A stretch of 53,913 bases of DNA from Candidatus Sumerlaeia bacterium (GTDB taxonomy: Bacteria; Sumerlaeota; Sumerlaeia; JADFCW01). Every line of letters starts with the position of its first letter. Within the stretch, counting starts at the first letter, position 1. The notes below the pieces were generated by a model. The model was not told the DNA's origin. It saw only the letters and a program-made list of their open reading frames with translations, and did not search any database. The position numbers were made by a program, and so were the translations under genes. The stretch lies in assembly GCA_026415575.1 (NCBI GenBank), contig JAOAGV010000021.1, positions 1-53,913 on the forward strand, given 5' to 3'. Positions 1 through 53,913 of the stretch are shown piece after piece.

Positions 1-31
1 GTCGGCAGCGTCAGATGTGTATAAGAGACAG
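1..31. other. Residual Illumina Nextera transposase adapter
   Basis: The window opens with 31 bases identical to the 3' part of the Nextera Read 1 transposon adapter, ending in the 19-base Tn5 mosaic end AGATGTGTATAAGAGACAG. This is library-construction sequence, not genome. The qmoC reading frame is clean from base 32 onward, so the biology starts there and the left edge is an assembly end. Confidence 0.97.
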
Positions 32-1130
32 AAGGAAGATAGACCGGCAGGAAAAACACAAACAGCAGGTGAACGAAATACCAGCCGTAGGCGGGAATTG
101 GCGCGTTGACCAGGCGCGCGGCCTGGCAAATCATCCCCGTCACGACCGTCAATCCCATAACCGCCAGAAACAGCCAGTCGTTGTAGCCGCTGGCAGGCGC
201 CAGTTTCCCGCCGCGCAGCCGCACCGCAATCACAATCGCCAGCCCCGCCAGAAACACCACGCCGCCCAGATTGCCCAGCAACTTCACCGGATGCCAGAGG
301 CTCATGAACGGATAGCCGATCGTGTAATAGGCCAAGGCTGCCAGGCAGGTGGTCAGGAACATGGCTCCGAAGCCGTAAAACAGCAGCAGATGGCCCCAAT
401 AGCGGTTGGCTGTTGCCTCGCATTGGGTAAATTTCTTGTGAAGCAGGATTTCCTTGATAGTTTCAACTGCGCAGGCAATCAAGCCGGGGTTGCCGTCGGC
501 CCGCCTGCCGCCCGCCCGCGCATCCATGGCCTTCCAGTAGCGAACCAGTCCGGCCAAAGCTCCGAGCATGGCCAGGCCGATAAAGGCCGTAAAGAAGATG
601 ATGATAGGATAGTGGGCGAAAAAGTGGTCGAAGTTGGCCTGCTTGAATCCCTGTCCGTCGGGCAGGAAAATGCCGGTGGCGAAAAAGTGCGAGCTGCCTT
701 CGGGTTTGGCCGAAAATCCCCCCGTCGCCCAGATCGCCAGCCCCATGAGCACCGCTGGAATTGCAAACAGAACGGGCAGCCATTTGGGCGAGGCCACCAT
801 GCGCGCAAAGACGCCCGGCACCGCGTAGTGCTCGACCACTTGCTGGCGCACGGCCGCCAGCACGTCGCCCGGATTGGCCCCGCGCGGGCACAACTGCGCG
901 CAGTCGTTGCACTGGTGGCACATCCAGACGTCCGGGTCGGCCATGAGGCGGTCTTTGAGGCCCCACTGCGCCCAAAGCACTTCCTTGCGCGGAAACGGCT
1001 CGGTGTCGGGCGACAGCGGGCAGGCGACCGTGCACGTGCCGCACTGAAAGCACTTTTTCAGGGTGTCATTGTCGGCCAGAAGCCGCCGCTTGAATTGAAG
1101 GTCGGGTTCAATCAGAATCGGTTCCGCCAT
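32..1130 (-). CDS. qmoC: QmoC, quinone-interacting membrane-bound oxidoreductase subunit C (3' end missing)
   Basis: Membrane subunit of the QmoABC complex, which carries electrons from menaquinol to APS reductase. About 366 codons are present. The N-terminus has two [4Fe-4S] motifs, CFQCGTCTVACP (Cys27, 30, 33, 37) and CHQCNDCAQLCP (Cys71, 74, 77, 81). From about residue 105 a NarI-like heme b membrane domain follows, with several hydrophobic segments such as YPIIIFFTAFIGLAMLGALA. The frame is still open at base 33 and is then replaced by adapter, so the last residues (probably 20-30, from usual family length) are lost. The start is ATG 1128-1130. It is the third qmo gene, 98 bases after qmoB. 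Translation was read directly from the sequence; the family assignment is firm. Confidence 0.93.
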
Positions 1131-1175
1131 TGTGTTTCCCTCGCGGAGGACAGCCACGACAAGAAGAACAAGCTT

Positions 1176-1224
1176 GTGCCCTTTATGTCCTTTGTATCCT
1201 TGCTGTCCTTGGTGTCCTTGGTTT
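1176..1224. repeat. Imperfect 9-base tandem repeat in the qmoB-qmoC gap
   Basis: On the minus strand the gap upstream of qmoC repeats a 9-base unit of the form AAGGACANN about five times (AAGGACACC, AAGGACAGC, AAGGATACA, AAGGACATA and a degenerate unit). Each unit contains a Shine-Dalgarno-like AAGGA. The last unit lies some 45 bases before the qmoC start, too far to be its ribosome site. The array looks like a simple-sequence expansion. Confidence 0.6.
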
Positions 1225-1228
1225 TCTT

Positions 1229-3433
1229 TCACATTCCCTTGAACGGATTAAACCCCACTTCTTTGATGGTCTCCATAAAACCGCCGATCAATTCGGGAAT
1301 GCGGTGATATTCCGTCAGCGCCAGCTGTTCCATTCGCACCCGCTCGGATTCGAGGACCATACTGGTCAGTGCCTCCTGAATGTTTTCGCTGCGCGTGTTC
1401 ATCAACTCGCTGCCCTTGATAAAGTGGCACTGATAGTCGTCGCCGTATTTGCAGCCGATCATCAGAATGCCGTCAAACCCGCGCGACAAAGCGTCCTTGA
1501 TCCACACCACGTTGATTGAACCGAGACACCGCACCGGAATGATGCGGATGTTGGGATCATAGCCGAGGCGATGGCGGCCGGCGATGTCGAACGCCGGATA
1601 GGCGTCGTTCTCGCAAACCAGCACCAGCACCCGCGGCTTCTCTTCGGTCTCGTCGGGCACCTCGACCGCCTTGATCATGGCGCTGATCATCTCGATGCTG
1701 TAGGTGGCAAAATTGATGATGCGTTCGGGGCAGGCGCCCAGACATATCCCGCAGCGGCGGCAGCGCGTGGGGTTGGGTTCGGGCGTTCCCTTGACGTCCT
1801 CGTTGAGCGCACCAAAGGGGCACTCTTCCGTGCATCGTTTGCACTGTGTGCAGCGCTTGAGATAGAAATCCGGCCAGCTGAGATCATTGGCCCGCGGATG
1901 AACCGCCGCGCCGCGCGCCGTCATGGCGACACACTGCAGCGCTTTGAGGGCGGCGCCCGAAGCGTCACGCACGGCCGCTGCGCTGTCCATCGGCTGGCGC
2001 ACGCAGCCGGCCGCATAGATACCCGTGCGGCGGGTTTCATAAGGGAAACAGATAAAGTGCGAGTTGGGGAATCCATACTTGTCCACCGGCAGGTCTCCGC
2101 CCTGCCGATAGGCCAAATGGAGGATTTGCGCATTGAGCGTCGAGGGCACCATGCCGGTGGCCAGCACGACAAGGTCGGCCCGAATCTGGATGTTCTCGCC
2201 CAAAAGGGCGTTGCGCACCTGAATGAGGAGACTCTTGTCGGGTTCTTCCTCGACGCCGGTCACCTCGCCCTTCGTCAGGAAGATGCCCTCATCTTCCTGC
2301 ACGCGGCGATAAAAGTTTTCATACTGACCCGGCGTACGCATGTCCTTGTAGAGGACATAGACCTGCGCGTCGGGGTTCTGCTCGCGAATGTAGGTTGCCT
2401 GCTTGAGCGACGTCATGCAGCACGTGGTCGAGCAGTAGGGGAGACGTTCGGGGTCGCGCGAGCCGGCGCATTGAATGAACGCCACACGCCGCGCGGGCTG
2501 GCTGTCGGAGGGGCGAACGATTTTCCCCGCCTTCGCCATGGTCTCCAAGTCCGCGTGCGTAATCACATTTTGGCATCGGCCAAAGCCAAGGTGAGTCAGC
2601 TGTGTGGCGTCATAGGGCCGGGCGCCCGTGGCCAGAACGATGGCGCCGATTTGGAATTCCTTCTTGGCGGCTTCGCTTTCTGTATCCGCCGTCTCGGCCG
2701 ATGCTTGTTCCAGTTTCTGTCCGTTAGCCTGCCGGATTGTTACGCCGAACATTCCCGGCTGACCGGCTATCTTCTCGATCTCCGCCGAAAGCAACACCTC
2801 GATGTCCGGGCAGTTGCGGACTTCTTCGATTTTTCGAGCAATATCCGGAACTTCAGGGTCGCGGTAAGGCGGTTTTTGCGGCGTGTCGCGATGGAGAGCG
2901 GCGACATGGCCGCCGAGCGCCGCTTCCTTTTCGACCAGAACCACCTTGGCTCCGGCCCGCGCGCAATCGAGCGCGGCAGTCAGGCCGGTCAGACCGCCGC
3001 CAACCACCAGCACCGTGTTGTGGACAGCCGGGGCAACGTACGGCTCGGGAATCTCGGTTTTCTTCGCCTTGGCGACGGCCATCCGCAGGATATCCTCGGC
3101 CAGCATCCGCGTATCGTCGGCATCCTCGTCGGCCATTCGGCGCCAGGCCATTTGCTCGCGCAGATTCGCCCGCTCCACCAAGTTCGGCGGCGGGAAGGCA
3201 AACAGGTCGGTGTTCACACGACCGGAACACGCGCCGATGACCACCGTGCACGGACGCTCGCCGGTCAGGTCTTTCTGGATTACCGCCAGTCCCTCTTCGC
3301 CGCACAGGCAGGGATGCGTAACGCAGCTGGCGGGCTTGCAGTCTTTCTGCACCGTCTTTGCCAGCGCCTCGATATTGACGGCTTCCCCGATGCCGCAGCC
3401 GCTGCACAGATACACTCGGATGTCTCGTTCCAT
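1229..3433 (-). CDS. qmoB: QmoB, HdrA-like flavoprotein with MvhD-like C-terminal domain
   Basis: Soluble FAD/iron-sulfur subunit of QmoABC, related to heterodisulfide reductase HdrA, proposed to contact AprBA. 734 residues, the usual size. The FAD dinucleotide-binding motif VVGGGLTG is at residues 143-150. Two ferredoxin motifs follow at Cys528/531/534/538 (CTQCKRCTEECP) and Cys558/561/564/568 (CRRCGICLGACP). Residues 600-734 match the MvhD/HdrD-type delta domain, with VLVCEND, VRCLGS and GCKYGDDYQCHF. The start ATG at 3433 has GAGGGA eight bases upstream and lies 12 bases after qmoA, so the genes are translated from one message. Nothing appears broken. Confidence 0.95.
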   Translation of the reverse strand: MERDIRVYLCSGCGIGEAVNIEALAKTVQKDCKPASCVTHPCLCGEEGLAVIQKDLTGERPCTVVIGACSGRVNTDLFAFPPPNLVERANLREQMAWRRMADEDADDTRMLAEDILRMAVAKAKKTEIPEPYVAPAVHNTVLVVGGGLTGLTAALDCARAGAKVVLVEKEAALGGHVAALHRDTPQKPPYRDPEVPDIARKIEEVRNCPDIEVLLSAEIEKIAGQPGMFGVTIRQANGQKLEQASAETADTESEAAKKEFQIGAIVLATGARPYDATQLTHLGFGRCQNVITHADLETMAKAGKIVRPSDSQPARRVAFIQCAGSRDPERLPYCSTTCCMTSLKQATYIREQNPDAQVYVLYKDMRTPGQYENFYRRVQEDEGIFLTKGEVTGVEEEPDKSLLIQVRNALLGENIQIRADLVVLATGMVPSTLNAQILHLAYRQGGDLPVDKYGFPNSHFICFPYETRRTGIYAAGCVRQPMDSAAAVRDASGAALKALQCVAMTARGAAVHPRANDLSWPDFYLKRCTQCKRCTEECPFGALNEDVKGTPEPNPTRCRRCGICLGACPERIINFATYSIEMISAMIKAVEVPDETEEKPRVLVLVCENDAYPAFDIAGRHRLGYDPNIRIIPVRCLGSINVVWIKDALSRGFDGILMIGCKYGDDYQCHFIKGSELMNTRSENIQEALTSMVLESERVRMEQLALTEYHRIPELIGGFMETIKEVGFNPFKGM

Positions 3434-3445
3434 GCTGGGATTCCC

Positions 3446-4747
3446 TCAGATTGTGGTGGACGGAGTAGACGTTGTGGAATGAAGCCACTGGATCGCTTTG
3501 ATGGCGGCTCCAGTAGCGTCTTGAACGGCCGTGGCCACATCGGTTGGCCCTTTGGCCGTGCCGGCCGGAACGATGCCGGGCAACTGGCCGTCAGCGGCGC
3601 AGAAGCCGTATTCATCGCAGGCCAGCTGGAGCGGCAAGGGCGTGGCGCGCAAACCGGGCACCATGCCGGTGGCCAGAACCACGAGGTCGGCCCGCATGCG
3701 TAGTTTGCCGCCGCCGAGGATGTCCTCAACTTCGATGTGGAGATCGCGCGTGGCCGGGTCTTCTTGGACTTTGGCCACCTTGCCTTTTTGGACCATAATG
3801 GCCGGGTCGCTTTGCATGCGTGTGAGGAAGTCCTCGAAAATGCCGCCGGCGCGCAGGTCTATGTAAAACACATAGGCTTTTGATTCCGGGTTTTGCTCGC
3901 GCAGATAGTTGGCCTGCTTCAGCGATGCCAGACAACACACGCTCGAGCAGTACGGCAGATGGTTTTCGTCGCGGCTGCCTGCGCACTGCACAAACACGGC
4001 CGTCTGCACGGGCTTTCCGTCCGATGGCCGAAGGATTTTCCCCTGCGTCGGACCGTTCGGCGCCGCGAGGCGCTCCATCATCACGTTGGTGATGACGTTG
4101 GCGCATGTGCCGAAGCCGAGGTTGGTGATACGCGAGGCATCATTGGGCACCCAGCCGGTGGCTACGACAATCGCCCCGACGTTCAGGGTGAGGCGCGTAC
4201 TCTTCATGTCGAGGTCTATCGCACCATATTTGCACGCTTCGACACACTTGGCGCATTCTTTCCCCTTGCACGCTTTCATATCTATCACGTAGCGCATCGG
4301 CAGGGCCATGGTGTGGGGAAGGTAGATAGCCTTGGTCTTGCCCATGCCGTAGTCGTTCTCACTGGCGCGCTCGACCGGACAGACTTTGGCGCAGTCATCA
4401 CAGGCCGTGCACTTCTCGTTGACGTGGCGCGGCTGAATGTCGAGCGTTGCTTCAAACGCGCCGACTTGGCCCGAAATGGCAACCGTCTTTGCCAACGTCA
4501 GCACCTTGATCTTGTCGTGGGCTTTCCGAATCCGCTGATAATTGATCTCCAAACCACAGGCGGGCGGGCACAGCTTGGGAAAATACTTGTTCATCAGTGC
4601 AACGCGGCCGCCCAGCGACGCCGCCTGTTCCGCCAGATACACCTCATAGCCCAATTCGGCGAGTTCGACCGCCGTGGTGATTCCGCTGATTCCGCCGCCA
4701 AGGACCAGTATGGCTTTGGAGCGCGATTTTCCGTTATCCTGACTCAT
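3446..4747 (-). CDS. qmoA: QmoA, HdrA-like FAD/iron-sulfur subunit
   Basis: First core subunit of the quinone-interacting oxidoreductase that feeds electrons to APS reductase. 433 residues. The N-terminal FAD motif GGGISG is at 17-22. A CPPACG segment at 60-65 is typical of HdrA-like proteins. Two cysteine clusters are visible: CTACDDCAKVCP (113-124) and Cys160/165/168/172. Residues 255-400 resemble the equivalent part of QmoB (QCAGSRDENHLPYCSSVCC), showing the paralogy of the two subunits. The start overlaps the end of the upstream YkgJ-like gene by 14 bases, implying translational coupling and a shared transcript. Confidence 0.95.
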   Translation of the reverse strand: MSQDNGKSRSKAILVLGGGISGITTAVELAELGYEVYLAEQAASLGGRVALMNKYFPKLCPPACGLEINYQRIRKAHDKIKVLTLAKTVAISGQVGAFEATLDIQPRHVNEKCTACDDCAKVCPVERASENDYGMGKTKAIYLPHTMALPMRYVIDMKACKGKECAKCVEACKYGAIDLDMKSTRLTLNVGAIVVATGWVPNDASRITNLGFGTCANVITNVMMERLAAPNGPTQGKILRPSDGKPVQTAVFVQCAGSRDENHLPYCSSVCCLASLKQANYLREQNPESKAYVFYIDLRAGGIFEDFLTRMQSDPAIMVQKGKVAKVQEDPATRDLHIEVEDILGGGKLRMRADLVVLATGMVPGLRATPLPLQLACDEYGFCAADGQLPGIVPAGTAKGPTDVATAVQDATGAAIKAIQWLHSTTSTPSTTI

Positions 4748-5639
4748 CTTGTTTCCCCGCAGGCTTTTGATCAGATAAATTGGACGGAGTTGTACCCGCC
4801 GCTTGGGCGCCGGGCCGGGCTTCCATCGCCGCTTTTATGACCGCAGCCACCTCGGCTCGAACCTCCAGCGTTGGTTCCTGCCAAAGCGCAAAGCGCAGCC
4901 AGTCGAAGCCAAATTTCATCAACTCGACGTCGTCCGCGCGGATTGCCTCGACACGGTCTTCGGCCACTTCGAACTTTCGCAGAAACCGCGTCTCAAATAC
5001 AAACCGGCGGAATTTGTCCAAATCATATAAAACCATGAAAAGCATGTCCATTTGCTCCGGCGTCAACGACTTGCCGGTGCCGAGACGCTCGTCTTGAACG
5101 AGCTCCTGAAAGGACCGTCCCTGCGCTTCGTATTCGGTAACGCCTTGGTCGTCGAGCCACTCGGCCACGCGCCACTCGCGGCTTTCTCCCAGCCCGCAGC
5201 AAAAATCCTCGCGGATCAGAAAGTAGAAGGCGGGGGCTTCGGTGCCGGCTTTTTTGGGCGGGGCGGCCCGGCCCAGAGGATAGGTGCGGCACGACCATGG
5301 GCGGTTCTCGTAGATCGAGCACCCGTCCGGCTCTTCCAAAAAAGGACACGCCAGTTGGGCCTCTTCCCGCATCCGGAGAAGCACCACCGGATAGCGCATA
5401 GTTTTGCTGAAGGGAATAATGCAATAGCGGTCGAGAAATTCGCCCGACGTGATCCCCAGACCGCGTTTCATCCGAACGATGTCGTAGGGGGTGAGGAAGA
5501 TGTTCACATCGTGGCAGCAATGGTTGAAACAGGACAGATTGCGGTGGCACTGGAAGTGAAAGCGGTCGTCCGCACCGAGGTGCGGGCCGTCGCGCAGAAC
5601 TTGCTCCTTAAATCGCTCAAACGCCTTGTCTTCCCACAT
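4734..5639 (-). CDS. YkgJ-family cysteine-cluster protein in the qmo operon
   Basis: 301 residues with the YkgJ/UPF0153 cysteine pattern: Cys31, Cys37, CC at 41-42 (CHRNLSCFNHCC), then Cys98, Cys107 and RPWSCRTYPLG with Cys117. These cysteines are thought to bind zinc or an iron-sulfur cluster; the biochemical role of the family is unsettled. The C-terminal half has no motif I recognise. It overlaps qmoA by 14 bases and follows the zinc-ribbon gene after 6 bases, so it is built into the qmo operon. A maturation or accessory role for the iron-sulfur-rich Qmo/Apr proteins is an inference from position only. Confidence 0.85.
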   Translation of the reverse strand: MWEDKAFERFKEQVLRDGPHLGADDRFHFQCHRNLSCFNHCCHDVNIFLTPYDIVRMKRGLGITSGEFLDRYCIIPFSKTMRYPVVLLRMREEAQLACPFLEEPDGCSIYENRPWSCRTYPLGRAAPPKKAGTEAPAFYFLIREDFCCGLGESREWRVAEWLDDQGVTEYEAQGRSFQELVQDERLGTGKSLTPEQMDMLFMVLYDLDKFRRFVFETRFLRKFEVAEDRVEAIRADDVELMKFGFDWLRFALWQEPTLEVRAEVAAVIKAAMEARPGAQAAGTTPSNLSDQKPAGKQDESG

Positions 5640-5645
5640 TACGGT

Positions 5646-5927
5646 TTAGTCCTTCCGATCGGCCTCCGGCTGCGCGAGAATTCGGTTCTTGTGTGCGTCA
5701 TAGGACCAGCACGGCAGGGGGCCGCTTTCGCCTGTGGCCGGATCGAAGCGATGCCGATAGGAGGCCCTCTGTTGATACTGGGTCATCATCCATTGCCATC
5801 CCCGAACGAAGTAGGGGCACTGGTCATTGAAGCAAACATATTGGGGGGCGGAACCCCATGAGGAATTCTCCGGCGGCAACCAGAGCGTCATGGGTTGGCT
5901 GCAATGGGGACAAACGGGGACAGACAT
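5646..5927 (-). CDS. Small zinc-ribbon (ogr/Delta-like) protein heading the qmo operon
   Basis: 93 residues. The N-terminal half holds CPHC (Cys6, Cys9) and, after 22 residues, CFNDQC (Cys32, Cys37) followed by PYFVRGW. This spacing matches small zinc-finger proteins often annotated as ogr/Delta-like. The C-terminus is rich in charged and aromatic residues with no further motif. Only weak AAGG sequences precede the ATG at 5927. It is six bases upstream of the YkgJ-like gene and is the first gene of the five-gene unit ending in qmoC. It could be a transcription factor or a metal-binding accessory protein; sequence alone does not decide. Confidence 0.8.
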
Positions 5928-6034
5928 GATTGGACTTTTACCTTGTTACCTTTTGGCTCTGTTGTTTGCAGGATTGACGATATTCGATGCTTGGGTTTTG
6001 GAGAAAAGAACCGATCTCGATTATTTCCCTTTTG

Positions 6035-6223
6035 CTTTGGAGTGCGGCAGCCATGCTGCCGCTTTTTCTAACCGTCAGTGTTTTTGGAGTGCGGCAGCCA
6101 TGCTGCCGCTTTTTTTAGTCGTCCGTTGTGAAAAGAAACGCTCATTTTTCCAAAAAGGGCGCCGTTTAGTTAGCTATGGGCTGTCGGAGAGCAAAGCGTC
6201 AGCATGGCTGCAGCACTCCAAAG
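6035..6223. repeat. R1 repeat, copy 1 (atypical: two direct arms plus one inverted arm)
   Basis: Two direct arms, 6035-6067 and 6081-6117, each contain GTGCGGCAGCCATGCTGCC, a 7-bp stem around CCATG followed by a T-run. A degenerate inverted arm lies at 6193-6223. Unlike copies 2-4, the flanking hairpin module is missing, so this is a partial or rearranged copy. It sits between the qmo operon start and the aprBA 3' end, in a 540-base stretch with no credible gene. Confidence 0.8.
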
Positions 6224-6241
6224 GCCTTGCTTAACATATAC

Positions 6242-6343
6242 CCTACTTGGACTTTTCGGTCTAACCTTCCTGCCAATTTGCGACGCTCTTTTCTAGATTC
6301 TAACCTCTAACCTCTGCCCTCTTTAGTTGTGGCCAAAGGCCGC
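6242..6343 (-). repeat. R3 repeat, copy a
   Basis: Read on the minus strand this 100-base stretch matches the two copies at 48635-48732 and 48918-49009. Shared blocks include GGCC-TTGGC-ACAAC-AAAGAG, then AGAGGTT-GAGGTT, then GCAAATTGGC. It directly follows R1 copy 1. No function is apparent. Confidence 0.7.
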
Positions 6344-6411
6344 GTCGAACTTTAAACCCGGTCGCTCAGCGATCAAACCGCAATCCGTCATCAAACCTAA
6401 AAAACCTTTTG

Positions 6412-6440
6412 CCGGGGGACGCGTTTTCAGCGTCCCCCGG
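6412..6440 (-). terminator. Likely intrinsic terminator of aprBA
   Basis: A perfect 11-bp stem (CCGGGGGACGC with GCGTCCCCCGG) around a 7-base loop, 29 bases past the aprA stop. On the minus strand it is followed by CAAAAGG and then TTTTTT, so the T-run is displaced by seven bases. The fold is very stable. It separates aprBA from the qmo operon. Confidence 0.7.
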
Positions 6441-6468
6441 TCAAAAAGCAGACAGCCGCTTGCGTGGT

Positions 6469-8391
6469 TCACCCGCCCAGAAGTTCGTGTTCCTGAGGTT
6501 CAGGGTAGATGTGCAGCATGGGCCGCTTGATCATCTCCCATTCCTTCTTTTCGGGATCCCACCGGCAATTGGCAAAGCAGTGCCAGTTCTTTTCGTCCAG
6601 ACGCGGGAAGTCCGCCCGTTTGTAGTAACCCGGCCAGCGGGTTTCCTCGCGGAACAGGACGGTGCGCGTATGGGCTTCGGCCTGCCACATGCGCTGGATG
6701 TTCTCCCAGCACCGGAGCAGTTCGTGGAGGTCGCTGGCGGCCAGCTTTTCGGAGTCTTCCTTAAGATAGCCGAGCAATTCCAGAGCCCGCTCCAAACAGG
6801 CCTTGTTGGTGGTGAACTGGGCCGAGACGCCGCCCACATATTCATCCATGATTTTCTGCAGGCGGAACATAAACATCTTCGGCTTGATGAAATTCGGGTT
6901 GATGTCCGGATCGCTCGACGCGTGTTTGTGTTGCTCGAACAGCTCGAGCGGTTTGTAAATCCGGGCTTTCAACTCCGCGACTTGGGCCGGGTCTACCTCC
7001 GGCAATTTGTTGTTCTCGACGATGAACTTGATGGCCGCCTTGCCGACGATACGGCCTTCGGCATGGGAGCCCGAGGAGAACTTGTGCGACGAGGCGCCCG
7101 AGGCGTCGCCCGCGCAGAACATCCCCTTGACCGTCGCCATGTGGGCGTAGCCCCAGAAGTATTCCTTCCGGGTCTCGTCGGTCTGGAGATCTTCGGGGCC
7201 GCTGACCCAAGCGCCCGACGCGCCCGAATGGGAGCCGATGAAGTACGGCTCAGCCGCGGCAATCTCTGAGGATTTCTTTTCGGGCTCGACGTTGGTTGCC
7301 GCCCAGAGAACGGCTTGGGAAATGGTCATGTCGAGGAAGTCTTCCCACGCCTCGTTCTCCAGCTCTTTGAGTTTCTTTTTGGCAGCCTTTTCATCGCCTG
7401 CCTCCGAAGCAATCTTTTGGATCGCCTCTTCGGTGCGCATGTAAATCGGGCCTTTGCCCTCCATGATGTCGAGCATGCCCAGATAGTTGCGCAGGTTGGC
7501 CGGAATCGGTTTGACCAGACCGTAGGGGCGCCAGTTCTCCAGTTCCGCCTTTCGCTCGACCATGTAGTCGCCGCCTTCGGAGTTGGTTGCGCGCGATTTG
7601 AAAAGCAGGAACCACGCACCCACCGGGCCGTAGGCGTCCTTGAAGCGGACCGGGATGAACCGCACTTCCTGGCTGGTCATTTCCGCGCCGGCTTGGATGG
7701 TGAAAAACGCGCTCGAACCGGAGTTCCACGGCGGATACCAAGCGCGGCCAAGACCTTCGCCCGAACTCCGGGGTTTGAATACGTGCACGGCACCGCCCAT
7801 GGCCACAATAACGGCCTTGGCGCGGAAGACGTAGAACTTGTTCTCGCGCACGCTGAACCCGACAGCGCCGGCGATACGGTCGCCGTCCATGAGCGGATGC
7901 GTGATAAACACACGCTCAAAATACTCGCCGCCGGCTTCTGCAAGGGCATTCTTGGCCGCCTCAGCCACAACAACCTTATAGGACTCGCCGTTGATCATCA
8001 GCTGCCAGCGGCCCTCGTGGACATAAGCGCCCTTCTCGTCCTTCCAAATCGGAAGACCCCATCGTTCATACAGGTGGACGGTGGAGTCCACGTGCCGCGC
8101 GATGTTGGCCACAAGGTCCTCGCGCGTAATGCCCATGAGGTCCATACGGACGTAGTCCACGTAATCCTTGACCGTGTTCTTGCCGTCGCACAGGCCGACG
8201 TACTGGTTGATTGCCGACAGGCCCATGGCCACAGCGCCCGAACGGTCCATGGCCGCCTTGTCCACCAACGTCACTTTCAGGCCGTATTTCTTGGCCCAAT
8301 AGGACGCCTCGACGGCCGCACCACAGGCTGACATCCCACCACCGAGGATTAGAAGGTCGGTGGTGACTTCAATGGTTTCGAAGTTCTCCAT
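6469..8391 (-). CDS. aprA: Adenylylsulfate (APS) reductase alpha subunit AprA
   Basis: FAD-bearing catalytic subunit of dissimilatory APS reductase, which interconverts APS and sulfite plus AMP in the cytoplasm. 640 residues, normal length. The FAD motif LLILGGGMSACGAAVEASYW is near the N-terminus. The segment EVRFIPVRFKDAYG carries the expected active-site arginine, and GSHSGASGAW the active-site histidine. FCAGDASGASSHKFSSGSHA is the conserved FAD-binding block of AprA rather than of fumarate reductases. AGGAGGAGAG precedes the ATG at 8391. It follows aprB by 18 bases. Confidence 0.97.
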   Translation of the reverse strand: MENFETIEVTTDLLILGGGMSACGAAVEASYWAKKYGLKVTLVDKAAMDRSGAVAMGLSAINQYVGLCDGKNTVKDYVDYVRMDLMGITREDLVANIARHVDSTVHLYERWGLPIWKDEKGAYVHEGRWQLMINGESYKVVVAEAAKNALAEAGGEYFERVFITHPLMDGDRIAGAVGFSVRENKFYVFRAKAVIVAMGGAVHVFKPRSSGEGLGRAWYPPWNSGSSAFFTIQAGAEMTSQEVRFIPVRFKDAYGPVGAWFLLFKSRATNSEGGDYMVERKAELENWRPYGLVKPIPANLRNYLGMLDIMEGKGPIYMRTEEAIQKIASEAGDEKAAKKKLKELENEAWEDFLDMTISQAVLWAATNVEPEKKSSEIAAAEPYFIGSHSGASGAWVSGPEDLQTDETRKEYFWGYAHMATVKGMFCAGDASGASSHKFSSGSHAEGRIVGKAAIKFIVENNKLPEVDPAQVAELKARIYKPLELFEQHKHASSDPDINPNFIKPKMFMFRLQKIMDEYVGGVSAQFTTNKACLERALELLGYLKEDSEKLAASDLHELLRCWENIQRMWQAEAHTRTVLFREETRWPGYYKRADFPRLDEKNWHCFANCRWDPEKKEWEMIKRPMLHIYPEPQEHELLGG

Positions 8392-8409
8392 ATCCTCTCC
8401 TCCTAATCC

Positions 8410-8850
8410 TTACTTGATGGTGTAGACTTCCTTCAAACGTAGTGCTTCGGGTTCCTGAGCCAACGCCGGGCTGTTCAGGTCATCCTGAGCAGTGGCGTAA
8501 CCCCCGTTGGGCTGCGCCTTGCCCTCTTCGGTGGTCCGGGTCGGGAACTTGAACCGTTTGACCATTCCGTTGCGGAATTTCACGGTCCAGAGAATACTGT
8601 CGGAGCTGCGCATGGGAAGAACACTGGCGCCCATCGGCACAAAGTCCGCATACCCGCGAACCTCGATTGCCTGCGTCGGGCAGATTTTCACGCAGTTGTA
8701 GCATTCCCAACACATTTCGGGTTCGCGGTTATACGCCTTCATGATCTCCTTGTTCAAGACCATGAGGTCGTTTGGACAAATGTACTGACATGCCGTCTTG
8801 TCCAATGCCTTGCACCCATCGCATTTCTCCGGAATAACGAAACTTGGCAT
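8410..8850 (-). CDS. aprB: Adenylylsulfate reductase beta subunit AprB
   Basis: Ferredoxin-like electron-transfer partner of AprA, which takes electrons towards the FAD. 146 residues from ATG 8850. That start is chosen because GGAAGGAGGTGG lies just upstream and the protein then begins MPSFVIPEKCDGCK, as in the family. Two [4Fe-4S] clusters are expected from the CDGCK region with CQYICP, and from CWECYNCVKICP. The C-terminal tail (residues 75-146) is the segment that wraps around AprA in known structures; it is somewhat shorter than in Desulfovibrio. It shares a transcript with aprA. Confidence 0.96.
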   Translation of the reverse strand: MPSFVIPEKCDGCKALDKTACQYICPNDLMVLNKEIMKAYNREPEMCWECYNCVKICPTQAIEVRGYADFVPMGASVLPMRSSDSILWTVKFRNGMVKRFKFPTRTTEEGKAQPNGGYATAQDDLNSPALAQEPEALRLKEVYTIK

Positions 8851-9262
8851 TCCATCCACCTCCTTCCTTTCAATAAGTCTTCTTCGTCCCGCGGGGCGAT
8901 GCACTCGCACGCCCATTCAAGAAAAAGATCACAAACTTCTTCCCGCTTTTCCTACTTCCAAACAATCTGTCGCGTTGTTCGGCTGTCAGGGATTGCCATT
9001 TGTCTGCGTTTGACAATACCCCGTCAACCACAGATTGATGGAAATGGGTTGGCATTTTGATATTGTAAAGAAAAATCCGCAGTATGCTCGCGTGCTTCGG
9101 TTGTATGGCTGCTACAGGCGCTGGTTTTTAGGGAAAAAAACATGGGCGAAACTCAAAGCGTGATAAACTGCCGGTTTTCGCCCCTTTTTGCTGCCTTCCA
9201 TCTCCCACTTCAACCCTCGACCTCATCTTTCCCTACGCCATCCGAAAGACGGGTCTCTTCAC
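8851..9262. other. 412-base gap between sat and aprBA, presumed aprBA control region
   Basis: No recognised gene. A minus-strand 61-codon frame at 8870-9055 lacks a ribosome site and is not called. TTGAC at 9010-9014 and GTCAA at 9023-9027 form a small dyad that could be an operator. No clear TTGTGA/TCACAA dyad (HcpR or Rex type) was found. A promoter for aprBA should lie here because sat ends 412 bases upstream, but I see no convincing -35/-10 pair. Confidence 0.4.
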
Positions 9263-10480
9263 TCAACCGCCGGTGGCTGCGCGATGCAGCTTGATTTCCA
9301 CTTTCTGCGAGGCGTCCAACTCCTTGTAATAGTCGCGCAGAATCGCCAGCACCTCCGGGCGGCTGAACTGCGGCGGGACCTCGCCCCCTTCGGAAAGCGC
9401 CTTTCGCAGCGCCGTCCCGCTCAGCAGCAACCGGTCGTCCTTGCCGTGCGGGCAGGTTTTCATCGAAGCCATGCCCTCGCACTTAAAGCAGTAGAACGTC
9501 CAGTCAATGTTCAGCGGCTGGATGACAAGGGCGCCTTTGGGAATCTCCTCAAAAATCTTTTGGGCGTCGAAAGGCCCGTAGTAGTTCCCTACACCGGCGT
9601 GGTCGCGGCCGACAATCAGGTGACTGGCGCCGTAGTTCTGCCGGAAGCAGGCGTGGAGCAGGGCCTCGCGCGGGCCGGCGTAGCGCATTTCGAGGGGATA
9701 GCCTTTTTGGATCACACTGCCCTTGGGGAAATAGTGTTCGACCAGCACGTCAATGCATTTGACGCGCACCTCGGCGGGGATGTCGCCCGGTTTGAGCGCC
9801 CCGATCAGCTGGTGGATGAACACACCGTCCATGACTTCGAGCGCAATCTTGGCGAGGTATTCGTGGGAGCGGTGCATGGGATTGCGCAGCTGAAGGGCGG
9901 CGATGCGTTTCCAGCCGCGCTCCTCGAACAGCGCCCGGCATTCTGCAGGTGTGGCGTACAGCCCTTTGAATTTTTCCGGATACTCGCCCTCGCTGAAGAC
10001 CTGAACCGGTCCGCCCAGATTCACTTCGGCCTGTTCCATGACCTTGGCCACACCCGGATGCTCCGGGTCGGTCGTCTTAAAGACCTCTTTGCACTCGTGG
10101 GCTTTGTCTATCGTATATTTCTCCTCGACCCTCATGGATCCCATCAGTTCGTTGCGTTCGGGGTCAATGAGGGCGATCTCCTCGCCTTCCTTGATCGAGT
10201 CCGCAAACTCGCGCGACACGGAAAGCGTGATGGGAATCGGCCAGAAAATGCCGTTGCTCAGCGTCATGTGGTCGCACGAGCTCTGCCAGTCGGCCTTGTT
10301 GAAGAAACCGGTCAGCGGCGAAAAGGCCCCGATGCCCATCATAATCAGGTCGTCACGCTCGCGCGTAGTCATGGTCCATGATTTGAGCGTGCGGGCTTTT
10401 TGAACGGCCTCCTTGAGGGCCTCGCCCTCCAGTTTCAAGGGTTTGAGCGTGCCGCCATGCGGAGGAACCAAACCAGACAT
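9263..10480 (-). CDS. sat: Sulfate adenylyltransferase (ATP sulfurylase)
   Basis: Interconverts sulfate plus ATP and APS plus pyrophosphate, the activation step before AprBA. 405 residues, the homo-oligomeric dissimilatory type. [10 protein letters not shown] at 197-206 is the nucleotide-binding QxRNPxHxxH motif. GRDHAGVG at 291-298 is the second conserved block. CFKC at 331-334 with Cys343 and nearby His345 resembles the zinc site of several bacterial enzymes. There is no C-terminal APS kinase domain. ATG 10480 is chosen over an upstream in-frame start because AAAGGAGA lies six bases upstream and [10 protein letters not shown] is the expected N-terminus. It follows the ferritin-like gene. 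Confidence 0.96.
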
Positions 10481-10577
10481 GGTATATCTCCTTTCCTTTG
10501 CGTTTCGGGTTTCGAGGAACCCTGCGTGATTACAAACGGATGTCGTTGCCTGGCCGGACGACACCGGCCCGAAGGGT

Positions 10578-11015
10578 TTATCCGTAGGGATACATCGCTT
10601 TCTTGATCAAAGCCAAACGCTTCAAAATTCGCTCATGTTTCAGTTCGTCGAGAAGAAGGTATTCGAGCAGATACGCCTGCACGGGCATTTTCTTTCCTTC
10701 CAGCTGCTTGAGCGACTGACGGGCAAGGGAGATGGTTTCCTTCTCCAGCCGGACGTGGTTTTCGATCATGTCCCAGACCTTGCCGATGTCTTCCGGGGTC
10801 AGCGAGATCGTTTTCGTTTCGAGGCTGTCGGCAATCAGTTCCTGAACGCGGTAATGCATCTGGGAATCGCGCTGAATGATTTCCATAATCAGACGGACAA
10901 TGGGGTTGTCGGTTGCCTCAATAATCCGTCCGGTCGAGGCAACCGACGCGTTTTCGATACCCTTCCATTGTTTCATGTTTTCCACGAGTTTTTGCTGAAT
11001 CTCTTTGGTTTTCAT
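10578..11015 (-). CDS. Ferritin-like helical protein upstream of sat
   Basis: 145 residues, almost wholly helical. The second half has a ferritin/rubrerythrin-like spacing of acids and histidines: [16 protein letters not shown] and later [15 protein letters not shown], an E..H and DE-KHE pairing. The first half contains [13 protein letters not shown]. This suggests a four-helix bundle, perhaps binding a di-metal centre, but not all usual ligands are obvious. AAAGGA precedes the ATG. The gene ends 97 bases before sat on the same strand and is probably co-transcribed. A role in protecting the sulfur pathway from oxygen or in iron supply is inference. Confidence 0.7.
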
Positions 11016-11355
11016 GGCCGGTATCCTTTCTTGGGTTTTTATGCTTTATGCGGCCCGGAGAAGGTGCTTAGTTCCTTGGCAAGTGTATGGAAATGTGTTT
11101 ATGACAGGCAGAAAAGACGCTGCGAACGACCCATACGTGGTGTTGCCCCCTTCCATTGTCAAGTTGGAAGTAGCAGCTAATTTCCGCCCCTTTTCCTCAG
11201 CCAATCGTGGGAGACGAGCAATGCGCCAGGAAACATTTTGTGGGATATTCTGAGTTTTCCCTTGCACGGCATACCCGCGTTTGCCTATCCTTTTTTCCCA
11301 ATAATCGAAGGCGGGAAAAACAGCCCCGCCGTATTCTTTTTGAGAGGAAACGGTT
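11016..11355. other. Divergent intergenic region between the ferritin-like gene and trxA
   Basis: 340 bases with no supported gene. It must hold promoters for the leftward sat unit and for rightward trxA, but I could not pick a convincing -35/-10 pair. Antisense frames here are shadows of trxA. Confidence 0.4.
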
Positions 11356-11688
11356 ATGGCCGGCGGAAACGTCCTCGAAATTACCGAAGCGAATTTTGAT
11401 ACGCTTGTTGCCAAGTCCGATATTCCGGTGCTGGTGGACTTCTGGGCTCCATGGTGCGGCCCCTGTCGCGCAATCGGCCCGACCATTGCACAGCTAGCCG
11501 ATCAATTTGCGGGCAAGATCAAGGTCGGCAAGGTCAATGTGGACGAGAATCAGGACTTGGCGCTCAAGTACGGTATTTCCAGCATCCCGGCGGTTTTGCT
11601 GTTCAAAGACGGCGAGCGCGTGGATGAATTGATTGGTGCGGGCCCCAAGTCCTCGTATGAGGCGATGATCAACCGCCACCTCGGGTAA
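11356..11688 (+). CDS. trxA: Thioredoxin
   Basis: 110-residue cytoplasmic dithiol-disulfide oxidoreductase. The active site WCGPC is at residues 33-37, with the family hallmarks VDFWAPWCGPC, the cis-proline in SSIPAVLLFK and a terminal GAGPKS segment. Full length, single domain. AGAGGAAA lies just upstream of the ATG. The gene is divergent from the ferritin-like/sat unit and 76 bases before nrdR. It is a candidate reductant for ribonucleotide reductase, which would fit the neighbouring regulator, although no nrd genes are in the window. Confidence 0.96.
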   Translation: MAGGNVLEITEANFDTLVAKSDIPVLVDFWAPWCGPCRAIGPTIAQLADQFAGKIKVGKVNVDENQDLALKYGISSIPAVLLFKDGERVDELIGAGPKSSYEAMINRHLG

Positions 11689-11764
11689 TCGGCACAAAGC
11701 CCCATTCGGTGCTGCCGGTTTTCAGGCGCTTCGGGCAAGGCCAAAGGCCCAGACTCGACGCATC

Positions 11765-12259
11765 ATGCGATGTCCCTATTGCGGCAATTCCGATAGTCGG
11801 GTGGTCAACTCGCGGGTCTCCCAGAAGGGACTGGCGATTCGGCGTCGGCGCGAATGCCCCCAGTGCAAGTCGCGTTTTACCACATTCGAATACGTCGAGA
11901 GAATGCCAATTGTCGTTATCAAAAGCGACGGGACGCGCGAGCAATTCGACCGGCAGAAAATTGTGAAAGGACTGACCAAAGCGTGCGAAAAACGCGGCAT
12001 TCCCCTGTCAGAACTCGAGCGCCTCGCCGAGGAGGTCGAACGGACGCTCCATAACTCGATGGAACAAGAAGTGCCGTCCAAGTGGATCGGCCAGCTGGTG
12101 CTCGAACGCCTGCGGGAACTGGACAAGGTCGCCTATGTCCGGTTTGCCTCGGTCTATCGCGACTTTCGGGACATCAGCGAGTTTAGCCAGGAGATTCAAG
12201 CCCTGCTTCAGAGGGAGCAACTCAGCCGGAAACCGCCCAAAGAAGGAAACCTTCCATGA
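11765..12259 (+). CDS. nrdR: Transcriptional repressor NrdR
   Basis: 164 residues. A zinc ribbon formed by Cys3, Cys6, Cys31 and Cys34 (MRCPYCG, CPQCKSRF) is followed by an ATP-cone domain from about residue 49 (VIKSDGTREQFDRQKI). Family members sense dATP/ATP and repress ribonucleotide reductase genes. Length is normal. Its last four bases (ATGA) overlap the start of cimA, so the two are translationally coupled. No NrdR box was recognised in the window. Confidence 0.95.
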   Translation: MRCPYCGNSDSRVVNSRVSQKGLAIRRRRECPQCKSRFTTFEYVERMPIVVIKSDGTREQFDRQKIVKGLTKACEKRGIPLSELERLAEEVERTLHNSMEQEVPSKWIGQLVLERLRELDKVAYVRFASVYRDFRDISEFSQEIQALLQREQLSRKPPKEGNLP

Positions 12260-13881
12260 GCCCAAAAGACGTTCAGCTGTTTGACACCACGTTGCGCGAC
12301 GGCGAACAGGCCGAAGGCGTATCATTCTCGCTCGAAGACAAGTTTCGCATCGCCTACCGGCTCGACGAGTTCGGCATAGACTACATCGAGGGCGGATGGC
12401 CGGGCTCCAATCCAAAGGCGGTCGAGTTTTTTGACAAAATAGACCGGCGCCGACTCAAGCACGCCAAACTGGTGTCGTTCGGCAGCACGCGCCGCAAGCA
12501 CATCAAGCCCGACGACGATGAGAATCTGCGCGCCCTCATTGAGAGCCAGACGCCGGCCGTGGCCATATTTGGCAAAAGCTGGGACTTGCACGTGCGCGAA
12601 GCGCTTCAGGCTTCGCTCGATGAAAATCTCGAAATGATCCGCGATTCCGTGCGGTTCCTTCACGAAGCCGGCCGCGAGGTTATCTACGACGCCGAGCACT
12701 TCTTTGACGGGTACAAGAACAACCCCGACTATGCGCTGAAGACCATCGTGGCCGCCGCCGAATCCGGTGCAGCGTGCATTGTATTGTGCGATACCAACGG
12801 CGGGACCCTCACCACGGAAATCGCCCCGATTATCGAGGCGGCCCGTCGCGCTGTCCCCACCCCCATCGGCATCCATTGTCACAACGATTCCGGTGTGGCC
12901 GTGGCCAACACGCTGGTGGCTGTCCAATGCGGGGCGGTGCACGTGCAGGGGACCATCAATGGCTATGGCGAGCGATGCGGCAACGCCGATTTGATCCCGA
13001 TCATCGCCGGACTGGAACTCAAAATGGGCAAAAAGTGTCTGCCGGAAGGCAAGCTGCAATCGCTGACCAGTTTGGCGCATTTTGTGGCGGAGATTGGTAA
13101 CTTCATTCCCGACCCGCGCCAGCCCTATGTGGGGCGAAGTGTTTTTGCCCACAAAGGCGGCGTCCATGTGAGCGCCATGCGGCGCCACAACAAGACGTAT
13201 GAGCATATTGATCCGAGGGCCGTCGGCAATAGCACGCGGATTTTGGTGTCCGAGCTGTCCGGTCAAAGCAACATTTTGTCGAAGGCCGAGGAGCTCGGTC
13301 TCGATGTGAAAGAAATCAACGAAAAGATCAAGCCTATCCTAAATAAAATCAAAGCGCTGGAAAACGAGGGATACGAATACGAAGCGGCCGAAGGATCATT
13401 TGAAGTCTTGGCCCTCAAGGAGCTGGGACGCCACAAGACTTACTTCGATTTGGAAGGGTTCCGCGTGATTATCGAAAAGCGCGGCCCGTCCGACCGCTGC
13501 TATGCCGAGGCGACGGTAAAGTTGAATATCGCCGGCGACCGGAGTTTGACTGCCGCCGAGGCCGTCGGCCCGGTAAATGCACTGGATCAAGCACTTCGCA
13601 AGGCGTTGCGGGACAAATATCCGCAACTGTCCTCGGTCCATTTGCAAGATTTCAAAGTGCGCGTCCTTGATGCCCAAGCGGGCACGGCGGCCAAAGTCCG
13701 CGTTTTGATCAACTCGACCGACGGCGAAGAAGAATGGGCCACTGTGGGCGTTTCGGAAAACATCATCGAGGCCAGCTGGCAGGCCCTTGTGGACAGCATC
13801 GAGTATAAGCTCTTGCGGGAGGAGCGTCGGGGAAAACATCTGCACCAACAAGGCGGTGCAAAACCGCAGGGGGACGTTTAG
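12256..13881 (+). CDS. cimA: (R)-citramalate synthase
   Basis: Condenses pyruvate and acetyl-CoA to citramalate, opening the threonine-independent route to isoleucine. 541 residues, with an N-terminal TIM-barrel of the alpha-isopropylmalate synthase family: LFDTTLRDGEQAEGVSFS at the start, HCHNDSGVA and NGYGERCGNAD further on, and an HKGGVHVSA block. The C-terminal regulatory (LeuA allosteric-type) domain begins near residue 400. The long CimA form and the barrel sequence DYIEGGWPGSNPK favour citramalate over isopropylmalate synthase. It overlaps nrdR by four bases. Confidence 0.92.
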   Translation: MSPKDVQLFDTTLRDGEQAEGVSFSLEDKFRIAYRLDEFGIDYIEGGWPGSNPKAVEFFDKIDRRRLKHAKLVSFGSTRRKHIKPDDDENLRALIESQTPAVAIFGKSWDLHVREALQASLDENLEMIRDSVRFLHEAGREVIYDAEHFFDGYKNNPDYALKTIVAAAESGAACIVLCDTNGGTLTTEIAPIIEAARRAVPTPIGIHCHNDSGVAVANTLVAVQCGAVHVQGTINGYGERCGNADLIPIIAGLELKMGKKCLPEGKLQSLTSLAHFVAEIGNFIPDPRQPYVGRSVFAHKGGVHVSAMRRHNKTYEHIDPRAVGNSTRILVSELSGQSNILSKAEELGLDVKEINEKIKPILNKIKALENEGYEYEAAEGSFEVLALKELGRHKTYFDLEGFRVIIEKRGPSDRCYAEATVKLNIAGDRSLTAAEAVGPVNALDQALRKALRDKYPQLSSVHLQDFKVRVLDAQAGTAAKVRVLINSTDGEEEWATVGVSENIIEASWQALVDSIEYKLLREERRGKHLHQQGGAKPQGDV

Positions 13882-14202
13882 TCGGGCTTCCGAAGTGCGC
13901 GCACTGCATAAGGTCCAACAACCGGCACCTTTCAAGCAGATTTGCACGCAAAGGCGCAAAGCAAGCAAAGAAAGGCATTTACGATTCTGCCAACAGGGCC
14001 GCCCTTTTGAGGATAAAGAGTTCCGACCGGCGCATAGACCGAAAGAGAAGAGACGCCTTGTGATTTGGCGACTTTGCGTGATTCAAGCTCTTGAAAGATC
14101 ATGGTGACAAGAGGGCGCACTATCATCTTGACGCGCGGCCTGTTTGCAAATAGATCATCCGGACTTTTTTGACAAGCGCGCCAAAAGCGAGCGGAAATCT
14201 TT
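13882..14202. other. 321-base gap before aspS
   Basis: No gene is seen. A short purine-rich simple-sequence stretch (AAAGGCGCAAAGCAAGCAAA) lies near 13953. A possible aspS promoter is listed separately. Confidence 0.5.
14128..14156 (+). promoter_or_regulatory. Possible promoter for aspS
   Basis: TTGACG, a 17-base spacer, then TAGATC, 47 bases before the aspS ATG. The -35 is good and the -10 is weak. Offered as a candidate only. Confidence 0.3.
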
Positions 14203-16011
14203 ATGAGCGATGACGCAAAAACCGACCTTCGATTTCAACCGCGCTCCTGCTATTGCGGCGAGTTGCGGCGCAGTCATATTGGCCAGCGCCTTGTGCTGAA
14301 AGGCTGGATCCACCGCCGGCGCGATCATGGCGGATTGATTTTTATTGACTTGCGAGACCGCGAAGGCCTCTGCCAGATTGTTCTGAATCCGCAGGAGATG
14401 AACCCGGAGAAGTTTGAGCAAGCCCATCGCCTGCGCGATGAGTGGGTGCTGGCCATTGAGGGCGTGGTGCGGGAGCGCCCGGAAGGAACGGGCAATCCAA
14501 ATCTTCCGACCGGCGAAGTCGAGGTCGTTGCCGACCGGTTCGAGATTTTGAACGTATCCGAGCCGCTGCCGTTCAAGTTGGATGAATATGCTTCCGTCAA
14601 TGAGATGGTGCGTTTGAAATACCGCTATTTGGACCTCCGGCGGCCGGAGATGCAGCGCATCATTCGGGGACGCGCCAAGTTTGTCGGCGTTGTTCGCCGT
14701 TATTTCGACAGTATCGGTTTTATCGAGGTGGAAACCCCGATTCTGACCAAGAGCACGCCGGAAGGCGCTCGGGACTTTCTGGTGCCCAGCCGGATGAATC
14801 CGGGTTCGTTCTACGCGCTTCCCCAATCGCCGCAGCTGTTCAAGCAGATACTCATGGTTGCCGGTTATGACAAATACTATCAAATCGCTCGGTGTTTTCG
14901 AGACGAGGACCTTCGAGCCAACCGGCAGCCCGAATTTACCCAGATTGACGTGGAGATGTCGTTCATCACGCGCGACGACATCATGCGCGTAATGGAAGGG
15001 ATGATCGTGGCGATTTACCGTGAGCTGCAAGCGCGCGAGGTCCCTGTTCCCTTTCCGCGCTACTCCTACAGCGATGTAATGCTGCGATACGGCATAGACA
15101 AACCCGACCTTCGGTTCGGTTTGGAAATCGTGGATTTGACGGACAGTGTTGGCGAGGGTTGCAGCTTTCAGGTATTCCGGAAAGTCATCGAGAGTCGCGG
15201 CGTCATTCGGGGGTTTTGCCTACCCGGCGGCGCTGCTTTCAGCCGGAAGCAATTGGACGATCTGGAAAAGTTCGCCAGAGAGCAAGGGGCGGGCGGGCTG
15301 GCGTGGTTCAAGGCCGGCGACGATGGCATTCAATCGCCGGTGGCAAAGTTCTTTGAGCCGTCTGCGCTCGAGCGCTTGTGCCGGAAGGCAGGACTTGGCG
15401 AAGGCGCGCTTCTTCTGGCGGTTGCCGACAAAGAGGAGATTGTTTGCAACACTTTGGCGCAGCTGCGGCTGAAGCTTGGGCGTGAGGCGGGATTGATTGA
15501 CAGCAACAAGCTGGCTTTTGCGTGGGTTACCGATTTCCCGCTGTTCTTTTACAATACGACTGAAAAGCGCTGGGACCCCGCCCATCATCCGTTCACTGCC
15601 CCGATGCCTGAAGACCTTCCGCTGTTGGACAGCGACCCCGGGCGCGTTCGGTCGCTGGCCTATGATATGGTGTTGAACGGCGAGGAGATCGGCGGCGGAA
15701 GCATCCGTATTCACGACCGTGAGACCCAGCGCAAGGTGTTCCGCACCATCGGGATCAGCGACGAGGAGGCCGCGATCAAGTTCTCCTTCCTGTTGGAGGC
15801 GCTCTCATATGGTGCGCCGCCGCATGGAGGCATTGCCATGGGCGTCGAGCGCATGGTGATGTCGCTGTTCGGGGTTGACTCCATCCGCGAGGTTATTGCA
15901 TTTCCCAAGACCCAGAGCGGGACGTGTGTGATGAGCGGCGCGCCGACGCCCGTATCAGATGCACAGCTGAAGGAACTGTTTATTCGGACCATCGAGCCGA
16001 TCAAAGCATAG
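14203..16011 (+). CDS. aspS: Aspartyl-tRNA synthetase, probably non-discriminating
   Basis: Charges tRNA-Asp with aspartate. 602 residues, bacterial type: N-terminal OB-fold anticodon domain (1-110), class II core with motif 2 FRDEDLRANRQPEFTQID, a GAD insertion domain in the middle, and motif 3 GGIAMGVERMVMSLFG near the C-terminus. In the anticodon domain it has RRRDHGG (His42) and RPEG, the residues associated with non-discriminating AspRS enzymes such as that of Pseudomonas aeruginosa. Such enzymes also make Asp-tRNA-Asn for amidation by GatCAB. That subtype is inferred from alignment by eye. Followed 110 bases later by rplU. Confidence 0.95.
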   Translation: MSDDAKTDLRFQPRSCYCGELRRSHIGQRLVLKGWIHRRRDHGGLIFIDLRDREGLCQIVLNPQEMNPEKFEQAHRLRDEWVLAIEGVVRERPEGTGNPNLPTGEVEVVADRFEILNVSEPLPFKLDEYASVNEMVRLKYRYLDLRRPEMQRIIRGRAKFVGVVRRYFDSIGFIEVETPILTKSTPEGARDFLVPSRMNPGSFYALPQSPQLFKQILMVAGYDKYYQIARCFRDEDLRANRQPEFTQIDVEMSFITRDDIMRVMEGMIVAIYRELQAREVPVPFPRYSYSDVMLRYGIDKPDLRFGLEIVDLTDSVGEGCSFQVFRKVIESRGVIRGFCLPGGAAFSRKQLDDLEKFAREQGAGGLAWFKAGDDGIQSPVAKFFEPSALERLCRKAGLGEGALLLAVADKEEIVCNTLAQLRLKLGREAGLIDSNKLAFAWVTDFPLFFYNTTEKRWDPAHHPFTAPMPEDLPLLDSDPGRVRSLAYDMVLNGEEIGGGSIRIHDRETQRKVFRTIGISDEEAAIKFSFLLEALSYGAPPHGGIAMGVERMVMSLFGVDSIREVIAFPKTQSGTCVMSGAPTPVSDAQLKELFIRTIEPIKA

Positions 16012-16121
16012 GAAATCTCCGGACGCTTGACTCTGGGCCCATGACCAAACTGACTGCCCGACCGTGAGGAAGGACGAAAAAGACTCATTAGATTAGATGA
16101 GTAGCATAAATGGAGGAAACA

Positions 16122-16436
16122 ATGTTTGCAATCGTAGAAACCGGCGGCAAGCAATACCGGATTCAGCCGGGCGACATTGTGCGCGTCGAGCGCCTCGAAG
16201 GCGACGAAGGCAGCCAAGTCACTCTGGATTCGGTTCTTGCTGCGCAAACCGACGCGGGATTTCAGGTCGGCCGCCCCAAACTCGAAGGTGCAAAAGTGGT
16301 GGGCACGATCCTGAAACAGGGACGCGACAAAAAGATCGTTATCTACAAATACAAGCGGCGAAAAGGCTATCGCCGTACCAAGGGCCACCGGCAGGAATTC
16401 ACCGATTTGCGGATTGATCAGATCGCATTGAGCTAG
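16122..16436 (+). CDS. rplU: 50S ribosomal protein L21
   Basis: 104 residues, the complete L21: MFAIVETGGKQYRIQPGDIV at the start, with the conserved KKIVIYKYKRRKGYRRTKGH stretch in the second half. ATG 16122 is chosen over an in-frame ATG 12 bases upstream because TGGAGGA sits directly before it and the protein then starts at the family position. The leader just upstream contains a small dyad (CTCAT / ATGAG). It forms the usual pair with rpmA. Confidence 0.96.
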   Translation: MFAIVETGGKQYRIQPGDIVRVERLEGDEGSQVTLDSVLAAQTDAGFQVGRPKLEGAKVVGTILKQGRDKKIVIYKYKRRKGYRRTKGHRQEFTDLRIDQIALS

Positions 16437-16511
16437 AACAAGCTTGTTCGGCGGATGAGTCGGATTGGTTGGATCTGACGAATCCGCTGTATTTACACGG
16501 AGGAATCACGC

Positions 16512-16769
16512 ATGGCACACAAGAAAGGCGTAGGCAGTTCACGAAACGGCCGCGACAGCCACTCCCAACGGCTGGGCGTCAAGGCGTTCGGCAGCCAGCT
16601 GGTCAAGGCGGGCTCGATTCTGGTTCGCCAGCGCGGCACGCGTTTTTGCCCCGGCGTCAATGTCGGCATCGGCCGCGACAATACCCTGTATGCGAAAGCG
16701 GACGGCTTTGTGGAGTTTGTCCAGCGCGGTGGCGACAAACGCGTGGTAAATATCCGTCCCGCCGCCTGA
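16512..16769 (+). CDS. rpmA: 50S ribosomal protein L27
   Basis: 85 residues beginning [20 protein letters not shown], without the cleavable N-terminal extension found in Firmicutes. GGAGGA precedes the ATG. It lies 75 bases after rplU in the conserved rplU-rpmA order. The usual next gene, obgE, is absent; the operon instead ends at an R1 repeat copy. Confidence 0.96.
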
Positions 16770-16946
16770 GGGCCTCCTTCGGACTGCAATACGGAAAAAC
16801 AGGCCAGAGGCAGTGATTGGCGCCGAGGGAGATCGGCTGTTTTTCACATAAAATGCAAGTTTCGAAAGCCAGTGGATTTCCCGCCGGAAGTTCCATCTCT
16901 TCTGTCTTTTTTTCAACAGTCAAAATCTCGCCACGCTTATTGCCGG

Positions 16947-17300
16947 GATCTTCTCCCGAAAGCGGGAGAAGATCATTCGATCATGCTGTAACTTTTTTGG
17001 GCTGAAAGGGTGAAAAGGAAAGGGTCTGCGTCAGCACCCTTGTCATCATACACAAATCGGCGTCCGCTTTGGACTGCGGCAGCCATGCTGCCGCTTTTTT
17101 TTGCGCCAAGTTAAAACCCGCCAAACGTGGGTTCTTACCGCAGCGCCGACGCTTTGTCTAACGAGAGACGATTTCATCAAAGCGGCAGCATGGCTACGTG
17201 CTCTCCAAAGCCCGTGACGATATGCGGGGGCATTTCACCCGCATCACGCCGCAGCCTTGCTTGCCCTCGCGGGAACCTTTTGCCACAGTGGGGGAGGATG
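16947..17300 (+). repeat. R1 repeat, copy 2
   Basis: Left hairpin 16947-16974 (GATCTTCTCCCG / CGGGAGAAGATC, 12-bp perfect stem), a first arm 17067-17102 (CTGCGGCAGCCATGCTGCCGC plus eight T), a conserved middle block with GCGCCAAGTTAAAACCCGCC and GCAGCGCCGACGCTTTGTCT, an inverted arm 17179-17210, and a right tail with CCTTGCTTGCCCTCGCGGGAA. It lies between convergent rpmA and the dCMP deaminase gene, where both arms could stop transcription. The rest of 16770-17361 holds no gene. Confidence 0.85.
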
Positions 17301-17361
17301 CGGCGAGTAGAAGTCAGAGCCACGCGCGGGCTTCCGGAAACATCACGACAGGGCGCTTGTG

Positions 17362-18387
17362 TTATTGTGACTGCCCGCAGGGCGTTCCCAAGCAGGCCAA
17401 CTCGATGCCGGCTTCGGCAAACAGCCGCCGGGTCGTTAGGTCCATCGCATAGGCCTCGCGATAGACCACGCGCGCAATGCCCGCGTTGATGATGGACTTG
17501 GCGCAATAGGAACACGGGCAAAAGGTCGTATAGAGCGTTGCGCCCTGAATGCTGATGCCGTTGCAGGCGGCCTGCACGATGGCGTTTTCCTCGGCGTGGA
17601 CGCAGAGGCATTCGTCAAGACGCGTGCCCGATTCGGCCATCCCCCAGCAGCGGGGACAGCCACCCTCGTTGCAGTTTTTGATCCCTTTGGGCGTGCCGTT
17701 GTAACCGGTGGAGACAATCTGGCGGTTGCAGACAATGACGGCGCCGACGTGGCGGCTGAGGCAGTTGGAGCGCGAGGCGGCCACGCGCGCGACATTCATG
17801 AAGTATTCATCCCACGAGGGGCGGGGCGGCTGGCGGTGAATGAGGATTTCGCGCAGGGCCTTGTCAATTCGGGCGTGAAACGTATCGAGCGAGCCGTCGT
17901 TGCGCAGGACCATGTCGGCCTCCTCCCGGCAAAGGGCCAGTTGCTGGGCGTCGGGGTTTTCGCCGGCCATCTGGCGTTTTTCGGCGGCTACGAACTCTTC
18001 GAAGGTCGGCAGATTGTCGCCGGGCCGCGCCCGCGCCACCGAGCGTTCATAGCGAACGCGCCGCGGAGCATCCACGAAGAGCAGGAGGAAATCGCGCCGC
18101 AGCCGCAACGTGACCACCTCGGCCGGGTGGCGGATCGAGGTCACCACCCAGCGGGAATAGTCATTCATGCGCTGGAGGGCGCGGACGGCCAGAATCCCCG
18201 CGCCATAGCGCCGGCGCAGTTCATTGCCCACGTCGGTCAGCCGCTCGAGCGTCACCGCCTGACCGCGCGAAGCGATTTCCTCGCGGATCATATCCGAGAG
18301 CGAAATGTGGGCAAATCCCTTCTGCATCAAGTAGTGGGCCAGTGAATCTTTGCCTGCGCAAAAAAAACCTGTCACGCCCAGTATCAT
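17362..18387 (-). CDS. Two-domain dCMP deaminase (P-loop kinase-like domain plus deaminase)
   Basis: 341 residues. Residues 1-180 are a P-loop domain resembling dephospho-CoA/nucleotide kinases: GVTGFFCAGKDS at 5-16, ending in Asp where active kinases have Ser or Thr. Residues 188-335 are a zinc-dependent deoxycytidylate deaminase with HAEEN (zinc His264, catalytic Glu266) and PCSYC (zinc Cys292, Cys295). A second cysteine cluster CNEGGCPRC at 239-247 is typical of dCMP deaminases. Deamination of dCMP gives dUMP for thymidylate synthesis. The architecture and much of the deaminase sequence (PSWDEYFM, NGTPKGIKNCNEGGCPRC) recall yeast Dcd1. It stands alone, convergent with rpmA. Confidence 0.88.
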   Translation of the reverse strand: MILGVTGFFCAGKDSLAHYLMQKGFAHISLSDMIREEIASRGQAVTLERLTDVGNELRRRYGAGILAVRALQRMNDYSRWVVTSIRHPAEVVTLRLRRDFLLLFVDAPRRVRYERSVARARPGDNLPTFEEFVAAEKRQMAGENPDAQQLALCREEADMVLRNDGSLDTFHARIDKALREILIHRQPPRPSWDEYFMNVARVAASRSNCLSRHVGAVIVCNRQIVSTGYNGTPKGIKNCNEGGCPRCWGMAESGTRLDECLCVHAEENAIVQAACNGISIQGATLYTTFCPCSYCAKSIINAGIARVVYREAYAMDLTTRRLFAEAGIELACLGTPCGQSQ

Positions 18388-18666
18388 GGCGCACCTCGCG
18401 CGATTCGTTCGGAGTGGGAATGTCAGTATGCATCGGTTTCATTCCGGAGCATTTCCATAATCCGGCAGTGCAGGCGGATGCAACGTCTTTCTCTGAAGGC
18501 GACATATCCCATGGGCAGATTTCACGGACTTCGCCGATTTGTTCTTTGTTCGGGAGAAACCCTGCAGGGCGCACCCGCTGCGATTAACATTGACTCACTG
18601 TTTCCCCGTCTCATAAGCAAGAAGAGGAATACGGACCGTTGCATTCTCATTCGAACAGGAGAAATA
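18388..18666. other. Divergent gap between the dCMP deaminase and nitroreductase genes
   Basis: 279 bases with no supported gene. The nitroreductase frame is open upstream to 18478, but that part lacks family similarity. Promoters for both flanking genes should be here; none is clear. Confidence 0.4.
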
Positions 18667-19200
18667 ATGATGGACGTAATGCAAGCTATCCGAATCCGCC
18701 GCAGTGTCCGCAGCTACCAAGAGACGCCGATTCCCACTGATCTGCTCGACCGGCTTCTGGATGCGCTGCGTCTGGCGCCTTCGGCATGCAACTATCAGCC
18801 GTGGCGGTTTATTGTGGTGACGAATCGGGAGACGCGCACGCGGCTTGCAGCGGCCTGCAGAAACCAGAATTTTATCGCGCAGGCGCCCGTCATCATTGTC
18901 GGATGCGGATTTCCGGCCAAGGCCTATCAACGCATGGGCGGGTCGGGCAATAGCGTGGACATTGACGTAGCGATCGCGTTTGACCACCTGATGCTGGCGG
19001 CTGCCGAAGCGGGCTTGGGAACGTGCTGGATCGGCGCCTTCGAGGAAAAGGCCGTCAAAGAAATCTTGGGAGTTCCCGACGAGGCCAAGGTTGTGGCGCT
19101 GACTCCGCTGGGCTATCCGACCGAGCCGGGATTGTTGCATCCGGTGGAGGAGAACCGGCGTTTGGCTCGAACGCAGGTGATTGCGTTCGAGCGGTTCTGA
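18667..19200 (+). CDS. Nitroreductase-family FMN oxidoreductase
   Basis: 177 residues, single-domain nitroreductase fold. The N-terminal FMN-binding pattern IRIRRSVRSYQETPIP and the SACNYQPWRFIVV block (usually S..N.QPW) are diagnostic. LMLAAAEAGLGTCWIGAF is the second flavin-binding block, and ALTPLGYPTEP lies near the C-terminus. Members reduce nitro compounds, quinones or flavins with NAD(P)H; the substrate here is unknown. The start is placed at ATG 18667 because AGGAG ends five bases upstream (the next codon is also ATG). Monocistronic by position. Confidence 0.9.
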   Translation: MMDVMQAIRIRRSVRSYQETPIPTDLLDRLLDALRLAPSACNYQPWRFIVVTNRETRTRLAAACRNQNFIAQAPVIIVGCGFPAKAYQRMGGSGNSVDIDVAIAFDHLMLAAAEAGLGTCWIGAFEEKAVKEILGVPDEAKVVALTPLGYPTEPGLLHPVEENRRLARTQVIAFERF

Positions 19201-19239
19201 GGGAGAATCCAGATCGCTTTGCCTGCATTATTATCCACT

Positions 19240-19326
19240 GGAGGGTCGGGTTCCACCCCGACCGAATTTCAAAAGGATGCCGTGCAAGGCGTCCCTCACT
19301 GGAGGGTCGGGTTCCACGCCGACGCC
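19240..19326 (+). repeat. R2 repeat, double unit
   Basis: Two direct hairpin units, 19240-19264 and 19301-19326. The first folds GTCGGG-TTCCA-CCCGAC with extra flanking pairs. They are separated by an A/T-rich spacer and a GTGCAAGGC element. They lie between convergent genes, so a role in transcript 3' ends is possible. Confidence 0.75.
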
Positions 19327-19372
19327 ATCGGGAAGTGCCGACGCAGCGTTTTCACTGCGGCTATTCATTCCT

Positions 19373-22300
19373 TTATGTTGCGAATTCCCCGCCGTTGTCC
19401 CGCGTGACAAAAATGTAGGCGTCTTCGAGCGAAGGCTCGATGGGCATGGCGCCGGCCAGATCGCACCTGTCGGCAATAAAGCGATAGAGTACGCGATCGG
19501 GTCCGGCGGCTTTTTTGTGGAGGAGACTGTGGCGGCGGGCGATGTCCGGCTCGGCGTCCAAAGTTCCGGCCACTTCCCAGATGCGGCCTCGCGCCAGAGC
19601 AATCAATCCGGCCGGCGTGCCGTCAAAGACGATGCGCCCGTGATTGAGGACGGCCAGCCGCCGGCAACTGCTCGAAATATCATCTATGATGTGTGTGGAA
19701 AGAATCACGATGCGGTCTTGGGCCAGTTGGGAGAGCAGCACGCGGAATTTGACGCGCTCGATGGGGTCGAGACCGGCGGTCGGTTCGTCCACAATAATCA
19801 CGCGCGGCAGCGTCAGCAGGAGACGGGCGATGCCGAGCCGTCGGGCCATGCCGCCGGAGAAGGTGCCGACGCGCTCGTTGGCGACAGGGGCGAGGCCGAC
19901 TTGCTCGAGCACGGCAGCGATGTTGCGCTCGCGGGCAGCGCGGTCGCGAATGCCGAGGATGAGACTATAGTAGTCCAAATACTGGCGGGCGGTCAGTTGA
20001 CCGTGCAGACCGAACGATTGGGGCAGATAGCCGATTTGTGCGCGCGCCTCGCGGTCCTGACGGGCCATGTCGTAGCCGTTGATCTCGATATAGCCGCAGG
20101 TGGGCCGGATCAGACCGGTCATTGCGTGAAGCAGTGTGGTCTTGCCTGCGCCGTTGGGGCCGAGCAAGCCAAACATCCCTTTTTCAATAAACAAGTCCAC
20201 GTTGCGAAGCGCCTCGACGCCGTCGGGCGGCCGTGCGCCGTATTTGTAGCGGCGGGAAGGAATGGCGTTCAGCACGAGGGTGGGTTTGCGAACGGGATAG
20301 ATCATGCGCACGTGGCGGACGAGAACGCCGAGTGGCGCGGATGCCGCGTCGGGCGGCTGTGGGGAAAGATTGGTTGGCTCGGCACTCTCGGAAGGCGCGG
20401 AATCGGTGCTGCGGTGCATGACGACGTCGAAGGTGGGCGCCGCAAAGAGCGGCCCGCCGGCGGGGGCCAGTTCCAGACGTTTGGCGCGCATACGGGCCGG
20501 ACGGAGGAAATAGAAAATCCACCGCCATCGCCAGAGGCGGAGCCCGATGCGCTTGAGAAAATCGAGGGCATCCTCGATGTTCATCAGCATGGCGGGGATC
20601 ACAATCAGGGTCAGGAGAGTCGAGACGCAGAGGCCGCTGATAATGACAACGGCCAGTCCGGCCCAGTTGATCTGTTCGTTGCTGCGAAAGGCCATGGGCG
20701 CCAGCCCCAGCGTAGTGGTCAGGGCGGTCATCAGAATGGGGCGTAAACGGGCACGACAGGCGACAACGATGGCCGCGGTGCGGCGATAGCCGCGTTCGCG
20801 ACGCAGCATTGAAATGAAATCCATCATCACGATGCCGTTATTGACCACTATGCCGGTGAGAATAACCATGCCGAGCATGGCCAGTTCATCAAACCGTGTG
20901 CCGGTCAGAACCAACGCCCACAGCACGCCAACGGCGGCGAGGGGAAATGACAGCATGATGACAAAGGGCGACAGGAGCGATTCAAAAACCGACGCCATAA
21001 CCATGTAAATCAGGATGGCAATAATGTAAAGCATCCAAAGCAGTTGCTGTTCGTTTTCGCGGATGCGTTTGCTTTCCCCCTGAATCTCGGCTTTGAAGCC
21101 GGCCGGCAAGCGGGAATTCTGGATCAAAGTTGCCACGGCCTCTTCGACCAGATTGCGGTTGACGCCGCGCTCAAAGGAATAAATCAAGCGGTTGGCAAAT
21201 TGCAGGTTGTCGCGGTGCAGGTGGTCCACGCCGGAGGTTTTTCGAAAATGGCCGACTTCGGACAGGGGGACACGGCTGCCCGAAGGCAGGAGAATCTCCA
21301 TGGAGCGGACCTCGCTGAGGGGCCGCGCCGTCTCCTGCTCTTGGATGACATTGCTTTGGCCGAGCCGTCCCATGCGAAGGAGAACATCAATGCGGCGGTC
21401 GCCGCGTTCGAGCGTCAGCTGGGAAAACTGACCGCTGCGTTGCGAAGTTTCGAAATAGGAGGAGAGGTCGGCGGCGGTGAGATCGAACTGGGCGGCGCGG
21501 TTGCGGTCGAGCACATAGTGGATTTCTGGTTCACCCTCGAACCCGTGGATCTCCACGCGCGAAATGCCGGGGATCAGTTCCAACTGCCGGGCCATCGCAA
21601 CGGTGACCCATTCCATTTCCTCCCAATGGGAGCCATAGATCGTAATCAGACCGCCTTCCGAGTATGACATATACGAGCGGCGGGAGCGGCTGGTGCCCTC
21701 GATGTTGAAGGGGCGGAGACTGACGAGGGCGCCGGGAACATCGCCGATGACGCTTAGCACGCTCTCACGCACTTCCTGCAGGGTGCGTTTGCGCTGTTTT
21801 TGGGGCACCAGAGTAACATAGACGGTGGCGTCCTCGGCGGGATGGCCAAAGCTGCGGGTCTTTTCGAGTTCCGGAATTTTACGGAGTCGTTTTTCCACCT
21901 CATCCAGCGCCTGCACCAGTTGCTGGCGGGTCGAGCCGCGCGGCACTTGGACGAAAATGGGAAAACTATTGCCCTCGCTGTCCTGCCGCATAGCGCTGCG
22001 GTTGATGCGCGGCAGGCAAGTATAGGTGGTCAGCCAGACGACCAGAATCATGAGCAACAGAAGCCGGACACGATGGCGGAGCGCTGTGCGCAACGCCATC
22101 ATATAGGCCTCGCGGTAAATGCGCCGCGGCCGGCTGAGAAAGGCCGGCCAGTAGGGATGATACCGGCGAAGCCAGACGCCCAGCCTCGCAAGCAGGCGCC
22201 GCCACCGGCCCTGTTTTGCCGAAGTTTTCTCGCGGGCAACCAGAATACGCGACGTCGCCATGGGCACCAAAGTCAGGGCTACGGCCAAGGATACAATGAT

Positions 22301-23707
22301 AGGAAAACAGATGGCGAGCGCGCCTTCGCGAAACATCAGACTCATTTCGCCTTCGAGAAACAGAATCGGTGCAAATACGACCACATTGGTCATGGTGGTG
22401 GCCAGAAGGGCGCGCCAGACTTCCTCGGTTCCGCGCTGGGCGGCTTCGAGACCATGGCGTGTACGCTCGAAGTGGCGGAAGATGTTTTCGAGCACCACGA
22501 TCGCACTGTCGAGCAGCATGCCGATGCCAAGAGCCAGCCCGACCAGCGTGATGATGTTGAGCGAAAGGCCACCGAAATACATGAGATTGAACGTCGTTAC
22601 CACTGAGATGGGAATGGCGGTGAAGACAATGGCGGCCATGCGCAAATTGCGGACAAACAACATGAGGACCACCATGGCAAGGAGGGCCCCGACGATGGCC
22701 AGATTGCGGACTTCGACGATAATCTCCTCAATGGTCTTCGCCGTATCGTCCACGATGGTGATCTTGTAGCCCGGCGGCAGGGAGGCCTCCATTTCTTTCA
22801 GGGCAGCGCGGACCTTGACGGCAAGGCGCAACGGATTGGCGCTGGCGTCCTTGCGCAGCACCAACCCGACGGTATTCAGGCCGTCCACACGTGACACGTA
22901 TTCGGACAGCCGCTGATTGCGATAGACCGTAGCGATGTCATTCAAGCGGAGTATGCCGCGGTCGTCCACAGGCAGACGTTGCAGGTCCTGTTCATTGGAG
23001 ATGACTTCGTCGAGCACAAGGGCAAAATCCTCGTGGGCGTCGCGGATGCGGCCCAAAGTCATCTTGCCGCCGGCGGCTGAGCGAATGCGCGACAGAACAC
23101 GGGGAAGGCCGAGACCCTGCGCAACCAGTCGATCGCGCTGAAACACCACGTCCACGCTGTCGCGCGAATGACCGCCGAGGCTGACTTCGGCAATGCCGTC
23201 AATGGCCTCGAGTTGCGGTTTGAGCTGGTCTTCGGCAATCTGGCGGAGAATGTCGGTGTCTTCGCGACCGGCAACGCTGATCCACATGAAGAAGCTCAGC
23301 ATTTGCTCGGTGCCGTACGAACGGAGGCTAATGTAACTGCCGCGACGGGGAAGCGTCATGCGGAATGCCGTGAGTTTGTCCTGCAGATTGAGCGTGGCAA
23401 ACCGCATATCGGTGCCGAAATCAAACAGAATTTCGATGCGGGAGAAACCGGCGAACGTGGTGGAATTGATCTCGCGCACGCGGGGCGTCGCCGCAACTAT
23501 CCCTTCGATCGGCTTGGTCAGGCGATCCACCGTATCGGAGACCGACAGACCCTCGTAGCGTGCGTAGATGCTGGCTCCGGGCAATGCCACATTGGGAAGC
23601 AGCTGCACGGGCAGTTCATAGTAGGAGACAACGCCCAGCAATACCAGCGCGATGAAGAACATCGTCGTGGTCACGGGGCGATGGATGGCGAGGCGGGAAA
23701 TAATCAT
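19373..23707 (-). CDS. RND-family exporter fused to an ABC-type ATPase
   Basis: 1444 residues in one uninterrupted frame. Residues 1 to about 1050 are a complete RND inner-membrane exporter (AcrB/CzcA class): N-terminal MIISRLAIHRPVTTTMFFIA, two periplasmic porter halves, and TM4 MLLDSAIVVLENI, which keeps one of the two proton-relay aspartates. After a 60-70-residue Pro/Ser/Ala-rich linker comes an ABC ATPase: Walker A GPNGAGKT (about 1183-1190), Q-loop YLPQSFGL, signature FSGGM (about 1283), Walker B VIIVDEP (about 1303) and switch His (about 1339). Such ATPases pair with ABC-2 permeases, and one is encoded directly upstream. ATG 23707 is preferred over GTG 23725 by family N-terminus. No adaptor or outer-membrane channel gene is adjacent. 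Confidence 0.9.
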   Translation of the reverse strand: MIISRLAIHRPVTTTMFFIALVLLGVVSYYELPVQLLPNVALPGASIYARYEGLSVSDTVDRLTKPIEGIVAATPRVREINSTTFAGFSRIEILFDFGTDMRFATLNLQDKLTAFRMTLPRRGSYISLRSYGTEQMLSFFMWISVAGREDTDILRQIAEDQLKPQLEAIDGIAEVSLGGHSRDSVDVVFQRDRLVAQGLGLPRVLSRIRSAAGGKMTLGRIRDAHEDFALVLDEVISNEQDLQRLPVDDRGILRLNDIATVYRNQRLSEYVSRVDGLNTVGLVLRKDASANPLRLAVKVRAALKEMEASLPPGYKITIVDDTAKTIEEIIVEVRNLAIVGALLAMVVLMLFVRNLRMAAIVFTAIPISVVTTFNLMYFGGLSLNIITLVGLALGIGMLLDSAIVVLENIFRHFERTRHGLEAAQRGTEEVWRALLATTMTNVVVFAPILFLEGEMSLMFREGALAICFPIIVSLAVALTLVPMATSRILVAREKTSAKQGRWRRLLARLGVWLRRYHPYWPAFLSRPRRIYREAYMMALRTALRHRVRLLLLMILVVWLTTYTCLPRINRSAMRQDSEGNSFPIFVQVPRGSTRQQLVQALDEVEKRLRKIPELEKTRSFGHPAEDATVYVTLVPQKQRKRTLQEVRESVLSVIGDVPGALVSLRPFNIEGTSRSRRSYMSYSEGGLITIYGSHWEEMEWVTVAMARQLELIPGISRVEIHGFEGEPEIHYVLDRNRAAQFDLTAADLSSYFETSQRSGQFSQLTLERGDRRIDVLLRMGRLGQSNVIQEQETARPLSEVRSMEILLPSGSRVPLSEVGHFRKTSGVDHLHRDNLQFANRLIYSFERGVNRNLVEEAVATLIQNSRLPAGFKAEIQGESKRIRENEQQLLWMLYIIAILIYMVMASVFESLLSPFVIMLSFPLAAVGVLWALVLTGTRFDELAMLGMVILTGIVVNNGIVMMDFISMLRRERGYRRTAAIVVACRARLRPILMTALTTTLGLAPMAFRSNEQINWAGLAVVIISGLCVSTLLTLIVIPAMLMNIEDALDFLKRIGLRLWRWRWIFYFLRPARMRAKRLELAPAGGPLFAAPTFDVVMHRSTDSAPSESAEPTNLSPQPPDAASAPLGVLVRHVRMIYPVRKPTLVLNAIPSRRYKYGARPPDGVEALRNVDLFIEKGMFGLLGPNGAGKTTLLHAMTGLIRPTCGYIEINGYDMARQDREARAQIGYLPQSFGLHGQLTARQYLDYYSLILGIRDRAARERNIAAVLEQVGLAPVANERVGTFSGGMARRLGIARLLLTLPRVIIVDEPTAGLDPIERVKFRVLLSQLAQDRIVILSTHIIDDISSSCRRLAVLNHGRIVFDGTPAGLIALARGRIWEVAGTLDAEPDIARRHSLLHKKAAGPDRVLYRFIADRCDLAGAMPIEPSLEDAYIFVTRDNGGEFAT

Positions 23708-23764
23708 GCGCTGGCAACTGCACACACGTTCGGGCGCCGACGCGGCGTCCGTATGGGCATCTGT

Positions 23765-26452
23765 CTATTCGAGCACAAGAACGCGCCGCCACGCCGGACC
23801 GCGGCTGCGCGTTTCGGCTTGCACTGTCATTTCTTGCGTAATCCAGTTTTGCGGGTCAACATAAACCGCCTCCGGCCGGTCGGGCACATGAAGGGTGACC
23901 GTCTGCGAAGTGCCGCTGTCCAGCCAGATCGGGCGCGTGATCCGGTCGCGCTCGGTTTGAAGCAGAACAGGCACGGGCATTTTCCCCTGCCCTTGATTGG
24001 CGACGACAAAAGTCACGTCGTATTCGATGTCACGGGTGCGCTTGTTTTCGACCATGCGGGCATAGGCGCTCGTAACGACATAGCGGGGGGTGCCCTTGCC
24101 GTGGAGCCAGTGGTCGAAAAACCAATCCAGCGGCGCGCCGTAGAAGCGTTCGGCCAGTTGCCGCAGATCGGCCTCGCGGACGGTACGGTCGGCGAATTCA
24201 GCAATCAATGCGCGGAGAAACGCCGCGAATTTATCATCCTCGAGCAGATAGTGCAGCATCCGCCAAATGTGAACGGCCTGCAAAGGCTCAAATGCCGGCA
24301 TGGCCATGCGGGCGACAAGGGGGGTATCGAACAGGGCGCGCCGTGCCGGATCGAGCAGCGAACGCTCGGAGCGCGACGTGCGGGTCTGAAACAGGCTGCG
24401 CGAGCGGCGGGCCAGAGGACCGATCTCGCTGCGCTGATAGGTTGAGATCAGATAGGAATACAAGGCTTCGCGCAACGGCCCGATGGACCGTTCAAAACGA
24501 AGCGATTCGCGCAGGATTCGAGCCGCCAGCGCCGACGACAACCGTGTCTGATAGACATCCAGAGCCGCGATGCCTTCGTACTTCCGCTGGTCGAACGCCG
24601 GTCGGAAACGCTGCAGGCGGGTCAAATCGCTCCAGGCAAGTGTTCCGGACGGCAGGCCGCGTTCCTCGCTGCGGACGCCGAATGGGGCTTCCAACAACGT
24701 GACCTGCGAGCCGCGGGGCGGCCCCAGAATTTGCCCCCACCGCTCGAGGGTTTCCGACAGTTCGCGCAGGGCGAATTCAAGCGTGTCGCGGTGGCTTCGA
24801 AAACAATACACGCGCAAGGGCAGCGCACCAAATTGCCGTTCGATCATTTCATAGGGACCGGCCCACAGGGTGAAATCGCTGCGGGCCCACGACGAGCGAA
24901 AGACCGGAACGCTCGTTCCATCGGCACGCCGGTCGGCGACCACCGTGCCGTCGGGCGACACCCATTCGAGGCCGGCGATGGGTGCCAGCTCGATGGCACA
25001 GGTGAACGAGCGCGGCGCCTGAGAGAAGTCCACGCCGCGTTTGCCGCGCGTCAGCGCAACGGTTCGCGGCAGAGCCGATGCGCCTACACGGACGAACCGC
25101 CGGCCGCCGAGATCCTCGAACGGCTCGCTGCGCACATCATAGAGGCCGGCCGAGGTCGGGCGGTCGCCGATGCGCACTTGCATGGGATGTCCGCTATAGA
25201 CCAATCGCACGGAGGTTGTGGATTCGACCGTCAGCGATGAAAGAAAATCCACTGCTGCCAAATTCGCCCACTGCCGCAAGCGCAATGGCTCGCCTCCGGC
25301 GCTTTCGACGCGCTCGATCTCCATGCCGAAGGGCAGGCTGAAGACCACGCACGAGACGGCAGTACGGGTGGTATTGGCGACCTCCACGCGAAGGTCGCAG
25401 GCAATCCGGCCGGAGCGCGAAACGTTCAACGAACCGGCAATATGACGGATGGGAAGGCCGGCGGCGACGGGGCCGTTGTGGCGAAGTTCCTCGCGCAGTT
25501 CGCGCGCCCACCGTTGCTCCTGGCCGGAGCGCGTGCGATGCTCCCACGCGGCGCGACCGGCCAAGGCAGCAGCGAAAGCGAGCGCGACCACAAGCGCCAG
25601 ATGAACGGAGGGTCCGGCTTGGCGGTCGGGCAGGAGGTCCGTGAAAAAGCGCCGGAAAGTCGGCATGTCCGTCCAGCGATGGATTTTGCCCGCCACACTT
25701 CGCTGTGGCTCGCGTCGGCGGAAATGATAGCCGGCCAGAACAAGAAAGGCCAGACACAGGGCAAGAGTGTTGAGAAATCCGGACACGTAAAGCGGAGCGC
25801 TGAGATCGCGGCCGATCTCCGGGATGTACGGTTGTTGGAGCGGCTCGATCAACCGTTCACTCCAACCCAGAAATGGCCAACCCAGTTTGCCTGTGTAATG
25901 ATAGAGCAAGCCGGCAAGCAAGATCGCTGCACCGTAGGCAAGAATGTTGTGTTTGAACACAACGCGGACCCAAACGACCAGCGCGGCTAAACCCATGGCC
26001 AAGGGCGCCGCCCCCAAGGCCCACAGCCAGATAAACGGCTGCGGGCAAAGGAGGGGGTCAAAGTAGATTCGGCCGACGACAAAACGGGTGGTGAGGGTCG
26101 CAGCTGCCAAGAAAGCCGTCACAGCCGCGACGGCGGCCCAGCAGCCCAAAAGATAGCTGAACGTTGAAAAGGGTTTTGTGAAAAGGATGGGGTGTATTCC
26201 TGTAGCGCGCACGCGGCTGATGCTGTCCACCGCAACGATGATTACGATCGGAACAAACAGCCGCCACAGCCAGATTGTTTTTTCGAGGTAGCCGCTGATC
26301 AGATCATCGAGCTTTTCGCGCGATGGATCGGGCGCAAGAAGAACGGCCCATGGGACGGCGGCGGCCATCAGAAGTGCCGCGCAAAGCCACAGCCGCCAGC
26401 TCTTGACGTGCATCCAAAGTTCGTAGCGGAAGAAAGCGAAAAACCTGCGCAC
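23765..26452 (-). CDS. ABC-2 type permease with degenerate M1-peptidase-like domain
   Basis: 895 residues. The first 250 form an ABC-2 permease half (MRRFFAFFRYELWMHVKSWR, then about six hydrophobic segments). Residues 300-895 resemble periplasmic M1 aminopeptidase domains seen in Bacteroidetes-type ABC permeases. The C-terminal FYGAPLDWFFDHWLHGKGTP block is characteristic. The zinc motif HExxH and its distal Glu are not present; the expected region reads QTRLSSALAARILRESL. It therefore looks like a non-catalytic peptidase relative. It starts at GTG 26452 with AGGA eight bases upstream, and ends 57 bases before the ATPase-bearing RND fusion, its probable partner. Confidence 0.8.
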   Translation of the reverse strand: MRRFFAFFRYELWMHVKSWRLWLCAALLMAAAVPWAVLLAPDPSREKLDDLISGYLEKTIWLWRLFVPIVIIVAVDSISRVRATGIHPILFTKPFSTFSYLLGCWAAVAAVTAFLAAATLTTRFVVGRIYFDPLLCPQPFIWLWALGAAPLAMGLAALVVWVRVVFKHNILAYGAAILLAGLLYHYTGKLGWPFLGWSERLIEPLQQPYIPEIGRDLSAPLYVSGFLNTLALCLAFLVLAGYHFRRREPQRSVAGKIHRWTDMPTFRRFFTDLLPDRQAGPSVHLALVVALAFAAALAGRAAWEHRTRSGQEQRWARELREELRHNGPVAAGLPIRHIAGSLNVSRSGRIACDLRVEVANTTRTAVSCVVFSLPFGMEIERVESAGGEPLRLRQWANLAAVDFLSSLTVESTTSVRLVYSGHPMQVRIGDRPTSAGLYDVRSEPFEDLGGRRFVRVGASALPRTVALTRGKRGVDFSQAPRSFTCAIELAPIAGLEWVSPDGTVVADRRADGTSVPVFRSSWARSDFTLWAGPYEMIERQFGALPLRVYCFRSHRDTLEFALRELSETLERWGQILGPPRGSQVTLLEAPFGVRSEERGLPSGTLAWSDLTRLQRFRPAFDQRKYEGIAALDVYQTRLSSALAARILRESLRFERSIGPLREALYSYLISTYQRSEIGPLARRSRSLFQTRTSRSERSLLDPARRALFDTPLVARMAMPAFEPLQAVHIWRMLHYLLEDDKFAAFLRALIAEFADRTVREADLRQLAERFYGAPLDWFFDHWLHGKGTPRYVVTSAYARMVENKRTRDIEYDVTFVVANQGQGKMPVPVLLQTERDRITRPIWLDSGTSQTVTLHVPDRPEAVYVDPQNWITQEMTVQAETRSRGPAWRRVLVLE

Positions 26453-26607
26453 CGTGCAATTCCTGACTTAAGAGACGGAGAAAAGAGGGATCTGTTGGTC
26501 CGTCCAAAACCCCCAGAGACAGGAGCGTGTGCCATACGAAAAGGCGAAAGCAAGGGATTTTGGCCTTGAGTGGATGTGCAAAGTAGGGAACGAAGTTTTA
26601 TGTCGTA

Positions 26608-26632
26608 GGAAGGTCGAGTTCCACCTCGACCG
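26608..26632 (+). repeat. R2 repeat, single unit
   Basis: GGAAGGTCGAGTTCCACCTC followed by GACCG. The stem has A in place of G and the matching T in place of C (GTCGAG with CTCGAC), a compensatory change relative to the commonest unit. It lies in the 260-base gap between the kinase stop and the permease start. Confidence 0.7.
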
Positions 26633-26712
26633 CATACTGTTTAACAAAATCCCAAGAAGTGGTTTTTGGATTTTGGCCGCCGCGGAAGGCGTCCATCCAG
26701 CGGTCGTTCCCG

Positions 26713-28251
26713 TTATCGCGTGCGGCGTTCGACAGTGGCAATGAATTCTTGCTGGTCGGCGATTTCGGGTTCCGGCGGATGGGCGATGATCTTGCCGTTT
26801 TCGTCGGCGAGAAAATCATCGGCAGACCCCATAATCTTGTCGGGGCCGGCAGTTCGAATGCGTCGCAGGACCGGTTCATATAGGATGGGGCCGCCAAAAC
26901 CGTCGGTAAAATCCGTTTTGCCGATGATGCGGCGCTTAATCAGGTCGTCGAGGGTTTTGATGTCGCGTCCCGTTCGCACCATGTATTCCTTCACGGCGGC
27001 AGACAAGTAGTCCAGTTTGACCAAAGTTTCCTGATAGCGATTGTAGTAAAGCTCTTCGGGGCTGAGGACTTTGCCGGCGCCGAGATGGGCCAAGAGTGCG
27101 CGGATTATGCCGCGCAAGCCACCGCCAGCGGTTTCGGCCCCGCGCGGGCTGAGCATATACGCCATGGCCCCCGCACCCACGATCAGAAGCAGCGACAGGA
27201 TTAGGATGCGGCGGCGGGTCATGCGCGCGTCATAGGCTTCGTAGAGAGAGCCTGCGCCGGAGATCATCTTGCCTTCTGCGGCATGGGGTTCGGCACCTGA
27301 TTCGGCAGATGCGGCGGCCTCGGCTGCTGCAGCCGCGGCGGCCTTGGCCGCTTCTGCCGCAGCCACTTCGCGGGCGTGCGCCTCTTCGGCGAGAATGCGC
27401 TCGCGATGCACCCGTGCCACACGGGCCTGACGTAGGTCCTGCAGTAGTAGATCGTAGTCCTGATAGCGGTCAGCCGGGTCTTTGGCCATGGCCTTCTGGA
27501 CAATTTCGCAAACGTCGGCGGGGATGGCGGGATTGATAAGATAGGGCGGAGGCAGCGGGCTGTTGACGTGCTGCATCATGACGGCGGCGGGGGTTTCGCC
27601 ATCGAACGGGGGCCGGCCGGTCAGCAAGTGGTAGAAGGTTGCACCGAGTGAGTAGATGTCGGACCGCCAGTCGGCTGTCCGGCCCAGAGCAACTTCCGGG
27701 GCCATGTATCGTGGCGTGCCCATGAGGCGTCCGGCCACACTTTTGTAGGCGTCCTCGCGAATGACTTTGGCCAGGCCGAAATCCACAACTTTGAGCGTCC
27801 AGTCCTGCGTAACCATCAGGTTGGCCGGCTTGATGTCGCGGTGGATAATGTTGCGGTGGAAGGCGGCATCGAGTCCTTGGGCGGCCTGCATGATCAGCTC
27901 AATCTGTTGGGAAAAGGGCAGTTCGATCTTGTCGTCAATAATTTCCTTGAGGCTGCGGCCGTCCACAAACTCCATAATGAAATAGGGCAGACCGTCCCAC
28001 GTAACACCGGTTTCGAGGATTTGCGCGATGTTGGGGTGATTGAGTTCGGTCAACGCGCGCGATTCCTGTTCAAAGCGGGCAAGGGCTTCGGGGTCTTTGA
28101 TAAATTCGGGCGAGAGCAACTTGATTGCCGCGACGCGATTGAGTTCCTCGTCAATGCCTTTGACCACTTCGCTGGTGGCACCGCGGGCCAGGACGCCCAC
28201 GATGCGATAAGGGCCGATACGGTCGCCGTCGGTTACGGCTGGGTCCGCCAT
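26713..28251 (-). CDS. Membrane Ser/Thr protein kinase with pseudopilin-like C-terminal domain
   Basis: 512 residues from ATG 28251; an upstream in-frame GTG would add a low-similarity 33 residues. The Hanks-type kinase spans about 13-275: catalytic Lys44, HRD 137-139, DFG 157-159, APE 184-186. An Ala/Glu-rich helical stretch follows (281-320), then one membrane segment (347-366). The extracytoplasmic 400-485 region resembles the C-terminal half of GspG-type major pseudopilins: VKEYMVRTGRDIKTLDDL and then RTAGPDKIMGSADDF, the usual AGPDG..GTADD calcium loop. This suggests sensing or secretion-linked signalling, by inference. It lies 127 bases after the CsgG-like/TPR gene on the same strand. 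Confidence 0.87.
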   Translation of the reverse strand: MADPAVTDGDRIGPYRIVGVLARGATSEVVKGIDEELNRVAAIKLLSPEFIKDPEALARFEQESRALTELNHPNIAQILETGVTWDGLPYFIMEFVDGRSLKEIIDDKIELPFSQQIELIMQAAQGLDAAFHRNIIHRDIKPANLMVTQDWTLKVVDFGLAKVIREDAYKSVAGRLMGTPRYMAPEVALGRTADWRSDIYSLGATFYHLLTGRPPFDGETPAAVMMQHVNSPLPPPYLINPAIPADVCEIVQKAMAKDPADRYQDYDLLLQDLRQARVARVHRERILAEEAHAREVAAAEAAKAAAAAAAEAAASAESGAEPHAAEGKMISGAGSLYEAYDARMTRRRILILSLLLIVGAGAMAYMLSPRGAETAGGGLRGIIRALLAHLGAGKVLSPEELYYNRYQETLVKLDYLSAAVKEYMVRTGRDIKTLDDLIKRRIIGKTDFTDGFGGPILYEPVLRRIRTAGPDKIMGSADDFLADENGKIIAHPPEPEIADQQEFIATVERRTR

Positions 28252-28377
28252 GCGTGTGATCAGAGCGGCTGGCCGCCCTGCCTCCGTTGAGGTGAGCGCC
28301 ACGGGGCAGCGTTGCGCGCGGGGCCAAGGGCCCGGCGAAACGGGATGCACACTCGTCTGGCGCTCAACGTAATATGG

Positions 28378-30033
28378 TCATTCGAGTCCTTTCAGACATT
28401 CGCGGGCACGTTTGACGTTTTCTTTTTGCGAGGGTTCGTTTTCTGCCATTTCAATGAATTTCTGAAATTCGGCGCGCGCCCGCGCCTTGTCCACATACAT
28501 ACAGACATGGGCCAAATTGAACTGGGCGTAGAAGTTGTTCGGTTTGATTTTCAGCGCTTCTTCCTGCGCCTCGATCGCCTTTTGATAGTCTTCGAGATAG
28601 AAGTAGGCGGAACCCATAACGGTCAGCGCATCGGCGTGCCGGGGGTCGCGTTTGAGAACTTCGGCACATTGGGCCACCGCGCTTTTCAAGTCCTTGTTGA
28701 AATAGTAGGCGCGCGCCAACTCGTAGCGATAGGAGATGTTTTCCGGGTCCAGTTCGACGACAGAGATCAGCAGTTTGAGGCCTTCAGGTTTGTCTTCGCC
28801 GATTTTTCGGGCCTGGCTGTAAAGCTCTTTGGCGCGCATGATGGGCGACCGTGGATCGCCTTTGGGTTCAGGTGTGGTCTTGGCGGTCTTGGCCGTTTCT
28901 TTTGAGTCCGGTGTCGGTGTTGGTTTAGGTGTTGGCGTCGGCGTCGGGGTCGGCGTTGGTGTCGGAGTCGGTGTTGGCGTTGGTGTTGGAACTGGCGTGG
29001 GCGTCGGTGTTGGCGTTGGAACTGGAGTAGGAGTCGGGGTTGGTGTTGGTTTGGGCGTTGGGATCGGAGTCGGCGTTGGTGTTGGCGTGGGAGTTGGCAT
29101 CGGTGTCGGGGTTGGTGCAGGGGTCGGAGTTGGCACTGGCGTCGGCATGGGCGTCGGCACGGGAGTGGGTGCCGGCGTTGGCATCGGGGTCGGCGTTGGC
29201 GTGGGTGTCGGCAAAAGAGGCTTCGGAATGCCAGCTGTTGCCTCTTTGGTTGGCTTGGGAACGGGTGTTGCCAGCGGCACGACATCCATTGGCAAAGCGG
29301 CTTTGGGCGTGGGAACCGGCGACACGGTCGGTTGAACCAAGGAGGTTGCAACTGGTGTGGCCACAGGCGAGGTCGTCGGGAATACCGGCGGGGTGGCCAT
29401 GGCAGTAACAAGCGCGGGCGTCGGGGTCGGCTCGGGCGGCGCCGGCTGCAAGGTCAGCAATACGTCAGCCACACGATCCAGGTTTGCCAGCATTTGGTCC
29501 AGCCCTTTTTCAAACACCCAAGTTCGGCTGATGATGGTTTTTCCCTCGCGCACGGAAAACACGGAAGCATCGAGCGCATAGACCCCGCCCGACCGGGCGA
29601 CATGCCCGAAGACGAGATAGTCCACTCCCAAGGCGCGGGCAATGCGTCCGTAACTGGTGGGCTGACCGCGCGTCATGCCGGGAAGCAGGCCCCATTGCTG
29701 GAGAGAAATTCGGGCTGCGCCCCGAAGCATCAGGGTAACTTTTTTGCGTTGATAGAGGCCATCCCAAAGCGCGCGACAGACAGCCTCGACCTCATTGACC
29801 GGCACTTCCTCGCTGGTAAAATCCAGCATCGCCACGAGAGGCTTGGGCGCGGCCGGACGCGGCGGAGCTACGGTCGGTATGGGTTTGGCTTCGATCGTGA
29901 TGGTGCGGGTTATGGGTTCAAACGAATCGGGCGGTGGGGGGCTTGCCGCTCCCGCCAGCACCCAGAACAATCCGCCATGGATAGCGCAACGAATTACCGC
30001 ACGGCTCAACGGCATCGTGTTGTGCAATTTCAT
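28378..30033 (-). CDS. Exported CsgG-like/TPR protein with long Pro-Thr linker
   Basis: 551 residues. An N-terminal hydrophobic export signal ends near the SPPPPD segment. Residues 60-190 resemble the CsgG/TolB-N-like fold of envelope lipoproteins ([31 protein letters not shown]). About 100 residues of nearly pure TP/PTP repeats follow. The last 165 residues contain three or four TPR units ([53 protein letters not shown]). A periplasmic scaffold crossing the cell-wall layer would fit. ATG 30033 has GAGGTG six bases upstream; GTG 30042 is an alternative. No known orthologue is recognised. Confidence 0.8.
28911..29212 (-). repeat. Tandem hexanucleotide array encoding the Pro-Thr linker
   Basis: About 300 bases of six-base units of the form CCNACN on the coding strand, read as GGNGTN on the plus strand, encoding TPTPTP with occasional Ala, Val, Met, Lys or Ile. 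Third-base variation is high, so the array has diverged while the amino-acid pattern is kept. Length variation between strains is likely. Confidence 0.9.
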
Positions 30034-30262
30034 CTGCTTCACCTCAACCTTGCAAGAAGGACCCTAACGTGCGGACTCGCCTGTCTTTGCTCACAACGCC
30101 CTTCAATACCCTTCAAAACAGTGATAAGGCTAACCCGCTTGCATAACCAATGCAACCAAAAACACCTTTGCGTATCGGACGGAGCGCCACTGTTCGGTAT
30201 TGAGGCCGGACCGCCGCGTGAGAACGGGTTTCCAACCGCGCTCAACTTGGACTCGAATACCG

Positions 30263-30306
30263 TGGAAGGCAACCTTCCATGGAGGACCGGGTTCCACCGC
30301 GATGCC
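30263..30306 (+). repeat. R2 repeat, composite unit
   Basis: A perfect palindrome TGGAAGGCAACCTTCCA (30263-30279) directly precedes a hairpin unit GGAGGACCGGGTTCCACCGC plus GATGCC (30281-30306). A weaker relative (ACGGGTTTCCAACCG) sits at 30224-30238. The copy is in the 298-base gap between the CsgG-like/TPR gene start and the upstream oxidoreductase stop; nothing else is seen there. Confidence 0.65.
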
Positions 30307-30331
30307 GCTGCCTTTGCTGAAGTCTTTTGCT

Positions 30332-31636
30332 TCATCCGCCCAGCGACCACGGTGCGCGATACTCATAGCGAAGCATTTCGTTGGCTTCCTTGTGGTTGAG
30401 AATCACCTCGCGTTCGGCGTCCCATTCCAGTCGTGCGCGCACCGCCAGCGAGATATTGGCCAGCAAGGCCATGGTGGTTGCGCGGTGCCCGTCTTCGATG
30501 TCGCAATTGGGTTTCCGGCGGGTCTTGACGCATTCAAGGAAGTTGGCCACGTGGTCGGCGGTCGAGTCGCGCACGCCGGTCGAAAAACTCACGGGTTCCA
30601 TTCGGGGGGCGGGGTCTTGAAACTGCCCGCCTTTTTCGGGGACAATCTCGAAGCCTTCGCGCTGGGCGTAGGCGGTGCCGCGCGTGCCGCGAAACTCGAT
30701 GCCCGGCTGCGGAAGCACCGGATTGCCGTTGGCCTCGTAGTGGCCAAAGATAATCAGACGGCCCGAGGCCATCTCGAATACCGCTTCCATGGTGTCCGGA
30801 ATTGTGCGGTCGTCGTCCACGGCGAATTTTCCCCCCATGGCGCAGACCGACGCCGGCGCCTTCTCGCCCAGCACCCAGAGAATGGCATCGAGCCAGTGGA
30901 CGCCGTTGTTGGCAATTTGCGAGGAATACAGATGCCACCAGCGGAACTTGTAGGGCACGATGGTTTTTCGGTAGGGGCGCATGGCTCGCGGCCCCAGCCA
31001 CATATCCCAGTCGAGCGTGGGCGGCGGCGGACTGTCGGGCTCTTTGCCGATTCCATTCGGCCACATGTTACTGACGTGATACGCGCGGGCGACCGTGACC
31101 TTGCCAATGCCGTCTTGTTGCACCAGTGCGGCCAGTTTCTGGAAGGCTTCCGAGGAGCGCGACTGAAGCCCGACTTGGACAATTCGGTTGGTGCGCCGGA
31201 CGGCCTCGACCATCTTGCGGCCCTCGGCGATAACGATCGTCAGCGGTTTTTCGACATAGACGTCCTTGCCCGCCTCGCACGCCTGAATGACCATGACGGC
31301 GTGCCAGTGCTCGGGCGTGGCGATGACGACGGCGTCGAGGTCCTTGTTTTCGAGCATTTTGCGGAAGTCTTTGTAAATCACTACTCCGGAGCTGACCATC
31401 TTTTTGGCTTGGTCCAGTTGCGTCTCGTCCACATCGCAAAGGGCAACAATCTCGGCGTCGTTCTGCTGGAGAAATGCGCTCATGAGCTGGCGTCCGCGGT
31501 TGCCGGTGCCGATAATGCCGAGGCGAACGGGGTCGCCGGCCGGCTTCTTGGGCGCTGCCGGAACGCGCGAGGCCGCCAAGCCCAGCGCTGCTGCTCCGGC
31601 TTGCGTGAAATGCCTTCGGGTCATTTTGCAGGACAT
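30332..31636 (-). CDS. Tat-exported Gfo/Idh/MocA-family oxidoreductase
   Basis: 434 residues. A twin-arginine signal (MTRRHFTQAGAAALGLA) implies export in folded form. The NAD(P) Rossmann motif GIIGTGNRGRQL is at 40-51 and the catalytic lysine is in VEKPL (Lys130). The C-terminal dimerisation/substrate domain includes WWHLYSSQIANNGVHWLD. Such proteins act on sugars or sugar-like compounds with bound NAD(P). The start ATG 31636 has AAGGAGG seven bases upstream. It lies next to a GH2 glycosidase on the same strand and a paralogue is encoded at 47091-48509, suggesting extracytoplasmic glycan metabolism. Confidence 0.92.
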   Translation of the reverse strand: MSCKMTRRHFTQAGAAALGLAASRVPAAPKKPAGDPVRLGIIGTGNRGRQLMSAFLQQNDAEIVALCDVDETQLDQAKKMVSSGVVIYKDFRKMLENKDLDAVVIATPEHWHAVMVIQACEAGKDVYVEKPLTIVIAEGRKMVEAVRRTNRIVQVGLQSRSSEAFQKLAALVQQDGIGKVTVARAYHVSNMWPNGIGKEPDSPPPPTLDWDMWLGPRAMRPYRKTIVPYKFRWWHLYSSQIANNGVHWLDAILWVLGEKAPASVCAMGGKFAVDDDRTIPDTMEAVFEMASGRLIIFGHYEANGNPVLPQPGIEFRGTRGTAYAQREGFEIVPEKGGQFQDPAPRMEPVSFSTGVRDSTADHVANFLECVKTRRKPNCDIEDGHRATTMALLANISLAVRARLEWDAEREVILNHKEANEMLRYEYRAPWSLGG

Positions 31637-31882
31637 GGTTGGTCCTCCTTAGAGTTGTTCCTGATGCAGAGTTTCGTATCGTTCTTGCAACCGGCCATAC
31701 GCGTATTGTGTGAAGGGGGCCAAAGGGTGGTTTCGATAGTTAGTACAAGAATCTGCGAAATGGGTTTAACCGCGCGCATTTCTTCTGTCAATTCTTCCTG
31801 CACGCCTCAATTGAGAGGCCGTGGAATGAATGGGCTTGTTTTTGCCATGCGAAGGTTTGGGAGGCAATCATCCATTGGAACG

Positions 31883-31937
31883 ACGCCTTCCACGGTGTCC
31901 GAAACGAAATCCGGTCGGGGTGGAACCCGACCCTCCA
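31883..31937 (-). repeat. R2 repeat, composite unit (minus orientation)
   Basis: On the minus strand: TGGAGGGTCGGGTTCCACCC with GACCG, then an A/T-richer spacer and ACACCGTGGAAGGCG. The order of sub-elements matches the composite units at 19240 and 30263. It lies just after the GH2 gene stop (minus strand), in the 319-base gap 31637-31955, which otherwise holds nothing recognised. Confidence 0.7.
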
Positions 31938-31955
31938 CGGCGTGCGAATCCATTT

Positions 31956-34118
31956 TTATTTGGCGATCTTGAAATCTCGCAGGCTGCGAACCGTTTTCCC
32001 CTTGGGGTCGCGGAGTTCGGCGACCATCACATAATCGCCGGGCAAGTCGGGAAAGGCGATTTTCAAGGTGAGGATCTGACGACCGAGCGCGGCCACGGTG
32101 CACGGCTTCGATTGCATGGAAATGCGCTTGTCGCTGCGCAGAATCCACACTATTACATCGCCCGACCAGTCTTGATACAGGTCGTTGATGACATAAACCT
32201 TCACGTCTTGCTGCGCACCGGGGGCGACTTCCTCGGCCCAGAAATCCAGCATGAGGCCGACCGGATTGAATGCGTCGCGGACGTATTTCTCGAAGTTCGG
32301 CTCGAACTTCAGCCGCCGCAAATCAATCCAATGGTCGCTCGTGGCGCCGCCTTCAGGACGCGGTTTGTCGCCGGGACGCGAATAGCCGAGCCCGCAGAAA
32401 TGCAGCACGCCGGCGCACTCGCGGTGGGCGCGCCAAAACTCGGTTTTTGCCGCGAGGTATCGCGCATAGAGAACGCGCCGCTGCTCGACGGTCGAGTTGG
32501 GGCCCAGCAGCGTCTGATACACATTGGTGGTCAGGCAAGTTGGGTTGCCGTCGCGCGTCAGCCACAGCCAGCCGTATTCGTTGATGATGATTGGCGGGCT
32601 GGTGGCTCTTTGCGCCGCCTGCAATCGCGGCACGGGCGAGACCGACGGCATGTCTTTGAGTTTCCAGACCCCCTTGCCCTGCCACATGCGGCTGCACAAG
32701 TAGGGGTGGGCCTCGACGCAGTCGGTCGGGCTTTGCGGCGCGGCCCAGCCGTTGTCCCACGGGCGATTGCTGAGATCAAGCGCGCGCACCGCCCGAATTG
32801 CCTTGCCCGTCTCTTCGGTATGGCTTTCGTTTTGGGCGTCCCAGATTACGACGCATGGGTGATTCCAACGCTCGCGCATCCACTCGGTGTATTCCGGGAT
32901 GATCTTTTCTGCGACGGGGTTTTCGGGGGCTTTGCCCAGAAGCCAGATGGGAAACTCATCCTGAATCAGGATGCCGGTTTCGTCGGCGATGTCATACCAG
33001 AACTCGGGCGGGAATCCGATGCAGTAGCGCAGGGAGTTCCAGTGCATGGTTTTGAATTTGCGGTGCAGCCGCTCGACCCAGTCCTTGTTCCATGGGAGCG
33101 TACCGCGTTCGGCGTCCTCGAAAAACCGATAGCAGGTAACGTTGCTTCCGCGCAGATAATAGGGTTTGCCGTTGAGAATGGCGCGGCGGGTTTCAGGATC
33201 GAACCGGAACGACCTCATGCCGAACCGCACGCGCGCCGCATCGCCGGGCGTTTTGATGGTCAACTCGTAAAGGAACGGGTCTTCCGGCGACCAAAGGCGG
33301 CAGTTTTGAACGGGAATTTTCATGTCGAGTTTGGTTTCTCCTTCAGGGCCAATTGCGGCCGCTGACTTGACCTCGCCGGCCCTTTTCCCGCTTCGGACCT
33401 CGCGCACCGCCGCCTCGACAACCGCTTCGCCCGTGCTGCCGGCGCCAACGATTTCGGCAACCACGCGTGCCGTGCCCGTTTCAATGTCGGGCGCGATCTG
33501 CACGTTGCGGATATAGGGCGTGCCGGTCAAAATCAATTCAACCGAATCGTATATGCCGGGGATGTACAAATACTTTTCAAAATCCCAGCCAGTGGGCATG
33601 TCCTGCGGGAGCGAGGTGCGATGGGCGCCGACACGGATGATCAGCTCGTTTTCTGCACCGCCGCCCTTGAGATGCGGCTTGACGTCGAAATAGGCGGGCG
33701 TGAAGCACGGCAGATGTTCGCCGACCAGTTGGCCGTTGACCCAGACCTTCGTGCCGTAGCGGGCCTTGTGGATTTTCAGGATCGCGACGGCCGGAATCTC
33801 GCCCTTTACTTTAAACGTGCGGCGATACCAGAAAGCTTGGCGAAGCGTACTGGTCGTGCCGACCTCGGCAAAGGCGGGCTTGGCCAAGTCCACTAATCCC
33901 GGCACAACCACCTTGTGCGTGAACTCCTTCGGCACGGCATCCATGGCGCCCTGCTCGATCTGCCACGTGCCGTCGAGCGAAATGATCTGCCGCGGTTTTT
34001 CGGCCCGCAGCGAAGCGGAAACTGGAACGCCAATGAGCAGTGTCGCACCCAGCAAAAGAAAACAGGCCACCTTGGGTATCGAGGCGAATGTTGCCCGGAC
34101 GATTGTCAAGTCAGTCAT
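31956..34118 (-). CDS. Glycoside hydrolase family 2 enzyme, secreted
   Basis: 720 residues with an N-terminal signal peptide (IPKVACFLLLGATLLIG). The GH2 jelly-roll sugar-binding domain covers about 45-200 (LDGTWQIE, WYRRTFKV, GTKVWVNGQLVGEH), an immunoglobulin-like domain about 200-305, and the TIM barrel from 306. The acid/base is Glu431 in VVIWDAQNES and the nucleophile is probably Glu514 in IIINEYGWLWL. The family includes beta-galactosidases, beta-glucuronidases and beta-mannosidases; the exact sugar cannot be read. Start ATG 34118 is chosen at the signal peptide although the ribosome site is weak. Downstream of a DNA methyltransferase, upstream of an oxidoreductase. Confidence 0.9.
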   Translation of the reverse strand: MTDLTIVRATFASIPKVACFLLLGATLLIGVPVSASLRAEKPRQIISLDGTWQIEQGAMDAVPKEFTHKVVVPGLVDLAKPAFAEVGTTSTLRQAFWYRRTFKVKGEIPAVAILKIHKARYGTKVWVNGQLVGEHLPCFTPAYFDVKPHLKGGGAENELIIRVGAHRTSLPQDMPTGWDFEKYLYIPGIYDSVELILTGTPYIRNVQIAPDIETGTARVVAEIVGAGSTGEAVVEAAVREVRSGKRAGEVKSAAAIGPEGETKLDMKIPVQNCRLWSPEDPFLYELTIKTPGDAARVRFGMRSFRFDPETRRAILNGKPYYLRGSNVTCYRFFEDAERGTLPWNKDWVERLHRKFKTMHWNSLRYCIGFPPEFWYDIADETGILIQDEFPIWLLGKAPENPVAEKIIPEYTEWMRERWNHPCVVIWDAQNESHTEETGKAIRAVRALDLSNRPWDNGWAAPQSPTDCVEAHPYLCSRMWQGKGVWKLKDMPSVSPVPRLQAAQRATSPPIIINEYGWLWLTRDGNPTCLTTNVYQTLLGPNSTVEQRRVLYARYLAAKTEFWRAHRECAGVLHFCGLGYSRPGDKPRPEGGATSDHWIDLRRLKFEPNFEKYVRDAFNPVGLMLDFWAEEVAPGAQQDVKVYVINDLYQDWSGDVIVWILRSDKRISMQSKPCTVAALGRQILTLKIAFPDLPGDYVMVAELRDPKGKTVRSLRDFKIAK

Positions 34119-34218
34119 GGTTTTTCTCGCTTTCTGTAGCTGGAATGGTGAAAGGATGTTACCGATCCCCTTGCACAACTCTGCCTTTGTACCCAATCAC
34201 TCCTCTTGTGCGCACTCC

Positions 34219-35139
34219 TTAAGAGAGTAATTTACATTCCTTTGTGCGCTTTTGGTAAGGTGCCGGGTCGAACCCAACCCACTCGATGCCGTCAACGCCA
34301 TCGAAACGCTTGGCCATGACTTCCAGTGCTTCCAAGTTGTTGTCAATGAGAATGAAACGCCTGCCGAGTTCAAGGGCTGCCGCACCGGTAGTGCCGCTGC
34401 CCGCGAAGAAGTCGAGAACAAGGGCGTCTGGACGCGATGATGCCTGAACAATGCGGCGGAGAATGCCCAAGGGCTTTTGGGTCGGATAGCCGGTTTTTTC
34501 CCCGCTGTTGGTGGGAACGATTGTGTGCCACCAAGTGTCGGTCGGCGTCTTGCCGCGAGCAGCCTTCTCCGGTCCCACAAGATTGGGTGCCATGTACGGA
34601 ATACGCTCGATAGCCTCGATGTTAAAGACATACTCGGAGGGGTTTTTTACATAAAGAAGGATATTATCGTGTTTTGGAGGCCATCTATTCTTGGCCCGGC
34701 CTCCATAATCATAGGCCCAAATAATCTCATTTAGAAAACATTCACGCCCGAAAATACTGTCCAGAAGCAGTTTGCAATAGTGGACTTCGCGATAGTCCAC
34801 ATGGAAGTAAAAGGAGCCATGCGAAGCAAGAACCCGGTGGGCCTCGACAAGCCGCGGCTCCAAGAAGGCCAAATAGTCGTCGAAAAGATCGCTGAACCGC
34901 TTGGTTCCTACGACAACGCTTTCATAGCGATTGCCTTGAAAACCCACGCGATCACCATCGGCACAGCGAAGGGTTTTTATCCGAGTCCTCTGCTGAACCT
35001 TTCCGGTATTAAACGGCGGGTCAATGTATATCAAATCCACGGACTCCGAAGGCAACTCCCGCAAGATATGCAGGTTATCAGCAAAAAAGATTTTTCCGAT
35101 CACGTTCGATTTCACAAAAAACGTTTTTATTGACGCCAA
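34219..35139 (-). CDS. Beta-class DNA methyltransferase (adenine or cytosine N4)
   Basis: 306 residues. Motif IV DPPFNTG (Asp40) comes before motif I DFFAGSGTTG (245-252), the order of beta-class amino-methyltransferases. The region between them holds the target-recognition part. Related to Mod/M.HinfI-like enzymes. No restriction endonuclease is adjacent, so it appears solitary. The start is uncertain: TTG 35139 is the only upstream start, with GTG codons at positions 9 and 13 as alternatives. The 5' part and its upstream DNA are visibly more A/T-rich than the neighbours, and it abuts the 3' end of a tRNA gene, which together suggest acquisition by transfer. Confidence 0.88.
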   Translation of the reverse strand: MASIKTFFVKSNVIGKIFFADNLHILRELPSESVDLIYIDPPFNTGKVQQRTRIKTLRCADGDRVGFQGNRYESVVVGTKRFSDLFDDYLAFLEPRLVEAHRVLASHGSFYFHVDYREVHYCKLLLDSIFGRECFLNEIIWAYDYGGRAKNRWPPKHDNILLYVKNPSEYVFNIEAIERIPYMAPNLVGPEKAARGKTPTDTWWHTIVPTNSGEKTGYPTQKPLGILRRIVQASSRPDALVLDFFAGSGTTGAAALELGRRFILIDNNLEALEVMAKRFDGVDGIEWVGFDPAPYQKRTKECKLLS

Positions 35140-35211
35140 AAACGATCCAACATGGGTGCTAAAAGCCGAAAATGCTTCGAAGAAACGACGCTATAGATAT
35201 AGAAAAATAAA

Positions 35212-35288
35212 TGGTGGCGATGCTCGGAATTGAACCGAGGACCTGCGGGTTATGAATCCGCCGCTCTGACCAACTGAGCTACATCGCC
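35212..35288 (-). tRNA. tRNA with CAU anticodon (elongator Met or Ile2)
   Basis: A 77-base cloverleaf with an encoded CCA end. Acceptor GGCGATG pairs with CATCGCC; the anticodon loop is TTCATAA and the T arm is CTCGG-TTCAATT-CCGAG. The first base pair is G1-C72, so it is not an initiator. The A31/C39 pair in the anticodon stem is a mismatch. Whether C34 is lysidine-modified (Ile2) cannot be told by eye. Confidence 0.93.
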
Positions 35289-35377
35289 ACGGGACAAGGC
35301 AGACGGCGGCCTGCTCCGGAAGGCCGATATGAAAACGGTCGGCCGGCCAAACAACAGCCTTCCGACCGGTCGGGGTC

Positions 35378-35452
35378 TGGTTGCGGGGGCCGGATTCGAA
35401 CCGACGACCTCTGGGTTATGAGCCCAACGAGCTACCACTGCTCCACCCCGCG
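35378..35452 (-). tRNA. Initiator tRNA-fMet (CAU)
   Basis: A 75-base cloverleaf with encoded CCA. It shows the initiator hallmarks: an unpaired C1-A72, and GGG/CCC pairs next to the CTCATAA anticodon loop. It lies 89 bases upstream of the other CAU tRNA on the same strand, and 37 bases after the FtsB-like gene. Confidence 0.95.
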
Positions 35453-35489
35453 ATAACGAACAGAGGCTGTCAAAACGGGCCGGCCGCTG

Positions 35490-35855
35490 TCAATGGTTAT
35501 TTTGCTGAATCAACGGGGCGGCAGTTGGGCTCGACGGACGGTCAACGCGCCGAAGGAATATGAGGTTTTCGCCCGGACGGACCGCCTTGTCGGACTCCCG
35601 AACCGCTTTTTCGATTTCAAAGGGGCTGAACTCGAGCTGGCGTTTTTCCCATTCCAATTGTGCCACGATTGCTTTTTGTTTTTCCACCGTCCGGCGAATA
35701 TCCTTGCATTGCGCGTACGCGTAAAAATAGCGGTTGAGATTCCACCAATTGGCGGCTGCAAGCCCCGCGACACTGGAAAGCACCACCGCCAAACCCAATA
35801 AAATTCGAAACCGCCGCGTGTAGTCTGCAACTCGAATGGGGCGAGGAGAGGGCAT
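35490..35855 (-). CDS. FtsB/DivIC-like septum-associated protein
   Basis: 121 residues: a short basic cytoplasmic N-terminus (YTRRFR), one membrane segment (ILLGLAVVLSSVAGLAAANWW), then a coiled coil (CKDIRRTVEKQKAIVAQLEW) and the FEIEKAVRESDKAVRPGENLIFLRR block. This layout matches FtsB/DivIC, small bitopic division proteins that bridge FtsL and FtsQ. ATG 35855 is chosen because GGAGG lies eight bases upstream; an upstream GTG would add seven residues. No other division genes are adjacent, so the name is withheld. Confidence 0.75.
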   Translation of the reverse strand: MPSPRPIRVADYTRRFRILLGLAVVLSSVAGLAAANWWNLNRYFYAYAQCKDIRRTVEKQKAIVAQLEWEKRQLEFSPFEIEKAVRESDKAVRPGENLIFLRRVDRPSSPTAAPLIQQNNH

Positions 35856-36002
35856 TTCTTCGGCCTCCGCTGTCACGTTTGCTGGACCGCACCCGCCGCG
35901 TCCATGATGCGGTCTCGGCCTGCCAGAACACTCGATTCATTGCAGGAACGGCCTGCCAGTGCAAGCTTTTTCTTTGTTGCCGCAGGAATCCTGAGACTGG
36001 GG

Positions 36003-36470
36003 TTTCTCCCGAAATGGGGAGAAGTCGCACACGGCGCTTTGCGCCACCCAAGTACGGAATGAAAAGCGTCGGTTTGTGTCGTTTTGGCGCAAGACGTTCA
36101 AAATGTTATTTATCATTGTTATACATGTGCCCCCGTTCTATTTTCATGGGAGGTCGTTCGATCATTCTGTGGCTTTTTTGACTGGAATGGCGAAAAGAAA
36201 AAGGTCCGAGGTCGCGTGCTTTTCATAATGCACAATTGGCGTCCGCTTTGGACTGCGGCAGCCATGCTGCCGCTTTTTTTGCGCCAAGTTAAAACCCGCC
36301 AAGCGTACGTTTTTTCCGCAGCGCCGACGCTTTGTCTGAGAAGGGACGCTTTCAGTAAAGCGGCAGCATGGCTGCCTGCACTCCAAAGCCTTTGTTGCAG
36401 TGTGGGGGCATTTTCCGGCCTCAAGCGGCAGTCTTGCTTGCACTCGCGCGGACCTTCTCGCGGTTTCAGA
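36003..36470 (+). repeat. R1 repeat, copy 3
   Basis: Left hairpin 36003-36023 (TTCTCCC / GGGGAGAA), an insertion of roughly 100 bases relative to the other copies before the GTTCGATCATTCTGTGGC block, first arm 36246-36280 ending in seven T, the middle block GCGCCAAGTTAAAACCCGCC and GCAGCGCCGACGCTTTGTCT, inverted arm 36357-36388, and a right tail with GTCTTGCTTGCACTCGCGCG. It fills most of the 670-base gap between the FtsB-like and DUF1571 genes; no gene is seen there. Confidence 0.85.
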
Positions 36471-36525
36471 AGATTCACCCATCAATCGCAGCTGCGAAAG
36501 AAAAACTAGAGTTTGAATTACAGAC

Positions 36526-37395
36526 TTAAAATCCGTAGGCGGGATTTTTCGGATCGAAATCGCGAGCGGTCAGGCCGCAATTGACCTGCAGATTGACGTA
36601 GCGATACTCTTCGATCATCCGCGCATCCCACCCAAAGGTTTGTACTCCGATTAGGAGATGGGTGTTCGGATCAAATGTTACAACGGCGCGGCGACAGTAG
36701 TAGCCCGACTTTTCGTCGGCCTCGACAATCAATTCGTAGCACGGACCCGCAACCTGCGGAATGGAATTGGCCGGCAACCGCCGAACCCGCGCCCGCCCTT
36801 CGGCCATCGCCTTTCGCCGGTTCACTTCCAACAACTCCAGCGTTTTGCCGATACCGGCTTCGGTAATCGGATGAAGGTTGTCTTTCATGGCCAGCGACGC
36901 TGTGGGGTCGAGGCGAAAGGTCTTGACGCCCAGCAGGCCGCCGGGCCGCGCCAGCAGCCGGCCCTCGTTTTGCCCCGCCACATACAACACCTGCATGCCG
37001 GCGTTTGGACCTTCCGTCCATTTGAAATATACGCTGAAGGGTTTCATGAACTTCATCTGGGCGGTTTCGCGGGGCAGCAATTCGCCCTTGATGCGCTGCT
37101 GTTTGACAAACGTGGCGGTGTAGTCCTGCACGCGCTGATAGGCCAGCGTGGCCGACGTAAAATGCACCGTGAACTCATCAAGCGCGGAGACAGAAACGCC
37201 GGTACCGGCCGGATGGGCCGGCGCCAACGTGGGGCTTGTAGCCGCTTCGACCCGCGCGAGACCCAAAAGCAAAACCCCCAGAACCGCAACGATGCGGCCC
37301 TGAGGGATGTTTCTGAAGACCTCTCTGATGCGCGAAGATGAATCCCTCACGGTATCCACTTTCAGCTCCGGACTGCGAAGGCGTTTATTCTGCAT
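36526..37395 (-). CDS. DUF1571 (LolA-like) envelope protein
   Basis: 289 residues with an N-terminal hydrophobic export segment (IVAVLGVLLLGLARVEA). The body matches the DUF1571 family: VQDYTATFVKQQRIKGELLP, MKFMKPFSVYFKWTEGPNAG, and LARPGGLLGVKTFRLDPTAS followed by MKDNLHPITEAGIGKTLE. The fold is expected to be like LolA/LolB, which carry lipids or lipoproteins through the periplasm; the family's function is not established. DUF1571 proteins are common in Planctomycetota. The start lies one base after the pssA stop, so the two are co-transcribed. Confidence 0.87.
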   Translation of the reverse strand: MQNKRLRSPELKVDTVRDSSSRIREVFRNIPQGRIVAVLGVLLLGLARVEAATSPTLAPAHPAGTGVSVSALDEFTVHFTSATLAYQRVQDYTATFVKQQRIKGELLPRETAQMKFMKPFSVYFKWTEGPNAGMQVLYVAGQNEGRLLARPGGLLGVKTFRLDPTASLAMKDNLHPITEAGIGKTLELLEVNRRKAMAEGRARVRRLPANSIPQVAGPCYELIVEADEKSGYYCRRAVVTFDPNTHLLIGVQTFGWDARMIEEYRYVNLQVNCGLTARDFDPKNPAYGF

Positions 37396-37396
37396 C

Positions 37397-38179
37397 CTAT
37401 CGGCCGGCGGAAAGCGGATGCCGCGGCTCGCCGTGCACGTCCGAGACGGTCTCGGCGCTGGTTGGAACGCGTCGGCGCCGCAGCGCCCGGATCAATGCAT
37501 GGCCGACTCCATAGCCCACATACACCGTAAAGACCAGAAAGAATACATAGTCGAGAAACTGCCACAACACCACGATCACGGACAGGGCGACAATAATAGA
37601 TACCAGCACGTCGAATGGCTTGCGTCCCTCGATGTCCACATTCTTCAGGCTCACATAGGGAATCTTGCTTACCATCAGGCAGGCCAGAATGACGATCAAG
37701 AAGGGCAGCATTTTGGCCGGCCAGTCGCTGAGCGGATCGAGCCGGTGATACATCAGGAACGAGGCGACCACCATGCCGGCGGCTCCGGGAATCGGCAGAC
37801 CGGTGAAGGTCTTTTTCTCCTCGCGCGTGCGCTGGACGTTGAATCGGGCAAGGCGGAGCGCGCCGCAGATCGTGTAGAGCGTCGTCACCCCGCTGGCCAC
37901 CTTGATGCCGCCTTCATCGCTTAGCACGCTGAACATCAGCACGGCCGGGGCCACGCCAAACGCAATCAAATCAGCCAGCGAGTCGTAGTTGACGCCGAAA
38001 GCGCTTTCGGTGTGGGTCAGACGGGCAATCTTGCCGTCGAGGCTGTCGAGAATTGCGGCGATCAGAATCAGCCAGCACGCCTCGATGGGTTGGTCTTCCA
38101 TCACGCGCGTGACGGCCAGCATGCCGCAAAACAGGCAGGCGGTCGTGAAGAGATTGGGCAACAAATAGACTTTTCTCAT
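37397..38179 (-). CDS. pssA: CDP-diacylglycerol--serine O-phosphatidyltransferase
   Basis: Makes phosphatidylserine, the precursor of phosphatidylethanolamine, in the inner membrane. 260 residues with several membrane segments. The CDP-alcohol phosphatidyltransferase signature DGx2ARx8Gx3Dx3D is complete (DG KIAR ... G VNYD SLAD, residues 47-69). LPNLFTTACLFCGMLAV at the N-terminus is typical of PssA of the Bacillus type. It is directly upstream of the DUF1571 gene with a one-base gap. No psd gene is in the window. Confidence 0.92.
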   Translation of the reverse strand: MRKVYLLPNLFTTACLFCGMLAVTRVMEDQPIEACWLILIAAILDSLDGKIARLTHTESAFGVNYDSLADLIAFGVAPAVLMFSVLSDEGGIKVASGVTTLYTICGALRLARFNVQRTREEKKTFTGLPIPGAAGMVVASFLMYHRLDPLSDWPAKMLPFLIVILACLMVSKIPYVSLKNVDIEGRKPFDVLVSIIVALSVIVVLWQFLDYVFFLVFTVYVGYGVGHALIRALRRRRVPTSAETVSDVHGEPRHPLSAGR

Positions 38180-38309
38180 TTTGCCGCTCCCGGCCGGATT
38201 GAACGCGAAGAACTATGCGGCAACCCACTGTGCGATGTCCAGCAAAACCGGAGAAAATCCGAGGAAGCGACCGCCATGCTTTAAAGGGGACACGCGGCGC
38301 ATGTTTCCC

Positions 38310-39146
38310 TCAATCGTTTTTTTGCGGAAGCGGCCGGACGCTGACTTCCTTGAACCACACCACGTCGCCCGGGTCGTGGTTTTGCAACCCGATGTAGCCA
38401 ACGATAGGGCGTTTGGGTTCGCGCTTCGGTTCGGTCCAGTTTTTGCGTGGCGGATTGTCGGGCGCGGCGGGGTCAAGCTCGCTGATGCGCCGGCCGTCCA
38501 CGTCCACAAGGATGCGGTCGCCGTCGAGCGTGATAATCATCGTGCGCCAGTCCGACAGAGATTTTGGCGGCAGCTCGGCGGCCTTGGAAAGTGAATAGAC
38601 CGAGCCGGTGCGATGCAGCGGGTCGCCGGCGTCCATGATTTGGACTTCGTAGCCGTGATTGACGGGATACCAGCCGCCGAGTTCCTTTTCGGCGGCCTCT
38701 TGGATTTTGGCAAGCATGTCTTTGGACAGCTTGCCTTTTTCGTCACGCTGAACGGGCGGCGATTTCTCGCCAGCCTTGGCGACGATGCCGTCGTCCATCC
38801 GGACAAACACGCCCGCATTGGATTTCGGGGTTTCGGGCCGATAGACAACGCGAATCTGGCAGTTGCCGAATTTCTCCGGTTTGTAAAAAATCAATCCCAT
38901 GCCGCGTTGATCGCATTCGGTGCGCAGTGCATCGCCGTCCACAACAAACCCGCCCCAGCCGACCTGTACCCATGCGGGATCCACCTTGCCGTCGGTGATA
39001 AGCGGCAGCGTGCGCCATGGGGCCTCGGTTGCGGCATTTTTGTCCTTGTGAGCAACGGCCGAAAGTTTTTTCGGTGAGCCCTGCGCCGCGATTGCGGCCG
39101 CCGCTATCACCGCAAGCATTGCCATGAGCGCAGCTGTTCGTTTCAT
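38310..39146 (-). CDS. DUF1080 (3-keto-disaccharide hydrolase fold) secreted protein
   Basis: 278 residues from ATG 39146, which has AAGGAGG upstream and begins an Ala-rich signal peptide (MKRTAALMAMLAVIAAAAIA). The DUF1080 domain covers the rest: CQIRVVYRPETPKSNAGVFVR, GYEVQIMDAG, WRTMIITLDGDRILVDVDG and IGLQNHDPGDVVWFKEVSVRPL. The fold is a concanavalin-like sandwich. Some members hydrolyse 3-keto-glycosides, a pathway that pairs with Gfo/Idh/MocA oxidoreductases, two of which are encoded in this window. It follows the sulfatase gene on the same strand. Confidence 0.9.
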   Translation of the reverse strand: MKRTAALMAMLAVIAAAAIAAQGSPKKLSAVAHKDKNAATEAPWRTLPLITDGKVDPAWVQVGWGGFVVDGDALRTECDQRGMGLIFYKPEKFGNCQIRVVYRPETPKSNAGVFVRMDDGIVAKAGEKSPPVQRDEKGKLSKDMLAKIQEAAEKELGGWYPVNHGYEVQIMDAGDPLHRTGSVYSLSKAAELPPKSLSDWRTMIITLDGDRILVDVDGRRISELDPAAPDNPPRKNWTEPKREPKRPIVGYIGLQNHDPGDVVWFKEVSVRPLPQKND

Positions 39147-39282
39147 TTTTTTCCTCCTTGCCGGTGCTTTGGCAGGATTTGACAGCGGGGGATTTGGATC
39201 GTTGTAAAACAGGGGCCCGCCCTTTTTGAGGGCCTCCAAAACCCCAATGCAAAAGCAAGCGACCTGTGAAGCCAATGGGTTT

Positions 39283-40683
39283 TTACTTCCATGGCACCGC
39301 GGCGTATCGTTTCAGTTGCACTTCAAGCGCGGCCGACAGCTCCTTGACCTTCTCCGGATGCGTTTGTGCCAGATCGGTTTTTTCGCAGGGATCGTCTTTC
39401 AGATTATAGAGTTCAAAGGGCGCGCCCGGCTGGGAACGCAGCAGTTTCCAGTCGCCGCGGCGAATGCATTCGATGGTGCCACCGTCGAAACCCTTGCCGC
39501 CTTCGCGGCGACCGAAGAAAAGGTCGCGCCCGGGTTCCGGCTTCGACTGGCCCAGCAGCGCGGGCAGGAAACTTTGCCCGTCAATTTCGTGGGCGAGGGT
39601 TGCGCCGGCCGCCTCTACAAAGGTGGGGAACAAGTCCATCGTCAGCGCCACGCGCTCGGAGCGTGTGCCGGCAGCGATTCGGCCGGGCCAGCGGGCGATC
39701 ATGGGCACACGCAGACCGCCCTCATACAGGGTGCCCTTGCCGTCGCGCCAAGGGCCGTTGTTGGCGCCAAGGCGAATCAGCCCGCCGTTGTCGCTTGAAA
39801 AAACAACCAAGGTGTCCTGCTCCAATCCTGCTTCTTTCAATGCAGCGAGAACTTTGCCGATCCCGTCGTCCATGTGCTCGATGAGGGCGACCAGTTTTGC
39901 GCGCCGCTCATCCATTTGCGGCGAGCGCCGCCGCACGTGGTCGAGCCACTCTTGCGGGGGCTGAATTGGATCATGGGGAGCGTTGTAGGCCAGATAGAGG
40001 AAGAACGGCTTGCCGCGTTTTTGCGCGCGGAGAAACTCACACGCCCACTCGGTGAAAAGATCGGTCGCGTGCCCCTTTGGGTCAATTACTTCGCCGTTCA
40101 ACCGCATGTAGTTGTTCCCATGGCGAAGATGGGTGTAGTAGTCATCCATCATGTCGCCGAGAAAGCCGTGAAAGAAATCGAAGCCGCGTTCGTTGGGCAG
40201 ACTGGGCGATTCGAGGCCGAGGTGCCATTTGCCGACAATGGCCGACGTATAGCCGGCGGGTTTGAGAACGGCGGGGAGCAGCCGGGCGTCGGGCGCCAGC
40301 CGTCCCCACGAGTTGTTGGGGTGGGTGCGAATGACACCCGGCACGCCGACCATTTCCGGATAGCGTCCGGTGAGGAGCGCGGCGCGCGTGGGCGAGCAGA
40401 CGGGGCAGTTGGCATAGAAATTCTCGAAGCGAACCCCTTCCGCCGCCAGCCGATCGAGGTTTGGCGTTTTCAGGTCCGGCGCCCCGTAGCAACTGAGATC
40501 GCCCCAACCCAGATCATCGGCGAGAATCATGAGGATATTCGGATTTTGGGTCTTGGGTTTTGGATTTTGGATTGAAGACTCGGACGCTTGGGTTGGTCTG
40601 TCGAGGAACGCAGGCGTCAGTGCCCCACCGGCAAGAATCTGCGCGGACTTTCCGAGAAAGTCTTTTCGTGTTAGAGGTCTCAT
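39283..40683 (-). CDS. Secreted sulfatase (formylglycine type)
   Basis: 466 residues. The catalytic Cys96 lies in CSPTRAALLTGR, the CxPxR signature of type I sulfatases that is converted to formylglycine. Metal ligands Asp56-Asp57 (LADDLGWGD) and the FSSDNGG block are present. The N-terminus (LTRKDFLGKSAQILAGGALT) resembles an export signal with a weak Tat-like core. A low-complexity segment encoded by CCAAAATC-like repeats (SSIQNPKPKTQNPN) joins signal and catalytic domain. ATG 40683 follows AAAGGA. No anaerobic maturase gene is nearby. It probably acts on sulfated glycans, releasing sulfate. Confidence 0.93.
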   Translation of the reverse strand: MRPLTRKDFLGKSAQILAGGALTPAFLDRPTQASESSIQNPKPKTQNPNILMILADDLGWGDLSCYGAPDLKTPNLDRLAAEGVRFENFYANCPVCSPTRAALLTGRYPEMVGVPGVIRTHPNNSWGRLAPDARLLPAVLKPAGYTSAIVGKWHLGLESPSLPNERGFDFFHGFLGDMMDDYYTHLRHGNNYMRLNGEVIDPKGHATDLFTEWACEFLRAQKRGKPFFLYLAYNAPHDPIQPPQEWLDHVRRRSPQMDERRAKLVALIEHMDDGIGKVLAALKEAGLEQDTLVVFSSDNGGLIRLGANNGPWRDGKGTLYEGGLRVPMIARWPGRIAAGTRSERVALTMDLFPTFVEAAGATLAHEIDGQSFLPALLGQSKPEPGRDLFFGRREGGKGFDGGTIECIRRGDWKLLRSQPGAPFELYNLKDDPCEKTDLAQTHPEKVKELSAALEVQLKRYAAVPWK

Positions 40684-40779
40684 GGCTGGTCCTTTATTTT
40701 CCGCAAAAGGTGCCGCGTTCGCAGATATAAACTGCGTAATCGGCACCCTCTGGGGATAAGATATTTTTAAAACCCAACG

Positions 40780-42528
40780 CTACTTCCGCTCGAAGACCAG
40801 CTTGCCGTCCACGTAGGTGCGCAACACCTTGGCGTCGCGGATTGCATCGTCCGGACAGGTCAGCAAATCGGTGTCGAGCACGATCAGGTCGGCGAGTTTG
40901 CCGGGTTCAAGCGAGCCAACTTGCTTTTCCGCCCGAAGCACATAAGCGTTGTTGATCGTATAGAACTTGATCATCGGCTCGCTCGACATCGCTTCTTCGG
41001 GATGCAGCCGGCCGGCATACCATTTGGCCTTGCGCGTAACCGTCGTCCACATGCCAAGGAACGGATCGTAGGGGTTGTTCGAGCGGAGCGAGCCGATCTT
41101 CTGCATGTGGTCGGAGCCGCCGCCGGCGATGGCGCCCGCTTCGAACAGGCTGCGCAGCGGCTGAAAATAGCGCAGGCGGTCGTAGCCGAAGTGATCTACG
41201 AGAGTGCGGGTGTCGAGATAGAGCCACGCCGGCTGGATGTCCATGACTACGCCGAGGCGCGCGGCTTTCTCGACCGCTTCCTTCGACATGAAATTCGAGT
41301 GACAGATGCACGGGTGCGTGTCGCGCACGGGAATCGAGCGGTTCACTTCTTCGTAGGCATCGAGCAGGGTGTGCACAGCGCCGTCGCCGACGGTGTGGGC
41401 GGTAAATTGCAGATTGTTTTCGACAACCGACCGCACCATCGGGGTGAGTTTGTCCGGGGGAATAAACAGCGAGCCGCGCCACGTCGGATCGGTGATTGCG
41501 TAGATTTTGCTGACCCCCCAAGGCTTGAGCATGTAGGCGCTGCCGGTGAGCATGCCGCCGTCGAGAAAGAATTTGACGCCGATAATGCGCAGCATGCCCT
41601 CGGCGGAAGTGAGGGGATGCTTTGCCACGCGACGGACCTCTTCAGCAATTTTATCGAGCGGATCGTTCTCGGAAATGCGATAGGACAGCGCCGTGCGTAC
41701 CGTGAGGCGCCCTTCCTTGTCGAGAGCTTGATAGTCTTCGAGCATGCCGGCCGACACACTGCGTTCACAGTGCATGGTGAGACCGACCGAATTATAGTCC
41801 TTGAAAAGCAATTCCATCTGGTTGCGCCGGTCTTTGGCAGTCACAGGCTTGCTCTTGGGCGACTTGGATTTGATATACTGACCGCCGTCGCGGATGATGC
41901 CGGTGGGCTCGCCGGTTTCAGGGTCGCGTTCAATTTTGCCGCGTGCGCCTTCGGGAATTTTAAAGTTCTTGTCTATGCCGCTGAGCTGGAGCGCAAGGCT
42001 GTTGAGCGAGGCATCGGGGCCGGTGCGGAAGACCACCGGGTTTTTGGGGGCGGCGGCGTCCAGTTCGGCCCGCGTGGGATAGCGCTGCTCCTTCAACCGC
42101 GTGATAAAAACCTGCGAGAGCAGAATCCATTCCCCGTCTTCGAGAACATCCGCGCGTGATTTGACATAGGCCAACACGTCGGCGATGGTCTCCATTTGGG
42201 GGATGGGATGATCGAATTCGGTCATGGCGGCGGATGCGGCGTGAGTGTGCGAGTCAATCAAGCCGGGCATGACCACCTTCCCTTGCAGGTCCACCATTTC
42301 TGTTTTATCGCCCCTCGTTTTCAGCACGTCGTCATTTGTGCCGACGGCCAGAATGCGGTTGCCTTTGAGGGCAACGGCTTGGGCGATGGAGAACTTTGCA
42401 TCCACCGTGATCACTTTGCCGTTGTGGAGAATGACATCGGCCTGTTCGGCGGCGAACAGAGACGGCGCAAAGGAAAGCATGGCGAAGGCAAGTGGGAAAG
42501 ACACCATTCGAACAAGTTGTTTGATCAT
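40780..42528 (-). CDS. Secreted amidohydrolase of the YtcJ-like family
   Basis: 582 residues with a signal peptide (MVSFPLAFAMLSFAPSLFA). A metal-dependent amidohydrolase: DSHTH with His94 and His96, GVKFFLDGG, HTVGDGA, CHSNFMSKE and GGGSDHMQ provide the usual ligands, and the C-terminal LEPGKLADLIVLDTDL block closes the composite beta-sandwich. YtcJ-like enzymes include N-substituted formamide deformylases; the true substrate is unknown. AAAAGGAGGT precedes the ATG. Same strand as the sulfatase, 96 bases upstream of its start. Confidence 0.9.
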   Translation of the reverse strand: MIKQLVRMVSFPLAFAMLSFAPSLFAAEQADVILHNGKVITVDAKFSIAQAVALKGNRILAVGTNDDVLKTRGDKTEMVDLQGKVVMPGLIDSHTHAASAAMTEFDHPIPQMETIADVLAYVKSRADVLEDGEWILLSQVFITRLKEQRYPTRAELDAAAPKNPVVFRTGPDASLNSLALQLSGIDKNFKIPEGARGKIERDPETGEPTGIIRDGGQYIKSKSPKSKPVTAKDRRNQMELLFKDYNSVGLTMHCERSVSAGMLEDYQALDKEGRLTVRTALSYRISENDPLDKIAEEVRRVAKHPLTSAEGMLRIIGVKFFLDGGMLTGSAYMLKPWGVSKIYAITDPTWRGSLFIPPDKLTPMVRSVVENNLQFTAHTVGDGAVHTLLDAYEEVNRSIPVRDTHPCICHSNFMSKEAVEKAARLGVVMDIQPAWLYLDTRTLVDHFGYDRLRYFQPLRSLFEAGAIAGGGSDHMQKIGSLRSNNPYDPFLGMWTTVTRKAKWYAGRLHPEEAMSSEPMIKFYTINNAYVLRAEKQVGSLEPGKLADLIVLDTDLLTCPDDAIRDAKVLRTYVDGKLVFERK

Positions 42529-42687
42529 GAGGCAAACCTCCTTTTGGGGTTAGGGGAAAGCAAAAAACATGGACGAAACAGACAATATGGAGAAAGAGAA
42601 CTAAATGAACGGCAGAGAAGATTCCATTGCTGCCTCTCAATTCCCCCCTGTCGCCTTTGGCTTCGTGCCTCTCGCTTCCCGCCCCCG

Positions 42688-42963
42688 CTACGCGCGGCCG
42701 TAGGGATAAGGCCCCAAAGGGCCAAGGTCGGCGGAAGCCAGAGTGACGACGACGTTCATAACGGCGACAATCTGGCCGATCTCGCGCTTGAGGGGCAGAA
42801 CGATGGTTCTCCCACGGAGGAATTCGCGGATGTCAATGGAGTAAAAGGCCGCTTCGAGCTCGCCGGGGGTCGGCGGGTCGAGATTGGCCATCTGGCACAC
42901 CTGCGACATGGACTTGCGCAGATGGGCGTATAACTCGCATCGGATTTTCGCGTATTCGTCCAT
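42688..42963 (-). CDS. Small hypothetical protein
   Basis: 91 residues, no family recognised. Helical N-terminal half (MDEYAKIRCELYAHLRKSMS) and a more hydrophobic second half (IGQIVAVMNVVVTLASADLG). No signal peptide. The ATG at 42963 has only a weak ribosome site (CAAACCC). It sits in a same-strand series between the PIG-L gene and the amidohydrolase, and its codon use looks ordinary for the window, so it is probably real. Confidence 0.55.
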   Translation of the reverse strand: MDEYAKIRCELYAHLRKSMSQVCQMANLDPPTPGELEAAFYSIDIREFLRGRTIVLPLKREIGQIVAVMNVVVTLASADLGPLGPYPYGRA

Positions 42964-43057
42964 GTTGGGTTTGGAATTTCACGTATGGCAGCCAGAGCGG
43001 ACGACATGGACAGCAAGAAGCTATGCTGCGCCGTACATCCTGTTCACTCCGTCCGCT

Positions 43058-44026
43058 TTACTTTCCAAAAGTTGGAAACAATTTTTTCAAATCCTCAATC
43101 GAGGGCCGCGAACCATACTCGCACAATTCAAACGCCTCGGCATATTTGACGGCCTTGCCCTTTTCCGGCCCGTAGAGTTCGATCAGGCGGTCGCGGTATT
43201 TGTTGGCCACACCGGCAAACCGGCTTCGCAGACGGTCGCGCACCGCCGCGGACTTTTTCTTGTAGTCCTCTTCATCGGTCGGAAGCAGGGCTTCGCTGCC
43301 CGGACAGCAGCCTTCGAGCATCTGGGATTCGAGCAGGGCAATGGCCTCGACCTTCTTCTCGATCACCTCGTCAATCGAAACGACAATGTCAGGCCGGAAC
43401 GGATTGGGCCGCTGGAAATCATCGGAGAAATACAGGAACACGGGGTTCTTTGCCAGATACGGCGTGTTGGCGCAGTAGAACGGCACGGTCACCATGAACG
43501 CCGAGTCCTGCATCAGAATACCCGTGTAGCGATGGTCGGGATGATAGTCGTTGGGGCGCGGGCCCATGACAATGTCCGCACGCCATTCGCGAATGAGACG
43601 CGTAAAGGTCGCACGGTTTTCGAGTGTGGGCATCAGTTCGCCGTCATGAATGTCGAGCACTTCCGGTGTAACGCCGAGCATTGCGTCGCACTTGCGCACT
43701 TCGGCAAGACGGCGCTGGGCCAGCACGCCGCCGGCCTGCGACCAGTGGCCGATGTCGCCGTTGGTGGTCGAGACAAACTTGACGTGGCAGCCCTGTGCAG
43801 CCCAGAGGGCCCCGACACCGCCGGCCTTGAGTTCACAATCGTCGGGATGGGCGCCAAAGGCGATGATGGCCAGTTTGCCATCCGGCCAGGGAGCGGCCGC
43901 CGGCGGCTTCTTCGTTCCCCATGCCGAGCTTTTCCAGGACTCGGCGGCGAAACCCGAAACGGCCAAAACCGTCAGCAAACATGCCGTCCAGACCAGACGC
44001 AGCGAGCAGCCCCGAAAGCGGTTCAT
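43058..44026 (-). CDS. PIG-L family deacetylase, exported
   Basis: 322 residues from ATG 44026, chosen because GGGAGGT lies upstream and a signal peptide follows (LRLVWTACLLTVLAVSGFAA). The zinc motif AHPDD (His60, Asp62, Asp63) and the distal HPDH (162-165) identify a LmbE/PIG-L deacetylase, which removes acetyl groups from N-acetylglucosamine-type sugars. GSEALLPTDEEDY and the C-terminal helical region belong to a subgroup common in Planctomycetota-like genomes. The periplasmic location and neighbours fit amino-sugar or glycan processing. Confidence 0.9.
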   Translation of the reverse strand: MNRFRGCSLRLVWTACLLTVLAVSGFAAESWKSSAWGTKKPPAAAPWPDGKLAIIAFGAHPDDCELKAGGVGALWAAQGCHVKFVSTTNGDIGHWSQAGGVLAQRRLAEVRKCDAMLGVTPEVLDIHDGELMPTLENRATFTRLIREWRADIVMGPRPNDYHPDHRYTGILMQDSAFMVTVPFYCANTPYLAKNPVFLYFSDDFQRPNPFRPDIVVSIDEVIEKKVEAIALLESQMLEGCCPGSEALLPTDEEDYKKKSAAVRDRLRSRFAGVANKYRDRLIELYGPEKGKAVKYAEAFELCEYGSRPSIEDLKKLFPTFGK

Positions 44027-44136
44027 GGTTGTACCTCCCGAAAGAAAAATGGAATCGGGCCAAAACCCAAAGATGATGCTACTTCGCGTTGGCGCTTTGT
44101 CCATTCTTTTTTTGTTCTGCCGCCGGCAAGGGGAAT

Positions 44137-44486
44137 TTCTCCCGACCTCGGGAGAAGGTCGTTCGATCATGCCGTGGCTTTGTTTTGGCTGGCACGGCGC
44201 AAAGGAAATGGCCTGAGGCCGCACCCTTGTCATTATGCACAAATCGGCGTACATTTTGGACTGCGGCAGCCATGCTGCCGCTTTCTTTTATGACAAACTC
44301 ACCCCCCAAGCCTGCGTTCTTTCCGCAGCGCCGACGCTTTGTCGCACGAGGGACGATTTCAGCAAAGCGGCAGCATGGCTTCCGCACTCCAAAGCTCTTG
44401 GCGAGGTGTGGGGAAATCTTTCCTGCATCACGCGGCGGTCTTGCTTGCGTTCGCGGGAAGTGTCTCCCAATTTCGGAAGATGCACC
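44137..44486 (+). repeat. R1 repeat, copy 4
   Basis: Left hairpin 44137-44156 (TTCTCCCG / CGGGAGAA), the GTTCGATCATGCCGTGGC block, first arm 44254-44289 (CTGCGGCAGCCATGCTGCC), middle GCAGCGCCGACGCTTTGTC, inverted arm 44364-44394, and a right tail with GGTCTTGCTTGCGTTCGCGG and a second TCTCCC..GGAAGA hairpin remnant. It lies between divergent PIG-L and rpsA genes. The rest of this 805-base gap (44487-44831) has no recognised gene; the rpsA promoter must be in it. Confidence 0.85.
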
Positions 44487-44831
44487 AGCCGGCAAGACCG
44501 ATTAGTCTTGACAGCCGCGGGGCGCGCTTTTAGCAACCATCCTGTGTTCGGCGGCAGGAACAGCCAACGGCCAAAAGCGAGGAGAAAAAAGCGATCGGTT
44601 GCCCGGCAGGAGTCTTTCACACGAACCACGCGCAAGCGCCTTCAGCTGATCCGCCGCTGCGTTGTCGCGAAAGGGTGGGAACATAACACGACAGCGCGCG
44701 GTCACGCCCGAATGCCGCATAGCTCGCCGCATTAGACATGGGAAGGATGCCCGCCGCGTTGGTGCAGCCGGCAGAGGAATGCACTTGCGCAAGAAAGAAC
44801 CACAAATCGTTTTTTAGGAGCATGTTGTTTC

Positions 44832-46892
44832 ATGGCCAATGAGAATCACAGCCCCGTCAATCCGGAAAAGGAATCGCTGAGCGGCGGCGAAATCGAAGAC
44901 GAACTGTCGCCGATTGATCCGATGCGGATTTTGGGGCGAACAGGCCGGACTCACCCGGACGAAACCGGCGAGGCGCTGGAGGGAGCGGCGCCGTTACCGG
45001 CTACGGGGCCCGAACCGCCTTCTCCGGCTGCTGCGCAATCGCCGGAGCCGCTTCCGGCCAGCGGCGGGGACACACCGTCGGCCGGGATGGAGCCGGCTCT
45101 GGAAGAAGAAGAGGAATCGGCCGCCGAGACCGTCTCGGCCGCAGCCGCCGGCGATGAATTCGGCCAGATGCTCGATGCCTACCTCGACAAGATTCAGGAC
45201 TTTTCGGCCGGCGACATTGTGGAAGCCGAAATTGTGGACGTCAAGCGCACCTATGTTTTGGTAGACGTGGGCGACAAGGCCGAAGGCGTCATCGAGATAG
45301 ACGAATTTGTAGACCCGCAAGGGGAAATTCGCGTGGCCGTCGGCGACCGCATTCCTGTGCGGATTATGGGTCGCGAGACAGAGACCGGCCAAGTCTATGT
45401 GTCCTATCGTCAGGCGGCAGCGGAAATCGCCTGGCAGCGGATCACCGAGGCGGCCAAACAACAAAGCGCCCTGACCGGCCGTGTGGTGCAGGTGGTCAAA
45501 TCGGGCCTGATTGTGGACGTGGGCATTCCGGCGTTTATGCCCGCCTCGCAAATTGACACGTCGCGGGTGGAAAACCTCGACGAGTGGGTCGGCCGGGAAA
45601 TCCAGGTTTGTGTGCTGGAGACCGACCGCGAGCGAAAGCGCGTGATCGTCTCGCGACGCAAATTGCTGCAGGAGGACGCCGAGCGCAAACGCCGCCGGAT
45701 CCTCGAATCCCTCGAAGTCGGACAGGAGCGCGTGGTCCGCGTGCGAAAGATCATGGACTTCGGTGCGTTCGCCGACCTTGGCGGCATAGACGGTCTGATC
45801 CCGCGCTCCGAGGTTTCGTGGGAAATCAACGCCGACCCCAAAGAGTATTTGAAAGAAGGGCGGGACCTGAAGGTTCGCGTCATCAGTGTGGACCGCGAAA
45901 CCGGCCGCATCGCTCTCAGCCGGAAACAAGCGCGGCCCGACCCGTGGGAAAAAATCGAGGAGAAATATCCCCCCGACACCATCGTCAAAGGCAAGGTGGT
46001 CGGCCTTGCCGATTTCGGGGCCTTTGTCAGCCTCGAAGAAGGCGTGCGCGGCCTGATCCATGCCTCCGACCTTTCTTGGGACAAAGGCCCCAAAAAGGTC
46101 GAAGACTATCTGCGGTTGGGCGACACCGTGAAGGCCGTCGTGCTAAGCGTGGACAAGGCGCAGCGCCGCATGTCTCTGGGTCTCAAGCAGGTCACCAAGG
46201 ACCCGTGGCTCGAGGTCGAGGAAAAATTCCCGCCGCAGACGGTCGTGAAGGGAACCGTGACCGCCGTAACTTCCTACGGGGCCTTTGTGCGGCTGACCGA
46301 CGCGATCGAAGGACTCATCCATGTTTCGGACATGTCGTGGGAGAAAAAGCCGAAGTCGCCGTCGCACTATGTCAAAGTCGGCGACGAGGTCGAGGCGATT
46401 GTTCTGCGGCTGGACAGCGAGAAACGGCGGATCAATTTGGGACTGAAGCAAATGGCAAAGAGTCCGTTTGAACGCTTCGTCGAGTCGCATCGCGTGGGAT
46501 CGGTCGTGCAAGGACAGGTCACCAGCGTAACGCCTTATGGCGTGTTTGTGCAACTGGCTCCGGAAGTCGAGGGGCTGATCCACATCTCGCAGTTGGACAC
46601 GGAACGGGTGGAAAAACCCGAGGATGTTGTGAAAGTCGGCGACACAGTCGAGGCAAAGGTGATCAAAATAGACAGCCGGGAACAAAAAATTTCGCTGAGC
46701 CGGCGCGCTTTCCTGAAGGAGCAAGAGTCGCGGGAAGTCGCTGCCTATACACAAAAGACCTCGGCCGTCGGCTTGAACATCGGCGAATTGCTGCGGGAAT
46801 TGAACCTCGCCGACACCGAGCCGCCGCCCGACACTGCGCGGGCGAACCTCAACAATGCGCCCGTGGATTTGGAGGACACGTCCGAGCTGTAG
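44832..46892 (+). CDS. rpsA: 30S ribosomal protein S1
   Basis: 686 residues with six S1 RNA-binding domains (about 120-190, 205-275, 292-365, 380-450, 467-537, 553-622). Repeats such as SYGAFVRLTDAIEGLIHVSD and DFGAFVSLEEGVRGLIHASD are clear. The first 110 residues are an unusual acidic, Pro/Ala/Glu-rich, probably disordered extension not present in E. coli S1. AGGAG ends 11 bases before the ATG at 44832, a long spacing. An ATG at 44822 in another frame opens a six-codon frame that stops inside rpsA. S1 helps mRNA binding to the 30S subunit. Confidence 0.93.
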   Translation: MANENHSPVNPEKESLSGGEIEDELSPIDPMRILGRTGRTHPDETGEALEGAAPLPATGPEPPSPAAAQSPEPLPASGGDTPSAGMEPALEEEEESAAETVSAAAAGDEFGQMLDAYLDKIQDFSAGDIVEAEIVDVKRTYVLVDVGDKAEGVIEIDEFVDPQGEIRVAVGDRIPVRIMGRETETGQVYVSYRQAAAEIAWQRITEAAKQQSALTGRVVQVVKSGLIVDVGIPAFMPASQIDTSRVENLDEWVGREIQVCVLETDRERKRVIVSRRKLLQEDAERKRRRILESLEVGQERVVRVRKIMDFGAFADLGGIDGLIPRSEVSWEINADPKEYLKEGRDLKVRVISVDRETGRIALSRKQARPDPWEKIEEKYPPDTIVKGKVVGLADFGAFVSLEEGVRGLIHASDLSWDKGPKKVEDYLRLGDTVKAVVLSVDKAQRRMSLGLKQVTKDPWLEVEEKFPPQTVVKGTVTAVTSYGAFVRLTDAIEGLIHVSDMSWEKKPKSPSHYVKVGDEVEAIVLRLDSEKRRINLGLKQMAKSPFERFVESHRVGSVVQGQVTSVTPYGVFVQLAPEVEGLIHISQLDTERVEKPEDVVKVGDTVEAKVIKIDSREQKISLSRRAFLKEQESREVAAYTQKTSAVGLNIGELLRELNLADTEPPPDTARANLNNAPVDLEDTSEL

Positions 46893-46906
46893 GAGTCGAA
46901 ATCGCA

Positions 46907-46980
46907 CCCCACGCAACAGGGCCGGCGCGCCCGAATCTCCGCCGGCAGTAGTTTGTGGGTGGGGCGACTAACCTTTTTTT
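46907..46980 (+). terminator. Probable rpsA terminator
   Basis: An outer stem CCCCAC (46907-46912) with GTGGGG (46959-46964) encloses an inner 7-bp hairpin GCCGGCG / CGCCGGC (46921-46927 with 46940-46946), followed by TAACC and seven T ending at 46980. The two-storey fold and the T-run 15 bases past the rpsA stop region support a terminator. Confidence 0.5.
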
Positions 46981-47090
46981 GAGCTTGACGGTCGGATAGA
47001 CAGAAAGAGAAGAACTCCCGTTTGTGTTGAAAGAAACACAGGGAAAAAAACGAATAGTAGTACAATGCCCCCCCTTAAGGAGGAGGAACA

Positions 47091-48509
47091 ATGAACAGTC
47101 AGAGTGTGAGTCGGAGAGGATTTCTCCAAACCTCGGCAGGATTCCTCGCCGGCAGTGCAGCCATGATCGAGGCCTACAAGTCTTGGGCGGCCGAAGCCGC
47201 GCCTGCCGCTGCGCCAGCCGCAGGAGGCGCCCCCGACGACCGGCCCTTCAAAGTCGGCCTCATCGGCTGCGGCAGTCAGGCCCGGCTGAACCTGATGCCG
47301 GCGGCCCTGCGCGTGCCCGGCTGGAAGTTCACGGCCGTCTGCGACGTGCTGCCCGCGCGCGCCCAAGACGCCAACAAAATCGCCGGCGGACAGGCCAAAA
47401 TTTATGACGACTGGCGGACCCTTCTCAAAGAAGCCGACATGGACGCTGTCATGATCGTGACGCCCTTGAAGTTTCACAAGGAAATGGTCGAGGAAGCCTT
47501 CAAGTGCGGCCGCCATGTGTTCTGCGAGAAAACCATGGCCTATGACATCCCCTCCTGCAAGTCCATGATCAAAGCGCAAATGGCCGCCGGCAAAATCCTC
47601 CAAATCGGCCATCACCTCCGCTACCACCCCCTCTATCACTTTGCCAAGGGGCACTACATTGACAAAGGACTGCTCGGCAAAATCAACAACATCATCTGTC
47701 AGTGGAACCGCAATGGCACATGGCGCAAACCCGCCGAGCCGATGCAGGGTGTGGATTACAAAAAGTGGGGCTATGAAACCGAAGACGAAGTGCTGAACTG
47801 GCGGCTTTACCGCAAGTATTCCGGCGGATTGATGACCGAACTGGCCAGCCACCAGCTCGACATCATGAACTGGTTCATGGAAGACAAAATGCCCGAAGCA
47901 ATCGTCGGCGTCGGCAAAATTGACAACGACGACAGCAAGATGGGTGCCAATCTTCCGAAACGCGACATCTTCGACAACGTCCACCTCATTTATGAATATC
48001 CCGACGGCATCCAGCTGACCTATCAGTCCATCACCACCAACTCGTTCAGCCCGTTCGGCGAGGCCTTCGAGATCATTCAGGGCGAAAAGGGCACGCTGAT
48101 CATGGCGCACCTGTCGAAACTCTGCGGCCTGTTCTTCCTCGAACCCGGCGTGCAGGAACAGCTGTGGATGCCTGCCGCCCACCGCGAGCCGCTGAGCAGT
48201 CCGAACGTGGTTCACAAGGAACACAAGGCCGGCATCGTTCTGAACGGCACACCTTCGCCGGGAACGCGTCTGGAAAAAGTTGCCGGAATGGACATCGTGG
48301 ACCTTGTGGACACCGCCACGGCCACGTTGAAAAAGGCGACCTATGAGATCGAACTGACTGGATTTAAGCAGTGCGTGCTCGACAAGCTCAACCCGTTCTG
48401 CGACGGCATGGTCGGCTTGAAGAGCGCCGTGCCCGCTTTGCTGGGCCTCGAGGCGATGGAAAAGAAAACCCGCTTGGAAGTGCCGAAAGACATCCTGTCG
48501 CTGGCGTGA
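47091..48509 (+). CDS. Tat-exported Gfo/Idh/MocA-family oxidoreductase (second copy)
   Basis: 472 residues. Twin-arginine signal SRRGFLQTSAGFLAG (7-21), then an Ala/Pro-rich mature N-terminus. Rossmann motif GLIGCGSQARLN begins at residue 56 and the catalytic Lys147 is in CEKTM. The substrate domain includes SGGLMTELASHQLDIMNWFM, typical of exported members of the family in Planctomycetota and Lentisphaerota. The product probably oxidises a sugar or sugar derivative in the periplasm. TAAGGAGGAGGAA precedes the ATG. It ends in a strong terminator. Only distantly similar to the protein at 30332-31636. Confidence 0.92.
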   Translation: MNSQSVSRRGFLQTSAGFLAGSAAMIEAYKSWAAEAAPAAAPAAGGAPDDRPFKVGLIGCGSQARLNLMPAALRVPGWKFTAVCDVLPARAQDANKIAGGQAKIYDDWRTLLKEADMDAVMIVTPLKFHKEMVEEAFKCGRHVFCEKTMAYDIPSCKSMIKAQMAAGKILQIGHHLRYHPLYHFAKGHYIDKGLLGKINNIICQWNRNGTWRKPAEPMQGVDYKKWGYETEDEVLNWRLYRKYSGGLMTELASHQLDIMNWFMEDKMPEAIVGVGKIDNDDSKMGANLPKRDIFDNVHLIYEYPDGIQLTYQSITTNSFSPFGEAFEIIQGEKGTLIMAHLSKLCGLFFLEPGVQEQLWMPAAHREPLSSPNVVHKEHKAGIVLNGTPSPGTRLEKVAGMDIVDLVDTATATLKKATYEIELTGFKQCVLDKLNPFCDGMVGLKSAVPALLGLEAMEKKTRLEVPKDILSLA

Positions 48510-48542
48510 CCGCTGTCGGATACGCACCAAAGCGCAAGTCAA

Positions 48543-48580
48543 ACAAAAGCCGCTGTCTTACACGAGACAGCGGCTTTTGT
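48543..48580 (+). terminator. Strong intrinsic terminator after the oxidoreductase gene
   Basis: A perfect 16-bp stem (ACAAAAGCCGCTGTCT with its complement) and the six-base loop TACACG, with A-rich and T-rich stem ends so that it can act in both directions. It starts 34 bases after the stop. Confidence 0.9.
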
Positions 48581-48634
48581 ATTTCCTTGAGCCGAATAAC
48601 ATGGCTGCCCTGTTCACAGCCGTTCCGCCTAACA

Positions 48635-48732
48635 TGGCCTTTGGCACAACCAAAGAGCTAAGAGGCCAGAGGTTGGAGGTTGGAAAAGATTTTCGCAAAT
48701 TGGCTGGATGTTTAGACCGAAGAGTGTAGGTC
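48635..48732 (+). repeat. R3 repeat, copy b
   Basis: Direct repeat of 48918-49009 and inverted relative to 6242-6343. It includes GGCCTTTGGCACAACCAAAG, then AGAGGTTGGAGGTTGGAAAA and GCAAATTGGC. Confidence 0.75.
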
Positions 48733-48800
48733 GAAATTGTATGGTAAAGAAGTTCAAACAACATGCAGTTGAAACATCGGTTCATGGTAGTTCCGCGGGT

Positions 48801-48862
48801 GGAGGGACGTGTTCCACCGCGTCCGGATCGAAAATACGGTCGGGGTGGAACCCGACCCTCCA
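48801..48862. repeat. R2 repeat, inverted pair
   Basis: Two hairpin units in opposite orientation: GGAGGGACGTGTTCCACCGC plus GTCC (48801-48824) and, on the minus strand, TGGAGGGTCGGGTTCCACCC plus CGACCG (48837-48862). The pair sits between two direct R3 copies. The surrounding 48581-49073 holds no credible gene. Confidence 0.75.
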
Positions 48863-48917
48863 CCATAATGTGAATTACATATGTGTGGGTCTGTTTCCAA
48901 CGTCTTCCATCCCTAAT

Positions 48918-49009
48918 GCGGCCCTTGGCCACAACCAAAGAGGTCAGAGGCAAAAGGTTGGAAGTTGGAAAAGACTTTCACAAATCGGCAAGATGTCGAG
49001 ACGAAGGAA
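48918..49009 (+). repeat. R3 repeat, copy c
   Basis: Second direct R3 copy, 185 bases after copy b. It carries CCCTTGGCCACAACCAAAGA and GGTTGGAAGTTGGAAAAGAC. Confidence 0.75.
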
Positions 49010-49073
49010 TTTAAAGCGGGGTGTTGGGTGACGCGGGCCGCATTTGGCAGACGATTCGGCAGACATGTCGTTT

Positions 49074-50084
49074 TTATTCGCTCAATTGGGGCAGGAGAAT
49101 TTTAACATGGCCCCTGCGGCGCAAGTCCGCCGCCCAGGATTTGCGCACCTCCTCGAGCCGTTTCTCGAAGAGCATCTCGCGCGGGGTTCGCTTGCGGATC
49201 AGCTGGAAAATATGGATACCTTTTTCCGTGCGGACGGGCGCGGAGATTTGCCCGCGTTCGAGCGATGCCACCGCCTCTAAAATGGGTTTTTGCAGAGTGT
49301 TCCCGCCCAGCCAGCCAAGGTCGCCGCCGGTCTGGCGCGCGGCCTTGTCGTCGGATTGCTCGCGGGCCAGCGTGGCAAAGGGCGTGCCTTGTCGGAGTTG
49401 TTCGAGATATTGCAAAATGCGCCGGTCCGCCTGCTGAATATCGCTTGCCGTCGGTGTGTCGGGCAGACGGACCAGAATATGCGCCAGACGGTATTCCACC
49501 AACGGGGCCCCGCGCCGCTTCAACTGCTCGGTGTAGGATGTCACGTCGTTCTCGGTGATCCGGACACGCCGCGCCAGAGCGGCCTGCGTAACGTAGGCGC
49601 GGGTTTCGCGGTCGCGCAAATGGGCCTTATACGCTTCAAGGTCCCAGCCGCGTCGTTCCAAGGCGCTCAAGAACGCCGATTCCGACGAAAACATCTCCTT
49701 CTGCTCTTTGACAATGGCCTCGACCCGGTTGGCAATGACCTCTTCGGGAATTTCCTTGATCTCCTCGCGCGCCGCCTGCGCCAGAAGACGCTCTTCGATC
49801 ATCGCGTTGAGAACGGAGCGAAGTTCGGCAACCGTACCCTGCGGGACCGTGGCGGTCAGCGGAACTTCGCCGAAGGCGGCTTGGAGCAACTCTTTTTCGG
49901 TGATGATTTCTTGGTTGACGCGCGCGGCCACGCGGTCGAGCACGCGCGGTCCGGAACGGGCAGCGGCGAAAAACGCGGGGGCCAAGAGCCCCAGTGCCAC
50001 CCCCAGAAGGGCGGCGATGCCTGCTTCTTTCCGGCAGAAACTCCTCCTGCCCGATTTTTCTCTATGAGACTGGCGTGCAAACAT
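49074..50084 (-). CDS. SurA/PpiC-type periplasmic chaperone with one parvulin domain
   Basis: 336 residues with an N-terminal signal or anchor (IAALLGVALGLLAPAFFAAA). A SurA-N-like helical chaperone region starts at 48 (VLDRVAARVNQEIITEKELL) and a single parvulin domain lies at about 198-292 (EYRLAHILVRLPD, GGDLGWLGGNTLQKPILEAV, GKGIHIFQLI-type end). Escherichia SurA has two parvulin domains; one is common outside Proteobacteria. It assists folding of outer-membrane proteins, which fits a diderm cell. Start ATG 50084; downstream of the lipoprotein gene on the same strand. Confidence 0.9.
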   Translation of the reverse strand: MFARQSHREKSGRRSFCRKEAGIAALLGVALGLLAPAFFAAARSGPRVLDRVAARVNQEIITEKELLQAAFGEVPLTATVPQGTVAELRSVLNAMIEERLLAQAAREEIKEIPEEVIANRVEAIVKEQKEMFSSESAFLSALERRGWDLEAYKAHLRDRETRAYVTQAALARRVRITENDVTSYTEQLKRRGAPLVEYRLAHILVRLPDTPTASDIQQADRRILQYLEQLRQGTPFATLAREQSDDKAARQTGGDLGWLGGNTLQKPILEAVASLERGQISAPVRTEKGIHIFQLIRKRTPREMLFEKRLEEVRKSWAADLRRRGHVKILLPQLSE

Positions 50085-50283
50085 GTTTTTGGATGGATGC
50101 TATTTCCGGTTCTTGGTGTTGCTGGGAAAAGCCCCGACCTGCAGATTTACACGGACTCACATTGATATTGCCGCCAATCAGCGAAATCGGCGAATGGTTT
50201 TACTAATTGGTCTAACCAATACGTACGCACCTCACACCGCGTCGGTCCTTCAGACGATCCGTGTAACAAGATGCTGCTTTGTT

Positions 50284-50814
50284 TTATTTCACACTTTCCT
50301 GCGGCATAACTTTCAGCCAGCGAAGCAGGCGTGTTCCCAATTTGCCCGATGCTTGTCCCTCGTTTTTCTGCGGGGGAACGGGTTCGTTGGCCGACTCAGG
50401 CACGGCAAACGGTCGCGTGCCCGGTCCCGGCTCGATCGCAGGCGGGTTTGCCGGCGCCGCTGTTTCCGAGGCAGCCTCGACCGGCTTGGTCATGCTCAAG
50501 CTTTCCTGCGTGGCCCGAAGCGAGGCCTTCAGGTCCTCGCTGTAGCGTTTATACATGTCTGCGCGCTTGGCATATTGCTGAGCCAACGCCTCATTCTTGG
50601 CTGCTTGGGCCTCTTCGCTCAGGAGAAAGCAATCGTAGGCCAAGACCCAATAAGCTTGGGCCATGTTCTCATAAAACGTCAAAATATCCCTGTGAACCTG
50701 CTGCTGAAGCTCCTCGTTGTGGCGCTGGGCGCGCGAAAGCGACCAAGGTGTGGCACATGCAACACCCAACGCGGCGACACCCACAATGACCGCGACTGAC
50801 CGCGTTTGTCTCAT
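50284..50814 (-). CDS. Putative lipoprotein with coiled-coil region
   Basis: 176 residues. The signal peptide ends in LGVAC, a lipobox-like sequence with Cys20, so lipidation is likely. Residues 30-105 are helical and charged, probably a coiled coil (RAQRHNEELQQQVHRDILTF, then AEDLKASLRATQ-like end). The tail is Pro/Ala-rich and disordered. No family is recognised. It lies upstream of the SurA-like gene on the same strand, separated by 199 bases in which I see no gene. An envelope role is inferred from the signal only. Confidence 0.7.
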   Translation of the reverse strand: MRQTRSVAVIVGVAALGVACATPWSLSRAQRHNEELQQQVHRDILTFYENMAQAYWVLAYDCFLLSEEAQAAKNEALAQQYAKRADMYKRYSEDLKASLRATQESLSMTKPVEAASETAAPANPPAIEPGPGTRPFAVPESANEPVPPQKNEGQASGKLGTRLLRWLKVMPQESVK

Positions 50815-51167
50815 TCGGAACCCTCCAACGTGGAAATGGTCTTATCCTTCAATTGTCTGCCCAATATTTCGCACGACAGGCAGGGGAAAAATGACCAAGC
50901 CGGCGCCTTGCGTCAACGGTTTTTCGCGGCCTGCGCCGACAGGAGACATTTAACGCTGTCTGTTCCATGGGCTTCCATATTTTACTTGACTCAACGCGCG
51001 GGGGGCAATTGTTAGGACGTTGTGCAGGCCGGCGTTTCTGGACTGTGCGAAGCGGCGTGGGGGCGGCGGCGCTTTCCCGCGCACAGGCCAAGACGGTTGG
51101 GCTGTGACCGTGCTTTCCAATCCAAAACCACCGGCCGCGACTTGAAACCACTCGGAAAGGAGTTCCC
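50815..51167. other. Divergent gap between the lipoprotein and permease genes
   Basis: 353 bases, G+C-rich, several short dyads, no recognised RNA gene, riboswitch or coding frame. Promoters for both flanking genes are expected here. Confidence 0.4.
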
Positions 51168-52526
51168 ATGCAAGACACTTCCAACATGTCCGTGCCTCAA
51201 GCGCAACTGACTTTGTTCCGCGCCGTCTGCATCATTGTGGGTGTGATTGTCGGCTCCGGTATTTTTCAGACGCCGCCTGCAATTGCGCACATGGTCTCGA
51301 ACTGGGCAGGCCTCTCGCCCTTGGCATGGCTGCTGCTGGTCTGGGTGATCGGAGGAATCATCGCGTTGCTCGGCGCGTTGTGCTATGCGGAGCTGGCGAC
51401 CACCTATCCGCGGCAGGGCGGTGACTACGTCTATCTGAACCGCGCGTTCGGCGGGTGGTGCGGATTTATGTTCGGCTGGGCCCGTCTGGCTGTGATTCAG
51501 GGCGGCTCGATCGGCGCGATTGCGTTTGTGTTCGGCGACTATGCCACACGATTTTTGAGCTTGGGAAAATACTCGGCCGCCATTTACGCGGGAGCCGCCA
51601 CGGTGATTCTAACCGCCATCAATATCATCGGGGTGCGCGAGGGAACACTGACGCAGAACGTTCTGACGATTATCAAGGTGGCAGGACTGGCGATTGTGTT
51701 TCTTGTGGCGCTTTTGCTGAATCCTTCGCAGGCGGGTGCGGCGCCGGCCGCTGTCGAGGGCGGCGGCAACTTTGCGCTGGCCATGGTGTTGATCGCATGG
51801 ACTTACGGCGGCTGGAATGAGATTGCCTACATCACGGCCGAGGTGAGGAATCCCACGCGAAACATCGCGCGGTCGCTGATCATCGGCGTGGCCGCCGTGA
51901 CGCTCATCTACGTGCTGGTCAACTGGGCGTTTCTTCACAGCCTCGGCTTGGAGGGCATGAAAGGCTCGTCGGCGGTGGCTGCCGATGTGTTGAAAATTAA
52001 GTTCGGGGAAGCCGGCGCGCGGCTCATCGCCGCCCTGATTATGATCTCGGCTTTGGGCGCGTTGAATGGTTTCATTTTCACCAGCGCACGGGTCTATTAT
52101 GCCATGGGCACCGAACATCGGCTGCTGTCGCCTCTGGGGGTCTGGAGCCAGCGGTTCGGCACGCCCGTTGTCGCGCTGATTGTTCAGGGCGTGATTATCC
52201 TTACGCTGATTCTTGCGTTTGGCGACAGCAAGGGGTTCGAGCGCATGGTCAAGTTCACGGCAGCGGTTTTCTGGGCTTTTATTGCCTTGACCACCATTTC
52301 GCTGATTGTGCTGCGCGAGGACCGCTCGGTCGAACATCGCCCCTGGCGTGTCCCCCTCTATCCGTTTGTGCCGATAGCGTTTTGCAACTTTGCCCTGTTC
52401 ATGGTCTATCGCAGCATAGACTATGCACCGGTGGAGACGAAATGGGCGGTGATTGTCTTGGCAATCGGTCTGCCGCTCTATTGGCTTTCGCTGGCAACGG
52501 GCGGGGTTAAAACGGTGACAGAGTAG
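51168..52526 (+). CDS. APC-superfamily amino acid permease
   Basis: 452 residues, about 12 membrane segments. TM1 has the APC signature VGVIVGSGIFQTPP, with the unwound GSGIF segment that binds the amino-acid backbone. YAELATTYPRQGGDYVYLNR follows TM2-3, and EIAYITAEVRNPTRNI is the conserved TM6-7 loop. The family resemblance is to LAT/YhdG-like amino acid exchangers; the substrate cannot be read. AAAGGAGTT precedes the ATG. It ends 32 bases before a clear terminator. Confidence 0.92.
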   Translation: MQDTSNMSVPQAQLTLFRAVCIIVGVIVGSGIFQTPPAIAHMVSNWAGLSPLAWLLLVWVIGGIIALLGALCYAELATTYPRQGGDYVYLNRAFGGWCGFMFGWARLAVIQGGSIGAIAFVFGDYATRFLSLGKYSAAIYAGAATVILTAINIIGVREGTLTQNVLTIIKVAGLAIVFLVALLLNPSQAGAAPAAVEGGGNFALAMVLIAWTYGGWNEIAYITAEVRNPTRNIARSLIIGVAAVTLIYVLVNWAFLHSLGLEGMKGSSAVAADVLKIKFGEAGARLIAALIMISALGALNGFIFTSARVYYAMGTEHRLLSPLGVWSQRFGTPVVALIVQGVIILTLILAFGDSKGFERMVKFTAAVFWAFIALTTISLIVLREDRSVEHRPWRVPLYPFVPIAFCNFALFMVYRSIDYAPVETKWAVIVLAIGLPLYWLSLATGGVKTVTE

Positions 52527-52558
52527 GTGGTGCTGGAACGGGTTGGGCAAAAAAACAG

Positions 52559-52596
52559 AACAGCGTCGGCAATCCTGCGGCCGGCGCTGTTTTTTT
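52559..52596 (+). terminator. Intrinsic terminator after the permease gene
   Basis: A 12-bp stem AACAGCGTCGGC / GCCGGCGCTGTT (one G-T pair), nine-base loop, followed by TTTTTTT. Classic rho-independent form. Confidence 0.9.
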
Positions 52597-52729
52597 ACGC
52601 ACGATGCACTCGCTCTGGTTTTGACGGCAGCGGCCGAGGCAAGAAATTGCGCCCTATTATTGGGTCGGCAGGTCGGGGAGTGTCGGTTTTCTTATGTCTG
52701 CAACTGCGGCGAAGGTGTAAGTTCTGTTT

Positions 52730-53836
52730 CTATTCTTGTGCGCTTACAGCCGCCTCGATTTTTTCAATTTCCCGTGCCGACAGCACCTCGCCGTATTCGA
52801 TCCCGTCGCCATAGCGCTTCAGGTCCATATGGATGAGGCTCCAGACGCGGTTGGTGTTGTGAGCCACAATCGTGCCGAGAGCGTCCTTGCCCCAGAATAC
52901 GCCGCGCCATTTGTGCTTGCCGACCTTGATGGTGAAGGTTCGGCCCCGCACCCACCGGCCGTTCGCCGTCGCTTCCGTGGTGCCGCCGCCGGACTGCGGC
53001 TGCGACGGCTGGGACAGAACGCGCAAGGTGTTGGCCTCGGCCGGATTGTCGAGATGATACAGCAGGGCGTCGCGATCCCACCGCATGGTGCTCTCCATCC
53101 ATTGGAGAATGCCCTGCGAGAGCATGCCGACGCGGTGCGGCTGATAGGGCGCCAAACAGACGCCCTTGGGTTGGAGACGTCCGTCGGCTTCCGCCACGTA
53201 GATCAGATCGTATCCTTTGCTTTCGACATGTTGGCGGTAAATGCCCAGCTCGCCGCCGTTCCAGCGGACCAGCGTGCCGTCGGGAAAGAGATTTTGCGAA
53301 GCGGGTGAGACCTTGCTTTGCGCCACGGCCTGCTGGAAGGCCTGATCCATTTCACTGGCGGAAGGCGGGGCTGGCGTGGCAGCGGCTTTCGGCGGCGGAG
53401 TTGGCCGCATCTCCGACGGGCGCACCGGCTCCGGCCTCTGATACTCGTCTTCCGGAGGAAGATCCGACCGCGGCACTTCGATTTCCAGCTCATAGACGCC
53501 GTCGGCGCCCAACCGGATCTTTCCATCCTCGGTTGCCAGAGAAGCCGCCGCCCGCGGGCTGACCGAGCGGGCGGCAGCCACGCTCTCAGCTTGGGGCCCT
53601 TCGATCTGTCCGGGTTTCATGGGTCCTGAGTCGTAGACAGGCTCAACGGCGTCGGACCCGCGGGGCTGGTGGACGGGGCCGCGGCGAAGATACGGACTCA
53701 TTCCGGGCGACAGGATCATGCGTTCCAGCTGGTCAAGATAAGCGCGCTCATGCGCTCCCATTGTCTTGCCGCCGGTTTGCGGGATGACGAATTCTTTTTC
53801 GGTTTTCCTCGGTTTGGATTTTCTTCTGCCGAACAA
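52730..53836 (-). CDS. Hypothetical protein with disordered middle and conserved C-terminal domain
   Basis: 368 residues from TTG 53836, or 343 from ATG 53761. No family recognised. Basic N-terminus (FGRRKSKPRK), a Pro/Ala/Glu-rich middle up to about 185, then a denser C-terminal domain (LFPDGTLVRWNGGELGIYRQ, then YDLIYVAEADG, KWRGVFWGKDALGTIVAHNT, IHMDLKRYGDGIEYGEVLS). No signal peptide or membrane segment. A TATAAT lies 15 bases upstream of the TTG, which would give a very short leader and may favour the downstream ATG. Convergent with the permease. Confidence 0.7.
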   Translation of the reverse strand: MFGRRKSKPRKTEKEFVIPQTGGKTMGAHERAYLDQLERMILSPGMSPYLRRGPVHQPRGSDAVEPVYDSGPMKPGQIEGPQAESVAAARSVSPRAAASLATEDGKIRLGADGVYELEIEVPRSDLPPEDEYQRPEPVRPSEMRPTPPPKAAATPAPPSASEMDQAFQQAVAQSKVSPASQNLFPDGTLVRWNGGELGIYRQHVESKGYDLIYVAEADGRLQPKGVCLAPYQPHRVGMLSQGILQWMESTMRWDRDALLYHLDNPAEANTLRVLSQPSQPQSGGGTTEATANGRWVRGRTFTIKVGKHKWRGVFWGKDALGTIVAHNTNRVWSLIHMDLKRYGDGIEYGEVLSAREIEKIEAAVSAQE

Positions 53837-53851
53837 TGTTCTACTCAGCGC

Positions 53852-53857
53852 ATTATA
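53852..53857 (-). promoter_or_regulatory. Candidate -10 box
   Basis: A perfect TATAAT on the minus strand, 15 bases before the TTG codon of the hypothetical gene. No good -35 hexamer is found 16-18 bases upstream. Confidence 0.35.
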
Positions 53858-53913
53858 AGATGGGATGAATCACACCGTCCCTTAGTGGGTTGTGGTATCA
53901 AACGGTGTTATAT

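Follow-up and report, generated by a model that had tools for sequence, protein, structure and literature searches.

RND and ABC pumps are regarded as separate superfamilies, each with its own energy source. The locus considered here raises the question of whether the two can be joined in one protein and, if so, what the joined protein might do. The DNA analyzed, referred to below as the window, is a stretch of 53,913 nt and makes up one contig in a metagenome-assembled genome assigned to Candidatus Sumerlaeota.

The fusion gene and its junction

The RND2-NBD fusion gene was located on the minus strand at 19373–23707 and encodes 1444 aa from an ATG at 23707. This ATG is the likely start, although the ORF (19373–23725) would give 1450 aa if started at the GTG at 23725. 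The AcrB-type RND permease part (20579–23701, minus strand; residues 9–1049 in the 1450-aa numbering) matches Pfam ACR_tran in full length (E 4.9e-193, profile positions 1–1019 of 1021), with MdtB (9lyq) as the closest solved sequence, and Pfam ABC_tran was detected at residues 1174–1317 of the fusion (E 2.8e-30). An earlier note on this DNA had claimed a single polypeptide with RND and ABC parts, and this is borne out by the one open frame containing both Pfam domains. Among the matches listed for the fusion, there was no solved chain covering both the RND and the NBD halves.

The RND part is followed by a linker (20327–20578, minus strand) without a predicted membrane helix. Next on the same strand are strand 1 of the NBD with its A-loop (VLVRHVRMIY, 20297–20326), a motif lying 45 aa before Walker A, then a 28-residue insert between the A-loop and NBD strand 2 (20213–20296), and the remaining NBD from Walker A to H-switch, with a C-terminal ABC-2-type tail (EPSLEDAYIF) (19376–20212). 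The region described in the earlier note as a disordered linker does contain a linker, but the same stretch also includes NBD strand 1 and the A-loop and then the 28-residue insert. The complete set of NBD motifs claimed in that note was found intact, i.e. Walker A (GPNGAGKT), Q-loop (YLPQ), signature (FSGGM), Walker B (IIVDEP, including the catalytic Glu) and switch (STH). Its assignment of the fused NBD to an ABC-2-pairing class agrees with the best NCBIfam matches, drrA (TIGR01188, score 184.8 vs. a cut-off of 312.45) and gldA (TIGR03522, score 164.8 vs. a cut-off of 402.6), both of which are below the family cut-offs.

Two adjacent genes joined through misassembly or an overlooked stop could mimic such a fusion, and the window comes from a metagenome assembly in 255 contigs; however, an independent assembly from the same genus (JADFCW010000092.1) has the identical junction in an equal 1444-codon fusion (93% identity, zero indels) and many genomes of other phyla, some of them single-contig, contain the same fusion, leaving an artefact with practically no probability. 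The linker is 75% identical between the two same-genus sequences, with dN/dS values of 0.05 for the RND part, 0.31 for the linker and 0.06 for the NBD. These values, together with the zero indels in 1444 codons, indicate that translation runs through the junction and that purifying selection acts on it. A stop or frameshift at the junction, or relatives always having the two parts as separate genes, had been named as grounds for rejecting the fusion. No stop or frameshift was found in this comparison or in the independent genomes, many of which have the single-frame form, and the relatives carry the fusion, with a split seen only in one KSB1 genome. The RND-NBD fusion is real and not an assembly error.

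Distribution, partner genes and origin

Counted from the tables as single frames of at least 1400 aa with a fused-type NBD, the fusion occurs in about 85 genomes of at least 6 phylum-level groups (Sumerlaeota, KSB1 and four further ones); both halves were verified in the sequence for 44 distinct fusion proteins. It was found in 13 of 40 Sumerlaeota genomes (a further one, G023, has a frame truncated at the contig end), 3 of 6 genomes of the KSB1 phylum (including QNDJ01000017.1), and 34/82, 7/14 and 27/64 genomes of the phyla represented by G364, G188 and G189, respectively. Two genomes of the G189 phylum that carry it, G518 and G519, consist of a single contig each. It is also present in G184, a further lineage. 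In the KSB1 genome G063, RND2 and NBD2 are in separate frames; the covalent link may be dispensable there, or the split may be a sequencing error. In a plasmid collection, the RND and ABC genes were separate in all cases among the best matches listed. Two very long frames, in G542 (2326 aa) and G503 (1790 aa), consist of the same fusion and a stop-free stretch upstream.

Outside the window locus, the fusion belongs to a conserved seven-gene set. Profiles built on the fusion loci gave the order adaptor - ABC1 - ABC-2 permease - RND1 - PERM - RND2.NBD - outer-membrane factor in the phylum of G188, and ABC1 - PERM - outer-membrane factor - adaptor - RND1 - RND2.NBD - U240 in other phyla, with the outer-membrane factor missing from several of the ABC1-PERM-type operons. 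The adaptor and channel genes in operons outside Sumerlaeota are of the HlyD_D23/RND_mfp and OEP types. U240 is a membrane protein of ~240 aa for which hhalign gave a weak similarity to the small ABC-2 permease (probability 62%, E 7.5e-5); a small permease-like protein of this kind is usually, but not always, encoded with the fusion.

PERM is the ABC-2-type permease that the earlier note had placed directly upstream of the fusion; it was found at 23765–26452 (minus strand), and the pairing is kept across phyla. It consists of an N-terminal membrane domain, with about 6–7 predicted helices, and a C-terminal M1-peptidase-like domain, and it often ends in Golvesin_C. The PERM profile matches the M1 metalloprotease of PDB entry 6iff (E 6e-16) and aminopeptidases N. 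Since the HExxH zinc motif is absent in all 28 PERM proteins or fragments, the M1-like domain, predicted to be periplasmic, is probably non-catalytic. The AlphaFold model of the window permease was of low quality (mean pLDDT 35). PERM adjoins the fusion in three Sumerlaeota genomes (G000, G001 and G006) as well as in operons of other phyla, and was present in 14 of the 15 fusion-bearing Sumerlaeota genomes, a count that takes in G023 and G034, which are truncated. In G036, which carries the fusion, no permease was matched at E 1e-12. Four strong PERM matches were obtained in other Sumerlaeota, with G017 and G026 showing the order RND1-PERM-RND2, in which the contig end cuts RND2.

The gene set is split in Sumerlaeota, with the fusion, permease and RND1 at separate loci in most families. 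RND1-PERM-fusion is contiguous in G006, and adaptor-ABC1-small permease-RND1 lies on a different contig from PERM-fusion in G001. The window locus retains the permease and the fusion, with no adaptor (MFP) or outer-membrane factor gene; RND1, which immediately precedes RND2 in most non-Sumerlaeota operons, is not beside the window gene but was found on another contig (C106) of the same genome, with 88.7% nucleotide identity to RND1 of G001. As this contig starts inside RND1, the failure to find ABC1 in the window's own assembly is likely due to an assembly gap. An NBD on contig C78 was considered as a candidate ABC1 and rejected by its position elsewhere in the tree. A second-copy locus (L164) has neither ABC1 nor PERM, and at another locus (L207) there is no RND1 next to the fusion.

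Phylogenetic trees were built by quick searches, with support by SH-aLRT only. The fused RND parts (RND2, n = 43, including one split protein, L167) form one clade with a support of 100, and the RND1 proteins (n = 29) form its sister clade, also with a support of 100, both apart from the remaining RNDs, AcrB and MdtBC among them. The fused NBDs (n = 44) likewise form one clade (SH-aLRT 93), separate from the free ATPases ABC1, in which the only non-fused entries are the contig-truncated L106 and the split KSB1 protein L167. The monophyly of both halves indicates that the fusion happened once, and the simplest history would be one RND duplication and one fusion event.

The interrupted NBD and the proton relay

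The strand-1/A-loop motif (xIxNLxKxY) is 22–23 aa before Walker A in the free ABC1. All fused NBDs have an insert after the A-loop, and they can be divided into a short class (Sumerlaeota and the G188 phylum), with the motif 39–69 aa before Walker A, and a long class (KSB1 and the G364 and G189 phyla), in which this distance is 183–226 aa. The insert is ~200 aa in most phyla and occupies the site of the 28-residue insert of the window protein. Hydropathy prediction places four membrane helices in the long insert and a further two ahead of it, in the stretch from the RND to the NBD; the loops expected to face the cytoplasm are basic. The AlphaFold model of a KSB1 linker and NBD was of low quality (mean pLDDT 54). 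Linker length varies from 87 to 280 aa across lineages, with low conservation. The catalytic motifs are retained in the fused NBDs (n = 44) and in ABC1, apart from a few signature variants in ABC1. An NBD interrupted by membrane helices, as predicted here, would widen the known architecture of ABC domains.

In the RND part of the window protein, the residues equivalent to AcrB D407, R971 and T978 are kept, whereas D408 is replaced by Ser and K940 by Asn. We found that D407, R971 and T978 are conserved in 43/43 fused RNDs and 29/29 RND1 proteins, and that D408 to Asn/Ser and K940 to Asn replacements occur in all of them. Ion coupling of a variant type is therefore possible for the RND part, judging from these residues. 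The same relay variant was seen in many unfused relatives, and lost ion coupling is accordingly not supported as the cause of the fusion.

A possible composite exporter

The fusion fits best with a tethering of two transport machines, and we lean toward a role of the fused protein as the joining subunit of a composite, dual-energized ABC/RND envelope exporter. In such an exporter, RND1 and RND2 would form a heterotrimer, perhaps in a 2:1 ratio by analogy with MdtB2C1, which provides a precedent for a dual RND (PMC7015380). At a ratio of 2:1, each RND trimer would carry a single NBD, and this would resolve the mismatch between a trimeric RND and a dimeric NBD. This NBD could then pair with ABC1 and drive an ABC-2 transporter composed of both the large and the small permease and kept next to the RND trimer. 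Substrate would be shifted or extracted by the ABC part, reaching the outer face of the inner membrane; the inactive M1-like domain might bind it or pass it on, and export from the cell would fall to the RND trimer together with its adaptor and channel. The intact NBD motifs, the selected junction, the wide distribution, the monophyly of the halves and the conserved partners favor this composite exporter; the unlinked Sumerlaeota loci, the loci lacking ABC1 and PERM (L164) or RND1 (L207), the genome lacking the permease (G036), the unfound ABC1 and the split in G063 weaken it. The stronger proposal, of a new exporter class in which the covalent RND-NBD subunit unites an ion-driven RND heterotrimer with an ATP-driven ABC-2 transporter in one complex, is put forward tentatively, at slightly under even chances.

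It is also conceivable, if rather unlikely, that the NBD acts on the RND trimer itself, gating it or supplying its power through ATP binding or hydrolysis, with the ABC-2 permease and ABC1 forming a separate transporter for a related substrate. The fusion partner is RND2 and not the permease, which is unlinked in most Sumerlaeota families, the relay is without K940 and D408, and the long-class NBD appears to be anchored in the membrane through its own predicted helices, all of which would suit such an arrangement. However, the NBD belongs to a class that partners ABC-2 permeases, to judge by its best (sub-threshold) drrA and gldA matches, nearly every complete operon includes an ABC-2 permease gene, and the occurrence of the D/N and N relay in unfused relatives means that loss of ion coupling is not shown by it.

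Slightly less probable again is a fusion serving only co-expression or co-localization of two independent exporters without mechanical or substrate coupling. Neighboring transporter genes may fuse neutrally, and the variable, poorly conserved linker and the separate frames in one KSB1 genome would suit this reading. Against this, the fusion has a single origin and is kept in at least 6 phylum-level groups with the separated form almost never seen, the long class has added conserved membrane segments within the NBD, and the linker is under purifying selection. The composite exporter remains the reading that we prefer.

Each module of the system comes from a known superfamily, and taken together they look like a dual-RND tripartite pump (MdtABC) with an ABC-2 exporter added; by tree or cut-off, the system is a member of neither family. 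As in MdtABC/MuxABC, most non-Sumerlaeota operons have two adjacent paralogous RND genes, along with an adaptor and mostly an outer-membrane channel, but RND1 and RND2 fall outside the MdtB/MdtC clade in the RND tree, one RND subunit ends in an ABC NBD, and the operon also codes for a free ATPase and for a permease of the ABC-2 type. The NBD motifs, C-terminal tail and adjacent ABC-2 permease are shared with exporters of the DrrAB/GldA class; what differs here is the attachment of the NBD to an RND pump and the insert that follows its A-loop. In database annotation, there are ABC-2 permeases that end in an M1 aminopeptidase-like domain; PERM has the same combination of membrane and M1-like domains but differs in lacking HExxH and in being genetically tied to the RND-NBD fusion. 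AcrAB-TolC shares the RND fold and tripartite partners, but has a single RND and no NBD, and the equivalents of its D408 and K940 are replaced here. MacAB-TolC also has an ATP-driven inner-membrane component with an adaptor and a TolC-type channel; in the available part of a review (PMC8277102), MacB is described with an N-terminal NBD joined to its own permease, whereas the NBD here is C-terminal on an RND protein, and no RND-ABC fusion was found in that part of the review. The earlier note knew of no described system with this layout, and the open-access texts searched likewise gave no description of an RND-ABC fusion, although one may be reported in a subscription journal or stand as a bare annotation in a database.

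An RND-ABC fusion that evolved once and is accompanied by a conserved gene set across phyla suggests a machine coupling both kinds of transporter. If this is true, one envelope machine would draw on two energy sources, and the fusion would offer a natural covalent handle on the direct coupling of inner-membrane ABC export to RND envelope export.

Variants of the fused protein

In 25 fused proteins from several phyla, among them those at loci L029 (5170–9924), L158 (14074–18822) and L163 (14031–18767), an insert of about 200 aa, predicted to form four membrane helices, interrupts the nucleotide-binding domain (NBD) after the A-loop. At L167 (4998–9733; genome G063, KSB1), RND2 and its NBD are encoded by two overlapping frames, reflecting a naturally split gene or else an indel introduced by sequencing. 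L164 (7229–16948; genome G065) is a second copy of the locus, comprising the adaptor, the separate RND paralogue RND1, the fusion and the membrane protein U240; within this stretch, the free ATPase ABC1 and the permease PERM were not found.

The permease family and its upstream genes

Proteins of the PERM family (e.g. window 23765–26452, L092 4569–7385 and L163 4711–8208) combine an ABC-2 permease with an M1-like domain lacking HExxH, and in other phyla frequently end in a C-terminal Golvesin_C domain. A Ser/Thr protein kinase plus TPR protein (window 26713–30042, minus strand) are encoded directly upstream of the window permease on the same strand, a link observed in the window; in the same-genus relative the contig stops within PERM.

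Other genes of the window and its genome

Window 17362–18387 (minus strand) encodes a single protein with an N-terminal P-loop (AAA_18-like) domain and a dCMP/cytidine deaminase domain. The same genome (G000) carries a further RND/ABC neighbourhood (L216, contig C182, 4538–10640), in the order adaptor, RND and a single 570-aa frame with two NBD matches.
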